The position numbers were made by a program, and so were the translations under genes. From contig CAJODA010000031.1 in the NCBI GenBank assembly GCA_905233745.1, forward strand, positions 1-36,370: a stretch of 36,370 nucleotides of DNA, written 5' to 3'. Source of the stretch: an uncultured Bacteroidales bacterium. GTDB lineage: Bacteria; Bacteroidota; Bacteroidia; Bacteroidales; WCHB1-69. Below, piece by piece: positions 1 through 36,370 of this stretch. The stretch's first letter is position 1, and each line of letters opens with the position of its first letter. Under the pieces are notes generated by a model. That model did not search any database. It saw only the letters and a program-made list of their open reading frames with translations, and was not told the DNA's origin.

Positions 1-2
1 AG

Positions 3-1202
3 AACGGCTATATAGCTGTGGATTCAGACGGACGTGTGTCCAGGGTGGCGGAAGATTTGGCATCGCTGGACTATCATGATGTTGAAGTCACTGACTTCGG
101 CGACCGGCTGCTGATTCCGGCCATGAACGACCTGCATGTGCATGCCCCGCAGTACCGTAATCAGGGCATCGCCATGGATCTGGAACTGCTGCCGTGGCTC
201 CAGAGATACACTTATCCCGAAGAGATGAAATATGCCGACACAGACTATGCCGAGCGGATGTACCGTCACTTTGTGCACGATCTGTGGCGGTTTGGAACCA
301 TGCGGGCATGCGTGTTTGCCACAAGCCATACAGAAAGCACCCGCGTGCTGATGCACCTCTTCCGGGAAGCCGGCATGGGCGCGTTCGTCGGCAAGGTGGC
401 CATGAACCGCAACTGTCCGGAAGGGCTCTCGGAGCCGGTGGAGAGGATGGTGCAAGGCTATGAGGCACTGACGGCGGAATTCCCCGATCCGGAAGCGCTG
501 GTGCGCCCCATTATCACGCCCCGGTTCATCCCGTCGTGTACGCCGGAGATGCTCCGCGCCTGCGGCCAGCTCGCCGCCAAATACAAGCTGCCCGTGCAGT
601 CGCACCTCTCCGAAAACAGGGACGAAATAGCCCTGGTGCAGAGACTCGAAAACTCCCAATACGGCGACGCCTACAACAGCTATGGCCTCTTCGGACAGAC
701 ACCAACCGTTATGGCACACTGCGTATATACCCAAGGTGATGAACTGGACCTGATGAAACGAAACGGGGTGATGGTGGCCCACTGCCCCACGTCAAACCTC
801 AACGTATCCACGGGCATTGCTCCCATCCGGAAGTTTCTGGACGAGGATCTGCGCGTGGGACTCGGCAGTGACATCAGCGGCGGCCACGACCTGAACATTT
901 TCCGGGTGATGGTCTATGCAATACAGGTGAGCAAAGCACGCTATCAGCTACATCCCGAACTACCCTACCTCACCCTGTCGGAGGCTTTCTGGATGGCCAC
1001 GAAATCGGCGGGAAGCTTTTTCGGACAAGTGGGAAGCTTCGAGCCCGGCTATGAGTTCGATGCCTTAGTTATAGACGACCGCAACCTGAACCACGACCAT
1101 TATACGCTGCTGGAGCGTTTGGAACGGTTCATCTATTTGGGCGATAATCGCCATATCGAGCATCGCTTCTGCCGGGGAAAGGAAATACGGGAGGCCAATT
1201 AG
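3..1202 (+). CDS. guaD: Guanine deaminase, 5'-truncated by the window edge
   Basis: Zinc amidohydrolase that converts guanine to xanthine and ammonia in purine salvage or catabolism, in the cytoplasm. The frame is open to the left edge (NGYIAV precedes the first possible GTG at 18), so the N-terminus is missing. Visible family motifs are HVHAPQY (about residues 40-46 from the GTG), which carries the first metal ligands and is typical of guanine deaminase rather than cytosine or atrazine deaminases. SHLSEN, MAHCVY and HCPTSN follow, then GLGSDISGG with the metal-binding Asp. About 400 residues are present, close to family length, so only a short piece is lost. The stop codon overlaps by 4 nt the stop of the convergent cstA. 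Family assignment is firm; substrate is inferred from motifs. Confidence 0.9.
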   Translation, partial: NGYIAVDSDGRVSRVAEDLASLDYHDVEVTDFGDRLLIPAMNDLHVHAPQYRNQGIAMDLELLPWLQRYTYPEEMKYADTDYAERMYRHFVHDLWRFGTMRACVFATSHTESTRVLMHLFREAGMGAFVGKVAMNRNCPEGLSEPVERMVQGYEALTAEFPDPEALVRPIITPRFIPSCTPEMLRACGQLAAKYKLPVQSHLSENRDEIALVQRLENSQYGDAYNSYGLFGQTPTVMAHCVYTQGDELDLMKRNGVMVAHCPTSNLNVSTGIAPIRKFLDEDLRVGLGSDISGGHDLNIFRVMVYAIQVSKARYQLHPELPYLTLSEAFWMATKSAGSFFGQVGSFEPGYEFDALVIDDRNLNHDHYTLLERLERFIYLGDNRHIEHRFCRGKEIREAN

Positions 1203-2650
1203 GCTTCCGTCGTCTCTTTTTTCTTACTCTTCAAGAAGAAAATCACGCATACGATCAATGTGATGACCGCACCGATGGTATAACCCAACGGGCGCGGAAT
1301 CATCGAGCCCAGACCTTCCTTGTAGGCCACAAACAGGAAACTACCCGTCACCATGGTCATAAACAGCGATGGAACCAGCGTGATAAAATACCAGGCACCT
1401 TTCTTGTTCTGGCGCAAATAGACCGTGATTGCCCAAAGAGTGAAGGTGGCCAGCAGTTGGTTTGCCCAAGCGAAATAACGCCAGATGACATCAAATCCCT
1501 TGGCGTCAGCCAAACTATAAACCAGAATAACGGCCGTCACCAAGAATATGGGAATCGCCACGAACAGACGATTCTTGATGGGTTTCTGGCTATAGTGCAT
1601 GAAGTCGGACACGATAAGACGGGCGGAGCGCAGAGCCGTGTCGCCGGAGGTGACGGCCGCACTGATAACCCCCAGAATGGTGATAACTGCAATAACCTGC
1701 GGAAACCAGCTATTGGCAATCAGGCTTACCATAGCGGGACCACCCTTGCCGGTCGGGTCAACCGGGCTGTTAGGGCCGAAGAAATAGGCGGCGGCGGCAG
1801 CCCAGATCAGGGCCACCACACCTTCGGTAATCATCGCGCCGTAGAAAATAGGCCTGCCCTGCTTCTCGTTGGTCATGCAGCGTGCCATAAGCGGCGACTG
1901 CGTGGCATGGAAACCGGAGATGGCACCGCAGGCAATGGAGATGAACATCATCGGGAAAATGGGATTATGCTCGGCATCCGGATGTCGGTTCTGCAGACCG
2001 CTCCACAATTCAGGAATTTCAGGGCGATAGGCAATGAAAGCCACCACGATGGCCAAAGCCATGCCCAGCAAAAGAAAACCGAATACCGGGTAAATGCGAC
2101 CAATCAGCTTGTCGATGGGCAGCAAGGTGGCAATAATGTAATACAGCAATATGATAACCACCCAGACATAGATATTCCAATTGGGGGTGAAGTTTGCATT
2201 AAGCAACACCGCAGGAGTATTGACGAAGACCACGCCCACCAGAATCATCAGCAGCACCATGAAGCCGCGCATGAACTGCTTGATGCCGTTGCCCAGGTAC
2301 TTGCCGTGAATCTCCGGCAGGGAGCAACCCTTGTCGCGCAGGGACATCATACCGGCAAGATAATCATGAACCGCACCGGCGAAGATACTGCCGAATACAA
2401 TCCACAGAAACGAGGAGGTGCCAAATTGCGCACCCATGATGGCGCCGCATATAGGCCCGACTCCAGCAATGTTCAAGAATTGAATCAGATAGATGCGCCA
2501 AGGCTTCATCGGCACATAATCCACACCATCGGCCATATAGGTGGCTGGTGTCTCTTTCTTGGGATCCGCCCCAAAGAGCCTCTCCACCAATTTACCATAA
2601 ATCAGGTAACCTAGCAACAAGAGCACTAACGAGATACAGAAAGTTATCAT
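1199..2650 (-). CDS. cstA: CstA-family carbon starvation protein / pyruvate-type transporter
   Basis: Integral inner-membrane protein of 483 residues with many hydrophobic segments from the N-terminus (FCISLVLLLLGYLIYGKL) onward. The CstA signature region is clear: QFLNIAGVGPICGAIMGAQFG, AGAVHDYLAGMMSLRDKG and FHATQSPLMARC. Family members take up pyruvate or peptides under carbon limitation. This is the shorter form common in Bacteroidota, compared with about 700 residues in E. coli CstA. It is the last gene of a minus-strand run, 28 nt after the 5'-nucleotidase-domain gene, and its stop overlaps the guaD stop on the other strand, leaving no room for a separate terminator between the two. Confidence 0.9.
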   Translation of the reverse strand: MITFCISLVLLLLGYLIYGKLVERLFGADPKKETPATYMADGVDYVPMKPWRIYLIQFLNIAGVGPICGAIMGAQFGTSSFLWIVFGSIFAGAVHDYLAGMMSLRDKGCSLPEIHGKYLGNGIKQFMRGFMVLLMILVGVVFVNTPAVLLNANFTPNWNIYVWVVIILLYYIIATLLPIDKLIGRIYPVFGFLLLGMALAIVVAFIAYRPEIPELWSGLQNRHPDAEHNPIFPMMFISIACGAISGFHATQSPLMARCMTNEKQGRPIFYGAMITEGVVALIWAAAAAYFFGPNSPVDPTGKGGPAMVSLIANSWFPQVIAVITILGVISAAVTSGDTALRSARLIVSDFMHYSQKPIKNRLFVAIPIFLVTAVILVYSLADAKGFDVIWRYFAWANQLLATFTLWAITVYLRQNKKGAWYFITLVPSLFMTMVTGSFLFVAYKEGLGSMIPRPLGYTIGAVITLIVCVIFFLKSKKKETTEA

Positions 2651-2678
2651 ATTCGTAATTCAACTAGTATTGTTAAAA

Positions 2679-3419
2679 CTAACGGATAAACCCATCCGAT
2701 ACGGATTTACCCTCTTTTGTTATCTTTTTGATTTCATCAATAATAAAATCTCTGAAAACAAGCGTGGAGTATTCCATGCTTTCAAATTTCACGTCAGAAA
2801 GGATATTGTCGCCCCCTTCAGCTATGAAATTCAGGGTGATAAAACGATACACAGCATCATCCTGAATCTCCTTGTCCTGAACCAGAATCATATAAGGCTC
2901 ATTGTTTTTGTAAGACACATTCACGCCTGCTGTTGCAGCCGCCAGCGCGTCCAGACGAAAACGGGAGATTGCCTTTCGGAGCTCACTCCCTTTTATCGTG
3001 CCCACCGCCAAAAAGTTATCAAAAGGTGAGATTTTGAATATGTCACCCACGGTGACATCACCAGCCTGCAGGTTGGTACGGATACCACCAAAGTTCAGGA
3101 TAGAGAAGTCGCACGGCGCTTGTTTGACAGCTCCGGGGCCATCTTTCAACAGCAGTTCCGTCAGAAAGTCTGAAAGCGGGCTCTGCGGGGCTTCCACATT
3201 CATGGTCACGTCACAGTGTCCAATCACTTCATTCATCTTCTTATCAAGCAGGGCCTTCTGGCGGTCCAAATATTTGGAGAGTCCCGGATCAACTTTGGCA
3301 TCATAGGTGGAGTCAAGCAGCACCATCCTATATTTGTAGGTATAGGAGTGATTTTGGGCATAACAAGTGGTTGTTATGCCCAAAATCACACACAATATGT
3401 AAGTAAGAAGATTTTTCAT
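2679..3419 (-). CDS. Secreted 5'-nucleotidase C-terminal-domain protein
   Basis: 246-residue exported protein. An N-terminal signal peptide (MKNLLTYILCVILGITTTCYAQ) is followed by a 5_nucleotid_C domain with the family signature NFGGIRTNLQAGDVTVGD near residue 112 and ISPFDN after it; this domain normally binds the nucleotide base. The metallophosphatase domain that carries the dinuclear metal centre is absent and is not encoded in the adjacent genes. Bacteroidota often split the two domains into separate genes, so the partner may lie elsewhere. It sits 5 nt after the nitroreductase gene and 28 nt before cstA. A perfect 19-bp inverted repeat lies in its signal-peptide codons (listed separately). 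Confidence 0.82.
   Translation of the reverse strand: MKNLLTYILCVILGITTTCYAQNHSYTYKYRMVLLDSTYDAKVDPGLSKYLDRQKALLDKKMNEVIGHCDVTMNVEAPQSPLSDFLTELLLKDGPGAVKQAPCDFSILNFGGIRTNLQAGDVTVGDIFKISPFDNFLAVGTIKGSELRKAISRFRLDALAAATAGVNVSYKNNEPYMILVQDKEIQDDAVYRFITLNFIAEGGDNILSDVKFESMEYSTLVFRDFIIDEIKKITKEGKSVSDGFIR
3348..3389. repeat. Perfect 19-bp inverted repeat with 4-nt loop inside signal-peptide codons
   Basis: Arms GTGATTTTGGGCATAACAA (3348-3366) and its exact complement (3371-3389) are separated by GTGG. The structure begins about 30 nt downstream of the ATG of the 5'-nucleotidase-domain gene and covers roughly codons 11-24. Because the arms are exact, the opposite strand encodes a near-copy of the same peptide. 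There is no U-run, and it lies inside a coding region, so it is not an ordinary terminator. Confidence 0.9.
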
Positions 3420-3424
3420 TAAAA

Positions 3425-4060
3425 CTAATTTTCAGGATATCCAACAGGTTGCGCCAAGATTGGTTTCCCCTTGATTTTCAGAAATTCCATGATATTGGAA
3501 CGGTCTATGGCGCCCATCACCACGGTATGGAGTTTGTTGGCGGCACAATAGAGGTAAACATTCTGGCTGACAAAACCGGCATCCGTAGCCCCATAGAACT
3601 CACGGGCCTCATCGTCAAAGCCATCCATCTTCTCATAATTGGCCACAAAAAGCAGCGTTACAGGTGCCGAGGTAATCATCTTACCACCACGTGAGGACAT
3701 CTCAGGACGACGGTCTTCCGGGATGATCATTTTAAGGACATTCTCCTTAGGAATATAGAGGAACACACCTTTTTCATTGAAGACATAAATGTCAATCTCC
3801 TGTGCATTGCGTGCGGAAGGAGCCGTGCGCTTACCGTCTTTGCGGTTAATGCCGTTTGCGCACCACAACAGATCAGAAAGCTGTTGCTCGTCAAGTTGCT
3901 TGCTGGAGAACTGACGATTCGTCTGACGATTGGCGAGCGCGTCGTACAGCGGCATACCGCCTTTCGTGTTTGGGGTCGGAAGTTTAATTTCTTGTGCCAT
4001 AGCGGAAATGCATAAAGCGATAATCAGGGTTATCAAAGATACTTTTTTCATAACTATCAT
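3425..4060 (-). CDS. SagB/ThcOx-type nitroreductase-fold oxidoreductase, exported
   Basis: 211-residue protein with an N-terminal signal peptide (KKVSLITLIIALCISAMAQ), then a nitroreductase-fold domain of the small SagB/ThcOx type: ALANRQTNRQFSS (FMN-phosphate-binding arginines), LLWCANGINR, KRTAPSARNAQEI and a C-terminal GKPILAQPVGYP. These proteins are FMN-dependent oxidoreductases; the substrate is unknown and the exported location is unusual but common in Bacteroidales homologues. Two in-frame starts exist, at 4060 and three codons later at 4051; the second gives a more standard MKK signal start. It lies 3-12 nt after floA and 5 nt before the nucleotidase-domain gene, so cotranscription is likely. 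Confidence 0.82.
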   Translation of the reverse strand: MIVMKKVSLITLIIALCISAMAQEIKLPTPNTKGGMPLYDALANRQTNRQFSSKQLDEQQLSDLLWCANGINRKDGKRTAPSARNAQEIDIYVFNEKGVFLYIPKENVLKMIIPEDRRPEMSSRGGKMITSAPVTLLFVANYEKMDGFDDEAREFYGATDAGFVSQNVYLYCAANKLHTVVMGAIDRSNIMEFLKIKGKPILAQPVGYPEN

Positions 4061-4063
4061 TTA

Positions 4064-5047
4064 TTATTTAGTGGTATTTTTCGGGGTATTTGACTGACCT
4101 ACCTTGCTGATACCTTCGCGCATCTGGGTATCGGCTTTGATATTTTCCAATTTGTAGTAATCCATAACACCCAGGTTGCCGTTTCTGAAGGCTTCGGCAA
4201 GTGCAAGTGGCACCTCAGCCTCAGCCAGAATGACCTTTGCGCGGGCTTCCTGTGCCTTAGCTTTCATCTCCTGCTCAGAGGCAACAGCCATGGCACGACG
4301 CTCTTCAGCCTTAGCCTGCGCAATGTTCTTGTCTGCGTTGGCCTGGTCCATCTGCAGCATAGCGCCGATATTCTTACCCACATCGACGTCGGCAATATCG
4401 ATGGAGAGGATTTCAAAGGCAGTACCGGAGTCCAAGCCTTTGGAAAGCACCAACTTGGAGATGGAGTCCGGATTCTCAAGCACCATCTTATGGGTTTCAG
4501 CGGAACCGATGGCGGAGACGATGCCCTCACCTACACGCGCGATGATGGTCTCCTCGCCGGCACCACCCACGAGCTGGCGTATGTTGGTACGCACGGTAAC
4601 TCTTGCCTTGGCAATCAGCTGGATACCGTCCTTTGCCACAGCGGCCACGGGCGGCGTGTTGATCACCTTGGGATTGACAGAGGTCTGAATAGCCTCAAGC
4701 ACATTACGACCGGCCAGGTCAATGGCGGTGGCAGCCTTGAAGTCCAACGGGATGTTGGCCTTGTCAGCGGAAATCAGGGAGCTGACCACAGGTTTAATGT
4801 GACCGCCTGCCAGGAAGTGGGCTTCCAACTGGTCGCGATTCAATGGGATTCCAGCCTTGGTGGCGGTAATCATGGCATTCACAATCACATCTGGCGGGAC
4901 ACGACGCCAGCGCATGAGGATAAGCTGTATAAGGGAAACGTGCACGCCATTCAGAATGGCAATGAACCACAAGCGCAAAGGAACCATCCAGAAGAACAGG
5001 ATGACCAGCGCAAGTACACCGATAATAATCAAAACAGTCTGTGTCAT
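4064..5047 (-). CDS. floA: Flotillin-like protein FloA
   Basis: Membrane scaffold protein of the FloA (UPF0365) family, which organises functional membrane microdomains. Starting at ATG 5047 gives 327 residues, the usual family length; an upstream in-frame start at 5089 would overlap nfeD and add a non-homologous leader. Seen in order: an N-terminal hydrophobic segment ([21 protein letters not shown]), the conserved [15 protein letters not shown] stretch, an SPFH-like core, and an Ala/Glu-rich coiled region ([19 protein letters not shown]) near residues 235-285. It lies 7 nt after nfeD, the standard partner order in this family. Confidence 0.93.
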
Positions 5048-5054
5048 AATACTT

Positions 5055-5516
5055 TTATTTTTGTTTAACGAAAACTTTTCCGCCTTCAATTCGGGTCACT
5101 TCAATCTCACTGTCCACTTCAACAAAGTCTTGGATTGAGGAGACCTCCACCACTTCGCCATCGAACTCGCCTGTGCCCATGGGGGCCAGACGGGAGATGG
5201 CACGACCGGTCTTGCCGACATGAACCTTCTGAGTATCCACTTCATTCATCTTACTGTCTATACGGGTGTTGAGCTGCAACTTGCGCCAAGTCTTGGTGCG
5301 CATCATCAGCACAAAACTACCGATTGTGACCAGCGCGGTAATCAACAACGTGACAAAGCCCGCGAGAGTACCGTATTGGATAAACGCGGCCGTCACACCT
5401 GCCACCATGCCCAGCACTCCGATTATAGCCACGACGCCTCCCGGTATCACCAGAAAATCCAATATCATCAGCAGAATGCCGACCAAGATGATAAAAATGA
5501 TTGAAAACCAGCCCAT
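5055..5516 (-). CDS. nfeD: NfeD-like membrane protein (short form)
   Basis: 153-residue protein with three hydrophobic segments (residues about 3-75) followed by a soluble beta-rich OB-fold domain ([20 protein letters not shown], about residues 100-153). This is the short NfeD form without the serine-protease domain. Such proteins are encoded beside flotillins and are thought to act with them in membrane organisation. The gene directly precedes floA with a 7-nt gap and follows tyrS by 40 nt. Confidence 0.9.
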
Positions 5517-5556
5517 GGCAGTGGATTTTTAACGATTAGAAATTAGAGTTGAGAGA

Positions 5557-6852
5557 TTAGCGATTGATTTTTACAATATAGTAGTTCTTCTTTCCTTTCT
5601 GAACTAATATATATCTTTGATTCAGAAGATTTTCCTTGGACACAATAAAATCTTCCTTCACTTTATTCTTGTTGATGGCGACGCCATTGTCCTTAAGCAT
5701 ACGGCGTGCTTCGCCCTTGGAGGCAAAAATCTGGGTATGCTCGGCGAGGAAATCGACCACGCCGCAGCCGTTTTCGATGGTGGCGGCAGGCACTTCGAAT
5801 TGCGGAACGCCGTCGAACACGGCGAGGAAGAGCTTCTCCGGAAGTGCCGACAGACTTTCGGCAGTGCCTTTACCGAAGAGGATTTCCGAAGCATTAACCG
5901 CAGCATCGTAATCTTCTTGGGAGTGAACGCGGATGGTAAGTTCCTTGGCAAGAGCTTTCTGCAAAACACGAAGATGTGGGGCAGCATCATGCTCGGCCTC
6001 CATCGCTTCTATCTCCTCTTTCGTGAAATGGGTGAAGATGCGGATATAGCGTTTGCTGTCCGTATCGGAACAGTTAAGCCAGAACTGGTAGAAGGCGTAC
6101 GGGGAGGTGCGTTCCGGATCGAGCCAGATGTTGCCCTTCTCGGTCTTGCCGAACTTGCCGCCGTCAGATTTTGTGATGAGCGGGCAGGTCAGTGCGTAGG
6201 CCTCGCCGTTGAGTTTGCGACGGATGAGTTCCGTACCGGTGGTGATGTTGCCCCATTGGTCGGAGCCGCCCAGTTGAAGGCGACAGTTCTGTGTTTCATA
6301 CAGATGCAGGAAGTCGTAGCCCTGCACCAGCTGGTAGGAAAACTCCGTGAACGACATGCCGTCGCCTTCGCCGTTGAAACGTTTTTTCACTGAATCCTTG
6401 GCCATCATATAGTTGACGGTGATGTGCTTGCCGATGTCGCGGATAAACTCCAGAAAAATGAACTTGCTCATCCAGTCGTAATTATTCACAAGTATGGCGC
6501 CATTGGGCTCATCCGTGTCAAAGCGGAGGAACTTGCTCAGCTGTTTTTTGATGCATTCCTGATTATGGCGAAGGGTCTCCTCGTCGAGGAGGTTCCGTTC
6601 CTGGGATTTGCCGGAGGGGTCACCGATCATGCCGGTGGCACCGCCAAGCAGGGCGATGGGGCGATGGCCGCAGCGTTGGAAGTGCGACAGCATCATGATG
6701 CCAACCAAGTGGCCGATATGCAGGGAGTCAGCCGTGGGGTCTATACCCAGGTAGGCGCTGCAAACGCCTTTGTTCAACATTTCTTCTGTTCCAGGCATGA
6801 TGTCGTGCAACATGCCGCGCCATTTGAGTTCTTCTACAAAATTCATCTTCAA
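5557..6852 (-). CDS. tyrS: Tyrosine--tRNA ligase
   Basis: Class I aminoacyl-tRNA synthetase that charges tRNA-Tyr in the cytoplasm. 431 residues, normal for bacterial TyrRS. The HIGH motif is at residues 45-48 within [15 protein letters not shown], the tyrosine pocket includes [12 protein letters not shown] and GGSDQWGNI, and the second signature appears as KFGKT (about 233-237), a usual TyrRS variant of KMSKS. An S4-like RNA-binding domain follows at the C-terminus (about 365-425). It is second in the minus-strand run, 41 nt after the lipoprotein gene. ATGs at codons 1 and 3 are both possible starts. Confidence 0.96.
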
Positions 6853-6893
6853 ATTCTAAAAAGTTATAGTAAAATGTTGCTGTTTTCCAAACA

Positions 6894-7289
6894 CTAGTCC
6901 TCGGACATATCCACCAGCCATTTCCCATCCAGTTTCTTTGTCCGGAACGTAATGGACTGGTCTCTGTTGTCGCAGAAAAACCTGCAGGTACACAATGCCA
7001 GCGTATCATTGGTGTATTTGCACTCAGTGTCCTTGACATCAACCTTCAATTCATTCATTTTCTTTGCTCTTTCGGGATCGTTCCGCATATACTTTTGCAT
7101 ATCCCGAATCAGTGCCGCGTCATGGGGAACCGTGGTCTTGTACATGACATCAAAATCGGCCGTCACGAAAGCCACCGTAAAGGTTTCCATCACCTTCTCC
7201 GGTGTAGAATAGATGTCTTTGTCCGATTTACAGGCAGTGAACATGGCGATTATCGCCGCAAAAAGCACAAAAATTCCAAGTTTTCTCAT
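6894..7289 (-). CDS. DUF4878-like lipoprotein
   Basis: 131-residue small lipoprotein. The signal sequence ends in the lipobox FTAC, giving a lipidated Cys at about residue 20. The remainder (STPEKVMETFTVAFVTADFDVMY...KKLDGKWLVDMSED) matches the pattern of the DUF4878/NTF2-like lipoproteins of Bacteroidetes, in which a helical start is followed by a beta sheet ending in a G-K-W-hydrophobic strand. Function unknown. It is first in the seven-gene minus-strand run; a CAAAGATA (TATCTTTG on the minus strand) -7 box lies at 7317-7324, just upstream. Confidence 0.75.
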   Translation of the reverse strand: MRKLGIFVLFAAIIAMFTACKSDKDIYSTPEKVMETFTVAFVTADFDVMYKTTVPHDAALIRDMQKYMRNDPERAKKMNELKVDVKDTECKYTNDTLALCTCRFFCDNRDQSITFRTKKLDGKWLVDMSED

Positions 7290-7446
7290 AGATTAATCCA
7301 TTTTACGAAAAGCCCGCAAAGATACAAAAAATTCAAACCCGACAGACACATAAATCATTTCAACGAAACTCATGCCAAGCAAACATCAAAACTATAATTA
7401 TATTGAAAAATTATTACTTTTGCAAACTTAATCACACAATTATTAC
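7290..7446. promoter_or_regulatory. Divergent intergenic promoter region
   Basis: Bacteroidota -7 boxes (TAnnTTTG) face both ways: TATCTTTG on the minus strand (7317-7324), for the lipoprotein-tyrS-nfeD-floA run, and TACTTTTG on the plus strand (7415-7422), for the secreted protein starting at 7447. Neither has a clear TTTG -33 box at the usual 19-21 nt spacing, so only the -7 elements are supported. Confidence 0.55.
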
Positions 7447-8961
7447 ATGAAAAAAATTGCGATTATACTTATTATTTCTTGTGCGGTGATATCCAATGCA
7501 CAAACCACCCTAACATTCACTGGCCGTGACCACACTGGCGACTATTTGCAATTGTACGATGTGGTGGTGCAGAATCTTACTCGGGACTGGACTGACACCT
7601 TATTTTTCCCTGACACCATTCTCATCCTTTCAGGGGTTGGCATAGAAGGACATGAAGTTTCAGAATTTGCCCTATCGCAGAACATTCCAAACCCCTTTGC
7701 CGGGGTCACTGACTTTACGTTAATGATGCCTGACGCAGAACGCGTGGTTATTGAGGTCCATGACTTGGCAGGGCGAAAAATCACCGGCACGACACAGCGA
7801 CTTGAAGCCGGCATGCACACTTTCCGCGTGTGGATTGCCGAGCCTCAGACTTGCATACTGACTGCTCGCGCTGGCAAGAGTGCCGCTTCTGTGAAGATGG
7901 TGAACAGTGGCCACGGATTGCAAAACAGCATAGCTTACTCTGGAGACGGTATAAAGCCTTTCCCCTTCAAATCCCGATTCATCAGCACACACCCTTTCGA
8001 AAACGGCGACCTGATGCGTTATGTCGGACACACGATATCGGGCAATTCGCTTATTGTCAGCGACACCATCGAACAGTCTCAAAATGGGAATGAGAATATA
8101 ACGCTTGTTTTCTATTTGGAAGAACCATTCCAAAACAACGGCCATTTTTTGGACACCACCAAATCGTTCATTCCTGACGGTGTCGAATGCAACGGCAACT
8201 GTATGTCAACCATGAACTTCAATGTGACCGGTTACCCAAACGGCAGCTCTATCACGAGCGGACAGGACATCCTATATGTGCGGCTAAAAATGGAGCATTC
8301 TGCATTGGGCGACCTCTGGATTTCCCTTAAATGCCCTAATGGACAATATGCCTCGATTATGAAATATGGCGGTGCCGGTTCTTCCGACTGCTCCAGCTTG
8401 ATACCCCAGAGTGAGCGTGGATGGCTTGCCACAGGTAATTCGCTATCGTATTTAGGTCTTGCTAACGACAACCAAGACAACATCGCTGACAAATGCGATT
8501 CCATCACCAATCCTATGGGAACATGCTGGAATTATTGCTGGTCCAACAATGTCTCGCAAGGTTATCAATATGCCTGCAATCATGGCTATGTATATGAGCC
8601 CTGCAGTCACCACTATGCAAACAATCCTAATGGTTCCCACACGAGCGCGGATTCCACCGATATGACCAACATGACCAAGGTCTATCATCCGGACGTTTCC
8701 TTTAACAGCCTCATCGGTTGTCCGATCAACGGGCTATGGCAAATCCAAGTTGTAGATGGTAACAGATTGGACAATGGCTATATCGAGGAGGCAGAACTTG
8801 CTCTGTCAGTACTGCCCACTGAGCAACCCACTCTTCTCACTATACCCCAATGGAACCACATTTACCAACTTGGGATTCGGCCACTCCACCGCATTCCGGA
8901 CGGCAACCTTGCACCCCTCAACTCCCCCAGTCACCACTTGCGCTTATACCATGTTCATTAG
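7447..8961 (+). CDS. Secreted multidomain protein with T9SS-like PNPF module and P-like domain; 3' end probably frameshifted
   Basis: 504-residue exported protein of unknown function. Visible order: signal peptide (MKKIAIILIISCAVISNAQ); an N-terminal beta segment (TTLTFTGRDHTGDYLQLYDV); a module at about 75-155 that resembles a type IX sorting domain (NIPNPFAGVTDFTLMM...DLAGRKI...LEAGMHTF) although it is not at the C-terminus; then a jelly-roll domain like the proprotein-convertase P domain at about 235-455 (MEHSALGDLWISLKCPNGQ...LIGCPINGLWQIQVVDG). The N-terminal half matches what I know of Bacteroidales proteins that end in a Fibrobacter paralogous (FISUMP) domain. After residue about 460 the frame turns into low-similarity sequence, while the +1 frame carries a plausible FISUMP tail (8850-9037). 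The P-like domain is homologous to the N-terminus of the giant protein at 26710-36370. Confidence 0.75.
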   Translation: MKKIAIILIISCAVISNAQTTLTFTGRDHTGDYLQLYDVVVQNLTRDWTDTLFFPDTILILSGVGIEGHEVSEFALSQNIPNPFAGVTDFTLMMPDAERVVIEVHDLAGRKITGTTQRLEAGMHTFRVWIAEPQTCILTARAGKSAASVKMVNSGHGLQNSIAYSGDGIKPFPFKSRFISTHPFENGDLMRYVGHTISGNSLIVSDTIEQSQNGNENITLVFYLEEPFQNNGHFLDTTKSFIPDGVECNGNCMSTMNFNVTGYPNGSSITSGQDILYVRLKMEHSALGDLWISLKCPNGQYASIMKYGGAGSSDCSSLIPQSERGWLATGNSLSYLGLANDNQDNIADKCDSITNPMGTCWNYCWSNNVSQGYQYACNHGYVYEPCSHHYANNPNGSHTSADSTDMTNMTKVYHPDVSFNSLIGCPINGLWQIQVVDGNRLDNGYIEEAELALSVLPTEQPTLLTIPQWNHIYQLGIRPLHRIPDGNLAPLNSPSHHLRLYHVH

Positions 8962-9037
8962 AGGCAACTATTCTGCTTATAATGGCTGGTTTCCACATAC
9001 TAACAAGCTACCCATTCGTTGTGCGAAAGACCAATAG
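8830..9037 (+). pseudogene. Out-of-frame remnant resembling a FISUMP C-terminal tail
   Basis: In the frame one base ahead of the gene that starts at 7447, this stretch reads ...AYTMFIRGNYSAYNGWF followed by LPIRCAKDQ and a stop. The pattern of aromatic/Asn-rich residues ending in (I/V)RC(A/V)KD is typical of the end of Fibrobacter succinogenes paralogous domains in Bacteroidales. The upstream gene carries the N-terminal module usually joined to such domains, so this is probably its original 3' end, separated by a frameshift or by domain replacement. The exact junction cannot be placed by eye. Confidence 0.45.
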
Positions 9038-9059
9038 CGTAAAATAAGCCGAAAAAGTG

Positions 9060-9067
9060 TATCTTTG
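9060..9067 (+). promoter_or_regulatory. -7 box upstream of hutU
   Basis: TATCTTTG fits the Bacteroidota -7 consensus TAnnTTTG and lies 68 nt before the hutU ATG. No matching -33 box is evident. Confidence 0.5.
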
Positions 9068-9135
9068 CCGTTTCATCAGATAAAATGATGTATTATCATT
9101 TTTTTAATATATAAAAGATTAAAAACAAGAGAGAT

Positions 9136-11133
<1,998 letters not shown>

Positions 11134-11146
11134 CATCATTGCATCC

Positions 11147-11176
11147 TGTAGAGACGCGCCATGGCACGTCTCTACA
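11147..11176. repeat. Palindrome TGTAGAGACG...CGTCTCTACA after hutU
   Basis: Two 14-bp arms with one mismatch (TGTAGAGACGCGCC and GGCACGTCTCTACA) flank a central AT. It starts 13 nt after the hutU stop, so it may act as a transcription end. It resembles GTAGAGACG/CGTCTCTAC palindromes I recall as dispersed intergenic repeats in several bacterial genomes. The predicted ATG of the next gene lies at its centre. Confidence 0.75.
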
Positions 11177-12096
11177 CCATTTTCAAAACATACCGTAATA
11201 TCGTGCGACACGTCAGACTGTTCATATTGATTTCCCTGTTGGTGGCGATCTGTGCCGGGTGCAAAAAGAAGCCCGAACCTATCGTTATCACACCTGACGT
11301 GAAGAAGAACCACCTGCAACGAAACCACATCTATGGAGAGGTGAAATACCTTTACACCACGACCTTCTATCTGGCTGGAGATTCCGTGATGGTAAGCGAC
11401 ACCGCCAATTTCGACAAGATTCTGGACGGACGCCAACCCGAAATCACCGCCATCCAGCAATACACCTCTGACGGCCTTCTGTTGAAGTTCTTGAAACTCA
11501 ACCAACAGAAAGACACTATCTTAAGACGCGAATACCACTATAACGACCTGGCACTTCCCACCCGTTGGGAGGAGTATGACTCCACCAGGCAGATGGTGAC
11601 TCACGGCAAATACCTCTACGATCGGAACAACTTCCTTTGCGGCGAACAGGTGTTCAGGGGCGACAGCATCGCTATCGCCTTTGCATACAAGACCGACGGC
11701 ATCGGCAACATCACCGGCAGCACCCAGTCCATAGGCGACTACACCCAACATACGGAGAACAAGTACAACGAAAACGGACAGGTCTGCAAGATTGTGGAGT
11801 ACGAACCGAACGGCCGCGTGTTCAAAACCGTCAAGATTGAGTACGACAACTATGGCGATGAAGTCAACCGCTGCGTCTATAAGAGCGGCAACCAACTCAT
11901 CGAATACACTTACAACCAATACAGCCAGGAAGGCAAACAGGTCAAGACCATCTATCAAGACAAAATGCACAATCTTAGGGAAACGCACTACTACTTCGGC
12001 CACGACCGATACAACAATTGGCAGACCGAGGCACTGGTGCGCGACAACAAGATATTATCAATTAGAAAACGTCAAATCATTTATTATCAAAATTAA
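11161..12096 (+). CDS. Putative lipoprotein with YD-like repeats
   Basis: Up to 311 residues. A hydrophobic stretch (LFILISLLVAICAGC) ends in a lipobox with Cys at about residue 34, so the product is probably a lipoprotein. The mature part repeats short Tyr-rich beta strands (YLYDRNNFLCGE, AFAYKTDGIGNITGS, NKYNENGQVCKIVEY, IEYDNYGDEVNRCVY, YTYNQYSQEGKQV), like the YD/RHS-type repeats of small Bacteroidales lipoproteins. Function unknown. The ATG at 11161 sits inside the preceding palindrome and makes a long N-region before the signal core; GTG at 11203 is an alternative start. The gene ends 1 nt before the DUF5606 gene, which suggests cotranscription. Confidence 0.7.
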   Translation: MARLYTIFKTYRNIVRHVRLFILISLLVAICAGCKKKPEPIVITPDVKKNHLQRNHIYGEVKYLYTTTFYLAGDSVMVSDTANFDKILDGRQPEITAIQQYTSDGLLLKFLKLNQQKDTILRREYHYNDLALPTRWEEYDSTRQMVTHGKYLYDRNNFLCGEQVFRGDSIAIAFAYKTDGIGNITGSTQSIGDYTQHTENKYNENGQVCKIVEYEPNGRVFKTVKIEYDNYGDEVNRCVYKSGNQLIEYTYNQYSQEGKQVKTIYQDKMHNLRETHYYFGHDRYNNWQTEALVRDNKILSIRKRQIIYYQN

Positions 12097-12097
12097 C

Positions 12098-12505
12098 ATG
12101 GATTTAAGCAACATTTTATCAATCACTGGAAAAGGCGGACTTTTCAAACTCGTATCCAGAACGCCTAACTGCTTTATTGTTGAATCACTTGAAGATGAGC
12201 ACCGCTTCCCCGCCTTTTCGCAGGACGGAGTAGCCACACTCGACAATATCGCCATTTTCACTGATGAGGACGAAGTCTCCCTTCAATCCGTTTTCCAATC
12301 CATTTTCAAGAAAGAGAACGGCGCCACCGTTACTATTCCCAAAGACAACAACGCCTTAAAGGCCTACTTTGCGGAGGTGCTTCCCAACTATGACCGCGAA
12401 CGTGTTTACGTATCCAACATCAAGAAAGTGCTTTCCTGGTACAACCTCCTCGTCAATAACAACCTGGTAGATCTGGAAGAAAAGAAAGAAGAAGGAAAAG
12501 AGTAG
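12098..12505 (+). CDS. DUF5606-type small protein
   Basis: 135-residue cytoplasmic protein beginning MDLSNILSITGKGGLFKLVS, a pattern I recognise as the Bacteroidota DUF5606 family (an SH3-like start with VESLEDEHRFPAFS, then a helical C-terminal half with LPNYDRERVYVSNIKKVLSWYNLL). Function unknown. The start at 12098 was chosen because the family homology begins there; the same frame is open upstream but overlaps the preceding gene. It ends in a charged EEKKEEGKE tail and lies 2 nt before the next gene. Confidence 0.85.
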   Translation: MDLSNILSITGKGGLFKLVSRTPNCFIVESLEDEHRFPAFSQDGVATLDNIAIFTDEDEVSLQSVFQSIFKKENGATVTIPKDNNALKAYFAEVLPNYDRERVYVSNIKKVLSWYNLLVNNNLVDLEEKKEEGKE

Positions 12506-12507
12506 TT

Positions 12508-13923
12508 ATGAAAGAAGACTACAATAGCGAACGTCACTGGGGACGAATCATCGTTCTGAGTATTATAGCGGCACTGCTTATCGGTGTGGGCATTTTTTTC
12601 TATTACAGTTTCTTCAAGCAAACCAAATCCGAGCTGATAGAGGCCATTCCCACTGACGCAGTTTTCTTATACGAAGTGAACGACAACACTTCTTTTACCG
12701 AAGACATGTCGCCCCTGCTCCCCTATTTCAACGAGTTGACGGCCATGGATGCCCTTCCGGCATTTGAGACCATGCATAACGCCTTGCCTGCCGGGAAGTA
12801 TGATATCACCATATCGGGGCATCCACAGGACAATGGCACCGTACTGCTATTCAACATGCATACGGACAAGGCATCGTTCAAGCATCTGCTTCGAGCGCTC
12901 AGCATCGACCCGGCCAACTGCGAGACATTCGAGCAGCAGAAGATTTATTCATACGGCACCAACTACAAAAATCTCTATTTCGTCTTCTTCAACCATATTC
13001 TATCGATTACGACCAGCAAGGACCTGCTGAAGAGATCTATTATCCAGCATCTGCATCCTAAGAACCTGCTGTCTGATGGTGATTTCAAACGGCTATATGA
13101 CCTCGCAGAGAAGAACAAGAAACAAAACTGGCTGTTTCTCAGCGCCACTTATCTGGATGGACTGGGCAATTATTTCAATGCCAAATCTGCAAACACTATC
13201 AAAAGCATTAAATCCTTGGCCAACTGGGGGGCATTCCAGATCAGAATGTCTGGTAACGATATATTCTTGTCAGGATACACTCCTGCAAATGACAAACTGT
13301 TGAAGCGTTTCTCAAACCTTTCTGCTGAAAAAACCATACCGGAGGACCTCCTACCCTACCATACCGTCTGGTACGAACATCTGGAGCTTGCCCAATATGA
13401 TGTATGTCATTTTGCCCTCCCTCAAGATTCAATTAGTACCTATTCGTACCTGCTGGCAAGATACGACACCCTCAGCAACTCCTATTCTCCTTTTGCCAAC
13501 ACGCAACACGCTGACGAAGTACGGGCCGCCTATCCCAACGGCATCTTCCCGGTCAACGACAGCATACTCCTACCTGAAGGCTCGACCTTTGACACCAACC
13601 ACTACAAGGCATTCATCCACAAGGGAAACGCCTATATCTTCGCCACATCTGAAAACGCCATCACTGCCTTCATGCAGGACCTGGCAACCACCGGGAACCT
13701 TGGCGAAAACCGTTTCTACAAGTTTGCCAAAGGCAACATCGCCTCTTCCAACCTGATAGAATTCACCCTGTACAACACCGACAAGAAAACACTGGCCCCA
13801 CTGCTTAACAATCAAGGTATGAGTTCCAGATTCGGTCAAGATTTGCGCATCTTTTCCTTGACACTCAGCAATATCACCGATGATTATGCGGTGGTGAACA
13901 TCTACCTCAACTTTATCAAATAA
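12508..13923 (+). CDS. Membrane-anchored DUF3352-like protein
   Basis: 471-residue protein with one N-terminal membrane anchor (IIVLSIIAALLIGVGIFFYYSFF, about 13-36) and a large extracytoplasmic domain. The opening of that domain (SELIEAIPTDAVFLYEVND) and the alternating strand pattern resemble DUF3352-type proteins, in which an AIP(x)DA(x)hh motif starts the fold; this is pattern recognition only. It is 2 nt after the DUF5606 gene and 30 nt before the CobW-type gene. Function unknown. Confidence 0.72.
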   Translation: MKEDYNSERHWGRIIVLSIIAALLIGVGIFFYYSFFKQTKSELIEAIPTDAVFLYEVNDNTSFTEDMSPLLPYFNELTAMDALPAFETMHNALPAGKYDITISGHPQDNGTVLLFNMHTDKASFKHLLRALSIDPANCETFEQQKIYSYGTNYKNLYFVFFNHILSITTSKDLLKRSIIQHLHPKNLLSDGDFKRLYDLAEKNKKQNWLFLSATYLDGLGNYFNAKSANTIKSIKSLANWGAFQIRMSGNDIFLSGYTPANDKLLKRFSNLSAEKTIPEDLLPYHTVWYEHLELAQYDVCHFALPQDSISTYSYLLARYDTLSNSYSPFANTQHADEVRAAYPNGIFPVNDSILLPEGSTFDTNHYKAFIHKGNAYIFATSENAITAFMQDLATTGNLGENRFYKFAKGNIASSNLIEFTLYNTDKKTLAPLLNNQGMSSRFGQDLRIFSLTLSNITDDYAVVNIYLNFIK

Positions 13924-13953
13924 CCTGCGGATTATCCCGCTATTCTCAAAAAC

Positions 13954-15177
13954 ATGAAAAAAGAAACCCCTGTTCTACTGCTCACCGGATATTTAGGCAG
14001 CGGTAAGACCACCTTAGTGAACCGAATACTCTCCAACCGCCGCGGCATCAAGTTTGCCGTCATCGTCAACGACCTCGGAGAAATCAACATTGACGCCGAC
14101 CTCATCCAAAAGGGCGGTGTGGTGAACCAGAACGACGACAGTCTGGTGGCCCTGCAAAACGGCTGTATCTGCTGCACACTCAAAATGAACCTCGTGGAGC
14201 AGTTGCGCGACCTCATCAACCTGCAGCTCTTCGACTACATTGTAATTGAGGCGAGCGGCATTTGCGAGCCGGAACCCATTGCTCAAACCATCACCACCAT
14301 GCCCAGAATGGGCGGCGACTTCACCCAAAACGGGATTCCGAAACTCGACTGCATTGTCACTGTGGTGGACGCCCTGCGCATGCAAAGCGAATTCGGCTGC
14401 GGCGACCGCCTGCTGAGAAAAGATATTGATGAGGATGATATTGAAAATCTGGTCATCCAACAGATTGAATTCTGCAACATCATACTCCTCAACAAAGCTT
14501 CTGAGGTTACACCTGACGAATTGGGCCGTGTTCGCGGCATCATACGGGCCATCCAACCCAAGGCCACCATCATTGAATGCGACTACGGCGACGTTGAACT
14601 GGACAAGATTTTGAACACCGACATGTTTGACTACGAACAAGTGGCCACCTCTGCCGCCTGGATACGGGGAGTGGAGGGGATTCATGATGAGGTGCATGGG
14701 GAACATGAGGAACACGAAGGACACGAAGGACACGAAGGGCACGAAGAGCACGAAGAGCACGAAGAGCACCATCATCATCACCACCATCATGATGACGAAG
14801 GCGAGGCGGAGGAGTACGGCATAAGCACGTTTGTGTATTACCGCCGGGCGCCATTCGTCTTGGGCAAGTTCGACGAGTTCGTCTCCACCCTACCGAAAAG
14901 CATCATCCGTGCAAAAGGCATCTGCTATTTCAAGAGCGAGTATGATGCCTGCTACCTGTTTGAGCAAGCCGGCAAGCAACTGTTACTGCGCGATGTGGGC
15001 CTCTGGTTCGCCACCATGCCGCCGGATGAGCTGGCAGAAATGATGGAGAAGGAGCCCGGACTGCGCCGCGACTGGGACGAGCGCTACGGCGACCGCATGC
15101 AGAAGATTGTCTTCATCGGGCAGAAAATGGACCGCGAAGCCATAACGGCTGCATTAGACGCGTGCCTTACGGAGTAA
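13954..15177 (+). CDS. CobW/COG0523 G3E GTPase, probable metal chaperone
   Basis: 407-residue cytoplasmic GTPase. Walker A GYLGSGKT is at residues 12-19; the COG0523 metal motif CxCC (GCICC) is at 71-74; ENLVIQQIEFCNIILLNKAS holds the NKxS-like guanine-specificity motif; a CobW_C domain occupies about 285-400. Between the domains a linker at about 250-280 is built from HEEHEGHEGH-type repeats followed by eight consecutive His, a likely metal-binding loop encoded by 9-bp tandem repeats. The family includes zinc-, cobalt- and nitrile-hydratase-related chaperones; the metal and client cannot be told here. Confidence 0.88.
   Translation: MKKETPVLLLTGYLGSGKTTLVNRILSNRRGIKFAVIVNDLGEINIDADLIQKGGVVNQNDDSLVALQNGCICCTLKMNLVEQLRDLINLQLFDYIVIEASGICEPEPIAQTITTMPRMGGDFTQNGIPKLDCIVTVVDALRMQSEFGCGDRLLRKDIDEDDIENLVIQQIEFCNIILLNKASEVTPDELGRVRGIIRAIQPKATIIECDYGDVELDKILNTDMFDYEQVATSAAWIRGVEGIHDEVHGEHEEHEGHEGHEGHEEHEEHEEHHHHHHHHDDEGEAEEYGISTFVYYRRAPFVLGKFDEFVSTLPKSIIRAKGICYFKSEYDACYLFEQAGKQLLLRDVGLWFATMPPDELAEMMEKEPGLRRDWDERYGDRMQKIVFIGQKMDREAITAALDACLTE
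14701..14789 (+). repeat. 9-bp tandem repeats encoding a His-rich linker
   Basis: About eight copies of GARCACGAA-type units (Glu/Gly-His-Glu codons) followed by CAC/CAT codons, lying in frame inside the CobW-type gene. Copy-number change by slippage would keep the frame and alter only the number of His residues. Confidence 0.85.
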
Positions 15178-15182
15178 TCCAA

Positions 15183-15218
15183 AATTCAAAGTTCAAAGTA
15201 TGTTTTGAATTTTGAACT
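15183..15218. terminator. Possible hairpin between the CobW-type gene and ettA
   Basis: AATTCAAAGTTCAAA (15183-15197) can pair with TTTGAATTTTGAACT (15204-15218), 15 positions with one mismatch and one G-U pair. It is AT-rich with no clear U-run, so it may be a weak terminator or a chance structure. Confidence 0.35.
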
Positions 15219-15264
15219 TCACCTCATTCACCCCATTTACCAACTTTACCAAATTCACCCTCTT

Positions 15265-16944
15265 ATGGCAGACGACAAGAAAATCATCTTTTCCATGGTG
15301 AACGTCAGCAAGACGTACCCACCGCAAAAGCAAGTATTGAAAAACATCTACCTTTCGTTCTTCTATGGCGCCAAGATAGGCGTTTTAGGTTTGAACGGTG
15401 CGGGAAAATCTTCCTTGTTGAAGATTATCGCCGGTGAGGACAAGTCCTACCAGGGCGAGGTTGTCTTCTCGCCAGGCTACTCAGTAGGCTATCTGCCGCA
15501 AGACCCGCAACTCGACGACAACCTGACCGTCAAGGAGGTCGTGATGCAAGGTGTGCAGAAGATTGTGGATGTGTTGAAGGAGTATGAAGAGGTGAACATG
15601 AAGTTTGCCGAGCCTATGAGCGACGATGAGATGAACAAGCTCATTGAACGCCAGGGCGAGCTCACGGAGTTGATTGACCAGTATGACGCTTGGGAGCTGG
15701 ACTCCAAGCTGGAGCGCGCGATGGACGCTTTGCGCTGTCCCGATGGCGACACCCCCGTGAAGAACCTCTCCGGAGGCGAGCGCCGCCGTGTGGCTCTTTG
15801 CCGTCTGTTGCTCACCGAGCCCGACATCCTGCTCCTCGACGAGCCCACCAACCATCTGGATGCGGAGTCTGTGGGATGGCTGGAAGCCCACCTTCAGCAA
15901 TACAAGGGCACGGTTATCGCCGTGACGCACGACCGCTACTTCCTGGACCATGTGGCCGGCTGGATTTTGGAACTGGACCGCGGCGAGGGCATCCCCTGGC
16001 AAGGAAACTACTCCTCCTGGCTGGAGCAGAAGTCCAACCGTTTGGCCATGGAGCAGAAGCAGGAGAGCAAGCGCATGAAAACGCTGGAGCGCGAGCTGGA
16101 GTGGGTGCGCATGGCCCCGAAAGCGCGCCACGCCAAGTCCAAGGCCCGTTTGAACGCCTACGACAAGCTGCTTAACGAGGATGTGAAGGAGAAGGAGGAG
16201 ACCTTGCAGATCTTCATCCCCAACGGTCCGCGCTTGGGTAATAACGTTATTGAAGCCCGCAACGTGCGCAAGGCCTTCGGCGACAAGCTGCTGTTTGACG
16301 ACCTCAACTTCAACCTGCCACCCAACGGCATTGTGGGGGTCATCGGACCTAACGGTGCGGGTAAGACTACCCTATTCCGCCTCATCATGGGATTGGAACA
16401 GCCCGACAGCGGCGACTTCAAAGTCGGCGAGACGGTGAAAGTGGGCTATGTGGATCAGCAACATACGGTCATTGACCCGGAGAAGAGCGTCTGGGAAGTG
16501 CTTTCGGAGGGCAACGAGCAGATCATGATGGGCGGTCGGCTCATCAACTCGCGCGCCTACCTGTCGCGTTTCAACTTCAGCGGCACGGAGCAAAACAAGA
16601 AGGCCGGCGTGTTGTCCGGCGGTGAGCGCAACCGTCTGCACTTGGCATTGACCTTGAAATCGGAGGCCAACGTGCTGCTCCTGGACGAGCCGACCAACGA
16701 CATCGACGTGAACACGCTGCGCGCGTTGGAGGAGGGTCTGGAGAACTTCGCGGGCTGCGCGGTGGTCATCTCCCACGACCGCTGGTTTTTGGACCGCATC
16801 TGCACGCACATCCTCGCCTTCGAGGGTGACTCGCAAGTCTATTTCTTCGAGGGTAGCTACACCGAATATGAGGAGAACAAGAAGATGCGCCTCGGCAATG
16901 TCACCCCGAAACGGATCAGGTACAAGAAGATCACGGTGATATAA
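15265..16944 (+). CDS. ettA: ABC-F translation factor EttA
   Basis: Energy-dependent translational throttle, an ABC-F ATPase that acts at the ribosomal E site. The start at 15265 (MADDKKIIFSMVNVSKTYPP) gives 559 residues, the EttA length; upstream in-frame codons add a low-complexity leader. Two ABC domains are seen: Walker A GLNGAGKS (42-49) with signature LSGGERRRVALCRLL and DEPTNHLD, then GPNGAGKT (about 359) with LSGGERNRLHLALTL and DEPTNDID. The linker between them (LEQKSNRLAMEQKQESKRMK...MAPKARHAKSKARL) is the P-site tRNA interaction motif, and the C-terminus has the EttA-like NVTPKRIRYKK ending. No antibiotic-resistance ABC-F features are seen. Confidence 0.93.
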   Translation: MADDKKIIFSMVNVSKTYPPQKQVLKNIYLSFFYGAKIGVLGLNGAGKSSLLKIIAGEDKSYQGEVVFSPGYSVGYLPQDPQLDDNLTVKEVVMQGVQKIVDVLKEYEEVNMKFAEPMSDDEMNKLIERQGELTELIDQYDAWELDSKLERAMDALRCPDGDTPVKNLSGGERRRVALCRLLLTEPDILLLDEPTNHLDAESVGWLEAHLQQYKGTVIAVTHDRYFLDHVAGWILELDRGEGIPWQGNYSSWLEQKSNRLAMEQKQESKRMKTLERELEWVRMAPKARHAKSKARLNAYDKLLNEDVKEKEETLQIFIPNGPRLGNNVIEARNVRKAFGDKLLFDDLNFNLPPNGIVGVIGPNGAGKTTLFRLIMGLEQPDSGDFKVGETVKVGYVDQQHTVIDPEKSVWEVLSEGNEQIMMGGRLINSRAYLSRFNFSGTEQNKKAGVLSGGERNRLHLALTLKSEANVLLLDEPTNDIDVNTLRALEEGLENFAGCAVVISHDRWFLDRICTHILAFEGDSQVYFFEGSYTEYEENKKMRLGNVTPKRIRYKKITVI

Positions 16945-17034
16945 ATGAGAAAAAAAATTAAGATTCTGCGCAACTATAACGCATACAAAGAAGCCCTCCA
17001 TTTACGCAACAAACAGTTTGACAAGGTATTGTAG
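16945..17034 (+). other. 29-codon micro-ORF overlapping repeat A
   Basis: Directly after the ettA stop, ATG-TAG encodes MRKKIKILRNYNAYKEALHL plus nine more residues. The second half is the translated repeat A (16969-17023), which recurs in the same frame at 20519 without a start codon. It may be a gene remnant rather than an expressed peptide. Confidence 0.3.
16969..17023 (+). repeat. Repeat A, copy 1
   Basis: 55 bp, matching 50 of 55 positions of copy 2 (20519-20573). It begins with the core CGCAA(A/C)TATAACGCA, which is shared in part with repeat B. It lies between ettA and the 3' end of hipA. Confidence 0.85.
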
Positions 17035-17054
17035 TGTCGCACTGCATTACGATT

Positions 17055-18329
17055 CTACAGCAGCATATCCCCTCTAATCCTATCCACCATCGTTTGCGAA
17101 ACGCCACACCCTCTCGCCATCTGCGGCCACTGGGAAACGGCTTCGCACACTTCATCGATAACAGATTTGGCATCCTTGATATTGTTTTGACGAGCAAAGA
17201 CAAGCAAATCATCGCGATTGATGTCATCAAATTTGCCGTTGACAGACATCTGGTGCGTGGCAGTCCATCCGCCATTAGGATTGTAGGCATAGCCCATATC
17301 GTATGCAGGTGAGAGCCGCCATCGACCATCTTCATCCATCAGGAAAGAGATGTTCTTAGTATGGTCGTCCTGATTGCGAACCACCACATTAAACACCATC
17401 CGACGGAACATCTCCGTTGCATCGGAATATGGCAGTCTCAATGCCCGCATCACGCCAAAGGCCTGTTCGTAGGAATATACACGATGGATTCGGTAGTCGT
17501 AGTGGGCCATGCCGCAGAGAGTCTGCATGTGGATTTTTTTGCCGTTCTTTCGGTCAAAACGTTTGGTGAGAAAATGTGCACGTCCATTCTCCTCAATCAA
17601 TGAACATTCCGACATGTTAATCCTACACTCTTTGGCTAGTTCGTAAAAGGAGTATTCCAGTCGGCCATAATTGCCCGTTTCCCTAAATCCAGCGGTCGCT
17701 GACACACCGTCCAACTTAATGAGGTAATAGTCGAATCCTTGCGGAGCTTCCACTTGTCCGGAGCGAACCTCACCAGTGACCTTGTCATAGGCAATGATAG
17801 CTTTAGCGCGCTGTCCACCGGCAGATGTTCCAAGCCGTAGAATTTCAGCGATGGCTGATTTCTTGTCGTCGTTCAAATTTACGCCAAAAGACGATTTCTC
17901 AGCCAACGCATCGCTTGCCACACTAACCAGCGAGTCTATCTCAAACCTGGCGTGAGGGTCGTATGGCATATCCATTGCTGGCTCAAATTCCAAAGCGCCC
18001 ATACACCGTTTGCCGAGGAAGCAAAGCGTCTCGATGGGATTGCTGCTTGTGCGACCCGTAAGTGCCAGCCAGCGGTCGAAGAGGGCGCGTCCGTATGTAT
18101 CTGGGAGTGAATCGGCTAACATGCCCGGAAGGCCTTTAAAAGTTTCTCTGTCCAGGTTGGCGAAAGAATAGACGCGACCTTCGCGGACAGGCATCATTAG
18201 CGGCGAGGGTTCCAGTCCGCGTCCCACAAAACGGCTGTCGTACTCAAAGCGGACGACATCATACTGGTCATCCCATCTGAATGTCCCCACAGGAAGACCA
18301 AACATGCTCACTTTAGCCACATCTACCAT
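17055..18329 (-). CDS. hipA: HipA-type serine/threonine kinase toxin
   Basis: 424-residue kinase toxin of a type II HipBA module; the E. coli family member phosphorylates glutamyl-tRNA synthetase and induces persistence. Seen: an N-terminal HipA domain (about 8-110, MPVREGRVYSF, LPGMLADSLPDTYG); a glycine-rich loop LGTSAGGQRAKAII (about 192-205) with the GGxRxK pattern; a catalytic NVVVRNQDDHTKNISFL (about 335-350, N-D-H-KN) and LSPAYDM as the metal-binding Asp. All key residues look intact, so the kinase is probably active. Its start overlaps the 3' end of hipB by 7 nt, which implies translational coupling. Confidence 0.92.
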   Translation of the reverse strand: MVDVAKVSMFGLPVGTFRWDDQYDVVRFEYDSRFVGRGLEPSPLMMPVREGRVYSFANLDRETFKGLPGMLADSLPDTYGRALFDRWLALTGRTSSNPIETLCFLGKRCMGALEFEPAMDMPYDPHARFEIDSLVSVASDALAEKSSFGVNLNDDKKSAIAEILRLGTSAGGQRAKAIIAYDKVTGEVRSGQVEAPQGFDYYLIKLDGVSATAGFRETGNYGRLEYSFYELAKECRINMSECSLIEENGRAHFLTKRFDRKNGKKIHMQTLCGMAHYDYRIHRVYSYEQAFGVMRALRLPYSDATEMFRRMVFNVVVRNQDDHTKNISFLMDEDGRWRLSPAYDMGYAYNPNGGWTATHQMSVNGKFDDINRDDLLVFARQNNIKDAKSVIDEVCEAVSQWPQMARGCGVSQTMVDRIRGDMLL

Positions 18330-18670
18330 GACGGTTCCTCCTTTTCAATTTTGCGAAGTACACTTGCCGCCCGTTTTCTGATCTTAGTTTTTGAAGCGTG
18401 TACCATTTCATAATATTCGTTCGGGCTCAGTTGCGGTTCGTCCACTAAAGATTGTAGCGCATCAAGCAGTTCCAATATTCGCAACACCCTCAACAGCGTG
18501 TCGAACGAGCCGATTTCGCCCTTTTCAATTTTTTTTACAGAAGATAGGGAGACCCCAGCCTCCTCGGCGAGGCGCTGCTGCGTGATATTCTGTTTCAGCC
18601 TTGTTTGTTTCAACCGTTCACCGATCCTGAATTGGATCACCGCGTCGGAGATCATATATATATTATCCAT
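18323..18670 (-). CDS. hipB: HipB-type XRE antitoxin
   Basis: 115-residue DNA-binding antitoxin. A helix-turn-helix of the XRE type spans about residues 15-70 (IGERLKQTRLKQNITQQRLA, EAGVSLSSVKKIEKGE), followed by a basic C-terminal tail (KTKIRKRAASVLRKIEKEE) rather than the short beta tail of E. coli HipB. It should bind its kinase partner and repress the promoter just upstream, where a 14-bp palindrome overlaps the -33 region. ATG 18670 is used; ATG at codon 6 is possible. Confidence 0.9.
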   Translation of the reverse strand: MDNIYMISDAVIQFRIGERLKQTRLKQNITQQRLAEEAGVSLSSVKKIEKGEIGSFDTLLRVLRILELLDALQSLVDEPQLSPNEYYEMVHASKTKIRKRAASVLRKIEKEEPSW

Positions 18671-18698
18671 AACAGCTTAATATTAAACTTTAACGCGG

Positions 18699-18729
18699 CA
18701 AATATACAAATTATAGTTGAAATTTCAAC
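18699..18729 (-). promoter_or_regulatory. hipBA promoter with palindromic operator candidate
   Basis: On the minus strand, GTTG (18726-18729) and TATATTTG (18699-18706) are spaced 19 nt apart, fitting the Bacteroidota -33/-7 layout. The perfect palindrome GTTGAAATTTCAAC (18716-18729) overlaps the -33 element and is a plausible HipB binding site. It lies 29 nt upstream of the hipB ATG. Confidence 0.65.
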
Positions 18730-18753
18730 CATTGTAGAAATTTTATGAAATTT

Positions 18754-18787
18754 GGCGCAAACATAACGCACCGCCAGGCGATGGTGG
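18754..18787 (+). repeat. Repeat B, copy 1
   Basis: 34 bp, matching 31 of 34 positions of copy 2 (21896-21929). Contains GCAAACATAACGCA followed by CCGCCAGGCGAT. It opens a GC-rich stretch (about 18768-18912) between hipB and the first ATPase gene, in which CACCGC...GGTGGT can pair with ACCACC...GCGGTG (18769-18788 with 18841-18856). No gene is evident in that stretch. Confidence 0.8.
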
Positions 18788-18916
18788 TTTCCTGGTCTCA
18801 CGCGCCGCGAGTGGCTTCATGGATGCATCACGGCCCCCATACCACCTGCCGCGGTGCGGGAGTCTCTTGCTCAGGGGCACTCATTTCGCCACCGCGGGAC
18901 CATGTCGGGTGGAATC

Positions 18917-20284
18917 TTAGATAGACTCCAGTGTAGGCAGAATAACGGTTTCCCCGAAAGTGTGATTTTGAATGTACATACAGTAATACACAGGCATGTA
19001 GGTCACTCCATTTTTCTTATACACTTGACGTTCATTGGAGAAGACAATGGCTCGGCTGATACCGTATTCCGGAGTCTTAAGGAATTTTGTCAATGCGCTA
19101 TGCTCCGTATAGTCTTTGCCTGACTTGACTTCCAATGGTAACACTCGAAGAGTATCGTAGTCATCAATGAGAAAATCGACTTCTCCTTTTTGTTTGTTAT
19201 CGTAATAGTGCAACTTACAATGATGGGCTGTAAGTTCTTGTGCGACAACTGATTCATAAACCGTTCCCAGATTGATGCTTCTGACATCCTGCAACACGGC
19301 ATTTACATTCAACCCATAGAGTATAAATGTCAACAGCCCCACATCATTGAGGTATAGCTTCACCAGTTTCTTCTGCTCTGACTCAATTAGCGGGAAATGC
19401 GGATTGCTGATAGCCGATACTTCCAAGGCCACACCTGAATTAGTAAGGTACTCGAACTCGTCGGCATAATCAGCGAAATGCTTACCAGTCTTGTTTTCTA
19501 TTTTATTGTAAAAAATACGCTTCTTTTTATTTTCCAAATTGCTTGGAATCAAGTCATAGATGCGGCGAATCTTCAATTTGTGCTCCTCATCATATTGTGA
19601 GGCATCCACACGATAGAGCTCGTGAATATCCCTATGCACAGCCCTTACTCGAACCATATTCCTGTCCTCTAAATACTTGTTGACAGCCTCGGGCAAACCA
19701 CCCACCAACAGATAATACCGAAAACGCTTAAGCAGCAAGTCGTGCGTATTCTCATCCAAACACTCTTCCCTGTCAAATGAATCGTGGATATGTTCAATCC
19801 ACTCTCTACTGACACCTGTAGCCCACAGGAATTCTTCAAAATCAAGAGGATACATCTGCTCAACCGTAACACTGCCGATAGGCACCGAAGGTGTCTCCGA
19901 CAATGCCACGCCTAATTGAGAGCCGCTGGCAATATAACGGTATTTTCCCTCCTGATTGAGAAACTTCAGCATGGTCAATAAATGCGGATAACTCTGTATC
20001 TCATCAAGAAACACCAGTGTATCAGTCTTATTGCCTAAGGGCTTTGAATAATAGTTGCCCAGCCGCATATACAGGTCTTCGGTAGTCTTCACGCTGGCAA
20101 AAACCTGATCACCTTCTTTGTCTTCCTTAAGGTTGATTTCCACGAAATGTTTGAAGAGGCGCTTTCCAACATAACGCACAAGATAAGACTTTCCGATTTG
20201 TCGGGCTCCATTGACCAAAAGAATCTTATTGGGCTCCTCTGTCAGAAAACGTTCAATATATTGGGTAAATTTGCGTTCAAGCAT
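18917..20284 (-). CDS. DUF4143-type AAA ATPase (first copy)
   Basis: 455-residue predicted ATPase with a C-terminal DUF4143 domain. The start MLERKFTQYIERF (20284) was chosen over 20326 because family members begin there and the extension is hydrophobic and unrelated. Walker A GARQIGKS is at residues 26-33, Walker B TLVFLDEIQ near 88-96, sensor-like YIASGSQLGV follows, and the C-terminal domain carries GEVDFLI...LPLEVKSGK, which resembles the Mrr/PD-(D/E)XK motif spacing. The biological role of these abundant Bacteroidales ATPases is not established. It lies in a cluster with two relatives of different subgroups. A TATCTTTG -7 box (20311-20318, minus strand) is just upstream. Confidence 0.88.
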   Translation of the reverse strand: MLERKFTQYIERFLTEEPNKILLVNGARQIGKSYLVRYVGKRLFKHFVEINLKEDKEGDQVFASVKTTEDLYMRLGNYYSKPLGNKTDTLVFLDEIQSYPHLLTMLKFLNQEGKYRYIASGSQLGVALSETPSVPIGSVTVEQMYPLDFEEFLWATGVSREWIEHIHDSFDREECLDENTHDLLLKRFRYYLLVGGLPEAVNKYLEDRNMVRVRAVHRDIHELYRVDASQYDEEHKLKIRRIYDLIPSNLENKKKRIFYNKIENKTGKHFADYADEFEYLTNSGVALEVSAISNPHFPLIESEQKKLVKLYLNDVGLLTFILYGLNVNAVLQDVRSINLGTVYESVVAQELTAHHCKLHYYDNKQKGEVDFLIDDYDTLRVLPLEVKSGKDYTEHSALTKFLKTPEYGISRAIVFSNERQVYKKNGVTYMPVYYCMYIQNHTFGETVILPTLESI

Positions 20285-20350
20285 ATCCTGACGAATTATA
20301 TACAACGCTGCAAAGATACAAAACATTTAGCAAAGCATCACCAAAAATTC

Positions 20351-20433
20351 CACTTATTCCATTTTTTTCAGTACGGTTTCTATCACTTATTCCATTTTTT
20401 ACAAACGGATTTCAACCATTTATTCCGTTTCCC
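20351..20433. repeat. Three imperfect ~33-bp tandem repeats
   Basis: CACTTATTCCATTTTTT occurs at 20351 and 20384, and a third variant (CATTTATTCCGTTTCCC) at 20417, giving a period of 33 bp. Copies 2 and 3 also share ACGG(T/A)TTC upstream. They lie 70-150 bp upstream of the first ATPase gene start. The remaining sequence of the 20285-20704 gap holds repeat A copy 2 and the second ATPase promoter; no gene is seen. Confidence 0.7.
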
Positions 20434-20518
20434 AATTCCATCCCAATAGCAAAGCACCGTGGTTCTCAAACACCGTTACGGCTAGTGTTACAAGGTGTTG
20501 TAGCGACATAAGCTTTAA

Positions 20519-20573
20519 CGCAAATATAACGCATACAAAGAAGCCTTCAATTCACGCAACAAACAGTGTGACA
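20519..20573 (+). repeat. Repeat A, copy 2
   Basis: 50 of 55 positions match copy 1 (16969-17023), in the same orientation. In the same frame it would read RKYNAYKEAFNSRNKQ, preceded by a stop codon and with no start, so it is not an independent gene. Confidence 0.85.
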
Positions 20574-20627
20574 TGTTGCACAACCGATGATTTTTTTATT
20601 GATGTGGCATTCGAATAAAATAAATTG

Positions 20628-20704
20628 TATTTTTGCGATTATTTTAAATTTGACTTTTCCAATCGACAAAACAATAGTCGATTTAACTTTTAAATTCGAC
20701 AATT
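20628..20704 (+). promoter_or_regulatory. Promoter and inverted-repeat operator candidate for the second ATPase
   Basis: The -7 box TATTTTTG is at 20628-20635. Downstream, AATCGAC (20661-20667) and GTCGATT (20677-20683) form a perfect 7-bp inverted repeat, and another ATTCGAC follows just before the ATG at 20705. The 19 bp AATAAAATAAATTGTATTT overlapping the -7 box (20614-20632) recur at 23613-23631. Confidence 0.5.
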
Positions 20705-21892
20705 ATGCAAAGATTAAATGCCATATATTTACATCTATTAGAAAATACTTCCTTTGGTTTTACAAGATATCTGTATGATCATATTAATTGGAACAATCGT
20801 CTTATTTTACTGAAAGGACCAAAAGGAGTAGGGAAAACGACTTTGCTTTTGCAGCATATCAAGCGTACTTTTCCAAATCCTAACGAGGCCTTTTATGCGT
20901 CAGCGGACAACTCATGGTTCTCTACCCATTCTATTGTTGACTTGGCAGAATACCTTATTTCTCATGGGGTTACACATTTGTTTCTTGACGAGGTACATAA
21001 ATACAATGGCTGGGATAGACAAATAAAGGAAGTCTATGACTCCTATCCTAGAATGCATGTTGTTATTACAGGTTCCTCGATGCTACAGCTTAATGAAACG
21101 GAAGCAGACCTGTCTCGTCGTTGCAGATCATATACTATGCAAGGGTTAAGTTTTCGCGAATATTTGTTGTTAGAGGGAGTTGCACAAGTGACGCCCGTTC
21201 AATTAGAGGAAATCTTGCATAATCACACAACTATTGCAGCCCGTTTCAGCAATCAATTGCCTGTGATGAAGTACTTTGAAGACTATCTCTCTCATGGTTA
21301 TTATCCGTTTTACAAAGAAGAAGGAGACGGTTTCGCCGAAAGATTGGAGAATGTGGTAAATAACATCATTCAGGTGGAAATGCCTTCGGTGGCGAAGATC
21401 ACATACGAGTTGGTTTATAAAATTAAAGTACTGTTGGGGATTTTGGCGGGCTTGACGCCATATACCCTCAATGTGTCTGACATAGCGAGCAAGTTGTGCA
21501 CATCTCGCGATAGTGTTTATAAAATGTTGGAACTGATGCAAAAAGCTGGGCTGATTAGACGTTTATACCAGAAATCCAGTGGTATGAAAATGTTGCAGAA
21601 GCCTGAAAAGATACTCTTTGACAACACAAATCTGATGCACGCGTTGTCCCCCAACGCTGATATTGGCACACTTCGTGAAACATTTGTTGCCAATATGCTT
21701 GCCTCGCACAAATTAAGTATGCCTGAAAAGGGGGATATACTAGTAGATAACGAGTATCTATTTGAAGTTGGAGGCCACGACAAAGGGTTCCGTCAGATTG
21801 CCAACATTTCCAAAAGTTACATTGTAGTTGATGGCATAGATGTCGGCATTGACAATAAAATACCTCTCTATTTATTCGGTTTGTTGTATTGA
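20705..21892 (+). CDS. DUF4143-type AAA ATPase (second copy)
   Basis: 395-residue predicted ATPase of a different subgroup from the one at 18917. Walker A is GPKGVGKT (about 37-44), Walker B THLFLDEVHKY near 90-100, sensor VVITGSSMLQL follows; a winged-helix-like segment (LNVSDIASKLCTSRDSVYKM) near 255-275 and a C-terminal domain ending FEVGGHDKGFRQIAN...PLYLFGLLY follow. Full length and apparently intact. Unlike the neighbouring copy it is on the plus strand, and repeat B copy 2 begins 4 nt after its stop. Function of the family is not established. Confidence 0.88.
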   Translation: MQRLNAIYLHLLENTSFGFTRYLYDHINWNNRLILLKGPKGVGKTTLLLQHIKRTFPNPNEAFYASADNSWFSTHSIVDLAEYLISHGVTHLFLDEVHKYNGWDRQIKEVYDSYPRMHVVITGSSMLQLNETEADLSRRCRSYTMQGLSFREYLLLEGVAQVTPVQLEEILHNHTTIAARFSNQLPVMKYFEDYLSHGYYPFYKEEGDGFAERLENVVNNIIQVEMPSVAKITYELVYKIKVLLGILAGLTPYTLNVSDIASKLCTSRDSVYKMLELMQKAGLIRRLYQKSSGMKMLQKPEKILFDNTNLMHALSPNADIGTLRETFVANMLASHKLSMPEKGDILVDNEYLFEVGGHDKGFRQIANISKSYIVVDGIDVGIDNKIPLYLFGLLY

Positions 21893-21895
21893 TTC

Positions 21896-21929
21896 GGCGA
21901 AAATATAACGCACCGCCAGGCGATTGTGG
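21896..21929 (+). repeat. Repeat B, copy 2
   Basis: 31 of 34 positions match copy 1 at 18754-18787, in the same orientation; shares the TATAACGCA core with repeat A. Confidence 0.8.
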
Positions 21930-21982
21930 CCAGCATTTAGAGTCGGAAAGTACAGAAAAAACGTCTGGGGTTGCACCGACCA

Positions 21983-22129
21983 CTATCTTTCATAAATCAC
22001 CATCTCCCGGAAACGTTGCCATTGGTGTAAAAGATTTTCTTCCCATTCCATCTCTATGGCAAAGCCGTTGAATTTCTCATTCATCGGTAAATCAAAACCT
22101 ACACAATGATGCATTTTCTCTTCTTCCAT
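21983..22129 (-). CDS. Small 48-codon ORF, hypothetical
   Basis: Reads MEEEKMHHCVGFDLPMNEKF then NGFAIEMEWEENLLHQWQRF and REMVIYER. Composition looks protein-like and acidic, and it occupies an otherwise empty gap (21930-22291). Upstream on the same strand in another frame, MKKELDWYIEKVFPE (22164-22211) ends in a stop, so this could be the end of a decayed gene. Not recognised as any family. Confidence 0.3.
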   Translation of the reverse strand: MEEEKMHHCVGFDLPMNEKFNGFAIEMEWEENLLHQWQRFREMVIYER

Positions 22130-22291
22130 TATCTGCTAATATGTTAGTACTGTTTTATACGCTTTATTCCGGAAACACCTTTTCAATATACCAATCAAGT
22201 TCTTTTTTCATTGATGTCGGTACTAAATATTTAATACACTTGCATAAAAACTTTGATTTTTATTCAATCTATTGAACAATTAAGGTATTTT

Positions 22292-23610
22292 ATCATTAGT
22301 GTCCACTAAAAAATTGGACGATTTATATTTGAATGTATAACTTAAAATAATAACAGTTCACTATTATCAATTTGTTCTTTGACATTGTTGAAGTTAGATA
22401 AGCCGAACAAGGTTTTCAGTGCGGTAGTATCTGTCAATGAGATACTTGTAATTTGGAGCATCTCGTAGATTGAACGTTCGACCCCCTGCTTTTTCTGGAC
22501 GATGGCCATCATGCAGTAGGCTGTTATCGCGGAGTATATCTGGATTCTAACGGCGTTCTTGGTTTCTCCCCAGAACTTTTTTATCTTGAGGTGCTGCTTG
22601 AGCCATTTGAAGAACAGCTCTATCTGCCAGCGGTTTTTGTAAAGGTCGGAAACTGTTACCGGTTTGATATCCAAAGCGTTGGTAAAGAACACGAATCTTC
22701 TTTTGGACTCCGCGTCCCAATAGACCACCCTGCGTATCCTGTCGGGATATTTCTTCCCGGTAAGCGTTCCGTCCATGTGGCCTATGGCATCCGAGAGGAT
22801 CCCCGAGTCTTTTGGGAACCTCCGCTTCCATCTCTCCGGCTTGAAGTCGTTTTTCTTCTTCCCTCTCACGACGAAGTAGGCTCCGATGCTCTCTATGTTG
22901 TGAAGACGCTTGAAGTCGTTGTGGCCTCTGTCGAAGATGTAGAAAGAGTTCTCCTCGTAAGGTATGGCATCCATCGCCTTCATGTCATGGACTCTCGCGG
23001 GAGTGATGTGGAAGAAGGTAGGGACCCGGGTCTCGATGTCATACAGCGTATGCACCTTGACTCCTCCCTTCCTTTTTCTGAACAATGCCCATTCAAAGAC
23101 GCTCAGACACAGGTCGATGGTTGTAGAGTCAAAGGCATAGACGTTGCCGCCAAGTTTGAAGATCTCAGTTGCTCTGCAATCACGGGCCTTTGTCACCACG
23201 CGGTAGGCGAACTCCTCGAAGATGCGGTAGTCGCGACTGCAGTTGGCCTTGGAGAGATTGTTCTTGGTCACTGCTCGCCCGAACCCGAGATGGTAGGCTT
23301 TCTCACAATGTGCCTGGGTGGCCAAAACCACATCCCTGAGGCTCTCCCGATTGGACAGTTGGCCGAACATCAGCACCGCAAGCTGATTCCAACAGGTGAA
23401 GTGTTTCACGTACCGGTTTCCGTCGTATTTGTTCGCTATCCTGAGGAACACGTCCTTGTCGATGAAGTCCAACAGTTGTGCGAACACGTATTTACCTTTG
23501 TGCATATTGCCATCGTTTGTTCAAATCAGCGCGCTCAAAAATACTCTGTAACTTTCTAACTTACAGTAATTTCAAAGAACCATTTCGATTTTTCAGTGGA
23601 CAGCAATGAT
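22292..23610 (-). mobile_element. IS4-family insertion sequence
   Basis: One transposase gene is bounded by imperfect terminal inverted repeats: 22292-22314 (begins ATCATTAGTGTCCACT) and the complement of 23588-23610 (begins ATCATTGCTGTCCACT), 20 of 23 positions matching. The conserved part may start at TGTCCACT (22300 and 23602). No direct target duplication is visible on either choice of ends, which may mean loss or rearrangement after insertion. Confidence 0.85.
22342..23505 (-). CDS. IS4-family transposase (DDE, DUF4372 N-terminus)
   Basis: 387-residue intact DDE transposase. The N-terminal DUF4372-like region reads FAQLLDFIDKDVFLRIANKY and LAVLMFGQLSNRESLRDVV. The catalytic set is visible: YAFDSTTIDL (first Asp), FYIFDRGHNDF (second Asp) and the IS4 signature Y(2)R(3)E(6)K, read as YKNRWQIELFFKWLK. 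No frameshift, so the element could still be mobile. Confidence 0.93.
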   Translation of the reverse strand: MHKGKYVFAQLLDFIDKDVFLRIANKYDGNRYVKHFTCWNQLAVLMFGQLSNRESLRDVVLATQAHCEKAYHLGFGRAVTKNNLSKANCSRDYRIFEEFAYRVVTKARDCRATEIFKLGGNVYAFDSTTIDLCLSVFEWALFRKRKGGVKVHTLYDIETRVPTFFHITPARVHDMKAMDAIPYEENSFYIFDRGHNDFKRLHNIESIGAYFVVRGKKKNDFKPERWKRRFPKDSGILSDAIGHMDGTLTGKKYPDRIRRVVYWDAESKRRFVFFTNALDIKPVTVSDLYKNRWQIELFFKWLKQHLKIKKFWGETKNAVRIQIYSAITAYCMMAIVQKKQGVERSIYEMLQITSISLTDTTALKTLFGLSNFNNVKEQIDNSELLLF

Positions 23611-23644
23611 CCAATAAAATAAATTGTATTTGCGGCGACAATTC

Positions 23645-24072
23645 TTATGTTCTTACGAAATTGATAGGCGCAACATAAACACCGTCTTCACGTTGGTAGG
23701 CTCCACCGACAGCCGTCAGCACCATCATAAATGAGGGCGACTTTTCATCACTCTTCTCTTCAATCTTTTTTTTCAGCGTTTTCAACGACCTGGCGCCTTC
23801 TTCTATCAACTCATCGCCACCCAATTTAATCTCAATGGCACCCCAACGGCCATCCTCCAAATGTACAACAGCATCGCACTCAAGGCCTGCATTATCGCGG
23901 TAATGACGCACCTCTCCGCCCAACGCACTCGCATACACCCTAAGGTCGCGCACAGCCATATCCTCGAAAAAAAGCCCAAAACTGTTCAGGTCACGAAGCA
24001 AGTCTTCAGGGGTCACATTCAACGACCTACAGGCAATCGACGTGTCCACAAAGTGTCGTGTGGGTGTGGACT
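23645..24072 (-). pseudogene. C-terminal fragment of a third DUF4143 ATPase
   Basis: Only the DUF4143 end remains: STPTRHFVDTSIACRSLNVT, FGLFFEDMAVRDLRVY, ALGGEVRHYRDNAGLECDAV, GAIEIKLGG and a C-terminal EDGVYVAPI. Full relatives are about 400-450 residues with an N-terminal Walker ATPase; here a TAG stop interrupts the frame just upstream and no P-loop is present. Upstream, paired ATTGAAAATCAT motifs and a TACGTTTG box on the same strand (24099-24155) look like a surviving promoter region, so an internal deletion is likely. The IS lies 35 bp beyond its 3' end. Confidence 0.8.
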
Positions 24073-24120
24073 ATCTGCTTTTTTTAATTCACGCAGCAAA
24101 CGTAAACGTACAAAATTCCT

Positions 24121-24155
24121 ATGATTTTCAATCAAAAATCCCCATGATTTTCAAT
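24121..24155. repeat. Direct repeat ATGATTTTCAAT, two copies
   Basis: Identical 12-mers at 24121-24132 and 24144-24155, spaced 23 bp start to start (about two helical turns), upstream of the ATPase fragment. The spacing suggests a former operator. Confidence 0.6.
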
Positions 24156-24205
24156 TTTGTATTTTGGCAGTCGAAAAAAACTTGCACGAATGCCAGTATC
24201 TTCAT

Positions 24206-24493
24206 CTATTTCACCGCCCTCACCTCCGTCACCCTACACTCCCCGTTCTCCATCTCCACAGTAACTGAGAATTTGAGTGTCACTTTAGGACTTTTGGCAC
24301 CGTAAAGCTCTGTAACGAAGTCGTGGTCCAGCACACGGGATATACGTTGTAGCAGCGACAAGTCGATATCCTGCCGCTTAAAGATGTCGTAAACGTTCTG
24401 CCGGTGGCAGTCCACCCGGCGGGCGAATTCGGCTACGCTCATGCCGGATGCTTCTACATATTCCTTTACCTTTTCGCCTGCGTGGACTTTCAT
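24206..24493 (-). CDS. XRE-family helix-turn-helix protein
   Basis: 95-residue regulator. An HTH spans about residues 8-60 (VKEYVEASGMSVAEFARRVD, then CHRQNVYDIFKR, LLQRISRVLDHDF), followed by a short beta-rich tail (VTLKFSVTVEMENGECRVTEV). No toxin-like partner is adjacent, so it may be a solitary antitoxin-like or phage-type repressor. A TATATTTG -7 box on the minus strand (24521-24528) lies 28 nt upstream of its ATG, just beyond the 3' end of the candidate RNA gene. Confidence 0.85.
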   Translation of the reverse strand: MKVHAGEKVKEYVEASGMSVAEFARRVDCHRQNVYDIFKRQDIDLSLLQRISRVLDHDFVTELYGAKSPKVTLKFSVTVEMENGECRVTEVRAVK

Positions 24494-24532
24494 GTCTTAT
24501 TTCTTAACAATAGGGGTTACCAAATATAACAC

Positions 24533-24763
24533 ACAAAAAAGAAAGTGGAGCCGTTATCCGACAGCATCCTCCGTGTAGGGCCTGGACCTCCCGTTTGCAA
24601 GACACTGCAGAACAAGCCCCACCTATTTGGCAATAAATACACAATAGGCAAGCTTGTTTTCCGAATATCCGTGCAAACATTGTAAACTGTCCAGGTTCAC
24701 CACGGCGGATAGGCGAAAACTCGCTTTCTTTTCTATAATATGCCTGCCTTCCGGCAGAACAGC
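24533..24763 (-). ncRNA. Candidate structured RNA, 6S-like layout
   Basis: Lies in a 470-bp gap with no convincing gene. Reading the minus strand: a promoter (TTTG at 24793-24796, TATATTTG at 24768-24775, 17 nt apart); a GNRA-type hairpin CUGCCGGAAGGCAG; then a closing stem AGAAAAGAAAG (24724-24734) pairing with CUUUCUUUUUU (24535-24545), whose 3' side is a U-run. Inside is a bubble with hairpin GCGAGUUUUCGC on the 5' side, then a long interrupted arm: UAUCC/GGAUG and CCGUG/CACGG with one mismatch; CCUGGAC/GUCCAGG; GUUUGCA/UGCAAAC plus GGAUAUU/AGUGUCU; and AACAAGCUUGCCUAUU pairing with AAUAGGUGGGGCUUGUU (one bulge, three G-U pairs), closed by a 15-nt loop. Length, closing stem, central bubble and long arm recall 6S RNA; identity is inferred. 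Confidence 0.68.
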
Positions 24764-24900
24764 GGGGCAAATATACAAAAAATAAAATCCCGCAAAAACC
24801 CGCCCCGAAAATCAACAACCCCATCTCCAACGGAAGCTAGTGGGCTGAGCTAGAGCGCTATCCGCAGAATCGGTGAATGTTACGTTGTCTGCCGACACAC

Positions 24901-24947
24901 ATTTTTGTCAAAAATCTTGATTATTTGACAAAAATGATGTATTTTTG
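24901..24947 (+). promoter_or_regulatory. Promoter and 12-bp inverted-repeat operator candidate for the AbiE-like antitoxin
   Basis: Perfect arms ATTTTTGTCAAA (24901-24912) and TTTGACAAAAAT (24924-24935) with an 11-nt spacer lie immediately before the -7 box TATTTTTG (24940-24947); a CTTG -33 candidate (24916-24919) sits in the spacer. AbiEi-type antitoxins are known to repress their own promoter through inverted repeats, so this is the expected place for such a site. Confidence 0.65.
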
Positions 24948-24963
24948 CCGCGATATATTTTTT

Positions 24964-25716
24964 ATGAGAACGACTGACGTGATATTGAGATATGCTGCCA
25001 TGCAAGGGGGAACTTTCCAACGGAAAGACCTTCTCCGTGAGATAGCTGACAAGCAACCCACAATCAAAAACAGGGCAGTGGATTTGCAAATAAGCCGTCT
25101 TATAGCTTCTGGCATACTTATCCGCAATCACTTCGGCGAATACCAGTTGGCCAAAAACAGCTTGCCCGAATTTGTGTTGAATATTTCCGAAGAGGAGAAA
25201 TCCATCTATCAAAAGCTTAAAGAGCAATTCCCGCTACTCGACTTATGTGTCTGGAGCCCAAAGGTTCTGTCGCTGTTCATGCTTCACGTCCCCAATGTCG
25301 GCTATGGCTTGGTGGATGTTGAAAAAGATGGTATGGAACCCATATTCCATGCTTTACAGAACATGAATCTCGGACGGAACATCCTTCTTGACCCGACAGT
25401 TCAGGAATGCGAGCGGTATCTGACAGGGACGGATGCCATTGTGGTGCGCCAATTGATAGGGCAGTCGCCTTTGACGGAGGAGGACGGTTGTGTGGTTCCT
25501 CGCATAGAAAAAATCCTTGTGGATGCCGTAGGTGACAACGAACTGATTTTTACAAGCGGTTCTGAAATATACCATATCTATGAAAATGCATTTGAACGTG
25601 TCAATGTCAACAAGAGCAAACTAATGCGTTATGCTTCGCGTCGCAACCGAAAGAACCAAATAGAACAAATAATAAACACTATAAGCCATGATCAACCCAC
25701 AAAGCAGATCCCTTGA
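24964..25716 (+). CDS. AbiEi/DUF6577-like antitoxin, winged-helix protein
   Basis: 250-residue protein. The N-terminal 65 residues look like a winged helix (VILRYAAMQGGTFQRKDLLR, NRAVDLQISRLIASGILIRN, FGEYQLA), followed by an alpha/beta domain of the type seen in DUF6577 and AbiEi-like antitoxins (LDLCVWSPKVLSLFMLHVPN, YGLVDVEKDGMEPIFHAL). The start at 24964 follows the -7 box by 16 nt; an upstream in-frame ATG at 24877 would lie before the promoter. The 3' end overlaps by 29 nt an ORF that begins like an AbiEii nucleotidyltransferase toxin but is cut short. The family name is recalled from pattern, not searched. Confidence 0.65.
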   Translation: MRTTDVILRYAAMQGGTFQRKDLLREIADKQPTIKNRAVDLQISRLIASGILIRNHFGEYQLAKNSLPEFVLNISEEEKSIYQKLKEQFPLLDLCVWSPKVLSLFMLHVPNVGYGLVDVEKDGMEPIFHALQNMNLGRNILLDPTVQECERYLTGTDAIVVRQLIGQSPLTEEDGCVVPRIEKILVDAVGDNELIFTSGSEIYHIYENAFERVNVNKSKLMRYASRRNRKNQIEQIINTISHDQPTKQIP

Positions 25717-25807
25717 ATGGATAACAGAAACCACTAAATACGGCTTCCAGCAGAACAACAGGACAACTATACTATCCCCCCCCTACTTCAGCAACCCCAT
25801 CAGGTAG
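25688..25807 (+). pseudogene. 5' remnant of an AbiEii-like toxin gene
   Basis: ATG overlapping the end of the antitoxin gene starts a 39-codon frame, MINPQSRSLEWITETTKYGF and onward, which then runs into unrelated sequence, an eight-C run (25776-25783) and the 3' end of rfbA. The opening INPQSRSLEWI resembles the start of Bacteroidales nucleotidyltransferase-type AbiEii toxins. About 270 codons including the GSxxDxD catalytic motif would be missing, so no functional toxin is made here. Confidence 0.5.
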
Positions 25808-26643
25808 GCGCCGTAGCCGCTCTTCATCAAGGGCTGGGCAATCTCCTCCAATTTGGCCGCGTCAATGAAGCCGTGCCTGTAGGCAATTTCCTCTATACAG
25901 CCGACCTTCAGACCCTGGCGCGCCTCGATGACCTGCACAAACTGCGTGGCCTCAATCAAAGAGTTGAACGTGCCCGTGTCGAGCCAGGCCGTGCCGCGGT
26001 CCAACTGGCACACTTTCAACTTGCCGGCTTCCAGATAATGGCGGTTCACATCCGTAATCTCATACTCACCACGGGCACTGGGCTTGATGTTTTTAGCCAC
26101 CTCCACCACGCTATTGTCGTAGAAATAGAGCCCGGGAACCGCGAAATTGGACTTAGGCTGCGCAGGTTTCTCCTCAATGGAGATAGCATTCATATCCTCA
26201 TCGAACTCCACAACACCGTAACGTTCGGGATCTGACACGTGGTAGGCGAAAATAACACCGCCCTCGGGATTCTTGTTCTCCATGAGATGCTGTTCAATGC
26301 CACCGCCATAGAAGATGTTGTCACCCAACACAAGCGCGGCCTTGTCACTGCCGATGAACTCCTCGCCGAGCACAAAGGCTTGCGCGAGACCATTGGGCAC
26401 TTCCTGCACTTTATACTCAAAACGACAGCCGATGCGCGAGCCGTCGCCCAACAAATGCTCAAAATTGGGGAGATCCTGTGGCGTGGATATGATGAGTATC
26501 TCCCGTATATCGGCCTGCATCAGGGTGGATATGGGATAATAGATCATCGGCTTGTCATAGATGGGCATCAGCTGCTTGCTCATGGCAAGCGTAATGGGAT
26601 GCAAACGGGTTCCGGCACCGCCGGCTAAAACGATTCCTTTCAT
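25783..26643 (-). CDS. rfbA: Glucose-1-phosphate thymidylyltransferase
   Basis: Makes dTDP-glucose from dTTP and glucose-1-phosphate, the first step to dTDP-L-rhamnose for surface polysaccharides. The start [18 protein letters not shown] (26643) gives 286 residues, the family length; the longer frame from 26706 adds an unrelated leader containing the promoter. Motifs seen: [11 protein letters not shown] (nucleotide-binding), [26 protein letters not shown] and [10 protein letters not shown]. No rfbB, rfbC or rfbD is next to it; the giant adhesin-like gene lies upstream. Confidence 0.95.
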
Positions 26644-26693
26644 TTTATGATGTTTTATGTTTATATTCCAGACTTCAACAATTTTTCCAGCTG

Positions 26694-26725
26694 CAAATGT
26701 ACACAATTATTACAACACTATCAAA
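26694..26725 (-). promoter_or_regulatory. rfbA: rfbA promoter
   Basis: On the minus strand TTTG (26722-26725) and TACATTTG (26694-26701) are spaced 20 nt, a good match to the Bacteroidota -33/-7 pattern, ending about 50 nt before the rfbA ATG. The -33 box overlaps the last codons of the giant gene, so rfbA need not depend on read-through from it. Confidence 0.7.
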
Positions 26726-29700
26726 GCCCCTTTCAAATGATGGCGTCCTTTCTTATCGTCCAATTCGGTATAATATATAACATAATTATAGACATTCTGC
26801 CTTACAACACCATACCACTTGAAATTCTTGTCGTTGGAGTGGAATACCACCTCGCCCCAACGGTTTAGAATTGTGATCTCAAACTCGTCTATCAGACCTA
26901 TGCATCTCTCCGGAAGAGAGAAACAATCGTTATGGCCATCCAGTTTTCCCGGGGAAATCGCATTCGGCAAATACAAGACAAGCTCGCAAACGTCCACAAC
27001 ATAGGCCGACATAGACTGGCAGTCTCCCGTGGAAGCGGTAACCGAATAGACCCCCGGAGCCGTGACCTCGATATCCTGCGAGGTCTCTCCCGTGCTCCAT
27101 ACAAAATTCTCCATCGAAGAAAGAGCCGACAAGGTGGTGGACATATTATCACAGAAATCGGAAAGCGGCACCACACTCAAAGAGGTGTCCAAAACGGAAA
27201 GATCCAAGCTTACCACACTATCACACCCGTCTTGAGTTGAAAACAGGAAATTGAAAACGGCATGATGGGGCACGACGGATGTAATCACAGTGTCTATCTG
27301 TCCATTGATAAAATGGTACGGAAAGTCACTTGCACAGACCTCATCGTGCAAGTTTGTGAGTTGGGCAGGCAGGATGGCCAGGTTCATCACAATCACGCTG
27401 TCCGAACCGGCAGAGGCAGGCACCACGACGGTATCTGTTCCTGCATCGGAGAACTCAACGCCGTTCCATATCAAAGGCAGGGCGCTGGGGCAGACGGCAC
27501 TATCCAGCTCCACAGACACATTCAATATCACCGTGAGCTCCAAGGTCACGACACTGTCGCAGCCATTTGCGTTGGAAAGCATAAAACGGGACGTGGTGAG
27601 ATGCGGGGTTCCCACTGCAAAGACAGTGTCGATCTGACCATTCGTAAAATGATACGGCAGCTGGTTCTCCACAATCGTGTCGTAAAGCGCAGCCGAAGTG
27701 TTATGGTTCACATACACGTGCATGACCAACAAACTGTCAGCACCATTGGAAGCGGTCAGCACAACCGTGTCCGTTCCGGCACCGGTGAATCGGACATCAT
27801 TCCAAACCAAAGGAAGATCATTTTCACACACGGTACTATCCGCTTCCGCATTCGGATTTAGTAATACTGTAAGATTGAGGGAAACTGTACTGTCACAGCC
27901 GTTGTTACTGGCAAAATGGAAAATGGAGACCGATTCTTGGGGAATGTTGATTCCAAAAGTGGTGTCAACCAGACCATTCGTGAAATGATATGGCAATTGG
28001 TTCTGAACTATCGTATCATACAGCACGGTCGTATCGGTTCTGTTCACATGCAACGTCATAAGCACCACACTATCGCAATGCACGGCATTGGCGCCGGCCA
28101 GTATTGCACTTCCGGTTCCTGCCTCATAAAATGTAACGCCATTCCAAACTATCGGAAGATCGTTGTCACAAACCGTAGAATCCTGCACACTCATAGAGCT
28201 TTTGCGAATCGTCAGCCATAGCGTCTCCACAGAGTCGCATCCGTTAACAGTCTGACCATACCATTCGTATCTTCCCGACTCCCTATAAGGAGTATTATGC
28301 CAAATATACATATCGCAGGCTGTTTGGGTAATGTCAACATTATAACTCGGGGTAACCGTCAGAGCCAGCACAAGGACGCTTTCACAGCCACCTTGGGCTG
28401 GCATCTGGAAGCGGCAGGTGGAAAATGCAGGGGTTCCCTCCTCAAAGGTAGTGTCAATCTGGCCGTAAGTAAAATGATACGGCAATTCGTTTTCACAAAT
28501 GGACAATTGCTCCTGTATCTCAGCAACTGTATCAACCGTCAAATGCAACGTCACGAGGCTGTCGCATCCATTCTGAGAGGCAAGTGGAAAGTTGAAAGTC
28601 GAGTTATAGGATGAAACAACACTGATAATGGTGTCTCTTCCTCCGACATTGAAAGTATATGGCAAGTCCCTCACACAGATTCCCTCATGGATTTCTGTAT
28701 GGTATGTGTCATAGACAATGATCTTCTGCACCGCTCTGGCCACGTTCCCGCACGGGTCTGTAACAACCCAGGTCCGGAAAAGGGTGTCTGCCATGGTTTG
28801 ATTATCGACAAACAAATCATTATACGTAACCGAGAGGTCCTCCGTATCCGCACAATTGTCATCCAATGAGACAGGTGAACCTGTAATACTCGTATCTGCA
28901 TCATACGCCCCATTCGCGTTCCGACAAACGGCAACATCCCCGGGTTGACTAAATGTAGGTGCAATATTATCCCTGATAATATAACTGTATGTCCAGTTTT
29001 GCACATGTCCCGCACAATCTTCATACTTCCAAATATATCTCACCACTCCTCTGCAGCCAGTGACTTCCACTTCAACGGGCAACGCTGTCGGGACAATCGT
29101 ATCCGAACAGTTGTTCACCATCAGCGGAGGTGTGGGTTTAACCGTATCTGACAAGCAGGAGATATTAATTGACGAATTGTTCAACAGTGGCATCTCATCA
29201 GGAGAGACATGATAGGTATAGGTCCAAGTGTACTGCGTGTCACGAACCGTATAGTGATATACAAAAACGGAATCGCCACAGCCCGATTCAATATCACCCG
29301 TATTCTCTCCGGCCACCAGCGGAATCGTATCGCCACACGCTATCACTTCGGGCAGTTGGGGCGGAACCGCTTGTGACACACAATGTACAGATTCCTCACC
29401 GTTTTGTACGGGGAGAAAACAATCGTTGATAACAACCACCTCAAAAGAGGCCGTATCATTACACCCAAAGGTATTTGTCCCTGTTACCGTGTAGATTGTC
29501 GTCTCCTGAGGAGACACGGTGACAACTGGCGTGGTCACACCAGTACTCCAAAGATAACTGCCGGCCCCCATTGCAGTGAGCGTTGCGTCATGGCCGATCA
29601 TTATCAACGCATCTCCGCTGACGGTAACCACTGGCAAAGGATTGACGGTTACAGTCACCACATAGATATTGTTCTCTGCAAAAACAGTATCGGTATAGGT

Positions 29701-32700
29701 TCCCGGTCCAGAGAGCAGCTGGCCGTGCCAGTTAATCGTCTCACCCGGGCACAACGAAATGGTGGCATCCTCGATGACATTGAAAGGTATTACCGTAAGG
29801 TTAAGGGAGTATACACTATCGCAACCCGCTGTCGTGGTGAGCGAATCGTATGCTGTAACACCTCCATAGAACTGGCGACCGTGCCAATTGTAAGGCAGGC
29901 TGCCCTCCGGAACGGTCGCCGTTTCCGTGATGAAGTATATCGGATTAATGGTCACTGTCACCATGTAGATAATATTCTCGGCAAATACCGTATCGCTATA
30001 GACACCCTCTTCAGAAAGCAGGTGCCCGCGCCAACTTACGGTCCGGCCAGCACAAATCTCTATCGGGTTTTCTTCAACATAATTAAATGGTATTACGGTG
30101 AAATTGAGATAATAGACACTGTCGCAACCCGCATTTGTCAGAAGTGAATCATATAGGACAGTGTCTCCATTGAGCAAGTATCCGTGCCAGTTGAACGGCA
30201 GGCTGCCCTGCGGGTAGGACAAGTCTTCCGGAAAATAGTAGGTCGGATTGACGATTACGGTTACGACGTAGATATTGTTCTCAGAGAATGCAGTATCACG
30301 GTAGATGTCCGGCCCTGACAGAAGGTGTCCATGCCAGATTTCCGTCTCACCCGGGCACAACGAAATGGTGGCATCCTCGACGACATTGAAAGGTATTACC
30401 GTAAGGTTAAGGGAGTACACGCTATCGCAGCCCGCTCTTGTGGTGAGCGAATCATACGCCGTGGCACTTCCATAGAACTGGCGGCCACGCCAAACATAAG
30501 GCAGGCTGCCCTCCGGAACAGACAAATTGTCCTGAATAAAATAGGTTGGGTTGACCATTACGGTCACCATGTAGATTGTATTTTGAGAGAATGCGGTATC
30601 GCAGTAGACACCCGGTTCCGAAAGCAGATGCCCCCGCCAATTTGCCGTATCGCCAAGACACAACACTATTGGCGTCTCCTCAATGGTATCAAAGGGTATT
30701 ATCGTGAGATTGAGGACGAGAACGCTGTCGCAACCCACGACTGTCTGAAGGGAGTCATAGACCGTAGTATCCCCGCCGAGCTCATGTCCGTGCCAGATGT
30801 ACGGCAGGCTGCCCTGCGGGTAGGAGACATTTTCTGAAAAGTAATAGATTGAACTGACAATCACCCGCACAATATATATGCTATTCGCTGCAAATGCTGT
30901 ATCGCGATATGTGCCCGGATCCGAAATCAGGTGCCCGTGCCAATTTACCGTGTCGCCAAAGCACAACAACATAGGGGTTTCTTCAACAACATTAAAAGGC
31001 ACTACCGTAAGCTTGAGGAAAAGGACACTATCACAGCCTGCAACTGTTTGTAGCGAATCATAGATTGTCGCGTTATTATATAAATCACGTCCTTGCCAAT
31101 GGTATGGCAGATCGCCTTGAGCAACCTGAACATGTTCTGGGAAATAATAAGTAGGATTGACGGTGACTGTTACAGAACTTGAGGAAACACAACCTGTGGC
31201 AGTTTCCGTGACAACCACAGTATATACACCTGCGTTTGCAGGCAAAGCATGGTTGATGACAGGGTTCTGCAAAGTAGAGGTAAAGTTGTCAGGGCCGCTC
31301 CAAAGGTAAGTCACTCCCCCACTCTGGGTCTCGGCGAAGAGTTCAACATCCCCTCCGTTACATGGCGAAGTGCCTGAAGCCTCCACAGCCAATGTGCTTC
31401 CGACAGTGGTAACCAAGGCGGCAGTCGTGCTAACACACCCGTGACTAATATCACGAACCGACACAGTATGTTCACCTGCATTTAAGTTGGCAAAGGTATT
31501 GGAAGATTGGAAACCGCCTCCGTCAAGATCATACAAATAGCCACCGACGGGAGAGGTCACCGTAATGATGCCGTTGGATTCAGAGCAACTGGTATTGGGT
31601 GTAATGGAGAGTATCGGGGTTGCGGGCAAGGGATGAATAGTTAAAAAGAGGGTATCCACCTGCATACAACCGTTAGAATCCTCATGTCTGCAATAGTACT
31701 GACCTGATTCCGAGTACGTCTGCCCGTTACCGCTCACCCATGTATAGCTTCCGCATCTCTCTACGGTGTAGGATTGGTGCGAAGGATAATGAACTGTCAA
31801 GTGCAGGGTCACCACACTGTCGCAACCGCTGGCATTGGTGAACGTGTGGGTGAGGGCATCCGTGCTGGAGGTAATGTCCGTATGCTCGTACCAGTCGAAG
31901 CGGTCGCACGCAAACGCCGTCGTGTCGCCCGTGTTGCTGTGGCCCACCGTCAAATGCAACGTCACCACGCTGTCACAACCGCTGGCGTTCGTAAACGTAT
32001 GGGTCAATGAGCTCGTGCTGGAGGTGATGTTCGTGTGCTCGTACCAGTCGAAGCGGTCGCAAGCAAACGCTGTCGTGTCGCCCGTGTTGCTGTGGCCCAC
32101 CGTCAAGTGCAGGGTCACTACACTGTCGCAACCGGATGCATTGGTAAATGTGTGGGTGAGGGCATCCGTGCTGGAAGTAATGTTCGTGTGCTCGTACCAG
32201 TCGAAGCGGTCGCACGCGAACGCCGTCGTGTCACCCGTGTTGCTGTGGCCCACCGTCAGGTGCAGGGTCACCACACTGTCGCAACCGCTGGTGTTCGTGA
32301 ACGTGTGGGTAAGGGCATCCGTGCTGGAGGTGATATTCGTATGTTCGTACCAGTCGAAGCGGTCGCACGCGAACGCCGTCGTGTCACCCGTATTGCTGTG
32401 GCCCACCGTCAGGTGCAATCTTACGATACTGTCACATCCGTCAGGCATCACGCCTTCAAAAACATGCGTGGCGGTCTCTGCGGATGACGTATAATCTATC
32501 CCATACCATGTGAAAACATCGCATGCGACTGCGCTGGTGTCCCCGATTCTAGGCTCACATTCGCTCACGACCACAGTAACACTAACAGGCTCTGAAGAAC
32601 AGCCGTCGGAAGTTCCTACCACGGTATATGTGGTAGTAGTTGACGGTGCAACGGTAATAGCTGCCGATGTTTCACCTGTACTCCACTGGTAGTTATCCGC

Positions 32701-35700
32701 TCCGGAGGCCGTCAATGTGGTGCTATTACCCGTAACAACGGCAATATCACCATTAATGGTAACCCCCGGAGTATGGTTAATCGTCAGGTGCAGGGTCACC
32801 ACACTGTCGCAACCACTGGCATTGGTAAACGTGTGGGTAAGGGCATCCGTACTGGATGTGATGCTCGTGTGCTCGTACCAGTCGAAGCGGTCGCACGCGA
32901 ACGCCGTCGTGTCGCCCGTGTTGCTGTGGCCCACCGTCAGGTGCAACGTCACTACTGAGTCACAGCCGCTGGCGTTCGTGAACGTGTGGGTGAGGGCATC
33001 CGTGCTGGAAGTGATGTTCGTGTGCTCGTACCAGTCGAAGCTGTCGCAAGCAAACGCTGTCGTGTCACCCGTGTTGCTGTGGCCTACCGTCAAATGCAAC
33101 GTCACCACAGAGTCGCAGCCGGCGGTGTTGATGGTGCGGAACGTTGCCGTGTCCGTGCTCTCTGAGAAAGTTCGACCATGCCACACAAAGCTGCCACACG
33201 ACGTGGCAATAGTATCGCTTGCGGTGGACGGATTCACCGTCAAATGCAGCGTCACCACAGAGTCGCAACCACAGCTTGATGTTCCGGTTCTAGTGTAAAT
33301 CCCTGATGTTGTCAGCACTGTGTCAAAAAGCACGACTGATTCATTCTCACAGATAATGGAGGAGAAATCGACTGGATCTGGACTTACTTTCCATGTGTAG
33401 GTAACGCTGACCGGAGTCGCACTCCCCCCGCACGCGTTCTCATAAGTCGCCGTCCAGGTTTGCGACCGGTCACAACCCTGCCCCTCAACACCTCCCGGCG
33501 TCACCGTCGCCGTCGGATTCTCAAAACACGCATCCGTCACCGTGAAAGTCGGCGGCACAATGGTCTGAGGATCACATGCGCCATTGGGGTCACTGCTGGC
33601 ATCTACAGCAATACTGACCGGACAAGACGGATAACTCAGCCACTCACAGTCGCCCTCCACCTCCACCAGTTCTTTCCGATATAACTGAATGGCTTTTTGG
33701 CGAGTATAGGTATCTGATTTATAATAACGAAAACGACTTTGACCAGCAGCACTATTAAAACGCAAATAAGCACCACCGCTACCCACAACATCAACATCAC
33801 CACCATTGTAACTAATGGTATTGTCATACTGGGTAGTTTGAGAACTAGGCATACCATTTGCATCCGCGGTCTGACCTATATAGTAACCGCTTGCCGAACG
33901 AATCGTGTATGCATTGGCATTTCCTTGATTAATCGTAAAAGTGTACGGTGCCAGAGCGGCAGCGTTGTTGACATAATTGCCATTGAAGGTAACATTCTGA
34001 TAATTATTGACGGCATCCAATGTCGTGCGGGAACCGTCAAAAACCAAGCCACCATCATGATAGGCAATCAAGTACTCTCCGCTCCAGTTGGCGGGTGCTG
34101 CGGTAACCTTGGCATACCGGACTTCTTCCTCTATTTCACAGATTTTATAGACAGCATACAATGTAATATCCGTCGAGGCCAAATACTGTTCCCCGGCCAA
34201 ATACAACGGTGTCGGTTCGGTTGAAGTCGCCGCATTGACCGGTGTTGTGGACCAGCCGGCGAACACGTGATTCGAAGCACATGGAACAGCTGGCGGCAGA
34301 ACAATGCCGTCATGGCAATCCATCATCATGGAAGGAATCGCACAAGTGCCCCCACACGGGTCAAAGGTGACAACTGGCCGCGGATTCACCACAATGCTGA
34401 AAGTGTCCACCTCAGCGCAACCATCCGCTGATGTGACGGTCACGTAGTAATCAGCGCTCTGTGAAGGCGAAACCGTAATACTGTTGGTCGTCGCACCCGT
34501 ACTCCAGGAATACTGGCACTCACCATTTCGGACAACCACAACCGAGTCAAGGAAAAACCGCTGGCGCAAATCCTTGTTTCCTATAGTAATCGTACTGTTT
34601 GCCGTCGCTCCAGTAAGAGAAACATAATCGTATTCCGTATAGGGGTCACTGAAGTCAGATACCGGAATATATTGTTGCATAACCGTATCATTGTCCACTT
34701 TCAGATAAAACCATGGATGTTCATTGGGATTATCCCAACCACGCATCCACATTTTCACCGTGAAAGGTTGTGACAAATCCATCGAGCGAGAGGTAATATA
34801 ACCGCCACCTCCCGATTGGACATCTCCGAAACGAAGATGTCCTCCTGCCAAAAACACATGCTCATTATCACAATTGGGAAAATTGGGAAGAGTACATTGA
34901 TATTTTTGGTTCGATCCCGAACCACTATCATCATCGCCAGTCAATATGGCAGCAAATCCCTCACTGAGGAGAATTGAATCTTCCGCAATGCAATCGACAG
35001 TCAGGATCACTTCATCTCCCACACATATCGTATCGGAAGGGGATACATGCACAGAGGTGTTTATCTGGTCCACCTGAACCGTAGTGGATGCCTGTGCCGA
35101 GCAATATACCCCATTCAAAGTTTTCACAAGCGTGTAAGTTCCATTCATCTCAAGCGAAGCCGGATATATTATGGGATTCACCTCCGAGGACACCCATCCA
35201 TTGGGTCCCGTCCATGAGTATGAAACATCATCTTGCGGATCCTCACAAATCAAGTGAATCGTGTCGCCCGCACAGTAGGGGCCGTCATTGGTCACGGATG
35301 CTTCCACATTCCCGACAGTCAAATGCAAGGTCACCATAGAGTCGCAACCTGCCGCTGCTTGATAGGTATGTGTCAAGGGCATCGCCGGGGTTGAAGTGTA
35401 GGTGACACCATTCCAAGTGTAACTATCGCAAGCATATTCCCAGACTTCCACATCGTGCTGGGCATACACATGCACGGGAACGACAGTGTCAAACGAGCAC
35501 CCCCCGGAGTCATAAAAATACAATGAATATTGAAGCGTTGTATCCTGTTGCAGCGTTGCCGGAGGGGATATGGTGAATGAAGAATCGCTTACTATCGTGG
35601 TCCATATATCATCAGGAACAATCCGGGAAACATGGAATGCGTTGCTGGACAAGAGTTCTTCCGTCAAAGCCAGTTCCCAACCAAAAATATAACCATTATC

Positions 35701-36370
35701 AATATTATAACCGTCCACCACTTCAATATACCAATCGCCATTAAGCGGGCAGCCTACCAAGCTTTGAAAAGATTCATCCGGATGATAGAATTGCGTGCCG
35801 GCTGCCACATCGGAAGAATCAACAATACTATTGTGAATATTGGCACTCCTATATACGAAACCACCATCTGCCGCATAGACATACCCCTGTGTGGTGTTGT
35901 TCGACCAACAGTAATTCCATCCAACCCCAGGGGCATTGTTGGGAGAGCTTCTATCACAGTACGCATTATTATCTTGGTAATCATAAGCTTGTCCAAAATA
36001 GGCGTACCTATAATTATCCCCATTCTGCCATCCGGTGGCAGAAGCCGGAATCTGCGCATTGCATTCCGCAGAACCACTTCCTGACCAGCGCATAATATCC
36101 GCCTTTTGTCCGTTGGGACACGTAACATTGATGTAGATATCTCCAATATAGGAGTGTTCCATGTTTATTTTCACATAGTAAATATCGTTCACATTTCGAA
36201 CATAAGCATTGTCACTGTAGTTCGTAAAAGTCAGCATGGAACGATAGGAGCACCCGTGCGGTTCGCAAGGGATGCCATCTGGCAGGAAAGCGGTGTCAGA
36301 GGAGGATAATGTGGACTGATTCTGGCTAAGCACTATCTCGCTGCCCGATTCATGGCTACTCACAATCGTG
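26710..36370 (-). CDS. Giant modular T9SS cell-surface protein, 5'-truncated by window edge
   Basis: More than 3,217 residues, open at the right edge, so the signal peptide lies outside. Domains in order (residues from the first GTG at 36363): P-like jelly roll, about 25-235; PKD/Ig-like modules; a second jelly-roll-like segment, about 457-620; an InlB/Listeria-Bacteroides type repeat with VFAGWSTTPVN, about 663-740; a beta-rich domain, about 745-900; 51-residue repeats, about 1030-1530; Ig-like segments; five 100-residue repeats, about 1735-2245; a HYR-like region; about eight degenerate repeats with LPYHFTNGQIDT; and a C-terminal domain (LYLPNAISPGK...ITILNRWGEVVF) typical of gliding-motility/type B T9SS sorting signals. 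Roughly two dozen copies of a GCDSVVTLHLTV-like strand recur. Likely a secreted adhesin or matrix protein anchored at the outer membrane; ligand unknown. Base composition varies by block, the repeats being GC-rich. Confidence 0.9.
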   Translation of the reverse strand, partial: TIVSSHESGSEIVLSQNQSTLSSSDTAFLPDGIPCEPHGCSYRSMLTFTNYSDNAYVRNVNDIYYVKINMEHSYIGDIYINVTCPNGQKADIMRWSGSGSAECNAQIPASATGWQNGDNYRYAYFGQAYDYQDNNAYCDRSSPNNAPGVGWNYCWSNNTTQGYVYAADGGFVYRSANIHNSIVDSSDVAAGTQFYHPDESFQSLVGCPLNGDWYIEVVDGYNIDNGYIFGWELALTEELLSSNAFHVSRIVPDDIWTTIVSDSSFTISPPATLQQDTTLQYSLYFYDSGGCSFDTVVPVHVYAQHDVEVWEYACDSYTWNGVTYTSTPAMPLTHTYQAAAGCDSMVTLHLTVGNVEASVTNDGPYCAGDTIHLICEDPQDDVSYSWTGPNGWVSSEVNPIIYPASLEMNGTYTLVKTLNGVYCSAQASTTVQVDQINTSVHVSPSDTICVGDEVILTVDCIAEDSILLSEGFAAILTGDDDSGSGSNQKYQCTLPNFPNCDNEHVFLAGGHLRFGDVQSGGGGYITSRSMDLSQPFTVKMWMRGWDNPNEHPWFYLKVDNDTVMQQYIPVSDFSDPYTEYDYVSLTGATANSTITIGNKDLRQRFFLDSVVVVRNGECQYSWSTGATTNSITVSPSQSADYYVTVTSADGCAEVDTFSIVVNPRPVVTFDPCGGTCAIPSMMMDCHDGIVLPPAVPCASNHVFAGWSTTPVNAATSTEPTPLYLAGEQYLASTDITLYAVYKICEIEEEVRYAKVTAAPANWSGEYLIAYHDGGLVFDGSRTTLDAVNNYQNVTFNGNYVNNAAALAPYTFTINQGNANAYTIRSASGYYIGQTADANGMPSSQTTQYDNTISYNGGDVDVVGSGGAYLRFNSAAGQSRFRYYKSDTYTRQKAIQLYRKELVEVEGDCEWLSYPSCPVSIAVDASSDPNGACDPQTIVPPTFTVTDACFENPTATVTPGGVEGQGCDRSQTWTATYENACGGSATPVSVTYTWKVSPDPVDFSSIICENESVVLFDTVLTTSGIYTRTGTSSCGCDSVVTLHLTVNPSTASDTIATSCGSFVWHGRTFSESTDTATFRTINTAGCDSVVTLHLTVGHSNTGDTTAFACDSFDWYEHTNITSSTDALTHTFTNASGCDSVVTLHLTVGHSNTGDTTAFACDRFDWYEHTSITSSTDALTHTFTNASGCDSVVTLHLTINHTPGVTINGDIAVVTGNSTTLTASGADNYQWSTGETSAAITVAPSTTTTYTVVGTSDGCSSEPVSVTVVVSECEPRIGDTSAVACDVFTWYGIDYTSSAETATHVFEGVMPDGCDSIVRLHLTVGHSNTGDTTAFACDRFDWYEHTNITSSTDALTHTFTNTSGCDSVVTLHLTVGHSNTGDTTAFACDRFDWYEHTNITSSTDALTHTFTNASGCDSVVTLHLTVGHSNTGDTTAFACDRFDWYEHTNITSSTSSLTHTFTNASGCDSVVTLHLTVGHSNTGDTTAFACDRFDWYEHTDITSSTDALTHTFTNASGCDSVVTLHLTVHYPSHQSYTVERCGSYTWVSGNGQTYSESGQYYCRHEDSNGCMQVDTLFLTIHPLPATPILSITPNTSCSESNGIITVTSPVGGYLYDLDGGGFQSSNTFANLNAGEHTVSVRDISHGCVSTTAALVTTVGSTLAVEASGTSPCNGGDVELFAETQSGGVTYLWSGPDNFTSTLQNPVINHALPANAGVYTVVVTETATGCVSSSSVTVTVNPTYYFPEHVQVAQGDLPYHWQGRDLYNNATIYDSLQTVAGCDSVLFLKLTVVPFNVVEETPMLLCFGDTVNWHGHLISDPGTYRDTAFAANSIYIVRVIVSSIYYFSENVSYPQGSLPYIWHGHELGGDTTVYDSLQTVVGCDSVLVLNLTIIPFDTIEETPIVLCLGDTANWRGHLLSEPGVYCDTAFSQNTIYMVTVMVNPTYFIQDNLSVPEGSLPYVWRGRQFYGSATAYDSLTTRAGCDSVYSLNLTVIPFNVVEDATISLCPGETEIWHGHLLSGPDIYRDTAFSENNIYVVTVIVNPTYYFPEDLSYPQGSLPFNWHGYLLNGDTVLYDSLLTNAGCDSVYYLNFTVIPFNYVEENPIEICAGRTVSWRGHLLSEEGVYSDTVFAENIIYMVTVTINPIYFITETATVPEGSLPYNWHGRQFYGGVTAYDSLTTTAGCDSVYSLNLTVIPFNVIEDATISLCPGETINWHGQLLSGPGTYTDTVFAENNIYVVTVTVNPLPVVTVSGDALIMIGHDATLTAMGAGSYLWSTGVTTPVVTVSPQETTIYTVTGTNTFGCNDTASFEVVVINDCFLPVQNGEESVHCVSQAVPPQLPEVIACGDTIPLVAGENTGDIESGCGDSVFVYHYTVRDTQYTWTYTYHVSPDEMPLLNNSSINISCLSDTVKPTPPLMVNNCSDTIVPTALPVEVEVTGCRGVVRYIWKYEDCAGHVQNWTYSYIIRDNIAPTFSQPGDVAVCRNANGAYDADTSITGSPVSLDDNCADTEDLSVTYNDLFVDNQTMADTLFRTWVVTDPCGNVARAVQKIIVYDTYHTEIHEGICVRDLPYTFNVGGRDTIISVVSSYNSTFNFPLASQNGCDSLVTLHLTVDTVAEIQEQLSICENELPYHFTYGQIDTTFEEGTPAFSTCRFQMPAQGGCESVLVLALTVTPSYNVDITQTACDMYIWHNTPYRESGRYEWYGQTVNGCDSVETLWLTIRKSSMSVQDSTVCDNDLPIVWNGVTFYEAGTGSAILAGANAVHCDSVVLMTLHVNRTDTTVLYDTIVQNQLPYHFTNGLVDTTFGINIPQESVSIFHFASNNGCDSTVSLNLTVLLNPNAEADSTVCENDLPLVWNDVRFTGAGTDTVVLTASNGADSLLVMHVYVNHNTSAALYDTIVENQLPYHFTNGQIDTVFAVGTPHLTTSRFMLSNANGCDSVVTLELTVILNVSVELDSAVCPSALPLIWNGVEFSDAGTDTVVVPASAGSDSVIVMNLAILPAQLTNLHDEVCASDFPYHFINGQIDTVITSVVPHHAVFNFLFSTQDGCDSVVSLDLSVLDTSLSVVPLSDFCDNMSTTLSALSSMENFVWSTGETSQDIEVTAPGVYSVTASTGDCQSMSAYVVDVCELVLYLPNAISPGKLDGHNDCFSLPERCIGLIDEFEITILNRWGEVVFHSNDKNFKWYGVVRQNVYNYVIYYTELDDKKGRHHLKGALIVL
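29630..31160 (-). repeat. Five ~100-codon tandem repeats in the giant gene
   Basis: Each unit has the pattern Y(Y/F)...QG(S/D)LPY.WHGR..., AGCDSVY.LNLTVIPFN, a CxG(D/E)T.NWHGHL segment and NNIYVVTVIVNP. Units 3 and 5 are far more alike than the rest: nucleotides near 29751-29880 and 30351-30480 are nearly identical at an offset of 600 bp, showing duplication of a two-unit block. Confidence 0.85.
31780..32440 (-). repeat. 153-bp tandem repeats, array 1
   Basis: The GCDS codons recur at 31821, 31974, 32127, 32280 and 32433, an exact 153-bp (51-codon) period. Units encode GDTTAFACDRFDWYEHTNIT followed by SSTDALTHTFTNASGCDS and are nearly identical in DNA except for the fifth, which diverges. 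Confidence 0.93.
32780..33270 (-). repeat. 153-bp tandem repeats, array 2
   Basis: Period points at 32808, 32961 and 33114 (153 bp), then 33264 (150 bp). Same unit as array 1, separated from it by an Ig-like insert (about 32440-32800) with the sequence GDIAVVTGNSTTLTASGA. Confidence 0.92.

Follow-up and report, generated by a model that had tools for sequence, protein, structure and literature searches.

A Bacteroidota family of covarying structured RNAs found mostly upstream of genes, with a candidate attenuator-type leader of a small HTH gene

Introduction

Trp-type three-strand attenuators are an example of attenuator leaders, and Bacteroides promoters follow the consensus TTTG-N17-23-TAnnTTTG, which includes a −33 element. 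Multicopy trans-acting RNAs of this group are exemplified by FopS, which, in the available text of PMC11697453, consists of a single-stranded 5' stretch with a seed, plus a terminator hairpin.

Here we analyze a structured RNA encoded in the window, i.e. the whole stretch of 36,370 nucleotides under study, which an earlier note, made from the sequence alone, had interpreted as a 6S-like RNA gene. A search of the published literature, to the extent of the text accessible, returned no recognised account of the family to which this RNA belongs; specifically, the family is not described in the accessible portions of PMC7366714, PMC2864571, PMC9723704, PMC5771137, PMC11697453 and PMC8040213, and an unnamed earlier listing is possible, for example among the 3161 supplementary candidates of PMC8040213.

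Results

A structured RNA bounded by a promoter motif

Two covariance models were used to delimit the element: R1, built from a MAFFT alignment of 17 cores of window-type copies (the window subfamily), and R2, built from the alignment of a shorter subfamily and thus without any window-type copy. The element and its immediate surroundings are as follows.

24538..24733, minus strand: core structured RNA according to R1 (R2 gives 24535-24729)
24793..24796, minus strand: possible −33 promoter element TTTG, 17 nt from the −7 box, read in the sequence
24768..24775, minus strand: −7 box TATATTTG, read in the sequence; TATnTTTGC at the same place in 18/18 copies
24741..24761, minus strand: hairpin at the 5' end of the predicted transcript, predicted in 18/18 copies with differing sequences
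24521..24528, minus strand: second −7-like box TATATTTG, between the U-run and the HTH start codon, read in the sequence
24206..24493, minus strand: downstream gene (ORF) for a small Cro/C1-type HTH protein (HTH_3/HTH_26 in Pfam)

The interval claimed in the earlier note folds at −99.9 kcal/mol, compared with −75.3 on average for shuffled sequences (sd 5.2; z = −4.73), and none of the 200 shuffles was as stable. Among 17 aligned copies, 18 of the 58 predicted pairs show double-sided changes that preserve pairing; the claimed long arm is borne out by these compensatory changes, as is the minus-strand structured RNA by its folding energy. The claimed −7 box is likewise there, TATATTTG being present at + strand 24768-24775, and the hairpin that had been placed on the 5' side of a bubble corresponds to a conserved AAGCG/CGCTT hairpin. 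The separate hairpin at 24741-24761 lies within the interval claimed earlier, outside the arm and at the predicted 5' end. The absence of a good ORF also held up: a 108-aa minus-strand frame (24504-24830, TTG start) is supported neither by the indel nor by the substitution pattern. A protein-coding reading of the region was rejected, given that indels between copies are not multiples of three and that the substitutions are structure-like.

In the 18 full window-type copies, the −7 box TATnTTTGC occupies a constant position, similarity drops off upstream of it, and the sequence immediately following it is predicted to form a hairpin in every copy (18/18), so that the conserved unit looks like a promoter motif plus an RNA. 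This set excludes L005 (truncated), L034 (a tandem near-duplicate of L023), and L035, L037 and L038 (cut or truncated). In the wider family of 41 sequences, TAnnTTTG was found within 120 nt upstream of 31 elements, compared with 1/41 downstream, 4/41 on the reverse strand and 8% in shuffled sequences; the ten elements without a −7 box within 120 nt include six of the ten sequences from the genus on which R2 is based. In the window, the second TATATTTG box at 24521-24528 is, judging from its sequence, a possible second promoter.

R1 scores the window element at 195.7 bits (this copy was among the sequences from which R1 was built), and R2 independently recovers it at 24535-24729 with 26.5 bits (E = 0.0059) and yields nothing further in the window up to E = 10; all E-values of the covariance models are rough, owing to short calibration. 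R1 also gives 20.2 bits on the opposite strand of the element because the arm is near-palindromic. In Rfam 15, nothing in the window reached a gathering score, the best hit at a relaxed threshold being to an unrelated microRNA family (E = 0.92). Similarly, no family reached its gathering score on any of the scanned elements of the family, hits above gathering all falling beside the element; the sub-threshold hits that do overlap an element belong to microRNA and U6 families (E = 0.47-1.5) and look like chance.

A four-helix junction with paired loops

Alignment of the copies yields a compact junction with the following parts.

24711..24726, minus strand: P0 hairpin of the AAGCG/CGC(T) type, from the subfamily alignment; helix 1 of the wider family
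24699..24710, minus strand: P1, 5' strand, from covariation in both alignments
24566..24576, minus strand: P1, 3' strand, from covariation in both alignments
24682..24700, minus strand: P2 hairpin GUGAAC-CUGGACA-GUUUAC, its loop complementary to the P4 loop
24578..24592, minus strand: P4 hairpin GGG...CCC, its loop GUCCAG complementary to the P2 loop
24593..24681, minus strand: P3, the long arm with apical helix S1:S2, from the subfamily and wider-family alignments

P1 closes the junction of P1 to P4. In the 41 R2-type sequences, 96.2% of the cells are paired and 29 of the 40 pairs show double-sided changes; the covariation score is 0.595 versus 0.171 and was reached by 0/500 shuffles, and when the partner strand was slid by 1-3 columns, pairing fell to 36-45%. 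Because the R2 structure guided this alignment (A9), its counts are biased in favour of R2; the MAFFT alignments of 17 window-type cores and of 10 sequences of the short subfamily were made without such fitting, and in the latter, 13/40 pairs are doubly changed. L027, in which the basal stem is degenerate, was excluded from alignment A4 and from R1, and L205, whose core is identical to that of L202, from alignment A8.

Pairing between the P2 and P4 loops is found in 41/41 members of the wider family, with two to four pair types at each of the six positions, and in 16-17 of 17 members of the window subfamily. The inner stems of P2 and P4 are supported less strongly than the loop pairing, since they are nearly invariant within the R2 set and the changes between subfamilies, where the stem sequences differ yet remain complementary, were read by eye.

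One strand common to two helices

Within P3 and downstream of the junction, four segments define two alternative helices.

24648..24657, minus strand: S1 strand CAAGCUUGCC, pairs with S2
24613..24623, minus strand: S2 strand GGUGGGGCUUG, common to the apical helix and the terminator
24545..24551, minus strand: S3 strand GCUCCAC, 3' half of the terminator stem, invariant in the window subfamily
24535..24544, minus strand: U-tract UUUCUUUUUU, read in the sequence

The earlier note had assigned the U-run to the 3' side of a closing stem. This stem is A/U-rich and nearly invariant in the window subfamily, where it accordingly shows next to no covariation, and it was not found in the short subfamily. 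The U-run fits better as the tail of a putative terminator whose stem strand, GCUCCAC, is complementary to GUGGGGC in the arm.

Comparative data bear on this pairing at several levels. An S2:S3 helix (score ≥5.5) is present in 41/41 members of the wider family, compared with 23.7% of shuffled tails, and the own partners of the 41 sequences pair better than all 2000 permutations; in 37 of the 41, the helix is directly followed by a U-tract, defined as five or more U among the next 8 nt. Pairing in the S2:S3 stem amounts to 97.0% in the short subfamily (9 pairs, 11 rows), compared with 26-40% in slid controls. Two outer pairs of the nine are doubly changed, in 3/11 rows (L202, L204 and L205, with L202 and L205 sharing one core sequence), and S1 bears the matching change in the same three rows. 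The covariation score of this stem was reached by 0/500 shuffles, the number of doubly changed pairs by 224/500 and the number of pair types by 442/500. In the window subfamily, the five S2:S3 pairs tested are paired in 17/17 sequences and none varies, so that support there comes by homology, the covariation being that of the wider family.

An energy model without pseudoknots always favours S1:S2, with a mean probability of 0.95 versus 0.002 for S2:S3 across the 41 sequences, and 0.84 versus about 0 in the window. Competition between a terminator strand and an alternative helix is therefore apparent at the level of sequence only, whereas the energy model prefers the non-terminator helix. According to this model, the terminator may never form unaided; given the preference for S1:S2, reaching the terminated state would take assistance or a kinetic window, unless that state is itself a pseudoknot. 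S2:S3, with strands about 60 nt apart, was not picked up by a simple terminator scan that considered loops of 3-8 nt.

Copies and spread

The genome contains five full copies, including that in the window, one of them divergent. A DNA search recovered copies on C6 (83% identity), C1 and C13 (81% each), along with partial matches on C20 (truncated; 77% over 94 bases) and C15 (divergent; 69% over 103 bases). The truncated copy (L005, C20:16717-16810) retains the −7 box along with about 100 bases at the start, and stands upstream of another gene with a signal-peptide-like start. Among this genome and 20 relatives, DNA matches at E = 0.001 were obtained in 9/21; one of the nine, G020, in which only 29 bases of the upstream part matched, is discounted.

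Within the genus, R1 detected the window subfamily in 31/40 genomes, as many as 11 matches coming from a single genome, and within the order in at least 11/295. A pattern scan of named genomes gave at least 118 stretches; 22 with titles suggestive of Bacteroidota were submitted to R1 and 11 matched, mostly, among the matches listed, from metagenome-assembled genomes (MAGs) of ruminant-gut Bacteroidales. Weak R1 hits led to the shorter subfamily and hence to R2, which represents a wider superfamily and was found in at least 88/295 genomes of the order (65/183 genera) and, at a stricter cut-off, in at least 29/296 genomes drawn from the phylum. The scans of the order and the phylum applied stricter filters and scored at most 8-9 candidates per genome, so that these counts are lower bounds. 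Several copies lie at or near contig ends (G179:C26 and C45; G030:C16 and C6; G008:C3 and C14); repeats may have broken the assemblies, in which case true copy numbers would be higher.

Position relative to genes

To count neighbours, ORFs of at least 90 aa were called mechanically, longest first, with starts trimmed behind the element, and identical rules were applied to a control in which the element was mirrored. The 74 elements counted exclude L205 and L215 (exact duplicates) and L216 (same place as L203); near-identical orthologues, e.g. L107 and L180, were kept. A same-strand gene starts within 150 nt downstream of 55/74 elements, compared with 14/74 mirrored, and a same-strand gene is next at any distance for 64/74, compared with 34/74 mirrored. 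For the remaining 19 elements, the same-strand gene is farther away in 9 cases, the next gene is on the opposite strand in 8, and in 2 there is none before the end of the contig or locus. Most members thus combine a promoter motif upstream with a same-strand gene downstream, which is the profile of a 5' leader.

This bias is relevant to the first alternative, namely, that the elements are a multicopy family of free trans-acting sRNAs, each with its own promoter and terminator, which merely tend to occupy intergenic sites. Such a family is suggested by the −7 box and the U-run, which delimit a unit of about 225 nt, by the occurrence of up to 11 matches per genome, by the existence of multicopy sRNA families in Bacteroides (FopS, in the available text of PMC11697453), and by five copies beside an hflX-like gene (identified by eye; L007, L107, L179, L180 and L181). 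Within 150 nt, none of these five has a gene on its own strand: four of them face a gene on the opposite strand, and for the fifth the same-strand gene is 209 nt away. Nevertheless, the excess of same-strand genes over the mirrored control and the recurrent pairing with HTH genes described below argue against free sRNAs; moreover, no accessible conserved seed was seen, the most conserved strands sitting in helices. We consider this alternative unlikely.

A mobile, MITE-like repeat, the inverted-repeat shape of which would be a feature of the DNA, could also account for multiple copies with varied neighbours, for the truncated copy on C20 and for A/U-rich ends that resemble short terminal repeats. 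However, the double-sided changes keep RNA pairs, G-U among them, making the constraint at the RNA level clear; the conserved region begins at the −7 box, and its orientation is biased to the downstream gene. No match was found in a phage collection searched with one window-type query or in a plasmid collection searched with one wider-type query, and 25 viral contigs picked by DNA pattern gave no R1 match. On the strength of the RNA pair covariation, the promoter-bounded conservation and the orientation bias, a MITE was rejected as the main reading, and we regard it as very improbable.

Outside the 74-element set, nine phylum-level loci were inspected. An ORF of more than 70 aa starts within 150 nt in three of these (L240, L243 and L248); in five others (L241 and L244-L247), the next long ORF, by eye that of a SusC-type receptor, lies 216-366 nt downstream.

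Pfam was run on 30 chosen downstream proteins, a selection rather than a random sample. Secreted or surface functions are represented by Fib_succ_major, Por_Secre_tail (which exceeds the curated cut-off in only one of five proteins), BspA-type LRR_5, an outer-membrane barrel and a C10 peptidase; further matches are to ResIII/HSDR, EVE-HNH, PLD/SNF2 helicase, RmuC, dynamin, LytTR and radical SAM-SPASM, and five of the 30 had no match at E = 0.001. These genes are very mixed for a metabolite riboswitch. Their diversity, many of them being secreted, together with the constant preference for S1:S2, would suit a leader that binds a protein or modifies RNA polymerase (acting through processive antitermination, mRNA stability or coupling) and contains no on/off attenuator; such a leader alone leaves unexplained the likeness of S3 to S1 and the U-run present in 37/41 members, and appears to us improbable.

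In three loci (L228, L230 and L233), a DUF805-type RNA lies about 25-120 nt downstream of the element, such that two leader motifs stand in series; the DUF805-type match is to RF03081 and, in L233, to RF02914, just under its gathering score.

The HTH partner and the neighbourhood in the window

The HTH gene starts 41-45 nt after the window element, depending on the model used for the element end. When its protein was searched against 40 genomes of the genus, matches were obtained in 21, returning 30 loci, and a same-strand upstream element is present at 13 of these. Twelve are within 60 nt, one of them (L269) with E = 0.096 only; at the thirteenth (L252), the element is 424 nt away and an HTH-like start can also be read directly behind it. 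HTH_26 scores above the Pfam cut-off in 4/4 partner proteins tested and in the window protein. The RNA also occurs together with the HTH gene (82-83% protein identity) in G039 and G023, while the neighbours read there differ. An element of the second type on C7 of the same genome also precedes an HTH-like sequence, the frame of which appears by eye to be broken. As an alternative to 6S, the earlier note had suggested a new RNA family linked to an AbiE/XRE island: the link to a small HTH gene holds (12/30 loci within 60 nt), but the family extends far beyond the island. The AbiE assignment itself did not survive, the gene on the other side of the element matching DUF6577 in Pfam.

Several further features of the window were recorded. 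A perfect 13-bp inverted repeat, CATTTTTGTCAAA/TTTGACAAAAATG, at 24900-24936 near the start of the DUF6577 gene is possibly an operator. At 17055-18670, an HTH gene is followed by a HipA-like gene (HipA_C, Couple_hipA), forming a hipBA-type toxin-antitoxin pair. At 22342-24049, a DDE transposase with DUF4372 adjoins a C-terminal fragment of a DUF4143 protein, an arrangement that suggests insertion-linked gene loss. Finally, 26710-36363 is a 3217-aa open frame with many repeat units of the NTGDTTAFACD type, which is likely to encode a secreted surface protein.

The window RNA and 6S

In the window subfamily, the basal stem, asymmetric bubble and long arm superficially resemble 6S RNA, the main proposal of the earlier note, under which the window RNA would bind RNA polymerase. 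The Rfam 6S and 6S-Flavo models gave no match in the window, and neither RF00013 nor RF01685 exceeded its cut-off in any of the 21 genomes (0/21 each). In control genomes, RF00013 was over its cut-off in 4/14 and RF01685 in 0/14, so that the silence of RF01685 is weak evidence alone. In this genome, RF01685 gives a weak hit at C1:64699-64826 (22.8 bits, E = 0.909), with a zapA-like gene on one side and an RNase Y-like gene on the other (by eye); it aligns with the candidates of relatives, those in G001 and G018 lying between the same two genes, again by eye. The place beside zapA, where the ssrS locus would be expected, is thus held by this C1 candidate and not by the window RNA. Six loci that had been selected through weak hits to 6S or 6S-Flavo have no match with R1 or R2. 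Given this separate candidate, the failure of the 6S models to exceed their cut-offs, the non-overlap with R1 and R2, and a basal stem that is not seen in the short subfamily, the 6S identity is not supported, and we hold it to be extremely improbable.

Discussion

We favour, with confidence slightly above even, the interpretation that the window RNA serves the HTH gene at 24206-24493 as its 5' leader and is one member of a family of attenuator-type leaders that extends across Bacteroidota. Computation demonstrates the promoter motif, the conserved fold, the loop-loop pairing, the S1:S2 and S2:S3 pairings and the mostly leader position. Under the attenuator interpretation, RNA polymerase would start at the −7 box near 24768 and make a leader of about 225 nt, which would adopt the four-helix junction P1-P4, including the loop pairing between P2 and P4, before a decision point is reached. 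As long as S2 is kept in the apical helix with S1, transcription could continue into the gene; if S2 is released, it would pair with S3 directly before the U-run and transcription would stop. We infer that S1:S2 and S2:S3 are mutually exclusive in vivo and set read-through, with a ligand, a protein or a condition presumably driving the switch. In the window, the second −7-like box could bypass the leader.

More tentatively, the family may constitute an orphan leader class of riboswitch scale in Bacteroidota, combining a kissing-loop four-way junction with a three-strand terminator switch, through which one signal would reach surface-secreted, HTH, and DNA-processing or defence-type genes together; this broader proposal is a possibility that we put forward at less than even confidence. 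In either case, a strongly covarying family, reaching 11 matches in a single genome of one genus and found in at least 88/295 sampled genomes of the order, has no Rfam 15 match at gathering score on the scanned elements. Surface and secreted proteins, HTH regulators and restriction-type genes are among those downstream of it.

Among known systems, the family resembles riboswitch and attenuator leaders in general, with which it shares the 5' leader position, a compact junction and a strand common to two presumably exclusive helices, one of them with a U-run; it differs in that the scanned elements have no Rfam 15 match at gathering score and in that the downstream genes do not form one pathway. 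The FopS sRNAs of Bacteroides, as presented in the available text of PMC11697453, are likewise multicopy, with a Bacteroidetes promoter and a 3'-end terminator, whereas the window family has a large junction fold and is mostly found just upstream of genes. With 6S and 6S-Flavo RNAs (RF00013, RF01685), the window RNA has in common a length of about 200 nt and a long imperfect hairpin, but it is unmatched over the cut-off and the genome has its own candidate by the zapA-like and RNase Y-like genes. Bacteroidales-1 RNA (RF01693) is also an RNA of Bacteroidales, of uncertain role according to the accessible part of PMC2864571, and gave no match in the Rfam searches of the window and the scanned elements. 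The DUF805 and DUF805b RNAs (RF03081, RF02914), which are of the cis-regulatory class in Rfam and lie downstream of the element in the three loci noted above, are a separate short motif that does not overlap with the element.
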